This document shows, piece after piece, positions 1 to 64,000 of a DNA stretch of 64,000 nucleotides (the stretch's first letter is position 1; each line of letters begins with the position of its first letter). A model generated the notes under the pieces. It worked only from the letters and a program-made list of their open reading frames with translations. It was not told where the DNA came from and did no database searches. The position numbers were made by a program, and so were the translations under genes. Source of the DNA: Chloroflexota bacterium (GTDB lineage: Bacteria > Chloroflexota > Anaerolineae > Anaerolineales > Villigracilaceae); NCBI GenBank assembly GCA_016223135.1, contig JACRPQ010000004.1:186001-250000 (forward strand), read 5' to 3'.

Positions 1-1
1 T

Positions 2-2641
2 CTGCTCGACGAAGACAAAATCCTGCAACTCACCGCTAACGAAATTCAGGATGCCGCCAACGCATGGCGGGTCTCGGTGGTGGTGTTCGAACGCGGCAAA
101 GCGGTCTGGAAATTCTCCAACCCCAAGCCGACCCGCAAACTGCCCCAACCCCTCCCCGATGCTCCCATCTTCCAGCGTTTGCGCGAGTCGTTGGGAGTGT
201 TTACCTCCGATGCAGTCAAGAATGAAGCGGATTTGGCGCCCCTCTCCAGTTTCCTGGGCGAAAGCACCCAGTCTGTGCTCATCCTGCCGCTTGCCAGCGG
301 TTCCAACTTGCGGGCGCTGATTTTCGTCCAGCAAAACGAGGCGGTGCGGTTCAGTCATGCCGAAATCGAACTGGCGCTCACGCTCACCAATCAGGCAGCC
401 ATTGCGCTCGAAAATGCCCGCCTGTATCAATCCACCCTCTCCACGGCGGAACGCTTCGCCATCCTCAACCAATCCAGTTATCAGGTTGGCGCCAGCCTCG
501 ACCCCGAGCAGATTTACGTCGCCGTTCACCGCGCCGCGCAGCGATTGATGCCGGTTGAATCTTTTGTCATCAGTCTGCTGGATGAAGAGACGGACGAAAT
601 CGAAGGCGTGTATCTCGTGGATGGCGATAAACGCGCCCCTGTTGCCCGCATCCCGCGCGACCAGGGCTTGAGCGGACGCGTCATTTCCAGCGGGCAGCCC
701 CTGCTCATCCACGACGCCGCCGCCGTGGATGAAATGGGCGGCATTCCGTATGGCAGAGCCGAAACGCCCCAATCCATTCTTGCGGTTCCCATGCTTCTCG
801 GCGGCAGGGCGCTGGGCATGCTTTCCGCCCAGAGTTACCAGCCGAACGTCTACACCGAAGACGACCTGCAAATCCTCAGCACGCTTGCCAACCAGGCAAT
901 GGTCGCCATTCAAAACGGACGCCTGCTCAACGAAACCCGCCGCCTGGCGCAGGAACTCGAACAGCGCGTCGTCGAACGCACGGCGGAACTGGAACGCGAA
1001 AAGCAGAACACCGAAACCTTGCTCCGCATTCTCACGGAAGTCTCCTCCAGCCTCGATCTGGACCGCGCCCTCAACCGCACGCTTGCGCTCCTCAACGATG
1101 CCATTGGCGCAGAACAAGGCACCATCATGCTGCGCAGCGCCGACGATAACATGTTGCATTATCGCGCCGGCTACGGCTACCTCTCCGATATGATGAGCGG
1201 CGAGCGGCGCGGCTTCAAACTCAAAATCGGCGAGGGGCTGGCGGGCTGGGTGGTGGCAAACCGCGAGCCTGTTCTGGTGGGCGACCTGTTGAAAGACCCG
1301 CGCTGGGTGACCAACCCCTCCTCTTCGCGCGAGCACCGCAGCGCCATTGTCGTCCCTCTGATGGTGGGGGAGGATGTCATCGGCGTGTTGATGGTCTTCC
1401 ACCGCAAAGTCAACTTCTTCAGCCCCGAACGCCTGAGCATGGTCAAAGCCATCGCCGGGCAGGTCTCGGTGGCGATCAACAACGCTCACCTCTACGAACT
1501 CATCCGCGATCAGGCGGAACGCTTGGGAGCCATGCTCCGCCGCGAGCAGGAGGAAGCCAGCCGCTCCCAAGCCATCCTCGAAGCCGTGGCAGACGGTGTG
1601 CTGGTGACCGGCGCCAACAACCGCATCACCTTCATGAACAACTCTGCCGAAAACATCCTCGAACTCGAAGCCGAGCGCGTGGTTGGGCAGCCGCTGGATG
1701 TGTTCGCCGGTCTGTTCGGCAAGGCAGCCGCTTCGTGGATGCAAACCATCCGCGTCTGGTCTGAATCGCCCTCCAAATATCAAAAGGGCGAAACCTACGC
1801 CGAACAACTCGACTTGCAAAACGGACGCATCATCCTCGTCCACCTTGCTCCGGTCATCTTCCAGAACGACTTCCTGGGAACCGTCTCCATCTTCCGCGAC
1901 ATCACCCACGAAGTCGAAGTGGATCGCCTCAAGTCCGAATTCGTGGCGACGGTCAGCCACGAACTCCGCACCCCCATGACCTCCATCCGCGGCTATACCG
2001 ATGTCCTGCTTATGGGCGCTGCGGGCGCTTTGAACGAAAACCAGACGCACTTCCTCAACATCATCAAAAGCAACACCGAGCGCCTGAACATTCTGGTCAA
2101 TGACCTGCTCGATATTTCCCGCATCGAATCGGGACGCGTCACCCTTTCTCCTCAGGCGCTCGACCTGCGCGAACTGGCGGAAGACGTGATCGAAGACGTT
2201 CTGCGCCGGTCTCAGGAGGAAAACAAACCCATGGCGCTCTCTCTCAACGCGCCCAAAAAACTGCCGCTCGTCTATGGCGATATGGAGCGTGTGCGTCAGG
2301 TGTTGAGCAATCTCGTTTTTAACGCCTACCACTACACACCGGAAAACGGCACAATCACCGTCCACATCCATGCGCTGAATGGCGAAAACCAGGTACAGGT
2401 GGATGTGGAAGACAACGGTGTGGGCATTCCGCGCGAAGACCAGGAGCGCATCTTCGAACGGTTCTACCGCGGCGAACATCCACTCGTTCTGGCAACCCCG
2501 GGAACAGGGCTGGGACTTTCCATCGTCAAACAAATCGTGGAGATGCACAAGGGACGCATTTGGATGAAAAGCAGCGGCGTCCCCGGCGAAGGCAGCGTCT
2601 TTTCCTTCACCCTGCCGCTCTACGAAAAAAACGAGGCGTAA
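2..2641 (+). CDS. Multi-GAF/PAS sensor histidine kinase (5' truncated by window edge)
   Basis: The reading frame is open to the left edge, so the true start lies upstream. About 879 residues are visible: the end of one GAF domain, two further GAF domains (roughly residues 150-320 and 340-500), a coiled linker, a PAS-like segment, a HisKA domain with the phosphoacceptor motif VSHELRTP, and a HATPase_c domain with N box (SNLVFNAYHYTP), G1 (DNGVGI) and G2 (GTGLGLSIV). No transmembrane segment is seen in the visible part, so it may be cytosolic, or membrane-anchored through the missing N terminus. The stop abuts the ATG of a receiver protein, which makes a two-component operon likely. The signal sensed cannot be read from the sequence. 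Confidence 0.93.
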   Translation: MLDEDKILQLTANEIQDAANAWRVSVVVFERGKAVWKFSNPKPTRKLPQPLPDAPIFQRLRESLGVFTSDAVKNEADLAPLSSFLGESTQSVLILPLASGSNLRALIFVQQNEAVRFSHAEIELALTLTNQAAIALENARLYQSTLSTAERFAILNQSSYQVGASLDPEQIYVAVHRAAQRLMPVESFVISLLDEETDEIEGVYLVDGDKRAPVARIPRDQGLSGRVISSGQPLLIHDAAAVDEMGGIPYGRAETPQSILAVPMLLGGRALGMLSAQSYQPNVYTEDDLQILSTLANQAMVAIQNGRLLNETRRLAQELEQRVVERTAELEREKQNTETLLRILTEVSSSLDLDRALNRTLALLNDAIGAEQGTIMLRSADDNMLHYRAGYGYLSDMMSGERRGFKLKIGEGLAGWVVANREPVLVGDLLKDPRWVTNPSSSREHRSAIVVPLMVGEDVIGVLMVFHRKVNFFSPERLSMVKAIAGQVSVAINNAHLYELIRDQAERLGAMLRREQEEASRSQAILEAVADGVLVTGANNRITFMNNSAENILELEAERVVGQPLDVFAGLFGKAAASWMQTIRVWSESPSKYQKGETYAEQLDLQNGRIILVHLAPVIFQNDFLGTVSIFRDITHEVEVDRLKSEFVATVSHELRTPMTSIRGYTDVLLMGAAGALNENQTHFLNIIKSNTERLNILVNDLLDISRIESGRVTLSPQALDLRELAEDVIEDVLRRSQEENKPMALSLNAPKKLPLVYGDMERVRQVLSNLVFNAYHYTPENGTITVHIHALNGENQVQVDVEDNGVGIPREDQERIFERFYRGEHPLVLATPGTGLGLSIVKQIVEMHKGRIWMKSSGVPGEGSVFSFTLPLYEKNEA

Positions 2642-3016
2642 ATGGCAAAAATACTGATTGCAGAAGATGAACGCGACATTCGAGACCTGATTGCTTTTAC
2701 CCTGCGTTTTGCCGGGTACGAAGTCTTTGCCGCCACCAACGGGGAGGAGGCGGTGGCAATGGCTCCCAAAGTCAACCCCGATCTGATCCTGATGGACGTG
2801 CGTATGCCGCGCATGACCGGCTACGACGCTTGCCGCATCATGAAGCAGACCCCCGGTCTGAGAGACATCCCTGTCGTTTTCCTCTCCGCCAAAGGACAGG
2901 AAAGCGAAATCCAACAAGGTATGGAGGCTGGGGCGGAGGAATACCTGCTCAAACCCTTCGCCCCCGACCAGTTGACCGCACGTGTCAAGGCTATTCTTGC
3001 CAAATTCGGAAAGTGA
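2642..3016 (+). CDS. Single-domain response regulator (CheY-like receiver)
   Basis: This 124-residue protein is only a receiver domain. The acidic pocket is at residues 8-10 (EDE), the phosphoacceptor is Asp52 in LILMDVRMP, the switch residue is Ser82 (FLSAKG) and the invariant Lys is Lys104 (YLLKPF). There is no output domain, so it probably acts by protein contact or within a phosphorelay. It starts directly after the stop of the upstream histidine kinase and is the obvious cognate partner. A hydrolase gene follows after 3 bases, so the three genes probably share one transcript. Confidence 0.95.
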   Translation: MAKILIAEDERDIRDLIAFTLRFAGYEVFAATNGEEAVAMAPKVNPDLILMDVRMPRMTGYDACRIMKQTPGLRDIPVVFLSAKGQESEIQQGMEAGAEEYLLKPFAPDQLTARVKAILAKFGK

Positions 3017-3019
3017 CCT

Positions 3020-3802
3020 TTGAGCGCTGTTCTTCTCGATAACTCCATTGTGCATTACGAGGTGCTGGGACGCGGACGCCCGGTCATCTTCCTGCACGGC
3101 TGGGTCGGTTCCTGGAAGTATTGGATCGCCTCCATGCAGGTCGCTTCGACCTCCTACCGCGCCTACGCCATTGACCTGTGGGGTTTCGGTGACACCGCGC
3201 ACAACGAATTGAAATACTCCCTCGACGAACAAGCCAGGCTGCTCGAAGCCTTCCTCAATGAACTCGGCATCGGCAAAATTGCCATCGTCGGTCACGGACT
3301 TGGAGCGCTGGTCGGCATGAAATTTGCCTCCCGCTTCCGCCAGAGCGTGGACCGCATCATGGCAGTCAACTGCCCCCTCACTTACGATGCGGTTCATTCC
3401 CGCCTGAAGACTAACTCCCCCCAGGAACTCTCCGACTGGCTCTCGAGCCGCACCTCCGACGCCTCCGCCGCCCTCTCCGACGCCCCCAAAGCCGACCCCA
3501 AAGCGATTGCCGCCTCAGTCTCTGCCTTGCAGGCAGATAACCTTTTTGCCACCTTTCGCGAGCTGGACATCCCCTGCCTGCTGGTCTATGGCGAAAAGGA
3601 CCCCGCCATCACCATTCCCACCTACGAATCAGCCACATCCACCTTTACCCACCAGATTGTGCTGGAAGGCTTGGGGCATTTCCCCATGCTCGACGAAGCC
3701 GCCAAATTCAACCGCCTGCTCACCGACTTCCTCGCCCTGCCTTCCGGCATCAGCCCCAGCGAACTGCAAATGAAGGACGAATGGAAGCGCCGCGTCCGTT
3801 GA
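3020..3802 (+). CDS. Alpha/beta-hydrolase fold protein lacking the nucleophile serine
   Basis: The 260 residues have an alpha/beta-hydrolase pattern: oxyanion motif HGW near residue 26, an acid in YGEKDP and a histidine in LGHFPMLDE. The nucleophile elbow reads GHGLG at residues 91-95, where the family has GxSxG. The nucleophile position is Gly93 (codon 3296-3298, gga). It is either catalytically inert as a hydrolase or uses another chemistry. The start is a TTG three bases after the response regulator stop. No better start was found that keeps the first beta strand. Its link to the two-component pair is by position only. Confidence 0.85.
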   Translation: MSAVLLDNSIVHYEVLGRGRPVIFLHGWVGSWKYWIASMQVASTSYRAYAIDLWGFGDTAHNELKYSLDEQARLLEAFLNELGIGKIAIVGHGLGALVGMKFASRFRQSVDRIMAVNCPLTYDAVHSRLKTNSPQELSDWLSSRTSDASAALSDAPKADPKAIAASVSALQADNLFATFRELDIPCLLVYGEKDPAITIPTYESATSTFTHQIVLEGLGHFPMLDEAAKFNRLLTDFLALPSGISPSELQMKDEWKRRVR

Positions 3803-3841
3803 CCTGGCGCAAGTCTGTGGGCTTGCACTATTTTTTTTGCA

Positions 3842-3870
3842 TTGACAAAACAACCGACGCGGCATATAAA
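3842..3870 (+). promoter_or_regulatory. Consensus sigma-70-type promoter of the thiamine operon
   Basis: TTGACA (3842-3847), a 17-base spacer and TATAAA (3865-3870) form a near-perfect housekeeping promoter. Transcription would start near 3877, giving a leader of about 260 nt that contains the TPP aptamer and a terminator hairpin before thiN. Confidence 0.85.
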
Positions 3871-3962
3871 TAACTCACCTTACGCGGTAGCGCGTCTTCA
3901 GACGACATAAATGTCGCGGTACGAAGAAACTGCGTAACATCAGTAAACAATTCACAATCAAA

Positions 3963-4048
3963 ACGGGGAGCCCCGCCGCACGGGGCTGAGAGGAGCGTGA
4001 AGCGCTCGACCCGCATCACCTGATCCAGATCATACTGGCGGAGGGAAC
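3963..4048 (+). ncRNA. TPP riboswitch (THI element) aptamer
   Basis: The conserved THI-box landmarks are present in order: the ggggagcccc / cggggctgagag P1-P3 side, acccgc, then cctgatccagatcatactgg and cggagggaa at the 3' end. They match the TPP aptamer consensus (CUGAGA, ACCUGAUCU, GGGAA) and lie in the leader of thiN-thiB-thiP-thiQ, which is the expected regulon. Thiamine diphosphate binding should lower expression. Confidence 0.95.
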
Positions 4049-4065
4049 ATACGTCATCCACTACC

Positions 4066-4090
4066 ATCCTCCGCCGTCGGAGGATTTTTC
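4066..4090 (+). terminator. Intrinsic terminator, expression platform of the TPP riboswitch
   Basis: An 8-bp stem ATCCTCCG / CGGAGGAT with a 4-base loop is followed by a T run (4086-4089). It lies 18 bases after the aptamer and before thiN. The aptamer's 3' strand (gcggaggg, 4039-4046) resembles the terminator's 3' arm and could compete for its 5' arm, so ligand-dependent termination is the simplest model. Confidence 0.85.
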
Positions 4091-4136
4091 TTTTCCGCCC
4101 TCTCCCTCGTGCGAGAGGAGCCGGGATGAAGACACC

Positions 4137-4778
4137 ATGAACCGCATCGTCATCTTCGCCAACGGCGACCTGCCCGACCTCGACAAAGCCCGCGCGCTTC
4201 TCCGGCACGATGATTACATCATCTGCGCCGACGGTGGCACGCGCCACGCCTCTGCTCTGGACCTCAAGCCTGCTCTCGTCATCGGCGACCTCGACTCCGC
4301 CGACAAATCGCTTCTGAAAAAACTGCGTGACGAAGGTGTCTCCATCGAACTCTTCCCGCGCGACAAAAACGAAACCGACCTCGAACTCGCCATCCAACGC
4401 GCCGTTGAACTCGACCCGCATGAAATCCTCATCCTCGCCGCCCTTGGCGGGCGCATGGATCAAACCCTCGCCAACATTGCCCTGCTCAGCAGCTCGTATC
4501 TCGCAGGGCGCAGCGTCCGCCTCGATGATGGGGTGGAGGAAATCTTCTTTTGCCGCGATCAAGCCCAAGTCCGAGGGCGAAGCGGCGATACCGTTTCCCT
4601 CCTCCCCTGGGGTGGAGCAGTCACAGGCATCCACACGGAAAATCTCAAATGGCAATTGAACGGCGAAGCCCTTTCCCCTGAAAAAACGCGCGGCATCAGC
4701 AACGAAATGACCGCCGAGATGGCAGCCATCCGCATCCAATCCGGTCTCCTCCTCATCATCCACCGCCGCGCCTCCTAA
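4137..4778 (+). CDS. thiN: Thiamine pyrophosphokinase
   Basis: This 213-residue protein transfers pyrophosphate from ATP to thiamine to make TPP. The TPK signature motifs are clear: ICADGGTRHA near residue 30, GDLDS near 50, KNETDLELA near 80, LGGRMDQTLAN near 104 and RGISNEM near 186. It is the first gene after the TPP riboswitch and is followed by a thiamine ABC importer, so imported thiamine is converted directly to the cofactor. The stop codon TAA is shared with the first unit of a heptamer repeat array. Confidence 0.96.
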   Translation: MNRIVIFANGDLPDLDKARALLRHDDYIICADGGTRHASALDLKPALVIGDLDSADKSLLKKLRDEGVSIELFPRDKNETDLELAIQRAVELDPHEILILAALGGRMDQTLANIALLSSSYLAGRSVRLDDGVEEIFFCRDQAQVRGRSGDTVSLLPWGGAVTGIHTENLKWQLNGEALSPEKTRGISNEMTAEMAAIRIQSGLLLIIHRRAS

Positions 4779-4853
4779 TTACCAATTACCAATTACCAAT
4801 CACCAGCCGCCAATCGCCAATCGCCAATCGTAAATCGCAAATCGTAAATCACA
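4777..4853 (+). repeat. Degenerate 7-bp tandem array AATYRCC (11 units)
   Basis: Eleven consecutive heptamers run from AATTACC (three times) through AATCACC, AGCCGCC, AATCGCC (twice) and AATCGTA/AATCGCA to AATCACA. They fill the whole thiN-thiB spacer up to the Shine-Dalgarno AGGAG at 4854. The first unit supplies the thiN stop codon. Confidence 0.9.
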
Positions 4854-4864
4854 AGGAGTTCCTC

Positions 4865-5926
4865 ATGAAAAAACTTACTCTCCTACTCTCCGCTTTTCTC
4901 GTCCTTCTTTCCTCCTGCGCCCCTCGCGCAACGGAAACATCCCAGCCTGCCTCCCCTCAAACCCTCACCGTCATGACCCATGACTCCTTCGCCGTCAGTG
5001 AAGAAGTGGTGACCGCATTTGAAGCGGCAAACAACGTCAAAGTCACCTTCCTGCAAGGCGGCGACGCCGGCTCCATGCTTAACAAAGCCATTCTCTCCAA
5101 AGAAGCCCCGCTCGCCGACGTACTCTTCGGCGTGGACAACACCTTCCTCTCCCGCGCCCTCGAAGCCGACATCTTTGAGCCTTACGCCTCGCCTGCTCTG
5201 GCAGCCATCCCCGACCCCTTCAAACTCGACCCCTCCAACCGCGCTCTGCCGGTGGATTACGGCGACGTGTGCATCAACTACGACAAGAAATACTTCGCCG
5301 AACATGCCCTCGCTGTGCCGCAATCGCTCGAAGACCTGACCAAACCCGAATACGCCAATTTGCTCGTCGTCGAAAACCCCGCCACCTCCTCCACCGGGCT
5401 TGCCTTTTTGCTCGCCACCGTCGCCCATTTTGGCGAAGAGGGCTACCTCGACTACTGGCGCGCCCTCAAAGCCAACGGCGTCGTTGTGGTGGACGGCTGG
5501 GAGACCGCCTATTACACCAACTTCAGCGCCTCCTCGGGCAAGGGACCTCAACCGATGGTCGTCTCTTATGGGACCTCTCCCGCCGCCGAGGTCATCTATG
5601 CCAATCCGCCCATTGACGACGCCCCCACCGCCTCCATTCTTGGACCTGATACCTGCTTCCGCCAAATCGAATTTGTCGGCATCCTCAAAGGGACTCAAAA
5701 CCGCGCCCTCGCCGAAAAATTCGTGGATTTCATGCTGAGCCAACCGTTCCAGGAAGACGTGCCGCTGCAAATGTTCGTTTACCCCGTCAACCCCAACGCC
5801 GCCCTGCCGGAGGCATTCGTCAAATATGCCCAAGCGCCCGCGCAAACCGCCGCCCTCCCGCCCGCAGACATCGCCGCCCACCGCGACCGCTGGATTCAAG
5901 AGTGGACGGACGCAGTGATGAAGTAA
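4865..5926 (+). CDS. thiB: Thiamine ABC transporter substrate-binding lipoprotein
   Basis: The 353-residue protein has a lipoprotein signal (MKKLTLLLSAFLVLLSSC, Cys18) and a type 2 periplasmic-binding fold. The N-terminal MTHDSFAVSEEVV segment, VDYGDVCINYD, ENPATSSTG and VVDGWETAYYTNF are characteristic of the ThiB/TbpA family. It should capture thiamine or its phosphates outside the membrane and deliver them to ThiP. A strong AGGAG lies 6 bases before the ATG. It sits between thiN and the permease and ATPase genes in the riboswitch-controlled unit. Confidence 0.95.
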   Translation: MKKLTLLLSAFLVLLSSCAPRATETSQPASPQTLTVMTHDSFAVSEEVVTAFEAANNVKVTFLQGGDAGSMLNKAILSKEAPLADVLFGVDNTFLSRALEADIFEPYASPALAAIPDPFKLDPSNRALPVDYGDVCINYDKKYFAEHALAVPQSLEDLTKPEYANLLVVENPATSSTGLAFLLATVAHFGEEGYLDYWRALKANGVVVVDGWETAYYTNFSASSGKGPQPMVVSYGTSPAAEVIYANPPIDDAPTASILGPDTCFRQIEFVGILKGTQNRALAEKFVDFMLSQPFQEDVPLQMFVYPVNPNAALPEAFVKYAQAPAQTAALPPADIAAHRDRWIQEWTDAVMK

Positions 5927-5933
5927 ACATGGA

Positions 5934-6061
5934 AACAGGTGGATAGGTGAACAAAGAGACAGGTACACAGGTACACAAGGAGACAGGTACACAGGGAAAT
6001 AGAACCTTGTTTACCTGTGTACCTATGTATCTGTCCACCCGCCTACATGGCAACCTGTCCA
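5934..6061 (+). repeat. Octamer-word palindrome at the thiB/thiP junction
   Basis: The left arm is built of 8-bp words (ACAGGTGG, ATAGGTGA, ACAAAGAG, ACAGGTAC twice, ACAAGGAG, ACAGGTAC, ACAGGGAA). The right arm carries the complementary words CTGTGTAC, CTATGTAT, CTGTCCAC, CCGCCTAC and CTGTCCAC, so the element can fold into a long imperfect hairpin. It begins 7 bases after the thiB stop and contains every plausible thiP start codon. Confidence 0.8.
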
Positions 6062-7698
6062 CTTTACCCCTATGGCTTCCCCCTCTCGCCTTTCTCGCCG
6101 TCTTCTTCTTCTTTCCTCTTTCGCGCATCTTCGCCCTCACCTTCTCCTCCGAAGCCCTCACCGCTAAAAATTTACCAATTACCACTTACACATTACTATT
6201 TACTTTTTATCAAGCCATTCTCTCCACCCTCCTCACCCTCCTCCTTGGACTGCCCTCCGCCTACCTCTTCGCCCGCTTCGACTTTCGCGGCAAAGCCCTC
6301 CTGCGCGCCCTCACCGCCGTCCCCTTCATGCTGCCGACTGTCGTTGTCGCCGCCGCCTTCAATTCCCTGTTTGGCTCCCGCGGCTTGCTCAATGCAATTG
6401 CCAATTACCAATTACCAACTGCCGCTTCTTCCTCCTTCATCATTCATCCTTTCCTTGCCATCCTGCTTGCCCACGTCTTCTACAACACCACCATCATCAT
6501 CCGCATCGTTGGCGCCGCCCTCTCCAGCCTCGACCCCAAACTCGAGCAGACCGCCCGCTCCCTCGGCGCGGACTCCCTCCGCGTGTGGATGAACGTCACT
6601 CTGCCGCTCATCCGCCCGTCCATCCTTGCCGCCTCGCTCCTCGTCTTCCTCTTCGACTTCACCTCCTTCGGCGTAATCCTCCTGCTTGGCGGCTCCCAAT
6701 TTGCCACCCTCGAAGTGGAAATCTACATCCAAGCCGTCAAACTCCTCAACCTGCCTCTTGCTGCCCTGCTCTCCGCCGTTCAACTTCTGTGCACCCTCCT
6801 CTTTTCCATCCTCTATTCCCATCTCATAACTCGTAACTCATATCCCCTTTCCCCTCGTTCCTCCGTCATCAAGCCTCGCACTCTCAAACAAAAACTCTTT
6901 GTCTCTGCCATCGTCCTGCTGCTTTCCACTTTCTACTTCCTGCCTCTTGCCTCCCTTCCCATTCGTTCCCTCTTTCGCCTCGAAGCCAACCGCGGACAGC
7001 GCGCCGAAGTCCAATACGGCTTCACCGCTGACTACTACAAAGAACTCTTCATCAATCGCCGCGGCTCCGTCTTCTATGTTCCGCCCATTCGCGCCGCGTT
7101 CAACTCCCTCGCCTATGCCTCTGCCACCGTCCTGCTCTCTCTTCTGCTTGGTTTCCCTGCCGCCTTTGCCCTCGCCAAACCCACCCGCCTCGAAAAAATC
7201 CTCGACCCGCTCATCATGCTCCCGCTCGGCTCATCCGCTGTCATGCTTGGGCTGGGATTCATCATCGCGTATGGCAAATGGCTGACCTCGCCGCTGCTCG
7301 TCCCGTTCGCGCATACGCTCGTTGCGCTTCCCTTCGTCATCCGTACTTTACAGCCTGCCATTGCCTCCATCCCCCAACGCCTGCGGGATGCCGCCTCCAC
7401 TCTCGGCGCTCCTCCGCTCGAAGTCTGGAAGAGCATAGACCTGCCCATCCTCCGCCGCGCTGCACTTGCCGCCGCCACTTTTGCTTTCACCGTGTCCCTT
7501 GGCGAATTTGGCGCCACTCTCCTCATCTCACGCCCGGAATATCCCACCATTCCCGTCGCCATTGAACGCTTCCTCTCCCAGCCCGGCGGACTCAACTACG
7601 GTCAAGCCATGGCAATGGCAACACTTCTCATGCTTCTCACCACCGCCGGCATCCTCCTCATCGAAAAAATTCGCCTTCCCCATACGGGAGACTTCTAA
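5947..7698 (+). CDS. thiP: Thiamine ABC transporter permease (fused double permease)
   Basis: The 583-residue membrane protein has two tandem binding-protein-dependent permease domains of about six helices each. Each has an EAA-type loop (ARSLGADSLRVWMNVTLPL near 200 and ASTLGAPPLEVWKSIDLPI near 485), the ThiP architecture. The GTG start at 5947 gives a repetitive hydrophilic N terminus (KETGTQVHKETGTQ) encoded by the octamer palindrome. An ATG at 6025 is an alternative, and the first helix begins only near residue 40. Two short segments (around residues 75-87 and 151-159) are encoded by 7-bp repeats. The stop overlaps the thiQ ATG by one base. Confidence 0.93.
   Translation: MNKETGTQVHKETGTQGNRTLFTCVPMYLSTRLHGNLSTLPLWLPPLAFLAVFFFFPLSRIFALTFSSEALTAKNLPITTYTLLFTFYQAILSTLLTLLLGLPSAYLFARFDFRGKALLRALTAVPFMLPTVVVAAAFNSLFGSRGLLNAIANYQLPTAASSSFIIHPFLAILLAHVFYNTTIIIRIVGAALSSLDPKLEQTARSLGADSLRVWMNVTLPLIRPSILAASLLVFLFDFTSFGVILLLGGSQFATLEVEIYIQAVKLLNLPLAALLSAVQLLCTLLFSILYSHLITRNSYPLSPRSSVIKPRTLKQKLFVSAIVLLLSTFYFLPLASLPIRSLFRLEANRGQRAEVQYGFTADYYKELFINRRGSVFYVPPIRAAFNSLAYASATVLLSLLLGFPAAFALAKPTRLEKILDPLIMLPLGSSAVMLGLGFIIAYGKWLTSPLLVPFAHTLVALPFVIRTLQPAIASIPQRLRDAASTLGAPPLEVWKSIDLPILRRAALAAATFAFTVSLGEFGATLLISRPEYPTIPVAIERFLSQPGGLNYGQAMAMATLLMLLTTAGILLIEKIRLPHTGDF
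6167..6208 (+). repeat. Heptamer array inside the thiP coding region
   Basis: Six 7-bp words (AAAATTT, ACCAATT, ACCACTT, ACACATT, ACTATTT, ACTTTTT) give 42 bases, that is 14 codons, so the frame is kept. They encode a hydrophobic stretch around LPITTYTLLFTFY. The words resemble those of the array between thiN and thiB. Confidence 0.75.
6396..6423 (+). repeat. Second heptamer array inside thiP
   Basis: The words AATTGCC, AATTACC, AATTACC and AACTGCC are the same as in the thiN-thiB spacer array. They encode ANYQLPTA, in a loop between transmembrane segments of ThiP. Confidence 0.8.
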
Positions 7699-8705
7699 TG
7701 CTCGAACTCCGCCACATCCACAAAACCTACGAAGGCAGTCCCCTCCTTACCGACATCTCTTTCAACGTGGACACAGGTGAGACCATCTGCCTGCTCGGCG
7801 CATCGGGAAGCGGCAAATCCACGCTGTTGCGGATGATTGCAGGATTGGAAGAACCCGACTCGGGTAATATCCTCTTCAACGGCATGGACCTTGCCGCCAC
7901 GCCGCCTCATCTTCGGGACTTTGGGCTGGTCTTTCAAGACTACGCGCTTTTTCCTCACCTGAACGTCAACGACAATGTCGCCTTCGGATTGAGAATGCGC
8001 CGCCTGCCGCCGGCTGAAATCAGGGAGCGTGTAGCCGAAGCGTTGGAATTGGTGAGCCTGAGCGAATTTGGTCAGCGGCGCGTCACCGACCTCTCAGGCG
8101 GAGAGCAGCAGCGTGTGGCGTTAGCCCGTGCCCTTGCCATTCGTCCCCGCCTGCTCATGTTTGACGAACCCCTCGGTGCGTTGGATAAAAAACTGAAAGA
8201 TGGTTTGCTCGAGGAATTGAGAGCCATCCTCCACCGCACCCAAATCCCTGCCATCTACGTCACCCACGACCAGGAGGAAGCCTTTACGATTGCCGACCGC
8301 ATCCTCATCCTCCACGACGGGCAAATCGTCCGCGAGGGGACGCCGGCGGAGGTATGGGCGTATCCGCAGTCCGCTTATGTGGCGGGGTTTCTTGGGTTGG
8401 GAAAGGTTTTCGAGGGAGCGGTGATGGGACAACAAAATGGCGAGTGGCAAGTGGAAAGCGGCTTTGGAATCTTCCATGTCCGTTGCAACCACAAACATTC
8501 GAGGGGAGAGAAAGTTCATTTGTTGGCGCGCCCGTTCAAGGTCCAGGATGATGCGAATGCCGTTTCGGGTGTGGTCACAGATGTAATCTTCCAGCAGGAT
8601 CGCTATAAAGTCACGTTCGATAATGGGCTGTTTGTCTATCTGGATGCGCCGCCGAAAGTTGGAGAGCATGTCACTGTGCGGGTTAAGGTAGAATGCCTGG
8701 CATGA
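7698..8705 (+). CDS. thiQ: Thiamine ABC transporter ATP-binding protein
   Basis: This 335-residue ABC ATPase powers the ThiBP importer. Visible motifs are Walker A GASGSGKST (residues 35-43), Q-loop VFQDYALFP, signature LSGGEQQRVALARAL, Walker B LLMFDEPLGALD and the H-loop VTHDQEEA. The region after about residue 235 looks like a TOBE-type regulatory domain, as in Fe/spermidine/molybdate importers, and is longer than in enterobacterial ThiQ. A general iron or anion ATPase could look alike; operon context decides for thiamine. Confidence 0.92.
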   Translation: MLELRHIHKTYEGSPLLTDISFNVDTGETICLLGASGSGKSTLLRMIAGLEEPDSGNILFNGMDLAATPPHLRDFGLVFQDYALFPHLNVNDNVAFGLRMRRLPPAEIRERVAEALELVSLSEFGQRRVTDLSGGEQQRVALARALAIRPRLLMFDEPLGALDKKLKDGLLEELRAILHRTQIPAIYVTHDQEEAFTIADRILILHDGQIVREGTPAEVWAYPQSAYVAGFLGLGKVFEGAVMGQQNGEWQVESGFGIFHVRCNHKHSRGEKVHLLARPFKVQDDANAVSGVVTDVIFQQDRYKVTFDNGLFVYLDAPPKVGEHVTVRVKVECLA

Positions 8706-9157
8706 ATGTTATCGTGCAAAAAAAGAACCCCGCTGGCGAAGTGATTTATCAATATGAAGGCAGCCTTGTGCGGCGGGATGGCAATACAATCGTCCTCGAA
8801 GCCTTGTTCGACCGCCAAGACATGCCTTTTCAAGAGGTTGTCTTCCGCGCAGGGGATCGCTTTGTGGAGTATTACTTTTCCGACCGCTGGTACAACATCT
8901 TCGAGATTTACGACCGCGATGACGGACAAATCAAGGGCTGGTATTGCAACGTGGGTGTGCCTGCGGTGATCGAGGATGGCGTTGTCTCGTATGTTGACCT
9001 TGCCCTCGACTTATGGGTTTCGGCGGATGGGAAGCAAACCGTTCTCGATGAGGATGAGTTTGCAGAGATGGGATTAAGCCGCGAATTGAGAGAGAACGCT
9101 CGAAGAGGGCTGGATGAGTTGAAGCGCTACTTTGCGACAAAAAATCCTCCGCGCTGA
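8702..9157 (+). CDS. DUF402 domain protein (possible nucleoside di/triphosphatase)
   Basis: This protein of about 151 residues has the DUF402 pattern: an N-terminal strand with YEGSLVRRDG, then YYFSDRWYNIFEIYD, KGWYCNVGVPAVIEDGVVSYVDLALDLWV and a LDEDEFAEMGL helix. Characterised relatives (the Ntdp and FomD types) hydrolyse nucleotides with metal bound by acidic residues, as conserved in YVDLALDL. The ATG at 8702 overlaps the thiQ stop by 4 bases (ATGA); an ATG at 8693 is also in frame. The gene probably belongs to the thi transcript, but the functional link is unknown. Confidence 0.85.
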   Translation: MNVIVQKKNPAGEVIYQYEGSLVRRDGNTIVLEALFDRQDMPFQEVVFRAGDRFVEYYFSDRWYNIFEIYDRDDGQIKGWYCNVGVPAVIEDGVVSYVDLALDLWVSADGKQTVLDEDEFAEMGLSRELRENARRGLDELKRYFATKNPPR

Positions 9158-9171
9158 TGGCGGAGGATTTT
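9141..9171 (+). terminator. Intrinsic terminator after the thi operon
   Basis: AAAATCCTCCGC (9141-9152) pairs perfectly with GCGGAGGATTTT (9160-9171) around a 7-base loop, with T and A tracts on both sides. It overlaps the end of the DUF402 gene and can act in both directions. Confidence 0.85.
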
Positions 9172-9244
9172 CATGCTTGGGGCGTTGCGGAGGAGGCGTT
9201 CTTGCAGATTAACATTAACCTGACAATCCCCTGCACTTGGCGCC

Positions 9245-9348
9245 GCACGGGGATTAACCCCCGTGCTATTCCTGCTAAGTCCGCTCAAGCGGACTAGTCC
9301 CGCCTTGACGGGACTTTGTACGAATAGCACGGACGTTCACGTCCGTGC
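9245..9348. repeat. Multi-stem palindromic intergenic element
   Basis: Four stems are packed into 104 bases: GCACGGGG/CCCCGTGC (9245-9266), AGTCCGCT/AGCGGACT (9278-9295), AGTCCCG/CGGGACT (9296-9315) and GCACGGACGT/ACGTCCGTGC (9327-9348). GTGCTATTC (9263-9271) and GAATAGCAC (9322-9330) enclose the two inner stems. The rest of the 9172-9423 spacer shows nothing recognisable. Confidence 0.85.
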
Positions 9349-9423
9349 GGGCATGGCAGATACCGCGCTGGTTTTGTCAGAATAATTGGGAAAAAATACA
9401 ATAACGTCTCCGTCATTAGGACT

Positions 9424-9585
9424 CTAGAAATTCAGGTTTTGCAAGATGACATCGCCATACGTCCAGGCTGCCCACAAACCGACACAACAGCAGCAAAGCA
9501 GGATAACGGCTGCAACGGCAATGATGATGGCAGTGGTGTTTTTCTTCTTGGGCTCTTCAGCAACAGGGGGCATTTGCTCGTTCAT
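9424..9585 (-). CDS. Small single-pass membrane protein (53 aa)
   Basis: An ATG at 9585 preceded by a good ribosome binding site (GGAGAGAACTC) opens a 53-codon frame ending in TAG. The protein has an acidic/proline N terminus (MNEQMPPVAEEPKKK), a clear transmembrane helix of about 22 residues containing four consecutive cysteines, and a short aromatic tail (WAAWTYGDVILQNLNF). I do not recognise a family. The strong RBS, the membrane topology and the position in an otherwise empty gap support a real gene. It lies just downstream of the DUF4126 gene on the same strand. Confidence 0.7.
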   Translation of the reverse strand: MNEQMPPVAEEPKKKNTTAIIIAVAAVILLCCCCVGLWAAWTYGDVILQNLNF

Positions 9586-9623
9586 GAGTTCTCTCCTTTG
9601 CATGGATGGTTTTTGGGATTATA

Positions 9624-10190
9624 TCAAGGAACATCCTTGTCCATTCGCTTCCAAATACGCCAAACGATGAACGATGCGATGACGACCAGCAATGTGCCGA
9701 TGATGATGGGGAGAACCACTGCCACAATGGACAGCACCGTGGAGGTGACATCCTCTGCAATGCTGACAGGGACGTTGCCTGCGCCGCCTGTGGCGGCTGT
9801 GACGGCAGGACGCACCACCCCGGACTTGGTGAGATGCACTGTTCCCGCCACGAGCAGACCGGCGGCAAGCGCCAGCGCGGGGTGGATGTCGGTCACCACG
9901 TCCGTGCTGGCGGCGAAGGCGATGGCGCCTGCAGTGGGACGCACAAAGGTTTGAATCAGGTCGTTGAGATGGTTGACGGCGGGGATTTTATCTGCCAGCA
10001 TTTCGATGATGACGAGAATGCACAGCAGCAGGATGATCCAGGGATTGGAGAGGGTATCCCAAGGTTGGTTGAGGGTGATGAGGTTGGTGTAATGCGCCAG
10101 CAAGCCAACAACCAGCAGAGGGATGTAGGCGTTCAGCCCGGCGCTGGCAGAAAGCCCGAAGGCGGTGAATATGCCGGTGAGTAGTTCCAT
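9624..10190 (-). CDS. DUF4126 family membrane protein
   Basis: The 188-residue protein has about five hydrophobic segments. The N terminus (MELLTGIFTAFGLSASAGLNAYIPLL), the EMLADKIPAVNHLND motif near residue 65 and the RPTAGAIAFAAS stretch match DUF4126, an uncharacterised integral membrane family. The start was set at 10190, where GGAG precedes the ATG. The longer frame upstream overlaps the next gene's 3' end and lacks membrane character. The DUF2085 membrane protein gene ends 25 bases upstream, so co-transcription is likely. Confidence 0.85.
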   Translation of the reverse strand: MELLTGIFTAFGLSASAGLNAYIPLLVVGLLAHYTNLITLNQPWDTLSNPWIILLLCILVIIEMLADKIPAVNHLNDLIQTFVRPTAGAIAFAASTDVVTDIHPALALAAGLLVAGTVHLTKSGVVRPAVTAATGGAGNVPVSIAEDVTSTVLSIVAVVLPIIIGTLLVVIASFIVWRIWKRMDKDVP

Positions 10191-10215
10191 AGAGTCTCCA
10201 GGGTCAAGGTGTGGA

Positions 10216-11052
10216 TCAGCCGAGGGGAAAGCCTCCCCAGGTTCCGGTGAGGCGGAGGCGGAGCAGGTCAATGAGGGTGATGAGGAGCAGGGCGAGGGTC
10301 ATGCCGGCGAGGAAGGGCATCCACATCTGAGCCAGGCTGTCGAAGGTGTTTTCGAGGCGCATCATCAGCAGCCAAACCATGCTGAAGACGATGACGAGCA
10401 GCGAGAGCGTCCCCAGCGCGCTGAGGATGGCGATGGGGTAGAGAACCGCCGGGTGTTCGGTGAGGATGAGCAGGTCAATGACCAGGACGACGCCGACGAT
10501 AACGCCGAGTTTTTTCCAGTCGAGGGCGGAGGCGGGGTTGTAGTTTTTCCAGACGGCGCTGTTGAAGGCAGGGTAGAGGATGGATGCCAGCGCAATCCCC
10601 ATGCCGCTGCCGGTGAAGAGGCGCAGGGTGTTGTTGGGAACGTAGATGTTGGGGATGTTTTCGAAGACGCCGGAGGAAGTTTGCTTGAGCAGGTAAAGGT
10701 AGGAGTTCGAGCCGTCGAGCGCGAAGGCAAATAAAAAGAAAAGGAGCGGCGCGCCGAGTTTCCAGCCGGGCATGCCGCTCCGTTTTGGGCTGAGGATGGC
10801 GAGAATGATGAGCGTCAGTCCGGCTGCGTAAAATTCGCCGGTGCAGCGCGCACAAAGCGGCAACTGTCTTCCAAAGATGTGAAAGGAACGTTCATCAATG
10901 CGGTGACAGACGGCGTAGCCGATGGAATCCGCTTTGCCGAGTATGCCCGGCGGCGCGATGTAGAACCACACGCCCAAGACAATGAGGGCGGCAAGGGGAA
11001 GAAGCCAGCGGGCGAGGAGGTCGGCTTTGGTTGGTGAGGCGGTTTGTTCCAT
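10216..11052 (-). CDS. DUF2085 family membrane protein
   Basis: This 278-residue polytopic protein carries the DUF2085 signature between the first two helices: YAVCHRIDERSF, then GRQLPLCARCTG near residues 45-70, whose Cys and His residues could bind a metal. The C-terminal half adds several more helices. No biochemical role is established for the family. It is transcribed divergently from the thiolase gene, with about 150 bases between them. Confidence 0.85.
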   Translation of the reverse strand: MEQTASPTKADLLARWLLPLAALIVLGVWFYIAPPGILGKADSIGYAVCHRIDERSFHIFGRQLPLCARCTGEFYAAGLTLIILAILSPKRSGMPGWKLGAPLLFFLFAFALDGSNSYLYLLKQTSSGVFENIPNIYVPNNTLRLFTGSGMGIALASILYPAFNSAVWKNYNPASALDWKKLGVIVGVVLVIDLLILTEHPAVLYPIAILSALGTLSLLVIVFSMVWLLMMRLENTFDSLAQMWMPFLAGMTLALLLITLIDLLRLRLTGTWGGFPLG

Positions 11053-11204
11053 GGGCTGATTATATGGGGTTATATGACGATGTGCAAGAAAGGATGCTTC
11101 CGGCTGGCTGCCGTGATTGGGTGATGGTTTTGTCTCTGCAGTGGCAGATGGGGATTTGATAGAAGATGAGAGCGCCTTCGGTTAAAATACGCAGCGGAGA
11201 TACC

Positions 11205-12362
11205 ATGAGAAAAGTAGCAATTTTGGGAATCGGTCAAACAAAAATAGACGAACACTGGGAACTTTCCCTGCGCGAAATCGGCGGCAGCGCCGCTTTTGCC
11301 GCCATGCAGGATGCCGGTTTGGATAAGGTTGACGCGCTTTTCGTCGGCAACATGCTTTCGCCGATGGTCAACGGACAGAATCAACTGGGGACGTTTCTTT
11401 CGGATTGGATTGGGCTGTGGGGGCAGGAAGCGGTCAAAGTGGAAGCCGCCTGCGCTTCGGGGGCGGCGGCGTTTCGTTCCGCGCTGATGGCGGTTGCCGC
11501 CGGCGAAATCGAATCGGCACTGGTGGTGGGCGTGGAGAAGATGACCGACAAAGCCGGGCGCGAGGTCACCTCTGCCCTTGCCACCGCCGCCGATGCCGAT
11601 TACGAAGTGGAGCAGGGCATCTCGTTCGTCGGTTTGAACGCGCTCATCATGCGGCGCTATATGCACGAGTTCGGCTGGAAACATGCCGACTTTGCGCCAT
11701 TTTCCATCAACTCGCATGAGAACGCCATGCACAATCCGTTTGCCCGCCTGCATGAACGAATCAGCATGGAGAAGTTCGAGAAATCGAGCATGGTGGCTAC
11801 GCCCATCAATTTGCTGGATGCCTCGCCCATTGGCGATGGGGCGGCGGCGGCGGTCATCGTGCCGGCGGAGCGGGTGGTTTCAGTGAAGGGAAAGCCCAGG
11901 GTGGTGGTGGCAGGTTCGGCGTCCGCGACGGATACGATTGCCGTCCACTCGAGGCGGGACCCGTTGTTTCTTGCCGCCGCGTATGAGTCGTCCAAACGGG
12001 CGTATCAAATGGCGGGCGTCACAAAGGACGAGGTTGATGTGTTCGAACTGCACGATGCGTTTTCCATCATGGCGGCGCTCTCGCTGGAGGCGTGCGGGTT
12101 TGCGGAACGCGGTCAGGGTGTGCGGCTGGGTTTGGAGGGAGAGATCAGCCCGAAGGGGCGCGTGCCGGTCTGCACACGGGGCGGCTTGAAGGCGCGCGGA
12201 CACCCCGTCGGCGCGACGGGGATGTATCAGATTGTGGAAGTGGCGCAGCAGTTGCGCGGGGAATGCGGCGAAACACAGGTGGATGGCGCGCAGATTGGCA
12301 TGGCGCAGAACATCGGCGGTTCGGGTGCAACCATTGTTACCCACATTCTAAAAGCGGAGTAA
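11205..12362 (+). CDS. Thiolase family protein (acetyl-CoA acetyltransferase type)
   Basis: The 385-residue protein resembles the archaeal/SCP-x-type thiolases. The nucleophile Cys is in EAACASGAAAF near residue 85, the HDAF motif (ELHDAFSIMAAL) is near 280, and GHPVGATGMYQ carries the catalytic His near 340. The usual second catalytic Cys of biosynthetic thiolases is not evident, so it may be of the degradative or SCP-2 type. The start is the ATG at 11205 behind GCGGAGATACC; a TAAAAT box at 11183 may be its -10. No DUF35 partner or HMG-CoA synthase lies beside it, so its pathway is open. Confidence 0.88.
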   Translation: MRKVAILGIGQTKIDEHWELSLREIGGSAAFAAMQDAGLDKVDALFVGNMLSPMVNGQNQLGTFLSDWIGLWGQEAVKVEAACASGAAAFRSALMAVAAGEIESALVVGVEKMTDKAGREVTSALATAADADYEVEQGISFVGLNALIMRRYMHEFGWKHADFAPFSINSHENAMHNPFARLHERISMEKFEKSSMVATPINLLDASPIGDGAAAAVIVPAERVVSVKGKPRVVVAGSASATDTIAVHSRRDPLFLAAAYESSKRAYQMAGVTKDEVDVFELHDAFSIMAALSLEACGFAERGQGVRLGLEGEISPKGRVPVCTRGGLKARGHPVGATGMYQIVEVAQQLRGECGETQVDGAQIGMAQNIGGSGATIVTHILKAE

Positions 12363-12467
12363 AATACCTTTACGAAAGCGTTGCAATGCTTTTCGTCGAA
12401 TCGTTGAGTAGCGGTGGGGAATCTCTTGTGTGTGCCGGGCTTGCGGCAGTGAAAAGGAGCGTATCTC

Positions 12468-12851
12468 ATGGCTGACAAACGAAAAAAGGATCGGCGCGAA
12501 TTTACCTATTACATGCAGGTCAAGGATGAGGCGACCAAACAGATTATCGGTTATCTCTCCGACATCAGCACAGGCGGTTTCAAACTGGATTGCCCGAAGC
12601 AAATCCCGCCGGGGGTGGACTTCCGTATGCAGATTGACTTGACGGCGGATGTAGCGGATAAAACGACGATGGTCTTTGTGGCGCGCAGCCGCTGGTGTCA
12701 CCCCGACCATATTGACCCGACCTCTTTCAACGTGGGTTTCGAGATTATCAATATGGCGCCCAGTGACATGATGATTTTCCAGCGCATCTTTGAGAAATAT
12801 GGCAGGGAGCAAGCCTCCCGAAAAAACAGCAACGATTATTTGTGGAAGTAA
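12468..12851 (+). CDS. PilZ domain protein
   Basis: The 127-residue protein has the c-di-GMP-binding PilZ signature: a basic RxxxR-type stretch (RKKDRREF, residues 5-12) followed by DISTGGFKL near residue 33, matching the [D/N]xSxxG motif. The rest is the expected beta barrel plus a C-terminal helix. It would act as a stand-alone cytosolic c-di-GMP receptor. An AAGGAG lies 8 bases before the ATG. It is followed by its own terminator. No GGDEF or EAL gene is in this window. Confidence 0.88.
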   Translation: MADKRKKDRREFTYYMQVKDEATKQIIGYLSDISTGGFKLDCPKQIPPGVDFRMQIDLTADVADKTTMVFVARSRWCHPDHIDPTSFNVGFEIINMAPSDMMIFQRIFEKYGREQASRKNSNDYLWK

Positions 12852-12870
12852 ATTTGATCCATGCAGTGTA

Positions 12871-12900
12871 AACGGGCGGCTATACCGCCCGTTTCTGTTT
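12871..12900 (+). terminator. Intrinsic terminator after the PilZ gene
   Basis: AACGGGCGG (12871-12879) pairs with CCGCCCGTT (12885-12893) around a 5-base loop, followed by the T-rich tctgttttg. It separates the PilZ gene from the acyltransferase pair. Confidence 0.85.
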
Positions 12901-12926
12901 TGCCGTCATGTTGTACAATTGGCGGG

Positions 12927-13589
12927 ATGAAATACAGAACACTACGCTCCATTGTCCGTTTTGTGATGAAGTTGATGGCGCACATCGAGGTGCGCGGCTT
13001 GGAACACCTGCCCCAGGGGAACGCGATTATCGCGGCAAACCACCTGGGCAGGCTGGATACGGCGGTGCTGATGGCTGTGATTGACCGCGAGGACATCATC
13101 ATGCCCATCGCCGAGAAATATAAGAACCATCCGATTTTCGGCGCGCTCGGACGCGCCGCCAACGGCATCTGGCTCAACCGCTTCGAGACGGATTATTCCG
13201 CCCTGCGGCAGATTCTGGAGAGGATGGAACAGGGCGGGTTACTTGTCATCGCGCCGGAAGGCACGAGGTCCAAGACTGAGGCGCTGCAGGAGGGGAAGAT
13301 GGGAGTGGCGTTTCTGGCGTCGAAGAGCGGGTATCCTGTCATCCCCGTGGCGGTGACGGGGACGGAGGACCGGCTCGTCGTCCAAAACTTGAAGCGGCTG
13401 CGGCGGTTGAGAATCACTGCCACGGCCGGCGAGCCGTTTTTCATTGAAATTCCCAAAGGCAGAGGGCGCGAGGAATCGATGCGCAAGGCAACCGATGAAA
13501 TCATGTGCCGCATCGGCGCGATGCTCCCCGAACAATATCGCGGCGTGTATGCGGAGCATCCGCGTTTGAAGGAATTGTTGAAGGCATGA
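12927..13589 (+). CDS. plsC: 1-acylglycerol-3-phosphate acyltransferase (PlsC family), copy 1
   Basis: The 220-residue membrane-associated acyltransferase has the catalytic NHxxxxD-type block NHLGRLD near residue 40, the IAPEGTRS glycerol-phosphate motif near 110 and VIPVAVTGTE near 135. It transfers an acyl group to lysophosphatidate or a related acceptor. The start at 12927 follows a TACAAT -10 box by only 7 bases, so the mRNA may be leaderless. Its stop overlaps the ATG of a paralogue by 4 bases; both proteins end in the shared block YAEHPRLKELL, showing a tandem duplication. Confidence 0.9.
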   Translation: MKYRTLRSIVRFVMKLMAHIEVRGLEHLPQGNAIIAANHLGRLDTAVLMAVIDREDIIMPIAEKYKNHPIFGALGRAANGIWLNRFETDYSALRQILERMEQGGLLVIAPEGTRSKTEALQEGKMGVAFLASKSGYPVIPVAVTGTEDRLVVQNLKRLRRLRITATAGEPFFIEIPKGRGREESMRKATDEIMCRIGAMLPEQYRGVYAEHPRLKELLKA

Positions 13590-14275
13590 AGTATGTTCTC
13601 CGCTGGCTGATTCGGGCGTTGTTCAATCTGGTCGCGCATGTGGAGTTGACGGGTTATGAGCATCTTCCCAAAGAGGGCAGTTTCGTCATTGCCACCAACC
13701 ACCTTGGCATTGTGGATGCGCCCATGGCGTTCTATGCGCTCGACCGTTGGGATATGTTCGTGCTGGTGGCGGAAAAATGGGAGAAGGTGGCGCTGTTCTG
13801 CTGGCTGAGCAAATATTTCAACCTGATTTTCATTGACCGCTACAACCCCGATGTCAAAACCCTGCGCAAGGTCATCAAGTTGATGGAAGCGAACAATATC
13901 CTGGTCATCGCCCCTGAGGGGACGCGCAGCCGCGTCGGGTCGTTAATCGAAGCGAAACCCGGCGTCAGTTATCTGGCGGCGAAATTGAATCGCCCGATTG
14001 TCCCCGTGGCGCTGACCGGCACCGAAGACAAAGTCCTGCTCGCCAACCTCAAACGCCTCAAACGGACCCGTATAACGGTCACTGCCGGACCTGCCTTTAC
14101 CCTCCCCCCGCTCCCCAAAGAGAACCGCGACGAGGCATTGAAACAGTACACCGACGAAATCATGTGCCGCATTGCGGCGCTGCTGCCGGAAAAGTATCGC
14201 GGTTTTTACGCGGAGCATCCGCGATTGAAGGAATTACTTGAGAAACAAGAAAGGACCAAGCATGTCAAAGAATAA
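13586..14275 (+). CDS. plsC: PlsC-family acyltransferase, copy 2
   Basis: The 229-residue protein is a paralogue of the preceding one, with NHLGIVD near residue 40, IAPEGTRSRVG near 110 and the same C-terminal MCRIAALLPEKYRGFYAEHP pattern. The start is an ATG in an ATGA overlap with copy 1, so translation is coupled. Two adjacent copies could act on different acceptors or chain types, or carry out successive acylations; the sequence does not decide. The last 14 bases overlap the next gene's start. Confidence 0.9.
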   Translation: MKYVLRWLIRALFNLVAHVELTGYEHLPKEGSFVIATNHLGIVDAPMAFYALDRWDMFVLVAEKWEKVALFCWLSKYFNLIFIDRYNPDVKTLRKVIKLMEANNILVIAPEGTRSRVGSLIEAKPGVSYLAAKLNRPIVPVALTGTEDKVLLANLKRLKRTRITVTAGPAFTLPPLPKENRDEALKQYTDEIMCRIAALLPEKYRGFYAEHPRLKELLEKQERTKHVKE

Positions 14276-15290
14276 CACTCCATCGCTTGAAACGTGGAAA
14301 AGATTGTACGACCTGATGGGGCAAGTCAAGGAACTTGCGCCGTGGACATGGATGCAGGAGGATGACATCTTTGGCATTCAAATGCCCGAGACGGGAGAGC
14401 AGGGCTTCGTCAGTGTGATGGGAATGCTGGGCGAGCATTTCGCCGTTGCCGTCTATCAGGGTGTAAAGGGATTGGGGGGATTCTGGAATATCCAAACGCA
14501 GGGATATGATGCTCCGATGGAACTTGTTCTGCAAACCCCGCAACTACAGGCTTCCTTTGAAGATCGCGATATGGTTACGAAAGAAGACCGCAAGGTAATG
14601 AAAGAACTGGGGCTAAAGTTTCGCGGCGCAAACGCCTGGCCCCTTTTCCGCAGTTACCGTCCCGGCTGTTTCCCCTGGCACATCGAAAAAGAAGAAGCCG
14701 AAACGCTCATCTGCGCACTGGAGCAGCTGCTGGATGTCGCGCCGCGTTTCAAGGAAGACCCCCGCATATTCCCCCCGACCGATAACAAGAATGAATATCT
14801 CGTGCGCGTGAAGAAAAACAACCAATGGGAAGATAGTATCCAGCGCATCAGCTTCCGTCAGGAAGTAACGCTCAACCTCATGATGAACGAAGAGGCGCTT
14901 GCGCATCTTCGCCAAATGATGCCGGGAAAGCTGACGCTGGAAATTGACCTGTACATGATGATGGAACCGGTTCAAGAAAAAGCCAACGAAAGACCTTATT
15001 TCCCCTTCATGCTCATGCTGGTAGACCATGATAGCAATATGATCTTGGGCTTTGACTTGTTGACGCCCCTGCCGTCCATGGAAGCCATGTGGTCAGAGAT
15101 ACCCGCCATTATCGTGGAAAAACTGGCGGAGGGTTTCCCTCCCACGGAAGTTCTGGTGAAAGACGAGATGCTCTACCTGCTCCTTCAGCCTCTCGCTGAG
15201 GAAGCAGGCTTCCGCCTGAAAAAAGTGTCCCGTCTGAAGATGATCGAGTATATCCAGCAGGAATTTCAAAATCTTTTTAAGGGTATGTAG
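14262..15290 (+). CDS. Conserved hypothetical protein (DUF6930/DUF7309-like)
   Basis: The 342-residue soluble protein opens with WKRLYDLMGQVKELAPWTWM, then DDIFGIQMPETGEQGFVSVM and GEHFAVAVYQGVKGLGGF. I associate this order with an uncharacterised family annotated as DUF6930/DUF7309, but I recognise it only by pattern. The C-terminal half has no catalytic motif I can name. The start at 14262 is preceded by AAGGACC and overlaps the end of the second acyltransferase, so it is probably the third gene of that operon. Confidence 0.7.
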   Translation: MSKNNTPSLETWKRLYDLMGQVKELAPWTWMQEDDIFGIQMPETGEQGFVSVMGMLGEHFAVAVYQGVKGLGGFWNIQTQGYDAPMELVLQTPQLQASFEDRDMVTKEDRKVMKELGLKFRGANAWPLFRSYRPGCFPWHIEKEEAETLICALEQLLDVAPRFKEDPRIFPPTDNKNEYLVRVKKNNQWEDSIQRISFRQEVTLNLMMNEEALAHLRQMMPGKLTLEIDLYMMMEPVQEKANERPYFPFMLMLVDHDSNMILGFDLLTPLPSMEAMWSEIPAIIVEKLAEGFPPTEVLVKDEMLYLLLQPLAEEAGFRLKKVSRLKMIEYIQQEFQNLFKGM

Positions 15291-15374
15291 TTGGCGTTCT
15301 CTCACCCCGACCAGCGGGCGCGCGCGAGAACGCGCGCTTTGCAAATTCAAAACGATTTGTGGTAAAAGAATTGT

Positions 15375-16550
15375 ATGCGTTGGATTGATAACATTCCCGT
15401 CTGGGGCGAGCCGGTGGATGAGGGCGCGCTGAAACAAATCAAGAACTGCGCCCGCACTGCCGATGCCGCTGCGCTGATGGCAGACCACCACAAAGGCTAC
15501 GCCGTTCCCATCGGCGGGGTGGTGGCATATAAAGACAGCATCAGCCCTTCGGGAGTCGGATTCGATATTGCCTGCGGCAACAAGGCAGTGCGCCTCGACA
15601 TCCCCGCCTCGGAGGTGCGCGCCAACATCCGCCGCATCATGGACGACATTTGGAACAACCTTTCGTTCGGCATCGGTCTCAAGAACAAACAGCGCGTGGA
15701 CCACGAACTCTTCGACGACCCCGCCTGGTCGCTGCCGATGATGCGACCGCTGAAGGACATGGCGCGCGCCCAACTGGGCACCATCGGCTCCGGCAATCAT
15801 TACGTGGACCTGCTGGAGGATGAACAGGGGCGCATCTGGGTGGGCGTCCATTTTGGTTCGCGCGGACTGGGATACAAGACGGCGACGTTTTTCCTGCGCG
15901 CCGGCGGCGCAAAGGACGGCATGGATGTGGACCCGCTGGTCATTCCGGTGAAGTCGAGTTTGGGGGCGGATTATCTCGCTTGTATGCAATTGGCAGGGCG
16001 CTATGCCTATGCCGGGCGCGATTGGGTGTGCAGCGAGGTGGCGCGCCTGCTGGGGGCGCATATTTTGGAGGAAGTGCATAACCATCACAACTACGCCTGG
16101 CGCGAAACGCACGGCGGCGAGGAACTGTGGGTGGTTCGCAAGGGCGCAACGCCGGCGTTCCCCGGTCAAAAGGGATTTGTGGGCGGCTCGATGGGCGATA
16201 TTTCGGTAATTTTGGAAGGCGTGGAGTCGGAGGAAGCGAAGCATGCGCTATATTCCACCGTCCATGGGGCGGGGCGGGTGATGAGCCGCAACGCGGCGCG
16301 CGGCAAGATCAACCGTAAGACCGGCAAGGTCATTACGCCGGGGGCGGTCACGCGTGAGATGATGATGGAGTGGGTACGCAAGCAGGGGGTGGAACTGCGG
16401 GGCGCCGGCACGGACGAGTCGCCGCATTGTTACAAGCGCCTGCCCGAGGTGTTGGGCTTTCACGGCGCGACCATTCGTATTCTGCACACGCTCAAGCCCA
16501 TTGGCGTGGCGATGGCGGGTGAGCATGAGTTCGATCCTTATAAGGATTAG
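15375..16550 (+). CDS. rtcB: RtcB family RNA ligase
   Basis: The 391-residue protein has the RtcB blocks: GVGFDIACGNKAVR near residue 61 (Asp and Cys metal ligands), LGTIGSGNHYVDLLE near 135, VHFGSRGLG near 156, NHHNYAW near 240, RKGATPAFPGQKG near 256 and VHGAGRVMSR near 295. RtcB joins 2',3'-cyclic phosphate or 3'-phosphate RNA ends to 5'-OH ends using GTP and Mn2+. No archease gene is adjacent. It starts at 15375, six bases after a TAAAAG box, so the leader may be very short. The stop codon lies inside the target duplication of a mobile palindrome. Confidence 0.92.
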   Translation: MRWIDNIPVWGEPVDEGALKQIKNCARTADAAALMADHHKGYAVPIGGVVAYKDSISPSGVGFDIACGNKAVRLDIPASEVRANIRRIMDDIWNNLSFGIGLKNKQRVDHELFDDPAWSLPMMRPLKDMARAQLGTIGSGNHYVDLLEDEQGRIWVGVHFGSRGLGYKTATFFLRAGGAKDGMDVDPLVIPVKSSLGADYLACMQLAGRYAYAGRDWVCSEVARLLGAHILEEVHNHHNYAWRETHGGEELWVVRKGATPAFPGQKGFVGGSMGDISVILEGVESEEAKHALYSTVHGAGRVMSRNAARGKINRKTGKVITPGAVTREMMMEWVRKQGVELRGAGTDESPHCYKRLPEVLGFHGATIRILHTLKPIGVAMAGEHEFDPYKD

Positions 16551-16693
16551 TTTGATTACCTTACACGTTGATTCGGGACGCTGAAAAACGCAGACGAGCG
16601 CAGATGTTTAAGCGCAACCGCCAAGAAAATCAAGAAGAATCAGCGTTTTCAGCGTTCATCTGCGTCCGAATTTTGAAAGTGTAGGGTGATCAG
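16551..16693. mobile_element. 143-bp MITE-like palindrome (copy A) at the rtcB stop
   Basis: Direct repeats AGGATTAG (16543-16550 and 16694-16701) flank the element. Its ends are the imperfect inverted repeats TTGATTACCTTACAC and CTGATCACCCTACAC, and the inner arms consist of 10-bp words (ACGCTGAAAA, ACGCAGACGA, GCGCAGATGT against AATCAGCGTT, TTCAGCGTTC, ATCTGCGTCC). The inverted copy at 23850-24100 matches it nearly base for base. There is no coding capacity. Confidence 0.88.
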
Positions 16694-16718
16694 AGGATTA
16701 GTAGAAAGTGGAAAGAAG

Positions 16719-16840
16719 CTAGCGACCTGACAGTTTCAAATGGGACGCTGAAAAACGCAGATAAACGCAGAAAAAAAACAACTAAATCAGCGCAAATCAG
16801 CGTTCATCTGCGTCCCAAAACAAAAGTGTCGGGTGGCTAG
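16719..16840. mobile_element. 122-bp MITE-like palindrome (copy C)
   Basis: Perfect 8-bp direct repeats GAAAGAAG (16711-16718 and 16841-16848) flank it. Its ends pair as CTAGCGACCTGACAGTTTC and CTAGCCACCCGACACTTTT (15 of 19 positions). The interior is made of 10-bp words (ACGCTGAAAA, ACGCAGATAA, ACGCAG against AATCAGCGCA, AATCAGCGTT). It is almost identical to the inverted copy at 39534-39655. It sits just upstream of the DUF971 gene. Confidence 0.92.
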
Positions 16841-16877
16841 GAAAGAAGTAATAAAAAAAGAAGAAAGAAGGACATTG

Positions 16878-17228
16878 ATGAACGAAAAACCGACCGACAT
16901 TACTGTTCGTAAAAAGACAAAGGAATTTCAAGTCACATGGAGCGATGGGCATGTGAGCATCTATCCGTTTGAGTTGCTGCGGGCGGCGTGTCCGTGCGCC
17001 TCGTGCCGCGGCGGACACGAGAACATGAAATCCGAACCGGATGCGGATGTGTTCGAGAAGCGTCTGGGAGATTCGCCTGCCACGCGTATTGCCAACGTGG
17101 TCGCTGTCGGCTCTTACGCGCTGACCATCGTCTGGGAGGACGGTCATGATTACGGCATCTTCAACTGGCATTATCTGAGGGCGCTGTGTCCGTGTGAGGA
17201 GGACCGCAAGAGGTTTGGGAGGGGGTGA
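16878..17228 (+). CDS. DUF971 domain protein
   Basis: The 116-residue protein has two beta-rich halves, each with the DUF971 pattern: VTWSDGHVSIYPFELLRAACPCASC and IVWEDGHDYGIFNWHYLRALCPC. The domain also forms the N terminus of gamma-butyrobetaine hydroxylase-type oxygenases, where its cysteines bind zinc; here CPCASC and CPC are present. Stand-alone DUF971 proteins are often next to Mrp/ApbC Fe-S genes, but none is here. The start at 16878 follows GAAGGACATTG. It converges on the TPR gene across a shared terminator. Confidence 0.87.
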   Translation: MNEKPTDITVRKKTKEFQVTWSDGHVSIYPFELLRAACPCASCRGGHENMKSEPDADVFEKRLGDSPATRIANVVAVGSYALTIVWEDGHDYGIFNWHYLRALCPCEEDRKRFGRG

Positions 17229-17242
17229 GGAAAGCAGTAAAC

Positions 17243-17282
17243 AAAACGTCCCGAAGGTTTTGATAAGCCTTCGGGACGTTTT
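17243..17282. terminator. Bidirectional terminator between convergent genes
   Basis: AAAACGTCCCGAAGG (17243-17257) pairs perfectly with CCTTCGGGACGTTTT (17268-17282) around a 10-base loop. It separates the DUF971 gene from the TPR gene, which ends on the opposite strand at 17287. The same stem words recur inside element E (23881-23935). Confidence 0.88.
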
Positions 17283-17286
17283 ATGT

Positions 17287-19101
17287 TTAGGGGGTAGGTG
17301 TTGGGGTGGCGGTTGTGGTTGAGGCGGCGGAGGTAGGCGTCCGCGTGGGGGAGGCGGTGACGGAGGGAGTCGGCGTGCGGGCAGAGGAGGAGACGGGGGT
17401 GGGGGTGCGCAGCGCGGCGAGTTTTTCCTGCGCCTCTTTGCGCATGGCGGCGGTCATCGCCTCTTCGGGCAGGTCGAGCAGGAGCGCCCAGTATTCGGCG
17501 GCTTTGCGCGGTTCTTCGCGTTTTTCATGTACCACTGCCGCCCAGTAGTAGGCGAGGGCTTTTTGTCGGTCGTCAGCGGCGAGGGCGAGGGTTTTCTCCA
17601 GGGCGAGGAAAGCGTTGCCGGCGCGTCCGTTGAGCAGTTCGGCGCGGACGATGCCGAGGTTGGCTTCGAAGAGATCGGGGTAGGCGGAGCGCACACGGGC
17701 AAGGTCGGCGTTTGCGGCGGCGGCGTTCCCCAATTCCACGTTGGAGAGGAAGCGGTAGAGGATGGCTTCGCGGCGGTTGGGGTCGGCGCGCAGCGCCTCA
17801 TCCATGGTGCGGACTGCCGCTTCGTATTCTGCATGAGCGTAGTGCAGTTTGCCGAGTTCAATGAAAGCGGTGATGTCCTGCGGTTCGTATTGCAGGTAGG
17901 TGTTGTAGAACTCGACGGCGTCGCTGTAATTTCCCAGCGCGGCGTGGATTTGACCGAGCAGAAGGTAAGTGGGCAGGGAGGTGACGTCCCGTTCGAGCGC
18001 CTGGCGGGCAATTTCGAGGGCGAGGGAGGCGTCGCCTTGTTTGAGCCATGCCCGTGCCAAGTGGTAATACACCAGCGGGGAGCCGGGCAGGAGTTTATCG
18101 GCTTTTTGCAGGTCGGAGACGGCGCCCACGAGGTCGTTATCGCGCAATTTGACTTGCGCCCGCTCCAGGTATGCCTCGCCGAAGTCGGGTGCGCTGCGGA
18201 CTGCCTGGTCAAGCAGAGGCAGGACGTTGGCGTTGGGATCCATGAACCGCAGGGCGCGCGCCAATCCCACATAGGCGGGACCGAAATCCGGCTGGCGGTT
18301 GACGGCTTCGTTGTAGTATTGTTGGGCGCGTATCACATCCCCTTTGAAGCGGTAGGATTCGCCAAGGTAATAATAGGCAGAGGTGAGGTTGGGGTCGAGT
18401 TTGATCACTTCTTCAAGCGCGGCAATTGCCTGATCCCATTTGCCTTGTTTGTAGGCGTTCTCGAACTGCAGGAGGTAATCGGCAGTGATGGGCGAACGTT
18501 CCACCGTGACGTAGAGCGGCGTGGGGGTGTAGGGGACGGGCGGCTGGGCGGGTCCGCGCGCAGTGGCAGCCGCCTGCGGTTTTGCGCCGATGGCGGTGGG
18601 GGTGGGGGTGAAGGTCAGGGCGGGACCCGGCGTGGGCAGGGCGCGGTTGGCGTTGGGTGTGGAATTGGGAATGACCAGCCCGAAGACGATGCCGCTGGCA
18701 ATGACGCCGATGAACAGTATCACAATTGCGAGGCGAAAGACGGGGCTGGCGCGCACTGCCGCCCAACCTTTGGGCTTCGGTCTTTCATGGGCAAGCAGGA
18801 GTTTTTCCTCCCAGGCGCGCGTGCGGTTGAGGGGGAACGGCTGGACGGCTTCGTCGGCGGGCAAGGCTCCGAGCAGGATCAAGCCTCGTTTGGCGGCGGC
18901 ATGTTCAGGGTCCAGTTTGAGAGCCGTTTGGAGGCAGTAGATGCGCTCCTTGGGAGTTTCCATGGCGGCGCTCAGCCAGGTCCAGTATTCAGCGTTGGTC
19001 TGGTTTTCTTTGATGAGGTTCGTGAGCAGTTCACGGGCGCGGGCTTTGTTTCCCCCGCGCAGGGCATCCACCGCTTCCTGAAAAACGACATCGTCAGCCA
19101 T
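17287..19101 (-). CDS. Membrane-anchored TPR repeat protein with Thr-Pro tails
   Basis: The 604-residue protein has a short cytosolic TPR-like N terminus (about 1-80), one transmembrane helix near residues 122-142 (RLAIVILFIGVIASGIVFGL), a Pro/Thr linker (about 145-200) and then at least eight TPR units to about residue 560 (for example YYYLGESYRFKGDVIRAQQYY). The C terminus is a low-complexity TPTP-rich tail. It is probably an extracytoplasmic scaffold for protein contacts. The function is not predictable. It reads towards the terminator at 17243. Confidence 0.88.
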   Translation of the reverse strand: MADDVVFQEAVDALRGGNKARARELLTNLIKENQTNAEYWTWLSAAMETPKERIYCLQTALKLDPEHAAAKRGLILLGALPADEAVQPFPLNRTRAWEEKLLLAHERPKPKGWAAVRASPVFRLAIVILFIGVIASGIVFGLVIPNSTPNANRALPTPGPALTFTPTPTAIGAKPQAAATARGPAQPPVPYTPTPLYVTVERSPITADYLLQFENAYKQGKWDQAIAALEEVIKLDPNLTSAYYYLGESYRFKGDVIRAQQYYNEAVNRQPDFGPAYVGLARALRFMDPNANVLPLLDQAVRSAPDFGEAYLERAQVKLRDNDLVGAVSDLQKADKLLPGSPLVYYHLARAWLKQGDASLALEIARQALERDVTSLPTYLLLGQIHAALGNYSDAVEFYNTYLQYEPQDITAFIELGKLHYAHAEYEAAVRTMDEALRADPNRREAILYRFLSNVELGNAAAANADLARVRSAYPDLFEANLGIVRAELLNGRAGNAFLALEKTLALAADDRQKALAYYWAAVVHEKREEPRKAAEYWALLLDLPEEAMTAAMRKEAQEKLAALRTPTPVSSSARTPTPSVTASPTRTPTSAASTTTATPTPTP

Positions 19102-19115
19102 GCGTTGATTTTACC

Positions 19116-19685
19116 TTACTCGTGGAATTCTTCCACTTGATAGGTCATCACGTCAAGATGTTTGCGCCGCCAGAGATCGGGGCTGGCGCCCATTTTGAGG
19201 CAGAGGTTGTCGAGGAAGGCGGCGGGGTCGGGAATTTTCTCCCACACCTGCGGGAGGAAGGTGGCGCGGCGGAAGCCGTCGCGCAGGATGACGCCATCCA
19301 CGCCGGGGCGCAGTTTGGAGAGGAGGTCGGCGGCGTCGGTGTATTCGAGGGGAAGCGGGCGCGTCAGCCTCGAGACCTCGACTTGAATCCTGCTCAATTC
19401 GTCTTCTCTCACCGGCGGAAAGCGCGGGTCCTGCAAAGCGGCGGCGATGGCATGTTCGCGCACGTCCTCGGCAAGCGGTTGATATGCCTCGAGCGTGCCG
19501 ATGCAGCCGCGCAATTGCCCCTCGATGGTCAGCGTGACGAATGAAGCGCCCGCTTCGCGCAGGCGAGGGGGCAGGCTGGCGAGATCGAGAGGGGGAAGTT
19601 TTTCGCCACGCACAGCGTATTCCATCGCTTCGCGCGCCAGTCGGAGCAGGGTCTTTTGTTCTTCAGGTGTCAGTTTTTCGTTCAT
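19116..19685 (-). CDS. AMMECR1 domain protein (AmmeMemoRadiSam system protein A type)
   Basis: The 189-residue protein has the AMMECR1 hallmark LRGCIGTLEAYQPLAEDV near residue 60, followed by ALQDPRFPPVREDEL and LPQVWEKIPDPAAFLDNL. In many genomes the domain clusters with Memo and a radical SAM protein (the AmmeMemoRadiSam system); neither partner is within this window, so it stands alone here. Its biochemical activity is not settled. The start was set at 19685, giving the usual LTPEEQKTLLRLAREAM N terminus; the longer frame upstream overlaps the flavin reductase gene. Confidence 0.88.
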   Translation of the reverse strand: MNEKLTPEEQKTLLRLAREAMEYAVRGEKLPPLDLASLPPRLREAGASFVTLTIEGQLRGCIGTLEAYQPLAEDVREHAIAAALQDPRFPPVREDELSRIQVEVSRLTRPLPLEYTDAADLLSKLRPGVDGVILRDGFRRATFLPQVWEKIPDPAAFLDNLCLKMGASPDLWRRKHLDVMTYQVEEFHE

Positions 19686-19759
19686 GGCTGCCTCCCGATC
19701 CCTCCCGCCCTTCGGGCGCTTTCCCCAAACCCGAAGGATTTGGAGATGATGGGGTGGGG

Positions 19760-20245
19760 CTATTTCACCAGTTTCCAATACACTCTATTATGATACACCA
19801 AAGGAACGCCTTCACTCTCCACCTTGGCGGCGATGACCTCGGCAATGAAGAGCGTGTTTTCGCCGACGGGAATGGATTGCGTTACGCGGCAGTTGAAATA
19901 TGCCACGCCGCCTTTGATGAGCGGCGCTTCCAGCAGGAGGCGTTCGGTTTCCACTCCTTCAAAGCGGTCAGTGATGCCTGTGATCTTGCCGGCGAAACGG
20001 TCGGAAAGATCGCCCTGCGCGGCGGAAAGGATGGTGACGGCAAATTCACCGGATTGTTCCACCAGCGCGTGCGTGTGTGTGAGCCGCCTGAGCGCCACCG
20101 AAATCAGCGGCGGGTCGAGCGAAATGGAAGTGAACGAGTTGACGGTCATGCCGTAGCGTTGACCGTTGTGCGCGGCGGTGACGATGGTCACGCCGGTGGT
20201 CCAGGCGCGCATGGCGCGGCGAAGGGTTTCGGGGTCGAGTGTCAT
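19760..20245 (-). CDS. Flavin reductase-like FMN-binding protein
   Basis: The 161-residue protein belongs to the flavin reductase split-barrel family: MRAWTTGVTIVTA at the N terminus, GMTVNSFTSISLDPPLISVAL near residue 32, FAVTILSAAQGDLSDRFAG near 70 and GENTLFIAEVIA near 130. It should reduce free FMN or FAD with NAD(P)H, usually for a partner monooxygenase, which is not seen nearby. The ATG at 20245 has GGAG at an appropriate distance. The longer upstream frame overlaps the divergent amidase promoter and was not used. Confidence 0.9.
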   Translation of the reverse strand: MTLDPETLRRAMRAWTTGVTIVTAAHNGQRYGMTVNSFTSISLDPPLISVALRRLTHTHALVEQSGEFAVTILSAAQGDLSDRFAGKITGITDRFEGVETERLLLEAPLIKGGVAYFNCRVTQSIPVGENTLFIAEVIAAKVESEGVPLVYHNRVYWKLVK

Positions 20246-20324
20246 AGGTTCTCCAATGCGGGCGTCATCATACTTGGCGGGCGGTGAAGCGTCAAGCCGA
20301 ATAAAAAATCGAGCCATAAAACTC

Positions 20325-20353
20325 TTGCATCCTGCCCGTTTCAAAGGTACCAT
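20325..20353 (+). promoter_or_regulatory. Promoter of the amidase/L,D-transpeptidase cluster
   Basis: TTGCAT (20325-20330), a 17-base spacer and TACCAT (20348-20353) lie 10 bases before the amidase ATG, which follows CTGGAGC. The match to the sigma-70 consensus is good at -35 and fair at -10. Confidence 0.65.
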
Positions 20354-20363
20354 CTGGAGCAGC

Positions 20364-21164
20364 ATGGAAACTGCATCCCATCCCCGCCCGCCCCGGCAGC
20401 AAGGCGAAAGCCGGAGCACGCTTCGCATCCTGCAATCTGTTTTTGGCATTGCCGTTCTGCTGGCGACCCTGTTCACCGCCTTTCCTTCGCGCGGGCTGGT
20501 CTCTGGCGATTTTTACAGCCGCCTGAGCGTCATCCTCACCCCCCGCCCGGTGGAGGGGTCCGCGCCTGCCTCCCAGCCGCAGCTGCGCATCGGCATCGTC
20601 GCCGGTCATGCCGGCAATGACCCCGGCGCGGTCTGTGTGGATGGCAACGGTCAGGTCACGCTCACGGAAGCGGATGTCAACCTCAAGATTGCGGCAATCG
20701 TCCAGCAGAAATTAATCGAGGCGGGTTATCAGGTGGACTTGCTGCGCGAATTCGACTCCCGTCTCAACGGCTATCGCGCCCTCGCCATTGTTTCCATTCA
20801 CAACGACTCCTGCGAATACGTCAACGACGAAGCGACCGGCTTCAAAGTCGCCGCGGCGCTCAACACCACCGACCCCAACCGCGCCAACCGCCTGACCGCC
20901 TGCCTCATAGACCGCTATCAGCGCGCCACCAACCTCACCTTCCACGCCGGCAGCATTACCAGCGACATGCGCGAATATCACGCCTTCCGCGAGATTGACC
21001 CCAGCACCATTGCCGCCATCATCGAGACCGGCTTCCTCAACCTCGACCGCGAAATCCTCACCAAACAGACCGAGCGCGTCGCCGCCGGCGTGGTGGACGG
21101 CATTCTGTGCTTTGCCAACAACGAAAACATCGAACCGACGCCCGTCCCCGGAGCGATACCGTGA
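20364..21164 (+). CDS. N-acetylmuramoyl-L-alanine amidase (Amidase_3)
   Basis: The 266-residue protein has one N-terminal transmembrane segment (about residues 24-40) and a zinc amidase domain. Zinc ligands and catalytic residues are visible: His in VAGHAGNDPGAVC, Glu in LTEADVNLK, His in SIHNDSC and Glu in IIETGFLN. It cleaves the bond between muramic acid and the peptide stem outside the membrane. Its GTGA overlap with the following transpeptidase suggests translation coupling, and the whole 20.3-25.2 kb stretch is devoted to peptidoglycan. Confidence 0.92.
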   Translation: METASHPRPPRQQGESRSTLRILQSVFGIAVLLATLFTAFPSRGLVSGDFYSRLSVILTPRPVEGSAPASQPQLRIGIVAGHAGNDPGAVCVDGNGQVTLTEADVNLKIAAIVQQKLIEAGYQVDLLREFDSRLNGYRALAIVSIHNDSCEYVNDEATGFKVAAALNTTDPNRANRLTACLIDRYQRATNLTFHAGSITSDMREYHAFREIDPSTIAAIIETGFLNLDREILTKQTERVAAGVVDGILCFANNENIEPTPVPGAIP

Positions 21165-21913
21165 AACCCGCCCGCCTCTTTCCCCGCCTCATCCTGTTCC
21201 TGACATTCGTGGGCATTCTCCTCGCCGCATTCTGGTTTGCCGTCCCTTACGTGCAGGCATATTTTATCCCGCCGTCTGCGCCTGAGCAGGAATACATCTG
21301 GTCGTATGTTGAAATTCCCAAGCCGCGGCGTTCTTCTGCTTCCACTCTCCCGCCGGGAACCGTTACCGAAGCATCACCGTTAATCACAGCACAGACGCCT
21401 CTCCCTCTTCCTGCCGACACTGCCGCGCCCCTCCCCACTCCCACCGAGACGCCCGCCCTGCTCTCCATGGAAGTGCTGCCGGATACACCCACGCCGCAAT
21501 ACGTTGCGCCTCAGCCGGCGGCGGTCTCCTACGGCGGCTCGAAATACATCCTTGTTGACATTTCCGAACAGCACATGTACGTCTATGAAGACGGCGTGCT
21601 GATTTATAGTTTCGTCGTCTCCACCGGCATAAACAACGCCACCCGTGTTGGAACGTTCGCCGTCCAGAGCAAAATCCCCAACGCCTACGGCTCCACTTGG
21701 GATATCTGGATGCCCAACTGGCTTGGCATTTACTGGGCGGGCGGGCTGGAAAACGGAATCCATGCACTGCCCATCCTGCCCAACGGCGCCACCCTCTGGG
21801 ATGGATACCTCGGCAGACCTGTTTCCTACGGCTGTGTAGTATTGGGATCCTACGAATCAAAACTGCTGTATGACTGGGCGGAGATCGGCACGCCCGTAGA
21901 GATTCGCTGGTGA
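21161..21913 (+). CDS. Membrane-anchored L,D-transpeptidase (YkuD), variant SYGC
   Basis: The GTG start at 21161 overlaps the amidase stop by 4 bases. The 250-residue product has a transmembrane helix (about 10-30), a Thr/Pro-rich linker (about 60-110) and a YkuD catalytic domain. The active site reads GIHALPILPNG then SYGCVVL, where most family members have SHGCVRL; the nucleophilic Cys is kept, but the His preceding Gly is Tyr. It should form 3-3 cross-links or attach proteins to peptidoglycan. It is first of four consecutive YkuD genes. Confidence 0.92.
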   Translation: MKPARLFPRLILFLTFVGILLAAFWFAVPYVQAYFIPPSAPEQEYIWSYVEIPKPRRSSASTLPPGTVTEASPLITAQTPLPLPADTAAPLPTPTETPALLSMEVLPDTPTPQYVAPQPAAVSYGGSKYILVDISEQHMYVYEDGVLIYSFVVSTGINNATRVGTFAVQSKIPNAYGSTWDIWMPNWLGIYWAGGLENGIHALPILPNGATLWDGYLGRPVSYGCVVLGSYESKLLYDWAEIGTPVEIRW

Positions 21914-21957
21914 CAAAAGCGAAATGTTCTTTTAGAGTAGAGAAGAGATGAGGCATC

Positions 21958-22764
21958 ATGAAAACAGGCAAATCGAACCAGTCGCGGTTATATCTTTTAT
22001 GGGGCGCTTTGAGCATGTTCCTGTGCCTGGCGGTGATTGGAGCCGCCGCATGGACGGCGTTTAGCACCCCGGTTTTTGCCTCCGTTCTCAGCCCTCAGCC
22101 GGCGGTCTCTGCCCAGCAGGAAGTCCTCTGGGCGCAGGTGGAAATTGCCAAGCCTGCCGCCGCGCCGCTTGAGGCTGATCTTCCCAACATCCAACCCCTC
22201 GACCTCCCTGCGCCGGCGCTCGAACCCTCTCCCTTCCCAACCCTCACGCCGCCGCCCCTCGAGTCTCCCACCGAAGCGCCCACCTCCACCCCCGAACCGA
22301 CCGAAACCCCCGCCCCGCTGGCGATGGAAATCCTCGCCGATACCCCCACGCCTCAATACATCCCCCCGACTCTTGCTCCGCAGCAACCAAGCGTTGCCAA
22401 CACAGGGAACGGCGTCCGTTGGATTGACGTGGACCTCAGCCGCCAGATGGTCTTCGCCTATGAAGGCGATGTCGTTGTGAACTCCTTTATTGTTTCCACC
22501 GGCACCTGGCGCACCCCCACCGTGACCGGTCAATACAAAATCTACGTCAAAATTCGCTCCGCCAGAATGTCCGGTCCCGGTTATTCCCTGCCCAACGTCC
22601 CCTACATCATGTACTTCTACAAAGGCTACGGCTTGCACGGCACCTACTGGCACAATAACTTTGGCACACCCATGAGTCACGGATGCGTCAACCTGCGCAT
22701 CGAAGACGCTGAATGGTTGTTCAACTGGGCATCGGTCGGCACGCTGGTGAACGTGCATTATTAG
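21958..22764 (+). CDS. Membrane-anchored L,D-transpeptidase (YkuD)
   Basis: The 268-residue protein has the same architecture as its upstream neighbour: transmembrane helix (about 12-36), long Pro/Thr linker (about 65-145) and a C-terminal YkuD domain with GLHGTYWHNNFG and the canonical SHGCVNL active site. GAGG 4 bases before the ATG serves as ribosome binding site. The linker motif LADTPTPQY is shared with the previous protein (LPDTPTPQY), so the two are paralogues that have diverged in the catalytic domain. Confidence 0.93.
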   Translation: MKTGKSNQSRLYLLWGALSMFLCLAVIGAAAWTAFSTPVFASVLSPQPAVSAQQEVLWAQVEIAKPAAAPLEADLPNIQPLDLPAPALEPSPFPTLTPPPLESPTEAPTSTPEPTETPAPLAMEILADTPTPQYIPPTLAPQQPSVANTGNGVRWIDVDLSRQMVFAYEGDVVVNSFIVSTGTWRTPTVTGQYKIYVKIRSARMSGPGYSLPNVPYIMYFYKGYGLHGTYWHNNFGTPMSHGCVNLRIEDAEWLFNWASVGTLVNVHY

Positions 22765-22767
22765 CCT

Positions 22768-22820
22768 TTTCCCTCGCCCTAACCTTCTCCCGCAGGGAGA
22801 GGGCTGGGGATGAGGGCAAG
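22768..22820. repeat. Short palindrome of CCCT/AGGG words after a transpeptidase stop
   Basis: The stretch begins 3 bases after the stop at 22764. ctaaccttctccc and gggagagggctgggg pair around gca, with the outer arms ccctcgccc and gatgaggg. Similar words occur in frame in the mevalonate kinase, TlyA and rRNA methyltransferase genes. Confidence 0.65.
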
Positions 22821-22827
22821 TTACACA

Positions 22828-23853
22828 ATGAGCAAGACTCCCATCTCCCGGCGCGACTTTCTCAAACTCAGCGGCTATGGCTTGATGGGGATTCTCCTGC
22901 CCGAGCTGTCCCTCAGCCCGCCTGCCGACCCCTTTACTTCCCTTCAAGGGCGCATCATTGACCGCACCATCTGGTCGTATGAAGAGCCGAACCGCAAATC
23001 CAAAAAGAAAAAACTCTATTGGCGCGACCTCATCGTTCAAATTGCCAACACCGCCCTCGGCGACGACGAAACGGCATATAACCGTGTGTGGTACGAACTC
23101 GAAGAGGGCGGCTACGTCTATTCGGGGAGCGTCCAGCCTGTCCGCACCATCTTGAACGAACCGCAGCTCATCCCTGCGGGAGGCGTGCTGGGCGAGGTCA
23201 GCGTCCCTTACACCGACGCCCATCTCGAAGCGAATCCCGAATCCGAAGTTGTCTATCGCCTCTATTACGAGACCGTCCATTGGGCAACCTCCAGCGCCGT
23301 CCTGGCGGATGGAAGCGTCTGGTACGCCCTGCTGGACGACAAATACCAACAGCAATACTTCGTACGCGGCGAACACATCCGCCTCATCCCCGACGGGGAG
23401 CTGGCTCCTCTTTCCCCCGACCTTTCCCCCCGCGAAAAGCGCGTCGAAGTGCGCCTCGAAGAGCAACTGGTGCTTGCCTACGAAAAAGACAACCTGGTGT
23501 TTGCCACCCGCGCTTCCACCGGCGGACGTTTACTGAGCGGCACGTACACTACTCCCGTCGGCGAGTATCTCACCAACCACAAACGCCCCACGCGCCACAT
23601 GGCAGCCGGCGACATCGCCTCCAGCGGCTTCGACCTGCCCGGCGTTCCCTGGGTGATGTACATCAAGGAAAACGGCATCGCCCTGCACGGCACCTACTGG
23701 CACAACGATTTCGGACGTCCGCGCAGTCACGGCTGCATCAACCTCACGCCGCAAGCCGCCAAATGGCTTTACCGCTGGACGATTCCTCCCGTCCCCCCGC
23801 AAAAGCCGCTCGTTTATGGTTTTGTAGGAACGAAAGTAATTGTGCGACTCTGA
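22828..23853 (+). CDS. Tat-type L,D-transpeptidase (YkuD) with SH3-like domains
   Basis: The 341-residue protein starts MSKTPISRRDFLKLSGYG, a twin-arginine signal followed by a hydrophobic stretch. Residues about 40-210 contain two SH3-like modules (YNRVWYELEEGGYVYSGSV; SVWYALLDDKYQQQYFV), and the C terminus is a YkuD domain with ALHGTYWHNDFG and SHGCINL. It should act on peptidoglycan outside the membrane after folding in the cytosol. Its last codons and stop (ctc tga) are formed by the insertion of element B: the target repeat carries the Val-Arg codons and the element supplies TGA. Confidence 0.92.
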   Translation: MSKTPISRRDFLKLSGYGLMGILLPELSLSPPADPFTSLQGRIIDRTIWSYEEPNRKSKKKKLYWRDLIVQIANTALGDDETAYNRVWYELEEGGYVYSGSVQPVRTILNEPQLIPAGGVLGEVSVPYTDAHLEANPESEVVYRLYYETVHWATSSAVLADGSVWYALLDDKYQQQYFVRGEHIRLIPDGELAPLSPDLSPREKRVEVRLEEQLVLAYEKDNLVFATRASTGGRLLSGTYTTPVGEYLTNHKRPTRHMAAGDIASSGFDLPGVPWVMYIKENGIALHGTYWHNDFGRPRSHGCINLTPQAAKWLYRWTIPPVPPQKPLVYGFVGTKVIVRL

Positions 23854-24100
23854 TTATCTTAACGTCAGTTCGGGATAAAGCGTCCCGAAGGCTGATTCTG
23901 CTCTTGAACCCGCTGCGTCAAAAGCCTTCGGGACGATTCAAAAGCCTTATCCCGAATTCAGGTTATCTTACACCTTCAAAATTTGGACGCAGATGAACGC
24001 TGAAAACGCTGATTCTTCTTTTTTTTTTGGCGGTTGCGCTTAAAAATCTGCGCTCGTCTGCGTTTTTCAGCGTCCCGAATCAACGTGTAAGGTAATCAAT
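23850..24100. mobile_element. MITE-like palindrome (copy B, inverted) interrupted by element E
   Basis: Flanking repeats GTGCGACT (23842-23849) and GGGCGACT (24101-24108) differ at one base. Without the nested E and one E target copy the element is 142 bp, against 143 bp for copy A, and the two align nearly base for base in opposite orientation. Ends are TGATTATCTTACAC and TTGATTACCTTACAC. It fills the spacer between the third and fourth transpeptidase genes. Confidence 0.88.
23862..23962. mobile_element. 101-bp palindromic element E nested in element B
   Basis: Perfect 8-bp direct repeats TTATCTTA (23854-23861 and 23963-23970) flank it, and the repeat restores B's end (GATTATCTTACACC) when E is removed. 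Its ends pair as TTCGGGATAA against TTATCCCGAA (with a partial match further out), and an inner stem is CGTCCCGAAGGCT / AGCCTTCGGGACG. Confidence 0.85.
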
Positions 24101-24164
24101 GGGCGACTATAAGAATTCAGTGATAAAACCCGAAAAAATTCATCTTCTGCGATACACTTATCCC

Positions 24165-25190
24165 ATGCTCAACCCTCAACTTTCCCGACGCGAATTTCTC
24201 AAACTGGCGGCGGCTGGCTCGCTTGCTTTTGCCCTGAGCGACCTGAAACTTGACCGCGCCCTTGCCGCCTCTGCCCCCAAACAGGGCTGCATGACCATCA
24301 GCGGCATTCCGCTCTACGATGCACCCTCGTTCAACGCCAATAAAATTCATTTCTTCGGTAAAGACAAGGTGGTGGACATCACCGCCATCGAGGAGAACGG
24401 CGACGAAGGGAATCCCTTCAACCGCGTGTGGTATCAAATCAACAACGAGGGATATACCTACTCCGGCTGGGTACTCCCCGTGGAAACCCGCTATCAAAAG
24501 CCGCTGTTCGACGTTCCCGAAAAAGGACGAGTGGGTGAAATCACCATTCCTTTTGTGGATACGAAAAAGTCGCCCTCCGTCTATGCCGAGCGCGGGTACC
24601 GGGTCTATTACGGAAGCGCGCATTGGGTGAAGCGGGTTATCGTCACGCGCGAGGAAAAGAGCATCTGGTACGAAATCTACGACAGTGAAATCAAACGCTC
24701 TTTGTATGTGCCTTCCTATGCCATGCGGCTCGTGCCTTATGACGAATTGACCCTGCTCTCGCCCGAAGTGCCGAACGAAGAAAAATTGATCGTCATCGAG
24801 CTGGAAACCCAGATGGTCACCGCCTTTGAAGGCGAGCGGCTGGTCTTTTCTCAGCGCTGTTCCACCGGCGCTAAAGGCACTGAAACCCCGCGCGGCGAAT
24901 TCCGTACCTATCATAAGGGTCCCGCCGTGCATATGACCAATCAAGGCGACGCGCTCGAAAACATCTATAACCTGCCCGGTGTGCCGTGGTGCTCGTTTTT
25001 CACCGGGGCGGGTCATGCGCTGCATGGCGTGTACTGGCATAATGACTACGGTCGTCCGCGCAGTCACGGCTGTGTGAATCTGCCGTCAGAGGCGGCAAAG
25101 TTTCTGTATCGCTGGAGTCTGCCCAATGTCCCGGTTGATGTGTCCTACCTGCACATGCCGGGCGAAGGCACGCGCGTCCAGGTCATCTAA
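24165..25190 (+). CDS. Tat-type L,D-transpeptidase (YkuD) with SH3-like domains, second copy
   Basis: The 341-residue protein is a paralogue of the gene before element B: signal with SRREFLKLAAAGSLAFALS, two SH3-like modules (NRVWYQINNEGYTYSGWV; SIWYEIYDSEIKRSLYV) and a YkuD domain with ALHGVYWHNDYG and SHGCVNL. The ATG at 24165 lies 6 bases after a TACACT -10-like box, so this gene may have its own leaderless promoter after the element separated it from the upstream genes. A longer frame from 24099 begins inside the mobile element and is unlikely. Confidence 0.92.
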   Translation: MLNPQLSRREFLKLAAAGSLAFALSDLKLDRALAASAPKQGCMTISGIPLYDAPSFNANKIHFFGKDKVVDITAIEENGDEGNPFNRVWYQINNEGYTYSGWVLPVETRYQKPLFDVPEKGRVGEITIPFVDTKKSPSVYAERGYRVYYGSAHWVKRVIVTREEKSIWYEIYDSEIKRSLYVPSYAMRLVPYDELTLLSPEVPNEEKLIVIELETQMVTAFEGERLVFSQRCSTGAKGTETPRGEFRTYHKGPAVHMTNQGDALENIYNLPGVPWCSFFTGAGHALHGVYWHNDYGRPRSHGCVNLPSEAAKFLYRWSLPNVPVDVSYLHMPGEGTRVQVI

Positions 25191-25201
25191 AAAGGAGAAG
25201 C

Positions 25202-25783
25202 ATGAATCCCATCTTTCAATTCCCGACCTATTTGCTCAAACGCCAGGTCTTTGCCCTGACCGGCAAGTTTCGCATTTACGACCCGCAGGGTAATCTGGTG
25301 CTGTTCAGCGAACAGAAGATGTTCAAACTGCGCGAGGACATCCGCGTGTATGCCGATGAAGAAAAATCCCAGGAGGTGTTGAGCATCAAGGCGCGGCAAA
25401 TCATTGACTTTTCGGCGGCGTATGACGTGGTGGACACGGCATACAATCAGAAGGTGGGAACCCTGCGCCGCAAAGGTTGGAGTTCGATGCTGCGTGACGA
25501 GTGGCAGGTGCTGGACGCGAACGACAATCAAATCGGCGTGCTGTTCGAAGACAGCATCGGATTGGCGCTGCTGCGCCGCTTCCTGCTCGGCTCGTGGCTG
25601 CCTCAAAACTACGACATCACCCTCGGCGATACGCGCGTCGCCGACTTGAAGCAAAACTTCAACCTCTTCCGCTACGAACTGAACCTCGATTTCAGCATGG
25701 ACCCCGCTCAGCGCCTCGATCGCCGTCTGGGCATTGCGGCTGGCATCCTGCTGGCGGCGGTGAAGGGAAGGCAGAGCAATTGA
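25202..25783 (+). CDS. LURP-one-related family protein
   Basis: The 193-residue protein shows the LURP-one/Tubby-like barrel pattern: QVFALTGKFRIYDPQGNLVLF at the N terminus, then FKLREDIRVYADEEKSQEVLSIKARQIIDFSAAYDV, WQVLDANDNQIGVL and a C-terminal amphipathic helix (RLDRRLGIAAGILLAAV) typical of scramblase-like proteins. The cellular role in bacteria is unknown; a membrane-associated or lipid-related role is possible. AAGGAG precedes the ATG, and the stop overlaps the next ATG by one base. Confidence 0.85.
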   Translation: MNPIFQFPTYLLKRQVFALTGKFRIYDPQGNLVLFSEQKMFKLREDIRVYADEEKSQEVLSIKARQIIDFSAAYDVVDTAYNQKVGTLRRKGWSSMLRDEWQVLDANDNQIGVLFEDSIGLALLRRFLLGSWLPQNYDITLGDTRVADLKQNFNLFRYELNLDFSMDPAQRLDRRLGIAAGILLAAVKGRQSN

Positions 25784-26205
25784 TGACGAAAACTCCCCTC
25801 TTCGCCGGTCTCGTCTTCGACGAATCGGACCGCCCGGTGGAAACCGCGTTGGTGGGTGATGAACCCTGCTACGTGGTGAATGATCTGGGCTTTCGCCGCC
25901 ATATTCCCTCGGAACAAGTGGACCGGCAGGTGCTGGGTCATATTGCCGAATTGATGAAAGGCAGCGAAGACTTGATTTCCGAGGAAACCGCCAAGATGCT
26001 GGGGCAGGAAGATGTGTTTACCAAAGCCGCCATCGAGCAGCAGTTGAAGAACATTGACAAGCAATTCGATCAATTGATGCAAATGGGCATCCCGGAGGAT
26101 GTACGCGCATATCTGGGCATGATGGGGTTCAAGGTTACGATCAACGTGCATGGCGAAGTGTTGAGCATCAACCAACCGGGCATCGCCTCGGATGAGGGAG
26201 AGTAA
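25783..26205 (+). CDS. Conserved-looking hypothetical protein
   Basis: The start (ATG at 25783) overlaps the stop of the LURP-one gene, so the two are translationally coupled. The 140 residues are acidic and contain no membrane segment. An N-terminal beta-rich part (LFAGLVFDESDRPVETALVG) is followed by helices (residues about 45-105) with a possible short coiled coil (EQQLKNIDKQFDQLMQMG). I do not recognise a family. Coupling suggests it works with the LURP-one protein. Confidence 0.7.
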   Translation: MTKTPLFAGLVFDESDRPVETALVGDEPCYVVNDLGFRRHIPSEQVDRQVLGHIAELMKGSEDLISEETAKMLGQEDVFTKAAIEQQLKNIDKQFDQLMQMGIPEDVRAYLGMMGFKVTINVHGEVLSINQPGIASDEGE

Positions 26206-26238
26206 AAGAGCGGGATTGCCGATTTGCCAGGATGACAG

Positions 26239-26390
26239 TATGGCTTTCTCAAAGTCTGGATGCGAGCCTTCTTTGTACACGGATTTCGCGGAATGAACGG
26301 ATTTCTTTCCGTTTTTCACGGAGAATTCCGTAGCATCCGTGCGATCCGTGTACAAAAATTGATTCCGTCGAGCGATAATGAGAAAGCCAT
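26239..26390. mobile_element. 152-bp MITE-like palindrome H
   Basis: Perfect 9-bp direct repeats GGATGACAG (26230-26238 and 26391-26399) flank it. Perfect 12-bp terminal inverted repeats ATGGCTTTCTCA occur at 26240-26251 and, inverted, at 26379-26390. The core contains 9-bp words (ACACGGATT, TCGCGGAAT, GAACGGATT against TTCCGTAGC, ATCCGTGCG, ATCCGTGTA), with TTTGTACACGGAT pairing ATCCGTGTACAAA. There is no coding capacity. Confidence 0.9.
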
Positions 26391-26541
26391 GGATGACAGG
26401 CGTCGCCGTTGTAGAATTTATCCAACAGGCGTACAATAACCGCCGCAAGGAAATGTAATGTTTACGAACGAAAGCGCTTCAGGAAATACCGAGAGCCAGC
26501 CGCCCAGTACGGACGGAGTTTACGCATTGCGACATCCATGA

Positions 26542-26574
26542 CATCACGCAGATGAGCCATGCCTCTGCGTGATG
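26542..26574 (+). promoter_or_regulatory. Strong hairpin in the corA leader
   Basis: CATCACGCAGA (26542-26552) and TCTGCGTGATG (26564-26574) form a perfect 11-bp stem with an 11-base loop, ending 9 bases before the Shine-Dalgarno AAGGAGG (26584-26590) of corA. TAGAAT (near 26412) and TACAAT (near 26431) are possible -10 boxes, giving a leader of about 150 nt. It does not match the M-box Mg2+ riboswitch. Confidence 0.55.
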
Positions 26575-26595
26575 ATCTCACGCAAGGAGGCATTC

Positions 26596-27522
26596 ATGCT
26601 CACCATTTACAAAACCACTGAGCGGGGCATCGAACAACTGGACTCCATGGTGAACGGCGCATGGGTCAAGGCTGTGGACCCCACGCCGGAAGAGATCGAA
26701 CAACTGGTCAACTGGGGGGTGGATGTTGACTACATCAACTACTCCCTCGACCTCGATGAAATGCCGCGCATCGAACGCGATGAAGACTACACCTTCATCC
26801 TGCTGCGCGTTCCCCACCGTCAACTCGAAAGCGACCCTCCCTACATCACCATTCCGCTGGGCATCATGATTCGCGGGAACATGATTGCCACCATTTGCAA
26901 GTACGACAAGGAAATGTTCAAAGTGCTTGCCAACGGCAAATACCGCATGTTGAAGACAGGCAAACGCTATCGTTTTGCCCTGTATATTTTTCTCGAAACC
27001 GCCACGCGCTATCTCACTCATTTGCGCGAAATCAACCGCGCAACGGAAGCCATCGAAGATCAATTGCAAAAATCCCAGCGCAACCGCGAACTGCTGGAGT
27101 TGCTCAAGTATCAGAAAAGCCTCACCTATTTCGCCACTGCCCTGCGCTCGAACGAGGTGATGATGGAACGCGTCCAGCGGATGCAAATTTTCAACTATTA
27201 TGAGGAAGACCAGGACCTGCTCGAAGACGTGCTGACCGAAAACCAGCAAGCCATCCAGATGACCAACATCAACACCGAAATCCTCGCCTCCATGATGGAC
27301 GCCTTTGCTTCCATCATCTCGAACAACCTGAACGTGGTGATGAAAGCCCTCGCCGCGCTCACCATTATCCTCAACCTGCCGACCATTGTCGCATCCTTTT
27401 ACGGCATGAACGTCACCCTGCCCGCCCAGGATCATCCGCTTGCCTTTTTGTTCATTATCGGCGTGACAGTGGGGGTGACTGCGGTTGCCACCTACATCTT
27501 CTACAAACGTGACTGGTTTTGA
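26596..27522 (+). CDS. corA: CorA family magnesium/divalent metal transporter
   Basis: The 308-residue protein has a cytosolic N-terminal domain (alpha/beta, then long helices with coiled-coil character, about 130-245) and two C-terminal transmembrane helices. The selectivity motif is FYGMNVTLPAQDHP, with the family GMN at the end of the first helix; the protein ends in the basic YKRDWF. It forms a pentameric channel for Mg2+ or related ions. The start was set at 26596, six bases after a perfect AAGGAGG. Confidence 0.93.
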   Translation: MLTIYKTTERGIEQLDSMVNGAWVKAVDPTPEEIEQLVNWGVDVDYINYSLDLDEMPRIERDEDYTFILLRVPHRQLESDPPYITIPLGIMIRGNMIATICKYDKEMFKVLANGKYRMLKTGKRYRFALYIFLETATRYLTHLREINRATEAIEDQLQKSQRNRELLELLKYQKSLTYFATALRSNEVMMERVQRMQIFNYYEEDQDLLEDVLTENQQAIQMTNINTEILASMMDAFASIISNNLNVVMKALAALTIILNLPTIVASFYGMNVTLPAQDHPLAFLFIIGVTVGVTAVATYIFYKRDWF

Positions 27523-27531
27523 CCTCTGCCG

Positions 27532-28482
27532 TCACCCGATTTGGGTGACGATGGCGTTTTTCGCCCCCGCTTCTTTCAGCGACCTGACAACTGCTTCGGC
27601 ATCCGACGGCTCGACCAAAGCGATCATGTTGCCGCCGCGCCCGCCGCCGCTGAGTTTTGCCCCCAGCGCTCCCGCCTTGCGTCCCGCCTCGACCAGCCTG
27701 TCCAATTCGGGCGAGGAGACGGTCATCTGCTGCAAGAGGGCGTGGTTGTCGTTCATCAAACCGCCCAACTCTTTCCATTTTCCGCTTTCTATTTTTTCCC
27801 GCGCCTCTTTCACAATTCTGCCAATCTGATCAAACACCCCTTCCCACTTTTCCCTGTCCGCTTCCCATAGTTTCCTTACATCGCCCACCGCTTCTTTCGT
27901 TGGCGCTGAGATGCCTGTGTCGCCGATGACGATGGTGAACGGCTCTCCAACTGTAAATGTTTCGATGGGCTGTCCCCGCACAAAGTAGACCGGCTTGGCG
28001 TACGTGATGACGGTATTGTCAATGCCTGAGGGCGTGCCGTGATGGATTTTTTCGATTTCGTAGGCAAAGGCATTGACCTCTTCAGCGCTCATCGGCACGT
28101 TGAAGTGCGCCGCCAGCGCGCGCACCAGTGCAACGGTCACTGCCGCGCCGGAACCAAGACCGGAAGCGACGGGGATGGTGGATGTAATTGTTATTTTTAC
28201 CCCCCTCTGTCCCTCCATTTTCGATTCTCGAAAATGGGGGGATGAAAGGGGGGGAAAAAAATTGTGGATGACCGAAGCGATCGGATGGTCGGAGGGAAGC
28301 GCGTTGAGTTCACAGCGGAGGGAAATGCCCGGGGCGTCAATCCAGATGCCGGGGCGGTCTGATGCGGCGATGTCCACATCCGCATGAACCTGTGTGACCG
28401 GCGCGGCAAGCGCCGGGCGTCCGTACACAACGGCGTGTTCTCCAAAGAGAATGATTTTACCGGGAGCGGAGGCTGTGGTCAT
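27532..28482 (-). CDS. mvk: Mevalonate kinase with an in-frame palindromic insert
   Basis: The 316-residue GHMP kinase has the N-terminal motif APGKIILFGEHAVVYGRPAL, the ATP loop PVASGLGSGAAV near residue 105, the mevalonate-kinase-typical HHGTPSGIDNT near 147 and a C-terminal GAKLSGGGRGGN. It phosphorylates mevalonate for isoprenoid synthesis. About 18 residues near 75-92 (FFPPLSSPHFRESKMEGQRG) are encoded by a near-perfect DNA palindrome (28200-28255) and look like an insertion in the loop before the ATP motif. A UbiA family gene lies 6 bases upstream on the same strand. Confidence 0.92.
   Translation of the reverse strand: MTTASAPGKIILFGEHAVVYGRPALAAPVTQVHADVDIAASDRPGIWIDAPGISLRCELNALPSDHPIASVIHNFFPPLSSPHFRESKMEGQRGVKITITSTIPVASGLGSGAAVTVALVRALAAHFNVPMSAEEVNAFAYEIEKIHHGTPSGIDNTVITYAKPVYFVRGQPIETFTVGEPFTIVIGDTGISAPTKEAVGDVRKLWEADREKWEGVFDQIGRIVKEAREKIESGKWKELGGLMNDNHALLQQMTVSSPELDRLVEAGRKAGALGAKLSGGGRGGNMIALVEPSDAEAVVRSLKEAGAKNAIVTQIG
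28200..28255. repeat. In-frame palindrome within mvk
   Basis: CCATTTTCGA (28215-28224) pairs with TCGAAAATGG (28228-28237), and the flanks CCCCCCTCTGTCCCT and GGGGGGATGAAAGGGGGG extend the arms. On the coding strand it reads as PPLSSPHF..ESKMEG. The same words encode PPLSPHLQEDGKMPG in the methyltransferase at 40311-40350. Confidence 0.8.
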
Positions 28483-28488
28483 TCCGCC

Positions 28489-29358
28489 TTATGCAAGGTA
28501 GAAAATGGTAATCACTGCCAGCCCCCATAATAAGACCGTGGCTTGCAAAGGACGGTCGGTGAGCGCCACCTCTTCGGGAGAGCCGCCGGCGTTGCCGACT
28601 TGAATGAGTTGCAGGTAGCGGAAGATGCCATAGACCACAAAGGGGATGGTCAGCATCATGCTGTGATTTTCGGGCAGATTGGGAGCGGAGAAGGTGTAGA
28701 GCGAGTAGGCGACGATGGTGGTGCCGGAGACGATGGTGATGTATTGGTCGAGGAGGGGCAGCGTGTAGCCGTCCAGCACTCTGCGGTGCGCGCCGGCGCC
28801 CTGCGCCAGCAGGCTGATCTCGGCGCGGCGTTTGCCCAGCCCCAAATAAAGAGAAAACAGCACGGTGATCATGTAGAGCCAGGGCGAAAAGCGCTCCACT
28901 GTAATCAACGTCACGCCCGCCGCCACACGCAGCACGAACCCTGCCGCAATGATTAGCACGTCAATGATGGGAATGTGCTTGAGCCAGCGCGAATACAGCA
29001 GGTTGATGACGAAATAGGCTGTCAACACACCAGCAAACGCCGGCGTCAGCCTATAGCCGAACGTCAACGCCGCCAGCGCCAGAATCACGGCGGCGGCAAG
29101 CGCGATGCTTACCGGTAATTTTCCCGAAGCCAGCGGGCGGTGTCTTTTTTCCGGGTGGATGCGGTCGGCTTGGATGTCGGCAATGTCGTTAACCACATAC
29201 ACAGCGCTGGAAATCAGACAAAACAGAAAAAAGCCCGCCAGCGTTCGCAGAAACGGCTCCGCCTGAAACAATTGTTTATCGAAGATCAGCGCGAAGAAGA
29301 CAAAGCCGTTCTTGATCCACTGCCGGGGGCGCATGGTTTTGAGCAGATGTTTGAGCAT
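28489..29358 (-). CDS. UbiA family prenyltransferase (decaprenyl-phosphate phosphoribosyltransferase-like)
   Basis: The 289-residue protein has about eight to nine transmembrane helices. The start MRPRQWIKNGFVFFALIF and the Asp-rich loop NDIADIQADRIHPEKRHRPLASG match the UbiA superfamily branch that transfers phosphoribosyl to polyprenyl phosphate, as in actinobacterial arabinan synthesis. A second Asp-containing loop (VNLLYSRWLKHIPIIDVL) follows. The substrate is inferred from this motif only. It is transcribed with the mevalonate kinase gene, fitting a polyprenyl-dependent pathway. Confidence 0.87.
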   Translation of the reverse strand: MLKHLLKTMRPRQWIKNGFVFFALIFDKQLFQAEPFLRTLAGFFLFCLISSAVYVVNDIADIQADRIHPEKRHRPLASGKLPVSIALAAAVILALAALTFGYRLTPAFAGVLTAYFVINLLYSRWLKHIPIIDVLIIAAGFVLRVAAGVTLITVERFSPWLYMITVLFSLYLGLGKRRAEISLLAQGAGAHRRVLDGYTLPLLDQYITIVSGTTIVAYSLYTFSAPNLPENHSMMLTIPFVVYGIFRYLQLIQVGNAGGSPEEVALTDRPLQATVLLWGLAVITIFYLA

Positions 29359-29405
29359 GGAATAATTTTACCTTTTTTGCCGCCAGGCAGTACAATACCA
29401 ACACC

Positions 29406-30212
29406 ATGACAAAAGTACGCTTGGATGTGTTGCTCGTGGAGCGCGGACTGGCTGAATCGCGCGCCAAGGCGCAGGCGCTCATCATGGCGGGACAGGTGCG
29501 CGTCGCCGGTCAGACCGCCCTGAAGCCTGCCACCACCGTAGACGCCTCTGCCCCGCTGACGGTGGATTCCGGTCCGCGCTTCGTCTCGCGCGGCGGCGAA
29601 AAATTGGACGCCGCTCTCGAAGCCTTTGCCCTCGATGTGCGCGGACTGGTCTGCGCCGATGTGGGCGCCTCGACCGGCGGTTTCACCGATTGCCTGCTCC
29701 AGCGCGGCGCGGCGAAGGTCTATGCCATAGACGTGGGGAAGGGCATTTTGCATTGGAAACTGCGCAACGACCCGCGCGTGGTGGTAATGGAAGAAACCAA
29801 CGCGCGCTATGTCGAGTCGCTGCCGGAGCCGCTCTCGCTGGTCACGATTGATGCGTCGTTTATTTCGCTGAAGATATTATTGCCGGTGGTAAAGAAGTGG
29901 ATACCCTCCTCGCCCCTTTGGAGTTGGAGGGGGGTGATTGCCCTCATCAAGCCTCAGTTCGAAGCCGGCAAAAAGGATGTCTCGCGCGGCGATGGCGTGA
30001 TCCGCGACCCGCAGATTCACAGGCAGGTGCTGATGGATGTGCTGACGTTCGCGCAAGGCGAAGGGTTTGATGTTCGCGGGCTGATCAAGAGTCCGCTGTT
30101 GGGACCGAAGGGGAACGCCGAGTTTCTCGTATGGTTGAGCCCGGCTGAGGCTGGAGAAGGAGGCGGCGAAGAGATCGGCTTGCTGGTGGAACGGGCGCTG
30201 TCCCAGTCGTGA
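29406..30212 (+). CDS. tlyA: TlyA family rRNA (cytidine-2'-O)-methyltransferase
   Basis: The 268-residue protein starts with an S4 RNA-binding domain (RLDVLLVERGLAESRAKAQALIMAGQV) and continues with an FtsJ-like methyltransferase: SAM loop ADVGASTGGFTDCLLQ near residue 78, VTIDASFISLK near 143 and ALIKPQFEAGKKDV near 178. Family members methylate ribosomal RNA and are also annotated as hemolysin A. TACAAT at 29391-29396 lies 9 bases before the ATG, so the transcript is probably leaderless or nearly so. Residues 166-175 (PSSPLWSWRG) are encoded by a CCCTCC/GGAGGG palindrome in place of the usual short loop. Confidence 0.92.
   Translation: MTKVRLDVLLVERGLAESRAKAQALIMAGQVRVAGQTALKPATTVDASAPLTVDSGPRFVSRGGEKLDAALEAFALDVRGLVCADVGASTGGFTDCLLQRGAAKVYAIDVGKGILHWKLRNDPRVVVMEETNARYVESLPEPLSLVTIDASFISLKILLPVVKKWIPSSPLWSWRGVIALIKPQFEAGKKDVSRGDGVIRDPQIHRQVLMDVLTFAQGEGFDVRGLIKSPLLGPKGNAEFLVWLSPAEAGEGGGEEIGLLVERALSQS
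29904..29936. repeat. Short in-frame palindrome within tlyA
   Basis: CCCTCC (29904-29909) and GGAGGG (29926-29931) flank cgcccctttggagtt, in which cccc/gggg words can also pair. It encodes PSSPLWSWRGV, replacing the loop that normally precedes VALIKPQFE in TlyA. Confidence 0.55.
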
Positions 30213-30248
30213 TTTCGTCTGCGTTTGTCGTCTGGTACAATTTCAGCC

Positions 30249-30881
30249 ATGTCTTCTTCATCTGTCAATTCAGAGTTCGATCTTCATCACCCCCAGCCGC
30301 TGTTGATTGTCATTTCGGGTCCTTCGGGCGTGGGCAAGGACACCGTGATGCAGCGCATGCAAGAGCGCGGCATGCCGTTTCATTTTGTGGTCACCGCCAC
30401 CACCCGTCCGCGGCGCGCCAATGAGATTCACGGCAAGGATTATTTCTTTGTCTCGAAAGATGAGTTTGCGCGTATGATTGACGCGGATGAGTTGATCGAA
30501 CATGCCATTGTGTACGGCGATTACAAAGGCATTCCGAAACAACAGGTGCGCGAGGCGCTGGAAAGCGGCAAGGATGTGGTGATGCGCCTCGATGTGCAGG
30601 GCGCGGAGACGGTGCGTAAACTGGCGCCGGAGGCGCTCCTGATTTTCATCACCACCGAAAGCGAAGAGGAACTGGTGCATCGTCTCGAAACGCGCAAGAC
30701 CGAAACCGCCGATTCGCTCGCCATCCGCATTGCCACCGCGCGGAAGGAATTGAAGCGCGTGGAGGCGTTTGATTACGTCATCATCAACCGCGATTTTCAA
30801 CTGGACGAAACGGTGGATGTGATCCGCGCCATCATCACGGCGGAACATCATCGCGTACACCATCGAAAGGTCTCCTTGTGA
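30249..30881 (+). CDS. gmk: Guanylate kinase
   Basis: The 210-residue protein phosphorylates GMP to GDP. The P-loop is GPSGVGKDTV near residue 24, followed by TATTRPRRANEIHGKDYFFVS and the GMP-binding YGDYKGIPKQQV near 92. RIATARKELKRVEAFDYVIIN is the lid and core region. The ATG at 30249 comes 7 bases after TGGTACAAT (30234-30241, an extended -10 box), implying leaderless transcription. A longer TTG-started frame from 30225 spans that promoter and is rejected. It overlaps the rhomboid gene by GTGA. Confidence 0.95.
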   Translation: MSSSSVNSEFDLHHPQPLLIVISGPSGVGKDTVMQRMQERGMPFHFVVTATTRPRRANEIHGKDYFFVSKDEFARMIDADELIEHAIVYGDYKGIPKQQVREALESGKDVVMRLDVQGAETVRKLAPEALLIFITTESEEELVHRLETRKTETADSLAIRIATARKELKRVEAFDYVIINRDFQLDETVDVIRAIITAEHHRVHHRKVSL

Positions 30882-31654
30882 ATTACGAGACGCCTCCCGC
30901 CGCCCCCCAGCCTGTTCCACAACCCGTTCGTGTGGCTCTGCCGCAAGCGATTCCGTATGTGACGTATGCCATCATCGGCGTGACGGTGGTGGTATATCTC
31001 CTGCAGGTTGCCAGTGTTCTATTGTTCGGGTATCCGACCACCTTTTCCAACATTGACTGGCTGTCGCTCTACGGCGCGCGCATCAACGAATTCATTCAGG
31101 CGGGGCAGCTCTGGCGGCTGCTTACTCCCGTCTTATTGCACGGTTCGGTGACGCATATTTTCTTCAACATGTACGCCCTCCTTTCGTTTGGGAGCGCGCT
31201 GGAGCAGTTTTTCGGGCGCGGCAGGTTTCTCGCGCTGTATCTGTTGGGAGCGTTTGCAGGAAATGTCACCTCGTTTTTGCTGACCGGCGGCTACTCGGTG
31301 GGGGCGTCCACGGCGGTGTTTGGGCTGGTTGGGGCGGAGGCGGTTTTTCTCTATCGCAACCGCAGATTGCTGGCAGGGACATTCCGCAACGCTATTGGGA
31401 ATGTGCTGTTTATTATTGCCATTAATCTATTCCTGGGGGCGTCACTGCCCGGCATTGACAATTGGGGACATATCGGCGGTTTGCTCGGCGGGTTGATGTT
31501 CACCTGGTTTGCCAGTCCGCTGTGGGAAATTGAGGGGATTGCTCCCATGCTGTATGTGACAGACCGCCGCTCGGTTGGCGAGGTGATCACCGGCGCGGCG
31601 CTGGTGCTGGTCGTTTTTGGCGCGCTGGCGGCGTGGAAGATGATGAGTGGGTGA
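30878..31654 (+). CDS. Rhomboid family intramembrane serine protease
   Basis: The 258-residue protein has about seven transmembrane helices. HGSVTHIFFNMYAL, the catalytic serine motif GASTAVFGLVGA (Ser followed by Thr where most have SG) and the catalytic His in NWGHIGGLLGG are in the expected order. A Pro-rich cytosolic N terminus precedes the first helix. It would cleave membrane substrates within the bilayer. The GTG start overlaps the gmk stop. Its stop codon lies in a short run of heptamer words (31651-31673). Confidence 0.9.
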   Translation: MNYETPPAAPQPVPQPVRVALPQAIPYVTYAIIGVTVVVYLLQVASVLLFGYPTTFSNIDWLSLYGARINEFIQAGQLWRLLTPVLLHGSVTHIFFNMYALLSFGSALEQFFGRGRFLALYLLGAFAGNVTSFLLTGGYSVGASTAVFGLVGAEAVFLYRNRRLLAGTFRNAIGNVLFIIAINLFLGASLPGIDNWGHIGGLLGGLMFTWFASPLWEIEGIAPMLYVTDRRSVGEVITGAALVLVVFGALAAWKMMSG

Positions 31655-31707
31655 TTGGTAACTGGCGATTTGCCAAAGGTTGTCCTTGTCTGTTGCCCCT
31701 CTTACCT

Positions 31708-31827
31708 ACTGTAAAAAACCCATTAACCACGAAGGTCACAAAGGAGCACAAAGGAAATGCTCTTCATCTGTTGATCTTCGTGTACTTTGTGTCTTTTGTG
31801 TCCTTTGTGGTTAAAACCTTTTGCAGT
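31708..31827. mobile_element. 120-bp palindromic element I (CACAAAGG words)
   Basis: The ends pair as ACTGTAAAAAACCCATTAACC and, inverted, ACTGCAAAAGGTTTTAACC. The arms carry 9-10 bp words: ACCACGAAGG, TCACAAAGGA, GCACAAAGGA against CTTCGTGTA, CTTTGTGTC, TTTTGTGTC, CTTTGTGGT. It lies 8 bases beyond the stop of the HEPN gene. No target duplication is visible. Confidence 0.75.
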
Positions 31828-31835
31828 GAACTCAT

Positions 31836-32219
31836 TTATAAACCAAGAAAACTTCTGGAGAACTTTCGGACGAGTCTTGCAGTTGCCATTGCCTCTTTTG
31901 CATCTTCCATTGTCGGTCCCTCGCCGGGGTATCGCGTGCGGACTGCATAATCGGTCAAAGAGTTGAGAAGCTTAGGCTCGATTTCCAGGAATATCCCCGC
32001 TTGTGAGCATAGGTCGTTTAATACCAAAAGATCATGGGTCATGGGAAATCCCTTCTTTCGGGAAACAAGCAGGGCTTTCATGTATTTTTCTGCGCACTGC
32101 TGAGCATGGAAGCACGCCCCGGTGATAAAAGGCTTTTTTCGTTTCAGAGCGGTCTGCGCCAAGGCGAAATCTTCCTCGGCTTTTTCTGCCCAAGCACGCG
32201 GATCATTTATTTCGCTCAT
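31836..32219 (-). CDS. HEPN domain protein, partner of a nucleotidyltransferase
   Basis: The 127-residue all-helical protein has the HEPN (PF05168-like) pattern: AWAEKAEEDFALAQTALKR, FHAQQCAEKYMKALLVSR near residue 45, HDLLVLNDLC and TRYPGEGP near 95. The RX4-6H ribonuclease motif of toxic HEPN proteins is not evident, so toxicity is uncertain. The start at 32219 overlaps the end of the nucleotidyltransferase gene by 17 bases, the usual arrangement of HEPN/MNT pairs. Confidence 0.85.
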   Translation of the reverse strand: MSEINDPRAWAEKAEEDFALAQTALKRKKPFITGACFHAQQCAEKYMKALLVSRKKGFPMTHDLLVLNDLCSQAGIFLEIEPKLLNSLTDYAVRTRYPGEGPTMEDAKEAMATARLVRKFSRSFLGL

Positions 32220-32595
32220 ATAACACCTTGCCACGGGCAAGAATTTCTGCCAGGAAAAAATCCCCTGATTTCAAGGCTTTTTCTATTTCCTTTGGGGTTT
32301 TGACCAATATGTCCACCGGAAAGGGACGAGGCAATAGCAGGCGCGAGACCTTCCAACTCCGTTCTTTCAGCGGTGCGTTGGTTTTCATAATGACGAGCAA
32401 ATCCACGTCACTGTGCGGATTGGGTGAGCCGTACGCATAGGAACCGAATAGGATGATCTTTTCGGGTTTGAGTTCATCAACAATTTTTTGTATCGCCGGT
32501 CCCAGCGATTTCCCAACAGACGTTTGCAATCCAAAAGGCACGGTTCGCGGTCGCCGCACGCCTGACACGCTGATGAATGAGTTTGTTGTTGACAT
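32203..32595 (-). CDS. Minimal nucleotidyltransferase (MNT) of a HEPN/MNT pair
   Basis: The 130-residue protein has the DNA polymerase beta-like nucleotidyltransferase motif ILFGSYAYGSPNPHSDVDLLV near residues 48-68 (GS then DxD). In studied HEPN/MNT systems this partner adds nucleotides to the HEPN protein and neutralises it. The gene follows the macroglobulin gene by 35 bases, but a TATACT box (32616-32621 on the minus strand) suggests its own promoter. The N-terminal 25 residues are poorly conserved in type, so the start is not certain. Confidence 0.87.
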   Translation of the reverse strand: MSTTNSFISVSGVRRPRTVPFGLQTSVGKSLGPAIQKIVDELKPEKIILFGSYAYGSPNPHSDVDLLVIMKTNAPLKERSWKVSRLLLPRPFPVDILVKTPKEIEKALKSGDFFLAEILARGKVLYERNK

Positions 32596-32630
32596 ATTTG
32601 TCCTGCTGTCCGTTCAGTATATCAAATTAT

Positions 32631-35600
32631 TTACGGCTCGATCTTGAAAACCATCCCGGCGCCTGTTCCCTGCACTTCGGGGAAGAAGGCTTGCCAGGCA
32701 TGGGCGGGAAGAACCTGGAACTCGCCCGCCTGCACGGGGATGAGGGTATAGGTCAGCACGTAGGAGCCGGCAGGGAGGTAATCGGCAGTGAAGAGAATGC
32801 CCTCATCGTGGATTTGCGGTTCGTTGAACAGCCACCAGCCCCAGCCTTCGGCGAAGGGGTCTTCGGCGTCAAATTGAACTTTCACGTCGCTGGCGTCTGC
32901 GCCCAACTGACTGGTCTTGAGAGCGCGGTTCAGGATTTCCATGCCGGCGGGGATGTGGTCTTCGACCATGACGTGGTAGGCGTCGTGAGGCAGAGTCAGC
33001 GTCAGCCGGGCAGTGACCGTTTGATCAGGATCAAGTTTCAGGGCGGTAAGAGGCGTGCAGTCCTTTGATTGAGCGAGACAATACACGCGTTCAATCCCCA
33101 TCCCCGCGTTGAGCGGTCTCACATCCTGCACGGGTTGGTTGACCTTCAGGACAACGTTATAGAAGAGACGTCCCAGCCCGTCTTCGCGTTGGATGGTCAG
33201 CAGGTTGGGCGAGGCGGGTGAGAGGAATTCAAGCGGGACGTTTGCGCGCAGCGGTTCGAGTTGGATGCCGTTCACGTCGCCGCTGGTGAGCGGATTGCCG
33301 TTGAGCGCGGCGCTGTAGGAGAAGTCGGAGCGCAGGTCGCCGATGCCGACCATCGCCTCGTTGAGCGCCATCATCGCCCAGGCGTTTTCGTGAGCGGCGC
33401 TCCACAAGCCGCGCACATTGCGGTGCGCGTTGAGGTAGCGGACGGCGTCGAGCAGGACTTGATTGGCGGGGTCGAGTTGGGCAAGGACGTACACAATCAC
33501 CGAGGTGGTGTAGATGGGCGAGCCGCGCCGCAAGATGTTTTGCGGCGGCGTCTCCCAGTGCGCGCCGGATGCGGTGCGGATGGCTTCTGCTGTGAGGTTG
33601 TTGAGCAGTTCGCTTACGCGCGAATCGGCGGGGTTGAGGGTGTGGATGATGGAGGCAAGCAGGGCGCGGCTGGCGGGACTCATGCGGTCGCGCGCTGCGT
33701 AGAGCGCATCGGCGCGGCTGGAGTCCGGACTGCCTGCCTGACTCAGGGCAAATTGAATGAAGGCGGCTTCATCGAGGTCTGCGCCGCCGGTGTTTGCAGT
33801 GATTTCCGGCTGTGTTCCTTGCAGGTAGGTCACTGCGCGATTCAACGCTTCTGCATTGACCGGCGCTCCGAGCCCCTGCGCGCGCAGCAAACCAAACAGC
33901 ACATACGCGGAAATATACGGGTCGGACTCCCCTCCCGTTCCCCACCAACTCCAGCCGCCGTCTGCGTTTTGCAAAGAGCGGATGCGGCTGACGCTGGCGT
34001 TGAGATTCTTTTCAACACGCTGCAGGAGTTCGGGGTCGCTCAAGCCGGCATTGTTCAAAGCGCGGTGGACTTCGATGTTGGGAAGCAGGAAGGAGAGAGT
34101 CGCCTCTGCGCTGACAGAGTAGGGCGGGATCTCCACCGCTTCGAGCGCGGACAATAAACTGCCAGCCAGCGAGGGGCTGAGTTCCACCTCCAAGCCGCTG
34201 CCGGGTGCGGGCGTGACCGTGCGCGGCAGCGAGATGACCTCCTGCTGCGCCGAGGCGCCGCGCAGTACGCCGCCCGTGACGAACGCCTGCGGCGAGACAT
34301 ATTGCAGGATGGGCAGTTTGCCCCAGACCGGTCGCGCCGAATCTTGCAGGGAGGGCGTTCCGTCGGTTGTCACGGAGAAGACCAGGTCTGCCTCCTCCGC
34401 CAGCCCGGCTGTGCCCCACCATTCGACGCGCGCCTGCGCGTAGGGTGAAATCTCGAAGGTGCGCGTGGCGGAAGCGGGGTTATCGAGTATGAAGCCTTCG
34501 CTTTGCAGGTTGACTGAAACGTTCACCCGATTGGGCGTGTTGTTGTGGACCACCGCCGCCATCAACACATGGTCGCCGCTGACGAGGAACCTCGGCGTGA
34601 CCGGACGGATAAGCAAAGGCTTGGTGGAGACAATTTGCGTCTGCGCCTGACCGACTTTGGTATCCGCCGTGAGCCCGCGCACATCCACCTGCCAAGTGGT
34701 GAGCGAATCGGGCAGGGTCATGGTCACTTGGGCGCGCCCTTCGGCGTTGGTGATGAGCGATGGATTCCAGTAGGCGGTATCGGGGAAGTCTGCGCGGATG
34801 AAGGCGCCTTCGCCCCCGCCGCCGCCCAGCCCGCCGGCTTCGAGGAAGTTGCGCCCGCCATACGCCGCCAGCGAGAGGGCGGTCTCGACGCCGAGCGGCT
34901 GATTGCCATAGAAGGCAGGCAGGATGTCCTCCACGTTGGAATCTGCCAGTTTCAGGGTGGCAAGGTCCACCACAGCGAGCGAGAACTCACCCTGCACGGG
35001 CTGATCCTGCTGGTCGGTGACGACGACATCGAATGTGACTTGATCGCGCGGACCCGCCTCGGGCGGATTGGCAAACAACTGCACCTTCAACGCTTTCGCA
35101 TCGGGCACGACGGGGAGGTTGACCAGCCCATGACGGAAGTCGTTGCCCTGCCCCAGCAGGGTGGCGCTGACGTACACGTTGGGCGCGTCATCGTCGCTGA
35201 GGGGGATGGCGTACTCGACGCCGCTCCCGCTGACGGGAAGAACCGCCGCCTTTGAGATTCGTCCGCGCTCCACTGTGACCAGCGCGATGGCATTTGTGGG
35301 GAAGGGATTGGGGATAAAGACTTTGGCGGTTTCGCCGGGTTGGTAAGAGTCCTTGTCGGCGGTCAGTTCGAGGCGCTGGTTGGGCAGGTCGGGCCAGGAG
35401 GAGGCGCCTTCGCCTCCCACCCAGACGAGCGTTTGAGAGCGCGCATTGCCGCTGTTGACCTCCAACATGTACGTGCCTGCGGCTGGAGGGGTGAAGGAGA
35501 TGCGCGCTTTCCCGTCTGCGCCGGTGACGGGGTTGACACTGCCAATGGTGGTGTAAGCGGGGGTGTATTTGGGGTAGCCGTTTTCATCCAGCGACTTTTC

Positions 35601-38444
35601 CCAGCGCACTTGTTTGAATTCGGCGGTGAGAAGTTTGCCGCCGGCGGGACTGCGTTCCCAGTCCACGGTGTAGAGTTCGAAGCCCAGTTCCGATTTTGCC
35701 GAACCCACCCAGCGGTCGGGGCGGATGCCGATGTAGAAGGCGGCGGGATGAACGGTCAATTCACTGCGGGCGCTGACGGGCAGCCTGCTTTCGTCGGTGG
35801 CGGTCACTTCGAGGGTGAGGCGTTGGGGGGTATCCGCTTTGGGGAGGGCGGTCAGGCTGATGGCGAGAGTCCCGCCGGGGGAGGTCTGAGCCGTGCCTTC
35901 TTTGAGGAGTTTCCCAAAGTAGCGGGAGTCTGCTCCGGCGGGGAAGCGGAAGACATCCAGCCAGTCCAAGTCAATCAAGCCCGTTTGGTAGCCGGGCAAG
36001 TAAAAGGAATCAGGCTGGGCATACAGCGCCCAGTGGACGTCCACGTCGCCGGCGGGCGCGTCGAAGAAGTAGCGGGCGCTCACGTCTGCCTGCGCCGATT
36101 CTCCCTGCTCGATTTCGCTGCGCAGGAAGGTCACGCCGAGGTCAATTTCGGGTTTGCGATATTCCGCCACCTCGAAGTTGAAGTAGAAATCGAGGGCGTT
36201 GTTTTGGAAGGTGTAGGAGCCCGGCACGGCTTCTGGCGAGAGTTCGAATTGACCCGTGAACGTGCCATAGGGGGAGAGTTGGGCGTTGATGGATGCCAGT
36301 TGCGTGCCTTGCGAGTCGGTCAGGATGATGGGGAGGGAAGAGACCGCTGGCAGTTCGTAACGCCCGTTGAATGCCTCGCGGACGATGCCGCGATAGTACA
36401 CGGTTTGCCCCGGACGATAGATGGGGCGGTCGGTGTAGAGGTAGATTTTGGTGTGCGGCGGCTGGACGTTTTGCTGGTAACCGAAGTCCCACGCATTGAA
36501 ACCGCTGTTCCAAGTGTTGGCGGCGATGGCAAAGTTCGGGTCGCCGGGCGCGGCAAGCATGGCATAGACCTGCCCTGTGACGGGGGAGAGCGCTCCCTGC
36601 CACAGTCCGTTCGCGTCGGTGACGCCGCTGGCGAGGACGTTTCCCGCTTCATCGTAGAGGTTGACCGCTGCGCCGGCGACCGGCGTCTGCGAGGGCAAGT
36701 CCACCGCCCAAACGAGCGCATCCGCCGCGCCGAGTTTGAAGGTCAGGTTGACCTGGCTGGAGGCAACGAACTCGATGAGTTTGGATTTCGACTGTAGTTG
36801 CGGCGAGGCGATGTTGACGTAGTACAAGCCGGGCGGCAGTTGATTGTTCGGCTCCGTCAGGCGCAGGTCCACCCTGCTCTCGCGGTTGGGAGAGAGTTTG
36901 AGGGTTTGAGTGTAGGAAAGAGGGTTGTTTGGGGCGTATGCCTGCTGCAGGTCGAAGGAGGATTGAAGCGTGAAGTATTCCTGCACCGTCAGCGGGGCGA
37001 CGGTCACATCGGCGCTTTGGATGTTGACTGCCTTGGCGGAAAGCAGGGGTTCCTCCGGGCGCACGAAGAGGGTGGACGAAAAGGGGATGACATACAGATG
37101 GGGCGTGAGCGCAGGCGTTTGCACTTCGATGCGGTAGGGCGAGCCGAGCGGCTGCCCCCACGAGTCGCTAATTTGCGCCGAAAGTTCGATGAGATAAGTC
37201 GTGCCGGGCTGAAGATTGGAGAGGTACAAAGTCGAGCCGTCGGCGTTGACGGAAAGGTTTTCCACCGCAGGCGAAACGCTTACCAGGCTGTCGTAGTTTG
37301 TTTTTGCCAGCGGCGTAGTGAAACGAAAGTTGATGCCGCTGACGCTGGTTTCGGCGGCGCGCACGGCGAAGTTGTCATAGGCGCGCAAGGTTGCGTTGTA
37401 ATCGCTCGTCAGCGTTACACCGCCTTGCGATTTTGCCGCTGCGCTCAACTTCAACGTATATGCTGTGCCGCGTGTCAACGGCGATTTGGGGATGAAGAAA
37501 AAACCCGAACTATCATCCAGCCATTCAAACGTTCCGCTCACCTCGCCGCTGGGTCCGCTGAATGAAAAATTGGACTGTACGCTCTGACGATCCATTGGCT
37601 GGTTGAAGGTGACTTCGAGGCGGGCATCGGGAGGGATGAAGTCGTTGGGAGATGGGGTCAACGCGACGACGCGCGGACGCGCCGTGACAAACTTCCAGGC
37701 GTTGACGACGGTTCTATCCAAGCCGACGCCTGTTACTGTTTTCAAATCATCCTTCACGCTGACAGTGTATTCTGTGCCGCCCAGCAGGGCGGTTTGCGGA
37801 TGGAAGATATACGTGCTGGTGTTGATCCATTCGCCGCGTCCCTGCACGGCTGGCATGATAACGAAGGGGGGCGGGAGAGAAGCGGTGTTTGCGCCGAGCG
37901 ACACGACCGGTTGATTGAACGAGACGGCGATGGCGGCGTCCACGTCCACATCGGTGGTGTTGGGCTTGGGGAGCAGGTTGACCGGGCGCAGGTAGTCGGC
38001 GACGGTGAAGGTGAGGGTTTGCGGCGCGAGGGCGCCAAATCCGCCGGCGGATTGGATGGTGGAGACGATTTCAACGTTCAGGCGGGTATCGGCTGGGTAG
38101 GGCTGGGTGGGGGTGAAGACGAGGGTGGCGTCGTCGCTCCAAGTGAAAACGCCGTCGGGCAGTCCGTGGATGGCGCCCTCGAGGGAGGCGCGGTTCATCG
38201 GCTGGTTGAAGTAAAAGGTGATGGAAGAGAGGTGTCCGATGACGGCGCCGGCGGGCGGGTCGGTTTCGATGAGGGCGGGCGGGTAGGTTGACTGTGCGGC
38301 GGCGGAGGTCGGCGCGGAGGGGGTGGGAGAAGCGGCAATGAGTTGAGGCAGTTGGGGCAGAGTGGGAGCGCCCCCGCAGGAGGCGAGGAACAGGCTGAAG
38401 AGGAGCAGGCAGTTGAGAGCGAGGAAGAAGCGGTTTTTTCTCAT
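32631..38444 (-). CDS. Alpha-2-macroglobulin-like lipoprotein without thioester motif
   Basis: The 1937-residue protein begins with a lipoprotein signal (FSLFLASC, Cys23) and three or more Ig-like Big_5 modules (FYFNQPMN, VSFNQPV, VTFNQPMD). MG domains follow (TKIYLYTDRPIYRPGQTVYY near 670), then the A2M core (TAYWNPSLITNAEGRAQVTM, LPDSLTTWQVDVRGLT) and an alpha-toroid terpenoid-like domain (NADGGWSWWG). Where macroglobulins have the CxEQ thioester, this one reads PPYSVSAEATLSF, so no thioester can form. Bacterial relatives are thought to trap foreign proteases in the envelope. Confidence 0.9.
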   Translation of the reverse strand: MRKNRFFLALNCLLLFSLFLASCGGAPTLPQLPQLIAASPTPSAPTSAAAQSTYPPALIETDPPAGAVIGHLSSITFYFNQPMNRASLEGAIHGLPDGVFTWSDDATLVFTPTQPYPADTRLNVEIVSTIQSAGGFGALAPQTLTFTVADYLRPVNLLPKPNTTDVDVDAAIAVSFNQPVVSLGANTASLPPPFVIMPAVQGRGEWINTSTYIFHPQTALLGGTEYTVSVKDDLKTVTGVGLDRTVVNAWKFVTARPRVVALTPSPNDFIPPDARLEVTFNQPMDRQSVQSNFSFSGPSGEVSGTFEWLDDSSGFFFIPKSPLTRGTAYTLKLSAAAKSQGGVTLTSDYNATLRAYDNFAVRAAETSVSGINFRFTTPLAKTNYDSLVSVSPAVENLSVNADGSTLYLSNLQPGTTYLIELSAQISDSWGQPLGSPYRIEVQTPALTPHLYVIPFSSTLFVRPEEPLLSAKAVNIQSADVTVAPLTVQEYFTLQSSFDLQQAYAPNNPLSYTQTLKLSPNRESRVDLRLTEPNNQLPPGLYYVNIASPQLQSKSKLIEFVASSQVNLTFKLGAADALVWAVDLPSQTPVAGAAVNLYDEAGNVLASGVTDANGLWQGALSPVTGQVYAMLAAPGDPNFAIAANTWNSGFNAWDFGYQQNVQPPHTKIYLYTDRPIYRPGQTVYYRGIVREAFNGRYELPAVSSLPIILTDSQGTQLASINAQLSPYGTFTGQFELSPEAVPGSYTFQNNALDFYFNFEVAEYRKPEIDLGVTFLRSEIEQGESAQADVSARYFFDAPAGDVDVHWALYAQPDSFYLPGYQTGLIDLDWLDVFRFPAGADSRYFGKLLKEGTAQTSPGGTLAISLTALPKADTPQRLTLEVTATDESRLPVSARSELTVHPAAFYIGIRPDRWVGSAKSELGFELYTVDWERSPAGGKLLTAEFKQVRWEKSLDENGYPKYTPAYTTIGSVNPVTGADGKARISFTPPAAGTYMLEVNSGNARSQTLVWVGGEGASSWPDLPNQRLELTADKDSYQPGETAKVFIPNPFPTNAIALVTVERGRISKAAVLPVSGSGVEYAIPLSDDDAPNVYVSATLLGQGNDFRHGLVNLPVVPDAKALKVQLFANPPEAGPRDQVTFDVVVTDQQDQPVQGEFSLAVVDLATLKLADSNVEDILPAFYGNQPLGVETALSLAAYGGRNFLEAGGLGGGGGEGAFIRADFPDTAYWNPSLITNAEGRAQVTMTLPDSLTTWQVDVRGLTADTKVGQAQTQIVSTKPLLIRPVTPRFLVSGDHVLMAAVVHNNTPNRVNVSVNLQSEGFILDNPASATRTFEISPYAQARVEWWGTAGLAEEADLVFSVTTDGTPSLQDSARPVWGKLPILQYVSPQAFVTGGVLRGASAQQEVISLPRTVTPAPGSGLEVELSPSLAGSLLSALEAVEIPPYSVSAEATLSFLLPNIEVHRALNNAGLSDPELLQRVEKNLNASVSRIRSLQNADGGWSWWGTGGESDPYISAYVLFGLLRAQGLGAPVNAEALNRAVTYLQGTQPEITANTGGADLDEAAFIQFALSQAGSPDSSRADALYAARDRMSPASRALLASIIHTLNPADSRVSELLNNLTAEAIRTASGAHWETPPQNILRRGSPIYTTSVIVYVLAQLDPANQVLLDAVRYLNAHRNVRGLWSAAHENAWAMMALNEAMVGIGDLRSDFSYSAALNGNPLTSGDVNGIQLEPLRANVPLEFLSPASPNLLTIQREDGLGRLFYNVVLKVNQPVQDVRPLNAGMGIERVYCLAQSKDCTPLTALKLDPDQTVTARLTLTLPHDAYHVMVEDHIPAGMEILNRALKTSQLGADASDVKVQFDAEDPFAEGWGWWLFNEPQIHDEGILFTADYLPAGSYVLTYTLIPVQAGEFQVLPAHAWQAFFPEVQGTGAGMVFKIEP

Positions 38445-38599
38445 GAGTCCTCGTAAAGAAAAAAATCATCGGCGCATTTGTAAGAATGTGCAAAATCGTC
38501 ATTGCGCAGCGGATGTTTTCCAACGTGCGCACACAGATTACACATGAGCCAAATCCATCGTCCGCTGTCATTATAACGCTTGAACGCCGGCGGGGAATC

Positions 38600-38629
38600 A
38601 AAAAGGGACGCAGCGCTGCGTCCCTTTTT
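38600..38629. terminator. Perfect 30-bp palindrome, bidirectional terminator
   Basis: AAAAAGGGACGCAGC joins GCTGCGTCCCTTTTT with no spacer. It lies 14 bases beyond the stop of the DsbA-like gene and is the likely terminator of that transcript, insulating the macroglobulin gene downstream on the same strand. Confidence 0.8.
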
Positions 38630-38642
38630 GATGGGGGAGAGG

Positions 38643-39386
38643 TTATTCGCCTGCGCCGGCGATGGCATCCACCGCCACGGCGATATCCTGAAAGGTGGGG
38701 ATTTTACCCGGCTGACCCACCTGCACGCCGTTGACGAAGGCGCTGGGTGTACCGCTGACGCCGAGTTCTTCGCCGCGGTCAAAGTCTGCCTGGATGTCGG
38801 CTTTGTATTTGTTGGACTCGAAGCAGGCGTTGAAGGCATCCATATCGAGTTTGATGGCTTCTGCCATGGAAACCAGGCGGCGGTCGCTGAGGTTGCCTCG
38901 ATTTTCGCCGTTCCAGTTGGCGAAGATGACGGCTTTCAACTCCCAGAATTTGCCCTGTTCATTGGCGCACATGGCGGCGTTGGCGGCTTGATCCGATTCG
39001 CCGCCGTTGTCGGCGCCGGGTCCGTCAATGAAGGGGTAGTGACGGTAAACCAGGCGGGCTTTGCCGGTCTCGACGAGGTATTGGATGATGAGCGGTTCGA
39101 CGTTTTCGGTGAAGTATTGGCAGGCGGGGCATTGGAAGTCTTCGAAGACTTCGATGACGGCAGGGGCGTTGGGGTCGCCGAGGCTTAGTCCGTTGGGGTT
39201 GGGAAGGGTCTTGGCTTCGGGAACGATGAGGTTGTCAACGGTAGTGAACTGGGGCCAGATGAAAGCAAGCACCACCAGCAATGCGCCGGCAGTGATCAAG
39301 CCGATGATGATCAGACGGTTTTTCATTGCGTTTTTGCGCATTTTCTCGCGCCGTTCCTGGCGTTTGCTTTTCTTCTCGAGGGACAT
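38643..39386 (-). CDS. DsbA-like thioredoxin-fold protein (membrane-anchored)
   Basis: The 247-residue protein has a very basic N terminus (KKSKRQERREKMRKN), a transmembrane anchor (about 24-45) and a thioredoxin fold with the active site FEDFQCPACQYF near residue 82 and cis-Pro loop VSGTPSAFVNG near 212. Two further cysteines (AAMCANE and NACFES) may form a structural disulphide. It should oxidise or isomerise disulphides outside the membrane. AAGGAG lies 8 bases before the ATG. No VKOR or DsbB gene is adjacent. Confidence 0.9.
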   Translation of the reverse strand: MSLEKKSKRQERREKMRKNAMKNRLIIIGLITAGALLVVLAFIWPQFTTVDNLIVPEAKTLPNPNGLSLGDPNAPAVIEVFEDFQCPACQYFTENVEPLIIQYLVETGKARLVYRHYPFIDGPGADNGGESDQAANAAMCANEQGKFWELKAVIFANWNGENRGNLSDRRLVSMAEAIKLDMDAFNACFESNKYKADIQADFDRGEELGVSGTPSAFVNGVQVGQPGKIPTFQDIAVAVDAIAGAGE

Positions 39387-39533
39387 GCAGCATACTCCTT
39401 TTGCTAATATTGGATTTAAATTTTCCCATGCCCAATGGGTTTTGTCTAGGAAAAGGTTAGGGAGGAATTAATTGACCACCCAAAGAAAAATGATGTGGAT
39501 GGTATATGGGCAGGGTAATTCCCTATGATTTAT

Positions 39534-39655
39534 CTAGCCACCCGACACTTTTGTTTTGGGACGCAGATGAACGCTGATTTGCGCTGATTTAAGTTGTTTT
39601 TTTCTGCGTTTATCTGCGTTTTTCAGCGTCCCATTTGAAACTGTCAGGTCGCTAG
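39534..39655. mobile_element. 122-bp MITE-like palindrome (copy D, inverted copy of C)
   Basis: Flanks TGATTTAT (39526-39533) and TAATTTAT (39656-39663) match at 7 of 8 bases. The reverse complement differs from copy C (16719-16840) only by two single-base indels in an A/C run. The right-hand target repeat includes the stop codon of the rRNA methyltransferase gene. The remaining spacer (39387-39525) shows nothing recognisable. Confidence 0.92.
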
Positions 39656-39659
39656 TAAT

Positions 39660-40610
39660 TTATCTATTGTCCGATTCCCACCTCGCATACACCGCCTGGG
39701 AGAGCAGCCTCCCCGCGCTTTGCTCGCGTGTGACCAGTTCTCCCATCTCGATTTTTCCTCCGAAACCCTCCATCATATCGTCCATTGCCTGCGCCACATG
39801 GATCGCCGAAGCGCGCACCGCATAAATCGTCGTCACGACAAACAGGGGATTATCGCTCAGGCACAGACGACACGCTTCCAAGAGGGTGGGCAGCGATTTA
39901 TACACTTCCCACACCTCGCCTTTCGGTCCGCGCCCGAATTTTGGAGGGTCGAGGATGACGCCGTCATACTTGACTCCGCGCCTTGCCTCGCGCTGGACGA
40001 ACTTGAGCGCATCGTCCACGATCCAGCGGATGGGGCGCTCTGTCAGATTGGATAAAGCCTGATTGTCACGCGCCCAGCCTACGGCTTTTTTCGATGCGTC
40101 CACATGCGTCACTTTGGCGCCCGCGGCGGAGGCGGCGAGGGTGGCGAGTCCCGTATATCCGAACAGGTTCAGGACATTGACTTCTTTGTGCTTGTCGCGT
40201 ACTGCGTGGTGAATCAGGTTGGAGAACCAATCCCAATGCGCCGCCACCTCGGGGAACACGCCCAAATGCCGCCCCGGCGTGGTCATCGCCCAGAAACGCA
40301 GCCCGCCTGGCATCTTCCCATCTTCTTGAAGATGGGGGGAAAGAGGGGGGTATTTCATCTCCCACCTCTCTTCCACCCTTCTCTTGAAATCCCAATGCCC
40401 GCCGCTTTCCTCGCCGCTCGGAATGAACACCGCATCGGCATTCTTCCATTTCGCTTCGGGCAGTGCGCGCTTCCACATCGCCTGCGCTTCCGGGCGTACA
40501 AAGACGTATTTGCCGAAGCGTTCGAGTTTTAATCCGTCGCCGCTGTCGAGCAGGGCATAGTCTTCCCAATGCGGGGATTCGAGAAAGGTGAAGGGAGGGG
40601 AATAGGTCAT
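39660..40610 (-). CDS. Class I SAM-dependent rRNA methyltransferase (RlmI-like catalytic domain)
   Basis: The 316-residue protein has the SAM loop VLNLFGYTGLATLAASAAGA near residue 148, the acidic motif THVDASKKAVGWARDN near 168 and the catalytic VILDPPKFGRGPKGEVW near 218, all typical of 23S rRNA cytosine methyltransferases. The N-terminal PUA domain of RlmI is absent or replaced by a short beta-rich region. Residues 87-101 (PPLSPHLQEDGKMPG) are encoded by a perfect DNA palindrome (40311-40350) and look inserted. It is divergent from mraZ. Confidence 0.87.
   Translation of the reverse strand: MTYSPPFTFLESPHWEDYALLDSGDGLKLERFGKYVFVRPEAQAMWKRALPEAKWKNADAVFIPSGEESGGHWDFKRRVEERWEMKYPPLSPHLQEDGKMPGGLRFWAMTTPGRHLGVFPEVAAHWDWFSNLIHHAVRDKHKEVNVLNLFGYTGLATLAASAAGAKVTHVDASKKAVGWARDNQALSNLTERPIRWIVDDALKFVQREARRGVKYDGVILDPPKFGRGPKGEVWEVYKSLPTLLEACRLCLSDNPLFVVTTIYAVRASAIHVAQAMDDMMEGFGGKIEMGELVTREQSAGRLLSQAVYARWESDNR
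40311..40350. repeat. In-frame palindrome within the rRNA methyltransferase gene
   Basis: CCCATCTTC (40317-40325) pairs perfectly with GAAGATGGG (40328-40336); a second run ggggggaaagagggggg follows. The coding strand gives PPLSPHLQEDGKMPG, close to the PPLSSPHF..ESKMEG insert of mevalonate kinase. Confidence 0.8.
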
Positions 40611-40655
40611 GGCGGGTAGGACATTGGAGGGATGCTAACAAATGGTCAAAATTAC

Positions 40656-40710
40656 TTGATTTTTCCCTCGAAAAGGTTATAATGTGGTAGGAAGTGGTAG
40701 AAAGTGGTAA
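40656..40710 (+). promoter_or_regulatory. dcw promoter with three MraZ boxes
   Basis: TTGATT (40656-40661), a 16-base spacer and TATAAT (40678-40683) form the promoter. Three direct 10-bp repeats follow and overlap the -10: AATGTGGTAG, GAAGTGGTAG and AAAGTGGTAA (40681-40710). They match the spaced GTGG-type boxes bound by MraZ, so MraZ should repress its own cluster. A GC-rich hairpin (ACGCCGG / CCGGCGT) lies at 40722-40740. Confidence 0.85.
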
Positions 40711-40768
40711 ACATTAGCAGGACGCCGGTTGCGCCGGCGTTCATCCGTTAAAAGGCAGTATAGCACAA

Positions 40769-41218
40769 ATGTTCTTAGGTCAGTTCCAGCACAACCTCGA
40801 TGACAAAGGACGCCTGATGATTCCGGCGCGCTATCGAGACTTGCTTGCGGCTGGAGCCTACATTACCCAAGGGTTCGACAAATGCCTGATGGTGATGACC
40901 GAAGCGCACTTCAATGAAGTGTATGCCATCCTCAACGGCTTGAACATGGCGGATGCCTCCGCGCGCATGCTGCGCCGCCTTATCCTCTCCAATGCTTATC
41001 CTGTCGAAGTGGATAAGATAGGGCGCATCCTCGTCCCGCAAAACCTGCGCGAATTCCTCGGCGTGACGAACGGTGAATTGATTGTAGCAGGGCAGGGCGA
41101 ATATTTTGAAGTGTGGACTCCCGCCGAATGGCAGGCGCAAATGAACAGCCTGCATGATGTGGAAGCCAATGCCCAGCGTTTTGCCACGCTGAACTTGTCA
41201 AAGAACGTTTCCGCGTAA
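40769..41218 (+). CDS. mraZ: Transcriptional regulator MraZ
   Basis: The 149-residue protein has two SpoVT/AbrB-like halves, each with the MraZ motif: LDDKGRLMIPARYR at residue 10 and VDKIGRILVPQNLR near 81. It is the first gene of the dcw cluster and should bind the three direct repeats just downstream of the TATAAT box. In other bacteria it represses the cluster, and RsmH, encoded next, counters it. The Shine-Dalgarno is weak (AAAGG). Confidence 0.95.
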   Translation: MFLGQFQHNLDDKGRLMIPARYRDLLAAGAYITQGFDKCLMVMTEAHFNEVYAILNGLNMADASARMLRRLILSNAYPVEVDKIGRILVPQNLREFLGVTNGELIVAGQGEYFEVWTPAEWQAQMNSLHDVEANAQRFATLNLSKNVSA

Positions 41219-41262
41219 GGCACATTTTCTAATGCGCTGATTGGCGTAAGAGAACGCCTGCT

Positions 41263-42198
41263 GTGCCTGCCGACATGAACACCTCACCGCACCAACCCGT
41301 ACTTTACCAAGAGATTATACACGCGTTGCAGCCCAAACCAGGCGGGCGCTATGTGGATGGAACTCTGGGCGCGGGCGGGCATGCCCGCGGCATTTTGGAG
41401 GCGTGTGCGCCAGATGGGCAGCTGCTGGGTCTCGATGTGGACCCGCAGGCGCTGGAGATTGCTCGTAAGACCTTGGCTCCTTACGAGGGTCGTGTTCATC
41501 TGGCGCAAGCCTCCTATACCACTCTCGCCGCGCAGCTGACGCGCCTCGGCTGGGACGGCGTGGACGGCATCCTGCTCGACTTGGGCGCCTCCTCGATGCA
41601 GTTCGATACGCCCGAACGCGGCTTCTCCTTCCAGTATGATGCCCCGCTCGACATGCGTTTCGACCCGCATGCCCCGCAAACCGCCGCCGACATCGTGAAC
41701 GGGTATTCAGAACGGGAACTGGCTGACCTGATTTACGAATACGGCGAGGAGCGGAACGCCCGCAAAATTGCCCACGCCATCGTCCGCGCGAGACCGCTTC
41801 ACACCACCCGGCAGCTGGTCGCTGTCATCGAAGCCGTCTCTCCCCGTAGAGGGGAACGCCTCCACCCCGCCACGCGGACGTTCCAGGCGCTGCGGATTGC
41901 CGTCAATGACGAATTGGCGTCGGTGAGGGCGGCGCTTCCGCAGGCGGCGGCAGGCTTGAGGTCCGGAGGAAGAATCGCTGTCATCTCCTTTCACTCGCTG
42001 GAAGACCGCATCGTCAAGGAATTCTTTCGTGAACAAAGCCGTGACCTCATCAATCCGCCGTATGAAAGAATTTATGAAGAGGAACGCAAGGCAACGCTGA
42101 AAGAAATCACTCGAAAACCTATTACGCCTTCGGAGGAAGAGATTCGGAACAATCCGAGAGCGCGCAGTGCGAAACTCCGCATTGCCGAAAAAATATAA
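41263..42198 (+). CDS. rsmH: 16S rRNA (cytosine(1402)-N(4))-methyltransferase
   Basis: The 311-residue protein has [13 protein letters not shown], the SAM motif [16 protein letters not shown] near residue 30, [19 protein letters not shown] near 106, [14 protein letters not shown] near 205 and [15 protein letters not shown] near 243, all typical of RsmH/MraW. A GTG at 41263 with AAGAGAA 8 bases upstream was used; ATG at 41275 ([11 protein letters not shown]) is an equally plausible start. Its stop is immediately followed by palindrome J. Confidence 0.95.
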
Positions 42199-42296
42199 AT
42201 TTTTTACCACGAAGGGCATAAAGCAACACAAAGGGGAGTGGGATTGAGCCCAAAAGTATTTCCTTCGTGACCTTCGTGTCCTTTGTGGTGAAAAAT
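42199..42296. mobile_element. 98-bp palindromic element J (CACGAAGG words) in the dcw operon
   Basis: The ends ATTTTTTACCAC (42199-42210) and GTGGTGAAAAAT (42285-42296) pair at 11 of 12 positions. The arms carry words CCACGAAGG, CACAAAGGGG against CCTTCGTGA, CCTTCGTGT, CCTTTGTGG. It starts directly after the rsmH stop codon and separates rsmH from ftsL. Confidence 0.75.
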
Positions 42297-42328
42297 AACC
42301 GACCATCGCCCAAATAGAAAAGGTCGTC

Positions 42329-42787
42329 ATGCAGGCAACACAGATCATCCATGCATACAAACAGGCTCCCTGGCGGGTACAACGCCAGTATGTTGGCGCG
42401 TTCCTGCTGACTGTGGTTGTGCTGGCGCTGGTGGCGGCTTTATACCTCGATGTGACCTCGCGCACTGCCCTGGCAGGGCGTGAGATTCAAGAATTGCGCG
42501 CAGAGATTGCCGCGCTCCAGCGTTCCAACGCCGATTTGGAGACCGAACTTGCCAACATCACCTCCTCGGCAGTGATGCAGAGACGCGCCCTCGAACTGGG
42601 CTACCGCCCCGTTCAGCCCGGCGAATTGGATTATGTCTTTGTGCCAGGTTACGTTGCTCCCGAACCGCCCCTTCTGCTGGCGGCAGCCGATTCGCCTCTT
42701 TATCAGCAAACGCTCCCCGATGAGTATTCGCAGTCTCTGCTGGAATGGCTGGATGAATGGCTTCACAGCGGCGGAGGTCTCCCGTGA
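42329..42787 (+). CDS. ftsL: FtsL/DivIC-like cell division protein
   Basis: The 152-residue bitopic protein has a cytosolic N terminus of about 22 residues, one transmembrane helix (about 23-43) and an extracytoplasmic coiled coil (REIQELRAEIAALQRSNADLETELANI, about 51-77) followed by LGYRPVQPGELDYVFVPGY, a typical septum-initiator ending, and a longer acidic tail. It stabilises the FtsQLB complex. Position between rsmH and the PBP gene fits ftsL. The stop overlaps the next GTG start. Confidence 0.87.
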   Translation: MQATQIIHAYKQAPWRVQRQYVGAFLLTVVVLALVAALYLDVTSRTALAGREIQELRAEIAALQRSNADLETELANITSSAVMQRRALELGYRPVQPGELDYVFVPGYVAPEPPLLLAAADSPLYQQTLPDEYSQSLLEWLDEWLHSGGGLP

Positions 42788-44520
42788 GACAGCAATATGC
42801 CATCCGTTCGCTGGTGGTCATGGCTGGGATGCTGATGATGGCTATCGCGGTCATTGTGCAGATCGTGCGTATCCAAAACAGCGAACAAGCCAAAATTTTC
42901 CTCGCCAACGGCGATCTCTACGCCAGTGAATTCCGCACCTTCTACCCCGAGCGCGGTGAAATCTACGACCGCAACGGGCATTTGCTGGCAGGCAACCGCA
43001 CGGTTTATGAAGTGGGCGTCAGCCTGCCGGACATGAAGGACGTGGACGCGATGGCATACGTCCTCAGCGTGTACTTGAACATGACCGAGGAAGAAATCAA
43101 GGATAAACTGCTCAACTCCCCCGAAACCTGGACATACATCATGATCCAGGACTACGTGGACGCTGGAACGGTTGCCGCCTTACAGCAGGTCATCAAACAG
43201 TTGGAAGATGCGGGCGATGACCGCCTGAACGGTTTGGGCTTCAAGCCGCACTTCCAGCGCAGTTATCCCGAAAAGAGCCTCGCTGCCAACGTGCTGGGCT
43301 TTGTGGCGCGCGATGGACGCGGTTACTTTGGCGTCGAAGAAAAATACAACGACTTGCTGGCAGGCAACCCTGTGCAGATGTGGGTGCCACGCGACCCCAA
43401 CAAAGCCCTCGATATTCCCAAAGTTCCCAACGGCACCACCCTTGTCCTCACCCTCCACCGCGACTTGCAGGCAAAGGTCGAGGGCATCCTCGATGAAGCG
43501 CTCCTCGAATACGGCGCAAAGAACGGCGCCATCATCGTCATGGATCCCAAGACTGGCGAAATCCTTGCCATGGCATCCACCCCGCGCATAGACTTGAACA
43601 ACTACCTTGATTATTTTCAGGTGTTTGACAACGGCAGCGCCTACAACCGCTCCATCGGCATGGCGTACGAAGCCGGCTCGGTGGTCAAAATCCTCACCAT
43701 GGCGGCGGCGCTCGACAGCGGCATCGTCACCCCTGAAACCACCTACATTGACACCGGCGCCATCACCGTGGGCGGCATCACCATCCAAAACTGGAACCGC
43801 CAGCCCTGGGGTCAGCGCAACATGACGGAATGTCTCCAATATTCGCTCAACGTGTGTCTGGCGTGGGTTGCCAGTCAGATGGGCTCGCCCACCTTCTACT
43901 CCTACATGGATCGCTTCGGGCTGGGGCATCGCACCGGCGTGGATCTGGCTGACGAAGCGGTGGGCAGGCTCAAGGTCCCCGGCGACGCGGACTGGTATCC
44001 TGTGGACCTCGGCACGAACGCCTTCGGGCAGGGCGTCACCGTCACGCCTTTGCAGATGATGATGGCGGCGACCGCCATTGCCAACGACGGTCAAATGGTC
44101 ACGCCGCATGTGCTGTATGCCATGCTTCGCGACGGGCATCAATACAACGTCCCCTCGCAATACGCCGGCTCGCCCATCAAGCCGGAGACCGCGCGCATCC
44201 TCAACGAAATGCTTGCCGTCTCCCTGCAAAACGAATCCGCCAGCGCGCTCCTGCCCGGCTACCGCGTGGCTGGCAAAACCGGCACCGCACAAATCCCCAC
44301 CCCGCAGGGATATGACCCCAACCATACCAACGTCTCCTTCATCGGCTGGGGGCCGGTGGATGACCCGCAGTTTATGATTTACGTCTGGCTCCAGGAACCC
44401 ACCACCTCCATTTGGAGTTCCGAAACCGCCGCGCCGGTTTTTTCACGCGTTGCCGAACAGACCGTCATCGCCCTCAACATCCCCCCCGATCTTGTCCGCC
44501 TTCAATACGGATCCCGCTGA
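42784..44520 (+). CDS. ftsI: Division-specific transpeptidase (class B penicillin-binding protein)
   Basis: The 578-residue protein has an N-terminal transmembrane anchor (about 9-28), a PBP dimerisation domain with RGEIYDRNGHLLAGN near 57 and a transpeptidase domain. The active-site motifs are SVVK (in YEAGSVVKIL near 305), SLN (in QYSLNVCLAW near 357) and KTGTAQ near 500. It cross-links septal peptidoglycan with FtsW. No PASTA domain is present. The GTG start in a GTGA overlap with ftsL was chosen over an upstream frame extension. Confidence 0.94.
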   Translation: MRQQYAIRSLVVMAGMLMMAIAVIVQIVRIQNSEQAKIFLANGDLYASEFRTFYPERGEIYDRNGHLLAGNRTVYEVGVSLPDMKDVDAMAYVLSVYLNMTEEEIKDKLLNSPETWTYIMIQDYVDAGTVAALQQVIKQLEDAGDDRLNGLGFKPHFQRSYPEKSLAANVLGFVARDGRGYFGVEEKYNDLLAGNPVQMWVPRDPNKALDIPKVPNGTTLVLTLHRDLQAKVEGILDEALLEYGAKNGAIIVMDPKTGEILAMASTPRIDLNNYLDYFQVFDNGSAYNRSIGMAYEAGSVVKILTMAAALDSGIVTPETTYIDTGAITVGGITIQNWNRQPWGQRNMTECLQYSLNVCLAWVASQMGSPTFYSYMDRFGLGHRTGVDLADEAVGRLKVPGDADWYPVDLGTNAFGQGVTVTPLQMMMAATAIANDGQMVTPHVLYAMLRDGHQYNVPSQYAGSPIKPETARILNEMLAVSLQNESASALLPGYRVAGKTGTAQIPTPQGYDPNHTNVSFIGWGPVDDPQFMIYVWLQEPTTSIWSSETAAPVFSRVAEQTVIALNIPPDLVRLQYGSR

Positions 44521-45944
44521 TGCTTACCCTTGCCGACGCCCTCGAAGCCCTGACGACCTTTCGTCCGCCAGCCGTCTCGGTCATCACCGAAGCGGTGATT
44601 GACTCGCGCCAGGTCATCCCCGGCTCGCTCTTCGTTGCCATCCCCGGCGAAAAAGTGGACGGGCATGACTTCGTTGGCGAGGCGTTCCGCAGGGGGGCAT
44701 CGTTCGCTTTAATTCAGCGGGACTTAACCGCTTCTTTCCGGACCCTCGACCTGCGCGCCGTTTCCTCAGCCGACTCCTACGCCGGCTTCGACTTCTCGTC
44801 CCCCCTGTGCCTGCGTGTGGACAACACCGTCTCTGCCCTTCAACAGATTGCCCGCTTCTGGCGGCGCAAACTGAACCTGCGCGTCATTGGCATCACCGGC
44901 AGTGTGGGCAAATCCACCACCAAAGAGATGGTGGCGGAAGTGTTGAGCACGCGCTACCACACCCTCAAAAGCCCCGGCAACCTCAACAACGAAATCGGTC
45001 TTCCGCTGACCGTCACGCGCCTGAGTTCCGGCTACCAGTATGCCGTGATGGAGATGGGCTTCTACGTTCCCGGCGAGATCGCTTTCCTGTGTGATATTGC
45101 CCTGCCGCAGGTGGGCGTGGTGACCAACGTCGGCACCGTCCATGCCGAGCGCGCCGGTTCGCAGGAAGCCATTGCCCGCGGCAAAGCCGAATTAGTGCAA
45201 GCGCTGCCGCCGGCGCCCGAGGGCGTCGCCATCCTCAACTTCGACGATCCCTGGGTGCGCAAAATGGAGGAAAAAACACAGGCGCGTGTATTCTTCTACG
45301 GCTTGTCGCCCGAAGCGCATCTCTGGGCGGACCGTGTCGAAGGCTTGGGCTTGGACGGCATCCGCTTCCGCCTGCATTATCAGGGCGAGACGCTGTACGC
45401 CAAAATCCCGCTGATTGGGCGTCACTCCGTGCATACCGCTTTGCGCGCCGCCGCCGTTGGCTTGGTGGAAGGCATGAATTGGCAGGAGATTCTCGAAGGC
45501 TTGAGCCAGGGACACACCCAACTGCGCCTTGTCGCCGTTCGCAGTGAAAGCGGCGCGCTTCTGCTCGATGACACCTACAACGCCTCCCCCGAATCCATGC
45601 TCGCCGCTCTCAACCTGCTCGATGAACTGGACGGGCGCAAGGTGGCGGTGCTGGGTGACATGCTCGAACTCGGTCCGTACGAACGCGGCGGACACGAAAT
45701 GGTCGGTCTGCGCGCCGGGCAGGTGGTGGACGTGCTGCTCACGCTCGGCGAACGCGCCCGCATCATCGCTGAAGCCGCCCGCCGCGGCAACGGCAAGAAG
45801 AAACTCATCCTCGAATTCGATTCCCAGGAACCGCTGTTGGACTGGTTGAAGAACAACCTCACCTCGAAGGACGTGGTGCTTATCAAAGGCTCGCACGGTT
45901 TACGCATGGACCGCATCACCAGTGCGTTGGAGGTGCGGTCATGA
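44520..45944 (+). CDS. murF: UDP-N-acetylmuramoyl-tripeptide--D-alanyl-D-alanine ligase
   Basis: The 474-residue Mur ligase adds D-Ala-D-Ala to the UDP-MurNAc-tripeptide. Motifs: DSRQVIPGSLFVAIPGEKVDGHDF at the N-terminal domain (typical of MurE/MurF), ATP loop GITGSVGKSTTKE near residue 123, SPGNLNNEIGLPLT near 150, TNVGTVHAERAGS near 200 and DDTYNASPESM near 349. The last distinguishes MurF. The ATG overlaps the ftsI stop by one base, and the 3' end overlaps mraY by 4. Confidence 0.96.
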   Translation: MLTLADALEALTTFRPPAVSVITEAVIDSRQVIPGSLFVAIPGEKVDGHDFVGEAFRRGASFALIQRDLTASFRTLDLRAVSSADSYAGFDFSSPLCLRVDNTVSALQQIARFWRRKLNLRVIGITGSVGKSTTKEMVAEVLSTRYHTLKSPGNLNNEIGLPLTVTRLSSGYQYAVMEMGFYVPGEIAFLCDIALPQVGVVTNVGTVHAERAGSQEAIARGKAELVQALPPAPEGVAILNFDDPWVRKMEEKTQARVFFYGLSPEAHLWADRVEGLGLDGIRFRLHYQGETLYAKIPLIGRHSVHTALRAAAVGLVEGMNWQEILEGLSQGHTQLRLVAVRSESGALLLDDTYNASPESMLAALNLLDELDGRKVAVLGDMLELGPYERGGHEMVGLRAGQVVDVLLTLGERARIIAEAARRGNGKKKLILEFDSQEPLLDWLKNNLTSKDVVLIKGSHGLRMDRITSALEVRS

Positions 45945-46936
45945 CGCAAAACAGCGCCTTTGTGCTGGGGCTTGCCATGTTCTCCTTCGTGATGACGGTC
46001 ATCTGGGGACAGCCTTTGCTGCGCGTGCTGAGGCATTATCGCATCGGCAAATTGATTCGCGTGGAAGAGCCGGGACAGCATCGCGTCAAAATGGGAACGC
46101 CCACCATGGGCGGCATCCTCTTCATCATCCCCATCCTCCTGTTGACCGGGCTGTTGAACGCCGCCAACTTCATCGGTCTGGATGTCATCGGCAGTTCGGT
46201 GCTGGTGCCGCTCATCGTCATGGTGGCATACGGGGTGCTGGGCGCCATTGACGACTGGGAAGGCATTCGCGGCAAACGCAAGGGTGAAGGAATGCGCGCC
46301 CGCACGAAATTCGCCGCCCAAGTGGTGTTGGCGCTGGGGACCGCCTACGTGCTGAAAGTTTTCCTCGATGTACCGGAACTCATCCTGCCGGGCATCAAAG
46401 GGGAAATTGAACTGGGCTGGTGGTACATTCCGGTGGCGGCGTTCATCATCGTCAGTGAATCGAACGCCGTCAACTTTACCGATGGCTTGGACGGTCTTGC
46501 CGGCCTGATTGCGGCGACCGCCTTCGTGGCGTTTGGCGGCATCGCTCTGCTGCAGGGACAAATCTTTCTGGCGCGTTTTTGCTTCACGGTGGTCGGTGCG
46601 CTCTTCGGCTTTTTATGGTTCAATGTGCATCCCGCCGAGTTGTTCATGGGCGATACCGGCTCCCTGGCGCTCGGTTCCACGCTGGCGGTCGTTGCATTGA
46701 TGACGGGACAGTGGCCCCTCCTGCTCATCATCGGCGTCATCCCGTTGAGCGAGGCGTTGAGCGTGGTCATTCAGGTCGCTTACTTCAAACTGACCGGCGG
46801 CAAACGCTTCTTCAAAATGGCGCCCATCCACCTGCATTTCGAACTGCTTGGCTGGAGCGAGACGCAGGTCGTGCAGCGTTTTTGGCTGATTGCCCTGCTG
46901 GCTGGCATGGCTGGCATTGGGCTGGCGCTTGTTTAA
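45941..46936 (+). CDS. mraY: Phospho-N-acetylmuramoyl-pentapeptide-transferase
   Basis: The 331-residue polytopic enzyme makes lipid I from UDP-MurNAc-pentapeptide and undecaprenyl phosphate. Motifs: KMGTPTMGGILFI near residue 50, GAIDDWEGIRGKRKGEGMRARTK near 105, NAVNFTDGLDGLAGLI near 175 with the catalytic Asp residues, MGDTGSLALGS near 235 and the His-rich KMAPIHLHFELLGWSETQVV near 290. It has about ten transmembrane helices. It overlaps murF by 4 bases and precedes murD by 3. Confidence 0.97.
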   Translation: MTQNSAFVLGLAMFSFVMTVIWGQPLLRVLRHYRIGKLIRVEEPGQHRVKMGTPTMGGILFIIPILLLTGLLNAANFIGLDVIGSSVLVPLIVMVAYGVLGAIDDWEGIRGKRKGEGMRARTKFAAQVVLALGTAYVLKVFLDVPELILPGIKGEIELGWWYIPVAAFIIVSESNAVNFTDGLDGLAGLIAATAFVAFGGIALLQGQIFLARFCFTVVGALFGFLWFNVHPAELFMGDTGSLALGSTLAVVALMTGQWPLLLIIGVIPLSEALSVVIQVAYFKLTGGKRFFKMAPIHLHFELLGWSETQVVQRFWLIALLAGMAGIGLALV

Positions 46937-46939
46937 ACG

Positions 46940-48316
46940 ATGAAAACGAACTGGAAAGACAAACGCGTACTCATTCTCGGAGCCGCCCGTCAGGGACTTG
47001 CGTTGGCGCGCTGGCTTTCGATTCATGGCGCGCGCGTCACGTTGAGCGATATGCGCGGCGAAGATGATTTGCGCGCCGCCAAACAGTCGCTGGCTGGCTT
47101 TGAGATTACCTGGGCGCTGGGCGGACATCCGCTCGAACTGCTGGATTCGGCGGATGTGCTTTGTCTTTCCGGCGGCGTGCCGCTCACACTGCCGATTGTG
47201 GCTGAAGCAATCTCGAGGGGCATTCCCCTCTCGAACGACTCGCAAATCTTCATGGAAGTCGTTCCCTGCAAGACCATCGGCATCACCGGCTCAGCCGGCA
47301 AAACCACCACAACCACGCTGGTGGGAAATATGGCGAAACTGGCTTACGGCGCCAAGGCTTATGTCGGCGGCAACATCGGCGACCCGCTGTTGAATTACGT
47401 GGATGATATGCAGCCCGAAGACATTGCCATCCTTGAACTCTCCTCCTTCCAACTGGAGCAGATGACCCTTTCGCCGCACATCGCCGCCATTCTCAACATC
47501 ACGCCCAATCATCTCGACCGTCACGGCACGATGGAGGCGTACACCGCCGCCAAGGCGCGCATCCTGGAGTTTCAAACCAAGCAGGATACCGCCATCCTCG
47601 GTCATGATGACCCCGGCGCGTGGGGTCTGCGAAGCCGTGTGCGCGGCAGATTGCTCACCTTCAGCATGAACGAACTGGCTGAAGGCTTGGACGGCGCCTA
47701 CCTGCACGACGGTCTGCTGAACCTGCGCGAGGGGAACGCCTACCTGCCCCTGCTCCTGCGCGAGAAGATTCAACTGCGCGGCGACCACAACGTGCAGAAC
47801 GTGCTGGCGGCGTTTGTCATCGGTCATGCGGCGGGGTTCCCGCTGGATGCGATGCTCGAAGCGGTGGAGGAATTTCGCGGCGTGCCTCACCGCCTGGAAC
47901 TGGTGCGCGAATGGAACGGCGTGCGCTGGTATAACGATTCGATTGCCACTGCCCCGGAGCGAAGCATGGCGGCGATCCGCTCGTTCGAGGAGCCCATCGT
48001 CCTTTTGCTCGGCGGACGCGACAAAGACCTGCCCTGGGAAGACCTGCTCCGTCTGGCGAACGAACGTGTGGATCACATCGTGTTGTTTGGCGAGGCGGCG
48101 GAAAAGATCGAGAAAACAGCGGCAGGCTTGAGGTCCGGGAAGATGCGGTTTTCGCTGACGCGTGCCGGCGGTCTGCATGAAGCGGTCCGCAAGGCGGCGG
48201 AGATTGCCGAGCCGGGCGATGTCGTCCTGTTGTCGCCGGGCGGCACAAGTTTCGATGAGTTCAAGGATTTCGCCGAGCGCGGAGAGAGGTTTACAGCATG
48301 GGTGCAGGAACTTTAG
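46940..48316 (+). CDS. murD: UDP-N-acetylmuramoyl-L-alanine--D-glutamate ligase
   Basis: The 458-residue ligase adds D-Glu. Motifs: N-terminal Rossmann GAARQGLALARWL near residue 14, ATP loop GITGSAGKTTTTTL near 114, the AYVGGNIGDPLL block near 133, ELSSFQLEQM near 158, NITPNHLDRHGTMEAY near 177, and GVPHRLELVREWNGVRWYNDSIATAP near 314, which identify MurD. LSPGGTSFDEFKDF near the C terminus is also typical. It overlaps ftsW by 19 bases. Confidence 0.97.
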   Translation: MKTNWKDKRVLILGAARQGLALARWLSIHGARVTLSDMRGEDDLRAAKQSLAGFEITWALGGHPLELLDSADVLCLSGGVPLTLPIVAEAISRGIPLSNDSQIFMEVVPCKTIGITGSAGKTTTTTLVGNMAKLAYGAKAYVGGNIGDPLLNYVDDMQPEDIAILELSSFQLEQMTLSPHIAAILNITPNHLDRHGTMEAYTAAKARILEFQTKQDTAILGHDDPGAWGLRSRVRGRLLTFSMNELAEGLDGAYLHDGLLNLREGNAYLPLLLREKIQLRGDHNVQNVLAAFVIGHAAGFPLDAMLEAVEEFRGVPHRLELVREWNGVRWYNDSIATAPERSMAAIRSFEEPIVLLLGGRDKDLPWEDLLRLANERVDHIVLFGEAAEKIEKTAAGLRSGKMRFSLTRAGGLHEAVRKAAEIAEPGDVVLLSPGGTSFDEFKDFAERGERFTAWVQEL

Positions 48317-49545
48317 CGAATGAACGTGTGATACCTGCAGTGGAGCGGCGCCGCCGGCGCGGCGTGGATGCGCCGTTGATGCTGACGGTGATTGCATTGC
48401 TGGTATTCGGCTTGATTATGTTGTATTCGGCGTCGTTCGATTTTTCGTTCAAAGAGTACGGCTCGGCAACCTACATGTTCAACCGCCAATTGCGCTGGCT
48501 GGGGCTGGGCGGGCTGATAGCGTTTGCGCTTTCGCTCTTCGATTACCACCACTGGCGGCGCATGGTGCTGCCGGCGATGCTTGCCACCATTGGTCTGCTG
48601 GTGACCGTGCTGGTAGTGAATGAGATTCGGCTGGGCGCCTCGCGCACGCTCATCAACGGTTCCTACCAGCCCTCGGAGCTTGCCAAACTGATGGCGGTGA
48701 TTTATCTCGCCGTGTGGTTGTATGCCAAGCGGCAGTTCCTGCATGATGTGACCATCGGCTTGATTCCGCTGGGCGTCATTCTGGGTATCATCGGCGGCTT
48801 GATTTACCTCCAGCCCGATTTGAGCGCGGCGGCAACGGTGCTTATCCTCGGCGGCTTGCTGTTCTTTTTGGCAGGCGCAGACTTGAAGCAGATTGCCTTT
48901 CTGCTTTTCCTGGCGGTGGTCATTGGCTGGGTCGTGGTACAGTTCAGCGCGACGGGTCAGGACCGCGTGGACAAATTCCTCGCCGGCTTGCAAGACCCGA
49001 CCAACGCCTCCTATCATGTGCAGAGATCCTTCGAGGCAATCATCAAAGGCGGCATCTTCGGCGTGGGGCTGGGACAGGCAGACACCAAGTTGACCGGTCT
49101 GCCCTTTGCGCCCACCGACAGCATCTTTGCAGTGGTAGCGGAGGAACTGGGTTTGTTCGGCGCGGTCATTCTCATGTCCTTGTATGGTGTGCTTGTCTGG
49201 CGCGGGCTGGTCATTGCGCGGCGCGCGCCCGATATGCTTGGCACCCTGCTCGCCTCGGGCGTCACCTTCTGGATTGGAATCGAGGCGCTTATCAATATGT
49301 GTGTCATGGTGGGGTTGATGCCGTTTGCCGGCAACGCCCTGCCGTTCATCAGCGCCGGCGGCTCGAACCTGGTTTCGACCTTAGCCGCCATCGGCATCAT
49401 CTTGAACATTTCGCGGCAGAGCAGCGAACAGATTCTGCTCGAAGAAAACGAATGGAGGTCCTTCGGTGCGGTTGTTGATTTGCGCCGGTGGAACGGGAGG
49501 CGGCGTGTATCCCGCTCTCGCCGTTCACAGCGCGCTCAGCGCTAG
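48298..49545 (+). CDS. ftsW: Lipid II polymerase FtsW (SEDS family)
   Basis: The 415-residue membrane protein has about ten helices. SEDS motifs are clear: VLLxx-type YQPSELAKLMAVIYLA near residue 120, YLQPDLSAAATVLIL near 168, SYHVQRSFEAIIKGGIFGVGLGQ near 243 and LPFISAGGSNLVSTLAAIGIILNISR near 350. It polymerises septal glycan strands with FtsI. The C-terminal 27 residues (very Arg-rich: RRWNGRRRVSRSRRSQRAQR) are encoded in an 80-base out-of-frame overlap with murG. The ATG at 48298 overlaps murD; GTG at 48328 is an alternative. Confidence 0.95.
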   Translation: MGAGTLANERVIPAVERRRRRGVDAPLMLTVIALLVFGLIMLYSASFDFSFKEYGSATYMFNRQLRWLGLGGLIAFALSLFDYHHWRRMVLPAMLATIGLLVTVLVVNEIRLGASRTLINGSYQPSELAKLMAVIYLAVWLYAKRQFLHDVTIGLIPLGVILGIIGGLIYLQPDLSAAATVLILGGLLFFLAGADLKQIAFLLFLAVVIGWVVVQFSATGQDRVDKFLAGLQDPTNASYHVQRSFEAIIKGGIFGVGLGQADTKLTGLPFAPTDSIFAVVAEELGLFGAVILMSLYGVLVWRGLVIARRAPDMLGTLLASGVTFWIGIEALINMCVMVGLMPFAGNALPFISAGGSNLVSTLAAIGIILNISRQSSEQILLEENEWRSFGAVVDLRRWNGRRRVSRSRRSQRAQR

Positions 49546-50548
49546 ATTGCGCGATGTAGATACGCTGTGGGTGGGCGGCGAAGGCGGCATGGAGGAGGCG
49601 CTGGTCAAACGCCAGGGTATCGCCTTCCAGAGCATCCCTGCCGCCGGTCTGCATGGCGTCGATCTTGCGCGCCTGCCGCGCAACCTGCTCAAACTGGCGC
49701 GCGGCGTACTTGCCGCACGGAAAATCCTCATGGACTTCCAACCGGATGTCTTGTTTTTCACCGGCGGATACGTGGCAGCGCCGGTCGCGCTCGCCGGGCG
49801 CTCCATCCCCAGCCTGCTCTACGTGCCGGATATCGAGCCAGGCATGGCGCTCAAATCGCTGGCAGGCTTTGCCGATGCGATTGCCGTCACGACGGAACAA
49901 TCGCAGCGCTACTTCAAGAAGAAAGTGATTCCCACCGGCTACCCGCTTCGCCCCGACCTGGCGCAGTGGAACCGCGAAACAGCCCATCGCCACCTCGGCA
50001 TCAGCGGCAAACTGCCTGTGCTGCTGGTACTTGGAGGGAGCAAGGGCGCGCGCTCGATCAACCTCGCCGTGCTGAATCACCTGCGCGAACTGCTCGAACG
50101 CTTCGAACTCATCCATCTGTGCGGCGAGACGGACTGGAACTACGTCCGCCATCACCGCGAGCAGCTGCCGGTGGAACTCGCCGCCCGCTACCATGCCCTG
50201 CCCTACCTCCATGAAATGGGCGCGGCGCTGGCGGCAACCGACCTGGTCCTCTCGCGGGCGGGCGCCTCCTGTTTGGGAGAGTATCCGCTCTTTGGTCTGC
50301 CTGCCATTCTCGTGCCGTATCCGCATGCCTGGCGGTATCAGAAAGTCAACGCCGATTACCTGACCAACCGCGGCGCGGCAATCATTCTCGAAGACCAGGT
50401 TTTGAATGACGAGCTGATGAATACCTTGAACGTACTGTTGGAAAATCCGAACAAACTGCGCTCCATGCGCGCCGCCATGTTCGAACTTTCTCATCCGCGC
50501 GCGGCGGAAAAAATTGCCGGTCTGCTGATGGAACTGGCAGGAGTGTAA
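49466..50548 (+). CDS. murG: Lipid II synthase MurG (GlcNAc transferase)
   Basis: The 360-residue GT-B enzyme adds GlcNAc to lipid I. The N-terminal loop reads CAGGTGGGVYPALAV; most MurG proteins have His where Gly13 is here (codon 49502-49504). Other motifs are intact: FTGGYVAAPVALAG near residue 96, VTTEQSQRYF near 143, LVLGGSKGARSIN near 187 and the C-terminal LSRAGASCLGEYPLFGLPAILVPYPHA near 265. The GTG start lies 80 bases inside ftsW; no later start keeps the first Rossmann strand, so the overlap is real. Confidence 0.95.
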   Translation: MRLLICAGGTGGGVYPALAVHSALSARLRDVDTLWVGGEGGMEEALVKRQGIAFQSIPAAGLHGVDLARLPRNLLKLARGVLAARKILMDFQPDVLFFTGGYVAAPVALAGRSIPSLLYVPDIEPGMALKSLAGFADAIAVTTEQSQRYFKKKVIPTGYPLRPDLAQWNRETAHRHLGISGKLPVLLVLGGSKGARSINLAVLNHLRELLERFELIHLCGETDWNYVRHHREQLPVELAARYHALPYLHEMGAALAATDLVLSRAGASCLGEYPLFGLPAILVPYPHAWRYQKVNADYLTNRGAAIILEDQVLNDELMNTLNVLLENPNKLRSMRAAMFELSHPRAAEKIAGLLMELAGV

Positions 50549-50550
50549 AT

Positions 50551-51081
50551 ATGATGAGCATCGTGTACCTCTTTTGGATGTACGTCATCCTGTTTGGCGT
50601 GATTGGCGCCATGCGCGGTTGGGCAAAGGAACTGCTGGTCTCCTTCAGTGTGATTCTTTCTCTGGCGCTCAATCATGTCCTTCGCAAGTACATCCCACTT
50701 GCGCGCGATCTTCCCGATACCGACTCCACCCTCTTCTGGGTGCGGGTGATCATTCTGTTGGTACTGGTCTATTTCGGTTATCAAACGGTGGTCAGCATTC
50801 CGCGCCTCGCTTCCCGTGCGGCGCGCGAACGGCTGGAAGACACGCTCTTCGGCGCGATCTTGGGCGGCATCAATGGCTATTTGATTGCCGGTTCGATCCT
50901 TTACTACATCAATGTCGCCGATTATCCCTTCGAACATATTATTTCCAAACCCACCGACCCGAACATCCTGCAAACGGTCACTCAAATGATGCAATACATG
51001 CCTCCCCAACTGCTCGGCGAACCGGGCATCTACTTTGCCATCATCCTGGCATTCGTCTTTGTGTTGGTTGTGTACATCTAA
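50551..51081 (+). CDS. CvpA-like integral membrane protein
   Basis: The 176-residue protein has four predicted helices: YLFWMYVILFGVIGAMRGWAKEL at the N terminus, LLVSFSVILSLALN, VRVIILLVLVYFGYQTV and a C-terminal YFAIILAFVFVLVVYI. The early GAMRGWAKEL and the central GAILGGINGYLIAGSILYYI resemble the CvpA (colicin V production) family; similarity is by pattern only. It lies 2 bases after murG within the dcw cluster, a position that suggests an envelope role. Its stop directly precedes a heptamer array. Confidence 0.7.
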   Translation: MMSIVYLFWMYVILFGVIGAMRGWAKELLVSFSVILSLALNHVLRKYIPLARDLPDTDSTLFWVRVIILLVLVYFGYQTVVSIPRLASRAARERLEDTLFGAILGGINGYLIAGSILYYINVADYPFEHIISKPTDPNILQTVTQMMQYMPPQLLGEPGIYFAIILAFVFVLVVYI

Positions 51082-51150
51082 AATCTGCAATCTGCAATCT
51101 GCAATCTGCAATCTAAAATCTACAATCTGAAATCTACAATCTGAAATCTC
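51082..51150 (+). repeat. Heptamer tandem array AATCTRM (ten units) upstream of murC
   Basis: AATCTGC occurs four times, followed by AATCTAA, AATCTAC, AATCTGA, AATCTAC, AATCTGA and a final AATCTC. The array fills the whole cvpA-like/murC spacer, from the last base of the stop codon to the ATG, so murC has no Shine-Dalgarno sequence. Copy number could be variable. Confidence 0.92.
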
Positions 51151-52563
51151 ATGACACACGTCCATTTCATCGGCATTGGGGGAAGCGGTCTTTCCGCCAT
51201 CGCCCGCCTCCTGTTGGAGAGCGGCTATGAGGTGAGCGGTTCTGACCGCGCGCTCACGCCCTTTGCCGAAGAAGTCCGCAAGGCAGGCGCGCAGGTGTAC
51301 ATCGGGCATCATCCGCGCAACATCGGCAACGCCGATTGGGTGGTGCGCTCCTCCGCCGTGCCGGATGACAACCCCGAGGTCCAGGCGGCGAAGCGGGCGG
51401 GCATCCCCGTCTATAAACGCGCCGACTTTCTCGGGCGTCTCATGGAAGATAAAACCGGCATCGCCATCGCCGGCACGCACGGCAAGACCACCACCACCGC
51501 CATGACCGCCTGGGCGCTGACCCAACTGGGGCGCGACCCGTCCTTCATTGTCGGCGGCGTGTTGAACAACCTCGGCGTCAATGCCCGCGCCGGCAAGGGC
51601 AAACTCTTCGTCATCGAAGCGGACGAGTACGACTACATGTTCCTCGGGCTCAAGCCGCAGATTGCCGTCGTCACCAGCCTCGAACATGACCACCCCGACC
51701 TCTTCCCCACGCTCGAAGCCATGTACCTCGCCTTCGAAAAATTCGTGGACCTGCTTCCCGAAGACGGCACGTTCATCGTCTGCGCCGAAGACCCCGGCGC
51801 GATGGCGCTCATTCCCCACGTGCGCCAAAGCGGCAGGAACGTCATCTCCTACGGGATGCAAAGCGAGATGACCATCAACACGCCCTTCTGGGTGCAGGCG
51901 CGCGACGTTCAGCCCAACCAGCGCGGCGGCTTCGACTTCACTGTCGCCTCCAACCTTGGCGGCAAGACCTCCAACTTTGCGCAGGTCTCCCTGCAGGTGC
52001 CGGGCGTGCACAACGTCCGCAATGCGCTGGCGGTCTTTGCCATCACTGGAGCGCTGGGACTTTCGTGGACAAAGACCGCCGAAGCCCTCGCCGAGTTCAG
52101 CGGCACGGGGCGACGCTTCCAACTACGCGGCGAAGTGAACGGCATCAGCATCTTCGACGATTACGCTCATCACCCCACCGAAATCCGCGCCACGCTGGCA
52201 GGCGCGCGCGCCCGTTTCCCGGGGCGGCGCATTTGGGCGGTTTGGCAGCCGCACACTTACTCGCGCACCCAAACCCTCTTCCTCGAATTCTCGCGCGCCT
52301 TCAAAGACGCCGACGAAGTCATCGTCACCGAAGTCTATGCCGCGCGCGAACCGAAACAGGAATTCACCTCAGCGGAAATCGTCAGCGCCATGCCGCACCT
52401 CTCCGCCCGTTACATTGCCACCCTGCCGGAGGTCACCCGTTACCTTATCGAGAATCTACGCTCCGGCGATGTCGTCCTCGTCCTTTCTGCCGGAGATGCC
52501 GACCAGGTCAGCGGCGATGTGCTGAAAGGACTCCAAGAAAGGCAGGCAAACCATGCTGAATAA
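51151..52563 (+). CDS. murC: UDP-N-acetylmuramate--L-alanine ligase
   Basis: The 470-residue ligase adds L-Ala to UDP-MurNAc. Motifs: HFIGIGGSGLSAIARLLLESGYEVSGSD at the N terminus, ATP loop IAGTHGKTTTTAM near residue 108, VGGVLNNLGVNAR near 133, EADEYDYMFLGLKP near 153, LEHDHPDLFPT near 175 and DDYAHHPTEIRATL near 335. These are the MurC set. It starts directly after a heptamer repeat array and lacks a ribosome binding site. Its end overlaps a small ORF. Confidence 0.97.
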   Translation: MTHVHFIGIGGSGLSAIARLLLESGYEVSGSDRALTPFAEEVRKAGAQVYIGHHPRNIGNADWVVRSSAVPDDNPEVQAAKRAGIPVYKRADFLGRLMEDKTGIAIAGTHGKTTTTAMTAWALTQLGRDPSFIVGGVLNNLGVNARAGKGKLFVIEADEYDYMFLGLKPQIAVVTSLEHDHPDLFPTLEAMYLAFEKFVDLLPEDGTFIVCAEDPGAMALIPHVRQSGRNVISYGMQSEMTINTPFWVQARDVQPNQRGGFDFTVASNLGGKTSNFAQVSLQVPGVHNVRNALAVFAITGALGLSWTKTAEALAEFSGTGRRFQLRGEVNGISIFDDYAHHPTEIRATLAGARARFPGRRIWAVWQPHTYSRTQTLFLEFSRAFKDADEVIVTEVYAAREPKQEFTSAEIVSAMPHLSARYIATLPEVTRYLIENLRSGDVVLVLSAGDADQVSGDVLKGLQERQANHAE

Positions 52564-52777
52564 AACTGCGCTTCGGACTCACCCCTCCCCTTCGGTCAAA
52601 CTCAGGGCAAGTCTGCTCCCGCTTCGAGCGGCTTTGACCCTCGCTGAAAGCGGAACCCCCTCCCGCCCGCGCCGCATGGACGCCGGCGAACGGCTCGCCA
52701 TGCAGTTGATTGCCCGCATGCAAGCCCGCTACAAAAAGACCAAGCCATTCGTCACACAGCGAGGCAGGCGCGCATGA
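52553..52777 (+). CDS. Small basic protein within the dcw cluster (74 aa)
   Basis: The ATG overlaps the murC end by 11 bases and the stop overlaps the next ATG (ATGA), so both ends show translation coupling. The 74 residues are very basic with no membrane helix; the C-terminal half (DAGERLAMQLIARMQARYKKTKPF) looks like an amphipathic helix. The N-terminal half is encoded by a sequence rich in inverted words (ggtcaaactcaggg against tttgaccctc) and may be repeat-derived. No family recognised. It may not be conserved in full length. Confidence 0.5.
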   Translation: MLNKTALRTHPSPSVKLRASLLPLRAALTLAESGTPSRPRRMDAGERLAMQLIARMQARYKKTKPFVTQRGRRA

Positions 52778-52959
52778 ACGCGGACACCCGACCCCGCCGC
52801 CGCGAGGTCACCTTCCTGCCGCCGCTGAGCATGCCGCTGACGTTTTTGGACAGGACCGTTCGCGTGCGCCGTAAAGCGGAAACGCTCGAAGACCGCAAAA
52901 AGATGGACGAAAAGACCATTGAAAAACTGATTGAGAAGCTGAGTGAAAAAGAAAAGTAA
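52774..52959 (+). CDS. Small basic protein within the dcw cluster (61 aa)
   Basis: The ATG overlaps the preceding stop (ATGA), and murB follows after 7 bases. The 61 residues begin MNADTRPRRREVTFLPPL, contain PLTFLDRTVRVRRKAETLEDRKK and end in a charged helix (DEKTIEKLIEKLSEKEK). There is no membrane segment. I do not recognise it. The tight coupling between murC and murB and the codon use typical of neighbours favour a real gene. Confidence 0.6.
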   Translation: MNADTRPRRREVTFLPPLSMPLTFLDRTVRVRRKAETLEDRKKMDEKTIEKLIEKLSEKEK

Positions 52960-52966
52960 ATCTGCC

Positions 52967-53884
52967 ATGCTTGTATCCACCCGCCCGCTCGATGTGCTAC
53001 GCGCCAAATTCGGCGATAAAGTGAGGGAAAACGTCCCTCTGGCGCCGTTTACCTCCGCGCGCATCGGCGGTCCTGCCGATATTCTCCTCACGGCGGATAC
53101 CTCGGCTGAACTGGCGCGCATGGTCAAACTGTTGTGGAAGCATGAACTGCCGTTCATCATTTTGGGCGGCGGCTCGAACGTCCTCGTCAGCGACCGCGGC
53201 GTCCGCGGCGTGGTCATCTTGAACCGCGCAAAGGGAGTTAAATTCCATTTGGGCGACCAGCCGTCCGTTACGGCAGAATCGGGCGTCGTCTTCAGCAATC
53301 TTGCCAACCGCTGCGCGTCCAAAGGTCTGGCAGGACTCGAATGGGCGGCGACTGTCCCCGGCACGGTGGGCGGCGCGGTCTATGGCAATGCCGGCGCTTT
53401 CGGCGGCGACGTGGCAGGCAGCCTCATCCGCGCCGAATTGCTGACTGAAAATGGCAAGGAAATTTTCACCGTCGAACAGATGGGATACGGCTACCGCACG
53501 AGCGTCTTGAAACGCGGCGAAGTGAAAGCGATAGTACTTTCGGCTGAATTGGCGTTAAAAAATTCAACCAAAGAGGATGTGACTGTTAAAATCCAACAAT
53601 TCAGCGCGCACCGCAAAGCGACCCAGCCGCCCGGCGCGAGCATGGGCTCGATGTTCAAGAACCCGCCCGGCGACTATGCCGGCAGGTTGATCGAAGCGGC
53701 GGGGCTGAAAGGCGTCCGCATCGGCAACGCGGAAATCAGCCCGCTGCATGGAAATTTTTTCATCAACCATGCCAACACCAAAGCGGAAGACATCCGCGCC
53801 CTGATTGAACTGGTACAAAAAACGGTGAAGGAAAAATTGGGCGTCGAATTGGAATTGGAAGTTGAGCTCGTTGGTGAGTGGTAA
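52967..53884 (+). CDS. murB: UDP-N-acetylenolpyruvoylglucosamine reductase
   Basis: The 305-residue FAD enzyme reduces UDP-GlcNAc-enolpyruvate to UDP-MurNAc. Motifs: PLAPFTSARIGGPADIL near residue 25, FIILGGGSNVLVSDRGVRG near 64, LEWAATVPGTVGGAVYGNAGAFGGD near 123 and GASMGSMFKNPPGDYAGRLIEAAGLKG near 223, followed by HGNFFINHANTKAEDI. The catalytic Ser lies in GSMFKNP. ATG at 52967 was chosen; a GTG at 52943 is in frame but overlaps the small ORF. Confidence 0.95.
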   Translation: MLVSTRPLDVLRAKFGDKVRENVPLAPFTSARIGGPADILLTADTSAELARMVKLLWKHELPFIILGGGSNVLVSDRGVRGVVILNRAKGVKFHLGDQPSVTAESGVVFSNLANRCASKGLAGLEWAATVPGTVGGAVYGNAGAFGGDVAGSLIRAELLTENGKEIFTVEQMGYGYRTSVLKRGEVKAIVLSAELALKNSTKEDVTVKIQQFSAHRKATQPPGASMGSMFKNPPGDYAGRLIEAAGLKGVRIGNAEISPLHGNFFINHANTKAEDIRALIELVQKTVKEKLGVELELEVELVGEW

Positions 53885-53920
53885 GTTGGTAAACCATCCA
53901 GAAGACAGAGATTGATTTTG

Positions 53921-55033
53921 ATGACAGACAAAAAACTTCACGTGGCAATACTCTTTGGCGGTCGTTCCGGCGAGCATGAAGTGTCGCTCATGTCGGCGCG
54001 TTCGATTCTTTCCGTGCTCGACCCCGCCCGCTATGAAGTGACCCAGATCGGCATCACGCATGACGGCACGTGGCTGACCGGCGAGGATGTGATTGGCAAA
54101 TTCGAGCGGGGCGAGTTCCGCGCCCTCGAACAGGTGATCATCGCGCCCGATCCCAGCCTGAGCGGCGTGTACGTGGCGCGCAACGCGAGTCATGTGAAGG
54201 TGGCTGACATTGACGTGTACTTCCCCGTCCTGCATGGGACCTTCGGGGAGGATGGCACCATTCAGGGTTTGTTCGAACTGGCAGACGCCGCTTATGTGGG
54301 GGCGGGTGTGGTCGGCTCTGCCGTCGGCATGGACAAGGGCGTCTTCAAGGATGTGATGGTCGCCAACAACATCCCTGTGGCGAAGACGCTGGTCGTCTTG
54401 CGCGCCGAAATCGAGCAGGATATGGCTTCTGTCATTGAAAGAGCCGAGGCGCTCAGCGAATATCCGCTCTTTACCAAACCCGCCAACCTGGGTTCCTCCG
54501 TCGGCGTGACCAAGTGCAACAACCGCTCCGATTTGCAGGAAGGCTTGATGGAAGCCGCCTCCTTCGACCGCCGTGTGCTGATTCAAGAGGGAATCAAAAA
54601 CGTCCGCGAAATCGAAGTCAGCGTGCTGGGCAACGACGACCCGATTGCCTCCGTGCCGGGCGAAGTTCTGCCGAGCCGCGAGTTCTATTCCTACGAATCC
54701 AAGTACATTGACGGAACTTCCGGACTGCTCATTCCTGCCCCTCTGCCTCACGACATTGCCGAACAAATCCGTGAGTACGCTGTCCGCGCCTACCGCGCCA
54801 TTGACTGCGCCGGCATGGCGCGCGTGGATTTCTTTGTCGAAAAGGATACTCACCGCATCTATCTGAACGAACTGAACTCACTGCCCGGTTTCACCAAAAT
54901 CAGCATGTACCCCAAATTGTGGGAAGCCAGCGGACTGCCCTACAAGCAACTGGTGGACCGCCTCATCGAATTGGCGCTGGAACGCAAAGCGGAACGTGCC
55001 CGTACATCGCATGCCTACCGGAGGCGCACATGA
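53921..55033 (+). CDS. ddl: D-alanine--D-alanine ligase
   Basis: The 370-residue ATP-grasp enzyme makes D-Ala-D-Ala for MurF. Motifs: AILFGGRSGEHEVSLMSA at residue 8, PVLHGTFGEDGTIQGLFEL near 98, VGAGVVGSAVGMDKGVFKDV near 125, FTKPANLGSSVGVTKCN near 184, YIDGTSGLLIPAPL near 260 and DFFVEKDTHRIYLNELNSLPGFTKISMYP near 305. These are Ddl signatures. The ATG at 53921 was preferred to the in-frame TTG codons just upstream. It overlaps ftsQ by ATGA. Confidence 0.96.
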   Translation: MTDKKLHVAILFGGRSGEHEVSLMSARSILSVLDPARYEVTQIGITHDGTWLTGEDVIGKFERGEFRALEQVIIAPDPSLSGVYVARNASHVKVADIDVYFPVLHGTFGEDGTIQGLFELADAAYVGAGVVGSAVGMDKGVFKDVMVANNIPVAKTLVVLRAEIEQDMASVIERAEALSEYPLFTKPANLGSSVGVTKCNNRSDLQEGLMEAASFDRRVLIQEGIKNVREIEVSVLGNDDPIASVPGEVLPSREFYSYESKYIDGTSGLLIPAPLPHDIAEQIREYAVRAYRAIDCAGMARVDFFVEKDTHRIYLNELNSLPGFTKISMYPKLWEASGLPYKQLVDRLIELALERKAERARTSHAYRRRT

Positions 55034-55989
55034 GTGGTAAACCAACGCTTAGCCGCGCCGAGCTCGTCCGTCTGCGCCGTGAACAGGAACGCGCCAGAGA
55101 AATTCAGCGCGCCTCGCAGGCAGTAGCGCGCCCTGTGAAGGTCACGCGTTCCAAGAAAGATACGACCCGACCTGTTCGCAAGCCGGCGCGCAGTGCCCGC
55201 CGCCGCTTTGAAATTGCCATTCCGCACTTGCCGCGCGCAACCGCCCCTGCCTTCAGCCTGCCCCGTCCTCCCTTGGGGTGGCGGTTGTTTTCCCTGCTGT
55301 TGGCGGCTGTGCTGGGAAGCCTGCTCTATCTCGCTTTTACCCGTCCCGAACTGCGCGTGAGCGAGGCGCAACTGACCGGCAGCCGCATCGTCACCCAAGC
55401 GGAGGTGAACGCTGTGTTGGGCATTTCCGGTCAGCCGATCTTCCTGCTCGACCCGGCAGATTTGGAGACCCGCCTCCGCCTCGCCTTCCCTGAACTTGTC
55501 TCCGTCCGAGTGAGCGTTTCTCTGCCCAATCAAGTCTCGGTCAGTGTGACGGAACGCCAGCCGCTCATCCGCTGGGAGCAGGGCGGCGGCTATACCTGGG
55601 TTGCGGAAGACGGCGTTGCCTTCCGTCCGCGCGGCGAGTTGGACGGTTTGATTTCCGTTGTGGCGCTCTCCGCCCCGCCCGCTCAGGAAGGCGGCTCAGC
55701 GGACCCTCTTTCGCCGGCGCCGTTCATTTCGGCAGAGATGGTTCGAGCGTTGAAGGCGCTGGCGGCGCACGTTCCGCCGGGGACGCCCATTCTCTATGAA
55801 AGAGGATCAGGCTTCGGCTGGAATGATCCGCGCGGCTGGCGGGTGTATTTCGGCGTGAGCGCCGGCGATGTCGAGTTAAAGGTGCGCGTGTACGAGGCGA
55901 TGGTCAATTCATTGACTCAGAAGGGCATCCGCCCGGCGTTGATCAACGTCATGTACCCGACCGCGCCCTATTACAGATTGAGCGAATAA
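55030..55989 (+). CDS. ftsQ: Cell division protein FtsQ (POTRA domain)
   Basis: The 319-residue bitopic protein has a long basic cytosolic N terminus (about 1-82), a transmembrane helix (about 83-104) and a POTRA domain beginning ELRVSEAQLTGSRIVTQAEVNAVLGISGQPIFLLDPADLE, then a beta domain containing VSVTERQPLIRWEQGGGYTWV. It links the early and late divisome with FtsL. Position between ddl and ftsA and the architecture make the call firm although FtsQ sequences diverge. Confidence 0.92.
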   Translation: MSGKPTLSRAELVRLRREQERAREIQRASQAVARPVKVTRSKKDTTRPVRKPARSARRRFEIAIPHLPRATAPAFSLPRPPLGWRLFSLLLAAVLGSLLYLAFTRPELRVSEAQLTGSRIVTQAEVNAVLGISGQPIFLLDPADLETRLRLAFPELVSVRVSVSLPNQVSVSVTERQPLIRWEQGGGYTWVAEDGVAFRPRGELDGLISVVALSAPPAQEGGSADPLSPAPFISAEMVRALKALAAHVPPGTPILYERGSGFGWNDPRGWRVYFGVSAGDVELKVRVYEAMVNSLTQKGIRPALINVMYPTAPYYRLSE

Positions 55990-55995
55990 GGATTT

Positions 55996-57228
55996 ATGGA
56001 AGAAATTATTGTAGGCATAGATGTAGGCACGACCAAAGTCTGCACCCTGGTGGGACGGGTGGAGGATGACAAGTCCATCCGCATCCTTGGCGTCGGCATC
56101 GAACCATCGGATGGGATTCGCAAGGGCATCATCGTGGACCTGGCGGCGGCGTCGCAGGCGATTACCCGTTCGGTGAAAAAAGCCGAGTCTACATCGGGCA
56201 TGGAGATCACCTCGGCGCTGGTAAGCATTGCCGGCGCGCACGTTTCATCGGTCAACAGCCGCGGCGCGGCGGCGGTGAACGGCAACGTCATCGAGCAATA
56301 TGACATCGAACGCGCCCTCGAACAGGCGCAGGCGGTGGCGATTCCGTATGACCGCGAAATCATTCACGTCATTCAGCGCGGCTTTTCGGTGGACGGGCAG
56401 GACGGCATTCGCAACCCGAAAGGGATGCACGGCTACCGTCTGGAGGTCGAAGCGCACATCATCACCGCTTCCGCCGCTTCGGTGGACAATCTGCGTCAGT
56501 GCGTGGGCGCGGCGGGGGTGGAGATTCAACAATTCGTGTTGAACCCGCTTGCCTCCGCTGAGACCGTGCTGACCGAGCAGGAACGTCAGATGGGCGTGGC
56601 AGTCTGCGACATCGGCGGCGGCACCACCGACCTGGCAATTTACGTCAACGGCGACGTGTGGCACACGATGGTGCTGGCGGTCGGCGGCAACCATGTCACA
56701 CAGGATATTGCCCACGGCTTGCGCCTGCCGCTGGCGCAGGCGGAGGACGTGAAGAAACAACAAGGTCACGCGGTACGCGCCGAAGTGGGCGCGGAGGAGT
56801 ATTTCTCCATCCGTCCGTTCGGCGAGGAGCGCCCGGTGCAAATCAACCGCAAGGAACTGGCGGAAATCATCGAGGCGCGCGTGGAGGAAATTTTCGCCCT
56901 CACCCTGCAGGAGATCAAACGTTCCGGTTACGACGGTCTTCTGCCGGCAGGGATGGTGTTGACCGGCGGCGCCTCGGCGCTGCCGGGCATCAAGCGGCTT
57001 GCCTCGCGGGTGCTGAACATGCCCGTCCGCCTGGCGCAGCCGGAAAATCTGCTGGGGCTGGTGGATCGTTTGAATTCCCCCGCCTATTCCACCAGCGTGG
57101 GCTTGCTGCGGTGGCTCATGTCCATGCAGGATCAAGACCTCAGCATGGGACGTGAACGCCGCATGAAAGGAGAGAGACGTGTGGGCTTGAATTTCGTCAA
57201 AAAAATCATCGGCAGAATATTGCCCTGA
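55996..57228 (+). CDS. ftsA: Cell division protein FtsA
   Basis: The 410-residue actin-like protein tethers FtsZ to the membrane. Motifs: phosphate 1 IIVGIDVGTTKVCTLVG at residue 4, SHS2-type insertion ISIAGAHVSSVNSRGAAAV near 75, phosphate 2 VAVCDIGGGTTDLAIY near 206, adenosine motif VLTGGASALPGI near 330, and a C-terminal amphipathic helix (VGLNFVKKIIGRIL) for membrane attachment. ATG is 6 bases after the ftsQ stop. Confidence 0.96.
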   Translation: MEEIIVGIDVGTTKVCTLVGRVEDDKSIRILGVGIEPSDGIRKGIIVDLAAASQAITRSVKKAESTSGMEITSALVSIAGAHVSSVNSRGAAAVNGNVIEQYDIERALEQAQAVAIPYDREIIHVIQRGFSVDGQDGIRNPKGMHGYRLEVEAHIITASAASVDNLRQCVGAAGVEIQQFVLNPLASAETVLTEQERQMGVAVCDIGGGTTDLAIYVNGDVWHTMVLAVGGNHVTQDIAHGLRLPLAQAEDVKKQQGHAVRAEVGAEEYFSIRPFGEERPVQINRKELAEIIEARVEEIFALTLQEIKRSGYDGLLPAGMVLTGGASALPGIKRLASRVLNMPVRLAQPENLLGLVDRLNSPAYSTSVGLLRWLMSMQDQDLSMGRERRMKGERRVGLNFVKKIIGRILP

Positions 57229-57322
57229 GGCGATGAATGCCGGCGCAATGCATCACATTAAAAAATGGTGTAACCAAATCAAAAGCAAGTATCATCAGAC
57301 CAATGTTTGAACGGAGGAAGCA

Positions 57323-58489
57323 ATGGACTCGACTTATAGAAACAACGCCGAACAGCAAACAGAAACCTACGCCCGCATCAAAGTAATCGGTGTGGGAGGC
57401 GGCGGTTCGAACGCCGTCAACCGCATGATTGACGAAGGAATTCAAGGCGTGGAATTCATCGTCGCCAACACCGATGCGCAGGCTTTGATGCTCTCCAAAG
57501 CGACCATGCGCGTGCGCCTGGGCGACAAGCTCACGCGCGGGCTGGGCGCTGGCGGCGACCCGGAAGTGGGACGCAAAGCTGCCGAAGAATCCTCGGACGA
57601 ACTCTATAACGTGCTGAAAGGCGCCGATATGGTCTTCGTCACCGCCGGCATGGGCGGCGGCACCGGCACCGGCGCGGCGCCCATCGTGGCGCAGATTGCC
57701 AAAGAAAGCGGCGCCCTCACCATCGGCGTCGTCACGCGTCCCTTCACATTTGAAGGCATGCGCCGCATGCAGGCGGCGGAAATCGGCATCGGCAAATTCA
57801 AGGAACATGCCGACACCCTCATCGCCATCCCCAACGACCGCCTGCTGCAAATCGCCGACAAACGCGCTTCCCTGCAGGATGCCTTCCGCCTGGCGGATGA
57901 CGTCCTTCATCAGGGCATTCAGGGCATCTCCGAATTGATTACCACGCCCGGTCTCATCAATCTCGACTTTGCCGACGTGCGCGCCATCATGTCTGAGGGC
58001 GGCGCAGCGCTCATGGCGGTGGGCAAAGGCTCCGGCGATGACCGCGCCAAGAAAGCCGCCGAAGACGCCATCTCCAGCAAACTGCTCGACATCACCATTG
58101 ACGGCGCGCGCGGCGTGCTCTTCAATGTCACCGGCGGTCCGTCCATGACCCTCTTCGAGGTCAACCAGGCGGCAGCCATCATCCGCGAAACGGCTCACCC
58201 CGACGTGAACATGATCTTCGGCGCCGTCATTGACCCGAACATGGGCGACGACATCCGCGTCACCGTCATTGCCACCGGTTTCGACCGCAGTTCCATGCCC
58301 CGCCGTCTGTTGGAACGTCAGCCGCGCGCCGAAACCCGACGTCCGGAATCTGCCTCCTACTTCCGCCCGTCCGACCCCGTTTCGGTTCATGCGGACCCTC
58401 AGCCTGGGGAGACAAAACCCGCCTCTTCCCAGCCTCCGCTTAATACTGACGACCTCGACGTCCCGACCTTCCTGCGGAATCGAAGATGA
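57323..58489 (+). CDS. ftsZ: Cell division protein FtsZ
   Basis: The 388-residue tubulin homologue forms the division ring. Motifs: [17 protein letters not shown] near residue 17, NTDAQAL near 49, the GTP signature [13 protein letters not shown] near 111, and the T7 loop [12 protein letters not shown] near 212 with catalytic Asp. After a variable linker (about 330-370) the conserved C-terminal peptide is [11 protein letters not shown], the FtsA/SepF binding site. CGGAGGAAGC precedes the ATG. The 94-base spacer after ftsA could hold a separate promoter. Confidence 0.97.
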
Positions 58490-58494
58490 TTTCA

Positions 58495-58525
58495 AACCCT
58501 AAAGGTCTTCAATACCTTTAGGGTT
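58495..58525 (+). terminator. Hairpin after ftsZ
   Basis: AACCCTAAAGGT (58495-58506) pairs perfectly with ACCTTTAGGGTT (58514-58525) around a 7-base loop, 5 bases after the ftsZ stop. No T run follows, so termination efficiency is uncertain; it may instead stabilise the mRNA end. Confidence 0.65.
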
Positions 58526-58593
58526 GGTAACACACAAACAATCTCAAGTCCAGTTCCCTCCAAGCCGGAGCGGTTCTGTGTGCCTGGGCGAGG

Positions 58594-58618
58594 CGCGCGG
58601 AATCGCTCCGCGCGTTTT
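58594..58618 (+). terminator. GC-rich intrinsic terminator downstream of ftsZ
   Basis: CGCGCGGA (58594-58601) and TCCGCGCG (58607-58614) form a stem with a 5-base loop followed by TTTT. It is a likely end of the dcw transcript. The 58526-58593 stretch before it shows nothing recognisable. Confidence 0.75.
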
Positions 58619-58656
58619 CGCCTCCCATCGAGTGGAAAAATTCTCATCCATTTTCA

Positions 58657-58685
58657 TTGACACCCTGCTGTCCCCATGTTATCCT
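58657..58685 (+). promoter_or_regulatory. Promoter of the cold-shock gene
   Basis: TTGACA (58657-58662), a 17-base spacer and TATCCT (58680-58685) form a strong sigma-70-type promoter about 150 bases before the csp start, implying a long leader as in many cold-shock genes. Confidence 0.8.
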
Positions 58686-58727
58686 TGCGGGCGTAGGATA
58701 CCAGTAGTTGCTTTGGAAGCGCCAGGT

Positions 58728-58757
58728 CGGCTCACGGTACATCCGTGAGCCGATTTT
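58728..58757 (+). promoter_or_regulatory. Terminator-like hairpin in the csp leader
   Basis: CGGCTCACGG (58728-58737) pairs perfectly with CCGTGAGCCG (58743-58752) around a 5-base loop, followed by ATTTTG. It lies about 40 nt into the leader and about 80 nt before the csp start, so it may act as an attenuator or end a short leader RNA. Confidence 0.6.
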
Positions 58758-58838
58758 GTTTCACCGCCGTTGAGGCGGCTCCGATGCAATACCCAATGAG
58801 TACCCTCCCAAATTCTTTTCTTGCCAAGGAGGCAAAAC

Positions 58839-59051
58839 ATGTCGGATCGTATCAACGGTACAGTCAAATGGTTCAACGGAACGAAGGGTTACGGATTCAT
58901 CGAACGCGAAGGCGGACCGGATGTCTTCGTCCACTTCTCCGCCATCGAAGGCGATGGTTTCAAGAACCTGCAGGAAGGTCAGAAAGTTCAATTCAAAGTT
59001 GAACAGGGACCGAAGGGACTGCAAGCCGCCAATGTCACCGTCATTGGCTGA
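58839..59051 (+). CDS. csp: Cold-shock protein (CSD family)
   Basis: The 70-residue protein is a single cold-shock domain: [19 protein letters not shown] carries RNP1 (KGYGFI), and DVFVHFSAI carries RNP2 (VFVHF). It binds single-stranded nucleic acid and probably acts as an RNA chaperone. The start at 58839 follows a perfect AAGGAGG at 7 bases. A long structured leader and a consensus promoter precede it, and a strong terminator follows, so it is a single-gene unit. Confidence 0.96.
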
Positions 59052-59073
59052 TTGACTGAAGCCTGACCAGACG

Positions 59074-59108
59074 AAAAGTCCCCGCAGCATTCGTTGCGGG
59101 GACTTTTT
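59074..59108 (+). terminator. Intrinsic terminator of the csp gene
   Basis: AAAAGTCCCCGCA (59074-59086) pairs with TGCGGGGACTTTT (59095-59107) around an 8-base loop, with flanking A and T tracts. It can also terminate the convergent aminotransferase transcript. Confidence 0.88.
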
Positions 59109-59121
59109 GATTCGCGTGCGG

Positions 59122-60300
<1,179 letters not shown>

Positions 60301-60315
60301 TGAACCTCCAGAGGT

Positions 60316-60459
60316 TTAGAAAGTGTTTTGAAATTCATTTTTAACCACCGATAAACATAGATAAAAAGGATTCGGGAACGTTTTAGCGGCAGTATTTCCG
60401 AGTATCGGCGTTTATCCGTGTTTCTCTGTGGCGAATCCTGACTTTAAAACACTCTCTTA
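60316..60459. mobile_element. Palindromic element G between small gene and aminotransferase
   Basis: Ends TTAGAAAGTGTTTTGAAAT and, inverted, TAAGAGAGTGTTTTAAAGT pair over most positions. The arms carry words CACCGATAA, ACATAGATA, AAAAGGATT against ATCGGCGTT, TATCCGTGTT, TCTCTGTGG. The TAA at the right end is the stop codon of the 69-residue protein gene on the minus strand. Only a 4-base direct repeat TTAG is seen at the ends. Confidence 0.75.
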
Positions 60460-60666
60460 GATGGGTTGAACGTGCCATTCATCGGGAACTTCCCGATAGG
60501 TGATTTCAAATGCGTGCCCGTCGGTGGTTTTGACGCGGAAGCCGCGTTCGGCGGGTCCGCGCCAACGGGCGAAGATTTCCGCAATTTCGTAGCGGCATCC
60601 CTGCCAGGTGAGCGAGAGCGGGCGTTCGGCAAACGTGGAATCGGAGCGGCATTCTACGGTGTTCAT
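60457..60666 (-). CDS. Small conserved-looking protein (69 aa)
   Basis: The ATG follows the stop of the nucleotidylyltransferase gene without a gap, so it is probably co-translated. The 69 residues form a beta-rich soluble domain: LSLTWQGCRYEIAEIFARWRGP, GFRVKTTDGHAFEITYREVPDEWHV. The pattern recalls DUF6504-like small proteins, but I cannot confirm this. Its stop codon TAA is part of the terminal repeat of element G, so its C terminus may have been altered by that insertion. Confidence 0.7.
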   Translation of the reverse strand: MNTVECRSDSTFAERPLSLTWQGCRYEIAEIFARWRGPAERGFRVKTTDGHAFEITYREVPDEWHVQPI

Positions 60667-61701
60667 TTATTTCGATACGACCGAACTATCGTCGCCGATG
60701 TTCAAGATCAGCGGTTCTTCCTTGTTCGGTTGTCCTTCCACATAACAATTGCGTCCGATCAACGAACGGCTCAGCGCTGTGCGCTTGATGGTTGTGCCTG
60801 CCTCGATGATGCTTTCCTGAATGACGGCTTGGCTGATTTTGCAGTTGGGTCCGATGGATGCAAAGGGACCGATGATTGCCTGTTCGATTTCCGCGCTGGG
60901 ATGGACAAAGGAGGGGGCGTTGATAAGCACGGTGCCCTGCCTTTGATCCTGTAAGATGTTTGCCGCGCCGCGTTTGAGGAGGATTTTGTTTGTTTCCAGC
61001 GTGGCTTCGATGGTGCCGGTATCCAGCCAGGTGTCAATCTCATGGACGCGAATCTTCGCGCCGCGCTCGACCATGATGGTCATGGCGTCGGCGAGGAAGA
61101 ACTCGTTCTTGAGCATGTGGTTGCGGCGGAACTGTTCCTCGATGGCGGCAATCAATTCCTGTCCCTCGCGGAAGTAATAACAGCCGGCAATGACCAGGTT
61201 GTTTTCCATCGTTTGGGGTTTTTCAATGAAGCGTTTGACATAACCGTCCTCGCCCACCTCCGCCACCCCAAAGCGGCGCGGATCGGGGACCGGCATCACC
61301 CAGGCGACCGAATCGGCTGTCTCATGCGCAAGGAAGGAGAAGTCCGTCTCGATGAGGGTATCCGAAAAGACCATTTGCATCGGTCCGTGCAGGTATTCGC
61401 GCGCCAGCCACAACGCATGGGATTGTCCCTTCATTTCGTGCTGCACCACGTAGTGCGCTTTGATGTGAGGGTACTTCTCCTTGATGAAGGCAGGGATTTG
61501 CATCTCGCCGAGGAAGGGACCCACGATGAACACGTATTCCAGATTTTCAGGGTTCGGCATGGTGTTGAACATGTCGAGCAGGTGTTCGAGGGTGGTCTTC
61601 CCCGCCACGCTGACGAGCGGCTTGGGTTTGCTGTAGGTGTGGGGTCTCATGCGTGTTCCCCAGCCTGCCATGGGGATCGCGATTTTGAAGGTCTCAGTCA
61701 A
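60667..61701 (-). CDS. Sugar-phosphate nucleotidylyltransferase with left-handed beta-helix
   Basis: The 344-residue protein has the NTP-binding motif MAGWGTRMRPHTYSKPKPLVSVAGK at residue 11, VFSDTLIE near 111, FIEKPQTMENNLVIAGCYYF near 160, WLDTGTIEATLETN near 235 and C-terminal hexapeptide-type repeats (IGPFASIGPNCKI, IIEAGTTI) near 280-330. It should make an NDP-sugar; the layout is like long RmlA-type glucose-1-phosphate thymidylyltransferases, but UDP or GDP sugars are possible. No other dTDP-rhamnose genes lie nearby. Confidence 0.9.
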   Translation of the reverse strand: MTETFKIAIPMAGWGTRMRPHTYSKPKPLVSVAGKTTLEHLLDMFNTMPNPENLEYVFIVGPFLGEMQIPAFIKEKYPHIKAHYVVQHEMKGQSHALWLAREYLHGPMQMVFSDTLIETDFSFLAHETADSVAWVMPVPDPRRFGVAEVGEDGYVKRFIEKPQTMENNLVIAGCYYFREGQELIAAIEEQFRRNHMLKNEFFLADAMTIMVERGAKIRVHEIDTWLDTGTIEATLETNKILLKRGAANILQDQRQGTVLINAPSFVHPSAEIEQAIIGPFASIGPNCKISQAVIQESIIEAGTTIKRTALSRSLIGRNCYVEGQPNKEEPLILNIGDDSSVVSK

Positions 61702-61773
61702 GGTGCGGCTCCGTTTTGGGTAATTTGCCCTGCAATTGTACCAATGAAAAGACGGCTAAGAGAGTGTCTGAAA

Positions 61774-61883
61774 AACGTGAATTCGGGATCACAGGCGATT
61801 ATCCACGAAGGGCACGAAGCACACGAAGAAATAAAGAATCTCTGTGTCTTTGCGGGAGAAAGTCCTTATCCCGAATTCACGTT
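61774..61883. mobile_element. 110-bp palindromic element F at the aldo/keto reductase stop
   Basis: Perfect 16-bp inverted repeats AACGTGAATTCGGGAT (61774-61789) and ATCCCGAATTCACGTT (61868-61883) end the element. They resemble the ends of element E (ACGTCAGTTCGGGATAA). The interior has 9-bp words CACGAAGGG, CACGAAGCA, CACGAAGAA. Two bases of the reductase stop codon (TAA on the minus strand) lie in the right repeat. No target duplication is visible. Confidence 0.8.
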
Positions 61884-62865
61884 AAGAATGTCCCAAAACC
61901 GGATGCGGCTTGTAGGGTTCTTCGAGACGCTTCACTTCCTCGTCGGTCAAGCGAATGTCGAGCGCGGCAATCGCCTGGTCGAGGTGTTCCATTTTCGTTG
62001 CGCCGATGATGGGGGCGGTGATGTGCGGTTTGTTCAACAACCATGCCAGCGCAATCTGTGAGCCTGTCACGCCGCGCGCCTGCCCGATTTCACGCGCGCG
62101 GTCTGCCACGACAAAATCCTCCTCGCGGAAATACAGACGCTCGGCAAATGGATCGTTTCGGGAGCGCAGCGTCTCCCCGCCGCCTTCGCGCTTGCGGTTG
62201 CCGGCGAAGAACCCGCGCGCCATCGGGCTCCAAGGGATGAGTCCCACGCCCTGATCGAGACACAACGGAATCATCTCGCGTTCCTCCTCGCGATAGACGA
62301 GGTTGTAGTGATTCTGCATCGAGACGAAGCGCGTCCAGCCGTGACTTTGGGCGGTGTATTGCGCCTTGGCAAACTGCCACGCGAACATGGACGATGCGCC
62401 GATGTAACGCGCCTTGCCCGCCCGCACTACATCGTTGAGCGCTTCCATCGTCTCCTCGATGGGAGTCTCGTAGTCCCAGCGGTGGATTTGGTACAGGTCC
62501 ACATAATCCATGCCGAGGCGTTTGAGCGATTTGTCAATTGCGTCCAGAATGTGCTTGCGCGAGAGTCCGCGGTCGTTGACGTCGTCGCTCATCTGCCCAT
62601 GGACTTTGGTGGCAATGATGACGTTTTCCCGCTTCACGCCGAATTCCCGCAGCAGTTTGCCGGTGATGCGTTCGCTCTCGCCGGTGGAGTACACGTCTGC
62701 TGTATCGAAGAAGTTGATACCCGCCTCCAGCGCCCGGCGGACGAAAGGCTTGGCATCCTCTTCATCCAAAACCCACTCGCGCCATTGCTTCGAACCGTAA
62801 CTCATCATCCCCAGGCACAGCCGCGAAACTTTCATTCCCGTTTTGCCGAGATTGACGTATTGCAT
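61882..62865 (-). CDS. Aldo/keto reductase
   Basis: The 327-residue NADPH-dependent reductase has the catalytic tetrad: Asp and Tyr in FFDTADVYSTGESE near residue 52, Lys in VIIATKVHG near 84 and His in YQIHRWDYETP near 125. It resembles the YajO/Tas-like group acting on small aldehydes or ketones. The ATG at 62865 has AGGAGA 6 bases upstream; the longer frame extends into the upstream terminator region. Its final codons abut element F. Confidence 0.93.
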   Translation of the reverse strand: MQYVNLGKTGMKVSRLCLGMMSYGSKQWREWVLDEEDAKPFVRRALEAGINFFDTADVYSTGESERITGKLLREFGVKRENVIIATKVHGQMSDDVNDRGLSRKHILDAIDKSLKRLGMDYVDLYQIHRWDYETPIEETMEALNDVVRAGKARYIGASSMFAWQFAKAQYTAQSHGWTRFVSMQNHYNLVYREEEREMIPLCLDQGVGLIPWSPMARGFFAGNRKREGGGETLRSRNDPFAERLYFREEDFVVADRAREIGQARGVTGSQIALAWLLNKPHITAPIIGATKMEHLDQAIAALDIRLTDEEVKRLEEPYKPHPVLGHS

Positions 62866-62915
62866 GACTTTCTCCTGTGTGGTTGTTGGTTGTGCCGGAT
62901 TATACGACCGATGAT

Positions 62916-62940
62916 AAAAAAAACCGCCAGGGAGGGCGGC
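62916..62940 (-). terminator. Intrinsic terminator after the beta-propeller gene
   Basis: On the minus strand CCGCC (62935-62939 side) and GGCGG form a stem around CTCCCT, followed by a run of eight T. It separates the beta-propeller gene from the aldo/keto reductase gene. Confidence 0.8.
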
Positions 62941-62970
62941 GGGGTAGAGGAGGGGGAAGCAGGTCAAAGG

Positions 62971-63999
62971 TCAGGGTTGAGGCGGGGGGCGCAGGGCAAA
63001 CAGGATGTTCTCACGCAGGTCGGTGAAGAAGCCGAGCGGGAGTCGGAAGGGGGCAATATCCCCGCTGTTGGTCAGGGGGATGTAGTACAGTTCCGTTCTG
63101 CTGTTTGCGCCCAGGCTTCTATCTTGAAAGGCGAAGAGGATGTATGTGCCGTCGGGGCTGAAGGTTGCGCTGCGATAACAACATTTTCCCTGTACGGGAT
63201 TGAGGAGGGTCGCCTGCGTGGAGGATATGTCAAACAGATAGAGCATGCCGTATCCGCCATTGCGGATGAAGGTGTTGAAGAGGAAGCGGCTGCCGCCGTC
63301 CCAGTGATAGGATGGAATGAGGGGGTAGTTGGCATACCCCTCAGGGATGAAGTACTTGGCGGGAAATTCGTCAATCACCAGCGGGTCCACTGCTTTACAG
63401 CGTTCCAAATCCACTTGCAGAATGCGCACCGTATTGCCGATGCGTTGACCGATGGCGCTTTGGTAGAGCAGCGCCAGCCGCTTGCCGTCCGCCGACCATT
63501 GCGCGCTTTTGACCGCTACGACGGGATAGTTGACGCATAAGTCCGGCAGGCGTTGAAGTTCAAAGGCGGTTTTTGTGGTGGCGAGTCGTGCCGGGTCATA
63601 AGGGACGACAATGAGCCGCCGCTCGATGCTGATGGCGACAAATTTGCCATCATGCGAGAGACGGAAGCCCTCAAAGTATTCGGCGTTGAAGCAGAAGAGT
63701 CGTTCGGGCTGAGGCTGAGCCGCCTCGGCGTTTACCTGATAGACGCACTGACCTTCGCCATAGAGCAGGTCGTTCCCGCCAGGCACCCATTGCAGGTCGA
63801 ATTTGGGGAGGCGGCTGTTGGTCAGTTGTTTGAAGGTTTTGCCCTCCATGTCCATCAGGTACACCTCGCGGTTGGAGGTGAACGCCAGCGTCACTGCGCC
63901 GCCGGGCGCAAAGAGGGGAACGGCGGTGGGCGAAGGTGTGACGGTCGCGGTGAGGGTGGGCGGGGCGGTGGGAGAAGGTGTCGGGGAGGGAGGGACGTT
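62971..63999 (-). CDS. Beta-propeller (TolB/WD40-like) protein, 5' truncated by window edge
   Basis: The frame is open to the right edge, so the start lies outside. The visible 342 residues begin with a Pro/Thr linker (PSPTPSPTAPPTLTATVTPS), as in other surface proteins of this window, followed by propeller blades: LAFTSNREVYLMDMEGK, FRLSHDGKFVAISIERR, SAQWSADGKRLALLYQS and SATFSPDGTYILFAFQD. The blades resemble TolB-type repeats. The role is unknown; the missing N terminus probably holds a signal or membrane anchor. Confidence 0.85.
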   Translation of the reverse strand, partial: NVPPSPTPSPTAPPTLTATVTPSPTAVPLFAPGGAVTLAFTSNREVYLMDMEGKTFKQLTNSRLPKFDLQWVPGGNDLLYGEGQCVYQVNAEAAQPQPERLFCFNAEYFEGFRLSHDGKFVAISIERRLIVVPYDPARLATTKTAFELQRLPDLCVNYPVVAVKSAQWSADGKRLALLYQSAIGQRIGNTVRILQVDLERCKAVDPLVIDEFPAKYFIPEGYANYPLIPSYHWDGGSRFLFNTFIRNGGYGMLYLFDISSTQATLLNPVQGKCCYRSATFSPDGTYILFAFQDRSLGANSRTELYYIPLTNSGDIAPFRLPLGFFTDLRENILFALRPPPQP

Positions 64000-64000
64000 C

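Follow-up and report, generated by a model that had tools for sequence, protein, structure and literature searches.

What kind of element occupies positions 16719–16840 of the DNA stretch analysed here (64,000 nucleotides; the window), how did it arrive there, and where does its palindromic interior come from? A first-pass annotation had read it as a recently transposed noncoding hairpin of 122 bp with perfect 8-bp flanking repeats, and had reported an inverted copy of equal length at 39534–39655 that differed by two single-base indels. On re-reading, the coordinates, the length and the flanking repeats all proved correct, and the element folds as described, its strand forming one long imperfect hairpin (z −8.1).

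A 122-bp element with target duplications

By sequence reading and copy comparison, copy 1 lies on the plus strand between two perfect 8-bp target duplications, GAAAGAAG, at 16711–16718 and 16841–16848. It begins with the terminal inverted repeat CTAGCGACCTGACAGTTT (16719–16736, plus strand) and ends with CTAGCCACCCGACACTTT (16823–16840, minus strand), and between them lies a core palindrome of 10-bp ACGCWGAT units (16742–16817), which we regard as an interchangeable module. The second copy, of 122 bp on the minus strand (39534–39655), was confirmed by alignment; relative to copy 1 it has one A fewer and one T extra, both in the loop. Its target duplication reads TGATTTAT on the low-coordinate side (39526–39533) and TAATTTAT on the high-coordinate side (39656–39663), equal at 7 of 8 positions, and the latter does contain, as had been claimed, the stop codon (TAA, 39660–39662) of the minus-strand ORF 39660–40610, a putative rRNA methyltransferase according to the same annotation. 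A blastn search of plasmids with the element returned no match.

Copy 1 has a neighbour of a second kind. A 142-bp miniature inverted-repeat element (MITE) at 16552–16693 (plus strand), whose ends are of the TGATTACCTTACAC type and enclose the same kind of core, stops 17 bp short of the left duplication of copy 1. It represents a separate, second insertion, and its 9-bp duplication, AGGATTAGT, is perfect (16543–16551 and 16694–16702); the first copy of this duplication includes the stop codon of ORF 15375–16550. Another element with these ends, apparently older, lies at 23959–24099 (minus strand), and no target duplication was recognised around it. Hereafter, an end type is called a coat; the 122-bp element has coat C1, and its two 141–142-bp companions have coat C2.

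Copies in the host genome

The host genome (3.82 Mb, 19 contigs, 98.4% complete) gave 69 and 70 matches to the C1 end pattern on allowing up to two mismatches, versus 0 and 1 for a reversed control. These ends form 66 distinct two-ended copies (left end with at most two mismatches, right end with at most four; elements with three or more left-end mismatches exist outside the 66), of which 43 are shorter than 150 bp and 23 are longer, reaching 258 bp with the extra material in the loop. The count of copies and of their pairwise identity that the first-pass annotation had proposed thus yielded 66 copies and, for the short ones, a median identity of 95.5%; one further copy in the genome is 100% identical to the window copy. 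A perfect 8-bp duplication flanks 38/66 copies and one equal at 7 or more of 8 positions flanks 51/66, as compared with 109/13,200 (0.8%) and 235/13,200 (1.8%) for mispaired flanks, and duplication lengths of 7 and 9 were perfect in only 1/66 and 0/66. The target duplications have a G+C content of 22%. A chance repeat is ruled out by the 139 end-pattern matches against one and by these duplication statistics.

One main class of long copies carries a second inverted-repeat insert in the loop, CTGGACTTACGCAAAA...TTTTGCGTAAGTCAAG, flanked, by eye, by AACTT. This composite, seen in ten elements of the host genome, has itself spread, as a MITE within a MITE. One 175-bp element (contig 14, 269–443) combines C1 ends with a different interior that lacks the core. 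At two sites on contig 3 (337379–337522 and 680235–680504), C1 elements lie a few bases from an end of another type, C3, indicating that coats cluster. Among the 69 rows of the genome's own elements used for the ORF, neighbour and junction analyses, in which three elements are counted on both strands, 17 junction-spanning matches were printed: 16 belong to one element inserted in another repeat, whose other copies lack the insertion (79–87% identity), and one is a tandem match of the 175-bp element.

Could the hairpin instead be a terminator or an RNA element that the host retains for its own use? It is stable, and few ORFs are interrupted: an ORF of at least 150 codons runs across the empty site in 17/69 rows, versus 716/1000 random positions. 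However, when the neighbouring genes were predicted, crudely, from ORFs, the host's own copies lay in 18 convergent, 37 co-directional and 9 divergent gaps, with 5 at an edge or inside a gene. Gaps of 100 bp or more between genes of the scan loci have a similar make-up (50/141/47), so that no clear terminator placement emerges. In addition, an Rfam search of the window found no match to the element at gathering score, and we consider a retained host function highly improbable. Elsewhere in the window, at 3954–4063, the search placed a TPP riboswitch (RF00059).

The empty site

An ortholog search with the upstream gene 15375–16550, which we take by eye to be RtcB-like, covered 61 genomes. Eight orthologs from outside the host were at least 79% identical, and the loci of five congeners (85–98%) were read. 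In 5/5, both flanking genes are adjacent across a short gap that contains neither copy 1 nor the C2 MITE, indicating that copy 1 is a new insertion. One congener shows AAGTGGAAAGAAG once at the corresponding place, in a purine-rich tract where base-level alignment is loose. The empty-site comparison proposed in the first-pass annotation, which might have shown the copy to be ancestral, therefore returned an unfilled site, and its inference of recent transposition is supported by this result for copy 1, by the median identity of the short copies and by the mostly intact duplications.

The closest congener, as judged from the upstream gene, has a related insertion sequence (IS) and no other such end at one mismatch, so the spread of C1 to 66 copies looks lineage-specific. 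The burst would date from after the split from the sister species.

IS4-type ends and a missing transposase

The C1 end pattern, with at most one mismatch, occurs in 75/152 genomes of the family, where the reversed control gave 0 or 1–2 nearly throughout and 8 and 10 in one genome. In the closest congener, two C1 ends at a distance of 1193 bp enclose a frame of 371 aa and are flanked by an 8-bp duplication. The autonomous IS with these ends is 1193 bp long and has the target duplication AAAGTTTT, and ISs of 1173–1195 bp with C1 ends were found at seven further loci, five with 8-bp and two with 9-bp duplications. One more has a duplication equal at 7 of 8 positions, another runs into the edge of its contig, and at four others no clear duplication was seen. 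The transposase matches PF01609 (DDE_Tnp_1; 3.6e-11) and the IS4-family model NF033591 (1e-49).

Matches to this transposase were found in 52/152 family genomes, and the query picks up even relatives of about 30% identity in other genomes; the host assembly gave 0 matches. Gaps in the assembly were checked at all 19 contig starts and 14 of the 19 contig ends: tblastn with the transposases of four coats against these pieces (start of contig 14 included), and against flank pieces from the host genome, found no match. When the same contig pieces, without the start of contig 14, were scanned for the four coats, they showed two pairs of ends, one of C2 (142 bp apart) and one of C3 (107 bp apart), and a single unpaired end each of C3 and C1. 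With no transposase of this group turning up in the host assembly, the donor acting in trans is an inferred one.

The C1 element is short, noncoding and multicopy, its terminal repeats agree with the ends of an autonomous IS (18/18 on the left and 17/18 on the right, compared with one such IS, L133), and it shares the duplication length of the IS (8 bp each, apart from two IS copies with 9). No partner transposase was found in the same genome, which is not required of a MITE. The interior does not look like a deletion remnant of the IS: by eye, the likeness is confined to about 18–25 bp at each end, and the interior matches cores within other coats instead. Judged on these sequence features, C1 is a non-autonomous MITE with IS4-family ends. 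Our main reading, to which we give a probability of about 0.85, is that C1 is a miniature transposon with IS4-family ends that was mobilised in trans and whose core is a module common to the MITEs of other ISs. An IS4-type transposase would have moved it by cut-and-paste to A+T-rich target sites, most of them between genes, and the transposase gene would since have been lost from the host genome or would never have been fixed there. The transposition described in the first-pass annotation therefore stands; that annotation had recognised neither the IS family from which the ends derive nor the absence of a transposase from the host, and had not seen that the core is interchangeable.

One core within nine coats

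An imperfect palindrome of about 70 bp, composed of 10-bp ACGCWGAT units, forms the centre of C1 and is found again inside other ends. A loop separates its two opposed arms, which consist of two to three units (consensus GGACGCWGAT NNACGCWGAT); a third unit was recognised in 114/194 arms of the cores among the matches listed. Arms match themselves at a lag of 20 with a score of 0.37 (0.26 when shuffled) and at a lag of 10 with 0.50, a value partly forced by the search pattern. On folding, 7/8 cores gave z from −3.5 to −10.2; the C2 core of the window was weak (−1.9).

We scanned a one-genome-per-species collection (84,980 species) with a pattern that fixes the arms and obtained at least 108 stretches, mostly from Chloroflexota (Anaerolineae). 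Other hosts among the matches listed, with binning errors possible, were Acidobacteria, Planctomycetota, Thermodesulfobacteriota, a Desulfobacteraceae and a Methanophagales (archaeal) MAG. The archaeal case is a strict core match on a 27.9-kb contig, and is either real or a binning error. The matches listed contain 109 strict cores, with 97 distinct core sequences; 8 at contig ends were set aside, and the remaining 101 were counted.

Nine coats, C1–C9, were distinguished around these cores, by patterns composed after the flanks had been inspected. Among the matches listed, 49/101 strict cores have the same coat on both sides, 8 have a coat on one side, 44 have none and 0 are mixed; the two-sided cases are C1 (7), C2 (8), C3 (8), C4 (8), C5 (6), C6 (6), C7 (2), C8 (2) and C9 (2). 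A control with 2000 random positions in the scan loci gave 0 two-sided calls of one coat and 22 single calls, which gauges chance and not the choice of patterns after seeing the flanks. The seven C1-type scan loci all come from one MAG, and these copies are not independent. A loose set of relatives, of at least 317 rows and including off-register arms and repeats of one element, contains four cores with differing coats on the two sides (C2/C4 twice, C4/C2 once and C2/C3 once). The rows used below for MITE duplications, core alignments and naked cores were drawn from this set, and contain repeats of one element.

Elements with coats C2–C9 are 112–155 bp long in the rows printed. For C5–C9, consistent duplications were not established and no autonomous IS was found; C5 rows have direct repeats of 8–14 nt further out, and it is possible that C6 is no transposon end. 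The two-ended C4 (four) and C3 (three) copies read in the host genome have other interiors; together with the core-less 175-bp C1 copy, this indicates that the core is not obligatory.

Coated Chloroflexota elements tend to have mismatched W positions in facing units, but in other phyla these positions tend to pair. Among the matches listed, W is mismatched in 36/58 outer and 41/58 second units of cores coated on two sides or one, in 10/26 and 17/26 of naked cores, and in 2/13 and 1/13 of the cores from other phyla. These groups were made by hand, with one archaeal and one Acidobacteria core (L245 and L259) in the Chloroflexota naked group and one core from a phylum not stated (L189) in the other-phyla group.

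IS4-type and IS5-type machineries share the core

Autonomous ISs were found for four coats: those of C1–C3 are IS4-type, with 8–9-bp duplications, and that of C4 is IS5-type, with a 3-bp ANT duplication. The C2 IS (1231–1233 bp, 9-bp duplication) and the C3 IS (1171–1183 bp, 8-bp duplications) encode IS4-type transposases about 31–34% identical to the C1 enzyme; against the NF033591 cut-off of 152 bits, three of the four proteins tested score below (131.7, 144 and 117.7) and one above (163.8). The C4 IS is 985 bp long, counted from AGAC, and has AAT duplications in two genomes (G016 and G002). In the first of these, two frames that overlap score above cut-off against DDE_Tnp_4 and HTH_Tnp_4, and below it against NF033581 (IS5). 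C4 MITEs in the relatives have IS5-family ends and the corresponding duplication, exact at 3 bp in 10/12, and none has a duplication of 8 bp or more with up to one mismatch.

Despite these different machineries, the cores are alike. A C2 element (L379, IS4-type) and a C4 element (L412, IS5-type) are equal in 75/83 columns, over an alignment limited to positions 21–102 of 122 and 18–99 of 130 that leaves the ends unaligned, and a C3 element (L392) and the same C4 element are equal in 69/78. The ends of C1, C2 and C3 resemble each other (xxxACCKxACA) as members of one broad IS4 subgroup, and the C2–C3 pair aligns through the ends too, so the number of proven independent IS families is two.

This resemblance would also be expected if a single ancient MITE lineage had retained its core while its ends diverged along with their ISs, without any swapping, and the shared motif and the 8–9-bp duplications of the IS4-type coats C1–C3 are in line with it. 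However, C4 is IS5-type with 3-bp duplications, and its cores match those of C2 and C3 while the ends do not align. Mean core identity, moreover, was 0.664 for elements of the same coat in different genomes (176 pairs) and 0.665 for those sharing neither coat nor genome (546 pairs). Such joint divergence, already disfavoured by C4, is improbable. For different coats in the same genome, the mean was 0.681 (146 pairs). This comparison used 44 elements with a recognised core, the host's own C1 set being cut to 8, from genomes that overlap those of the scan (G014). Similarity did not follow the genome significantly (151/1000 permutations), so exchange within one genome is not demonstrated.

A further route to new MITEs would be that a core beside a single IS end copied that end across by template switching. 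In its favour, the core is quasi-palindromic, the ends are short and 8/101 strict cores among the matches listed have a recognised coat on one side only. In C1 and C3 MITEs, by contrast, neither end is a copy of the other: judged by eye, the pair shows the difference found between the two IS ends, ACAG versus ACAC in C1 and ACAT versus ACAA in C3. This disfavours an origin of both ends by arm copying, which we rate as the least probable of the alternatives.

The core as a possible unit of its own

Is the core then a passenger of the transposons, or is it the primary unit? We propose, tentatively and at slightly less than even odds, that the quasi-palindrome of about 70 bp is an ancient independent genetic unit, present across several phyla, that rides on the ends of active transposons and switches transposase family (IS4-type, IS5-type and perhaps five more) while its sequence stays nearly constant. 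Candidate routes for a change of ends are recombination between core copies and capture of a core by an IS in the course of losing its gene. Extruded into a cruciform, or bent, the helically phased palindromic spacer might join the ends of an element of about 120 bp for any DDE transposase, a role that would explain why different coats tolerate it; that the module is kept for such pairing is a guess, and we consider it rather unlikely.

Alternatively, mobility or function could reside primarily in the core itself, as a selfish or host-bound unit, whether a palindrome of the REP kind or an array bound by protein, that repeatedly gains IS ends and uses any transposase. Consistent with this, 44/101 strict cores among the matches listed have no recognised coat, the homology between C2 or C3 and C4 elements stops at or near the core, and the cores of the Acidobacteria and Planctomycetota MAGs (six and three of them, respectively, lacking recognised ends) keep the arms, with a different loop in each copy. 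Against it, 67 naked rows of the loose set show no target duplication above shuffled pairing and no enzyme was identified. Only 3/67 of these rows have an inverted repeat of their own, in a test that detects just 21/57 coated rows, so undetected or decayed coats around naked cores are possible. We regard this alternative as possible and give it less credence than a unit carried by transposon ends.

Relation to known elements

Bacterial MITEs are usually regarded as shrunken ISs, each bound to one family. Our results suggest a MITE interior with a history of its own, with similar cores lying between ends whose target cuts differ (8–9 versus 3 bp), so that the origin of new MITE families and the purpose of the MITE interior become directly testable. 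Like the IS5-family two-frame elements with 3-bp ANT duplications, which we take to be the ISL2-like group, and their MITEs, the C4 elements of the relatives have such ends and duplications; unlike them, they contain the kind of core found in IS4-type elements.

Bacterial MITEs have been described as short, noncoding elements with the terminal inverted repeats of an IS, a target duplication of IS length and many copies (PMC10969869). C1 resembles MITEs of IS4-family elements in size, in being noncoding, in its IS ends, in duplication length and in copy number. It differs in that its interior is a module common to MITEs of other families and not a recognisable IS remnant, and in that no partner IS was found in the host.

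Tn3 elements have an end type of their own and 5-bp duplications, and IS200/IS605-type elements have neither terminal inverted repeats nor target duplications. C1, which has both, is not a derivative of the IS200/IS605 type. The Tn3-derived miniature elements (TIMEs) are likewise non-autonomous with transposon ends, and are able to build mosaics (PMC4133298); C1 has other ends and relates to another transposase family.

GTAG- and CGTC-tagged REPs are dispersed palindromes of 20–40 bp across phyla with an unpaired tetranucleotide tag, and one possibility suggested for the CGTC repeats is that a broad spectrum of transposases can mobilise them (PMC3733652). The core shares the dispersal of palindromes across phyla, but here about 70 bp of core sit in a 122-bp element with IS-type ends and 8-bp duplications, and GACGC/GCGTC forms part of the paired stem instead of an unpaired tag. 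The size, the IS ends with duplications and the paired GCGTC do not fit a tagged REP.

A literature search with exact strings of the core, with most subscription papers lying outside it, found no paper, and at the level of titles and abstracts we recognised none on an interior shared across IS families. As a MITE family, C1 is ordinary; a core interchangeable across IS families was not found described in this literature.

Palindromes similar to the core, with CACGAAG, CACGGAT or CACCGAG units, were seen in five elements, either in C4 coats (three in the host genome) or nested in C2 or C1 elements, and decamer palindromes of this build may form an entire class.
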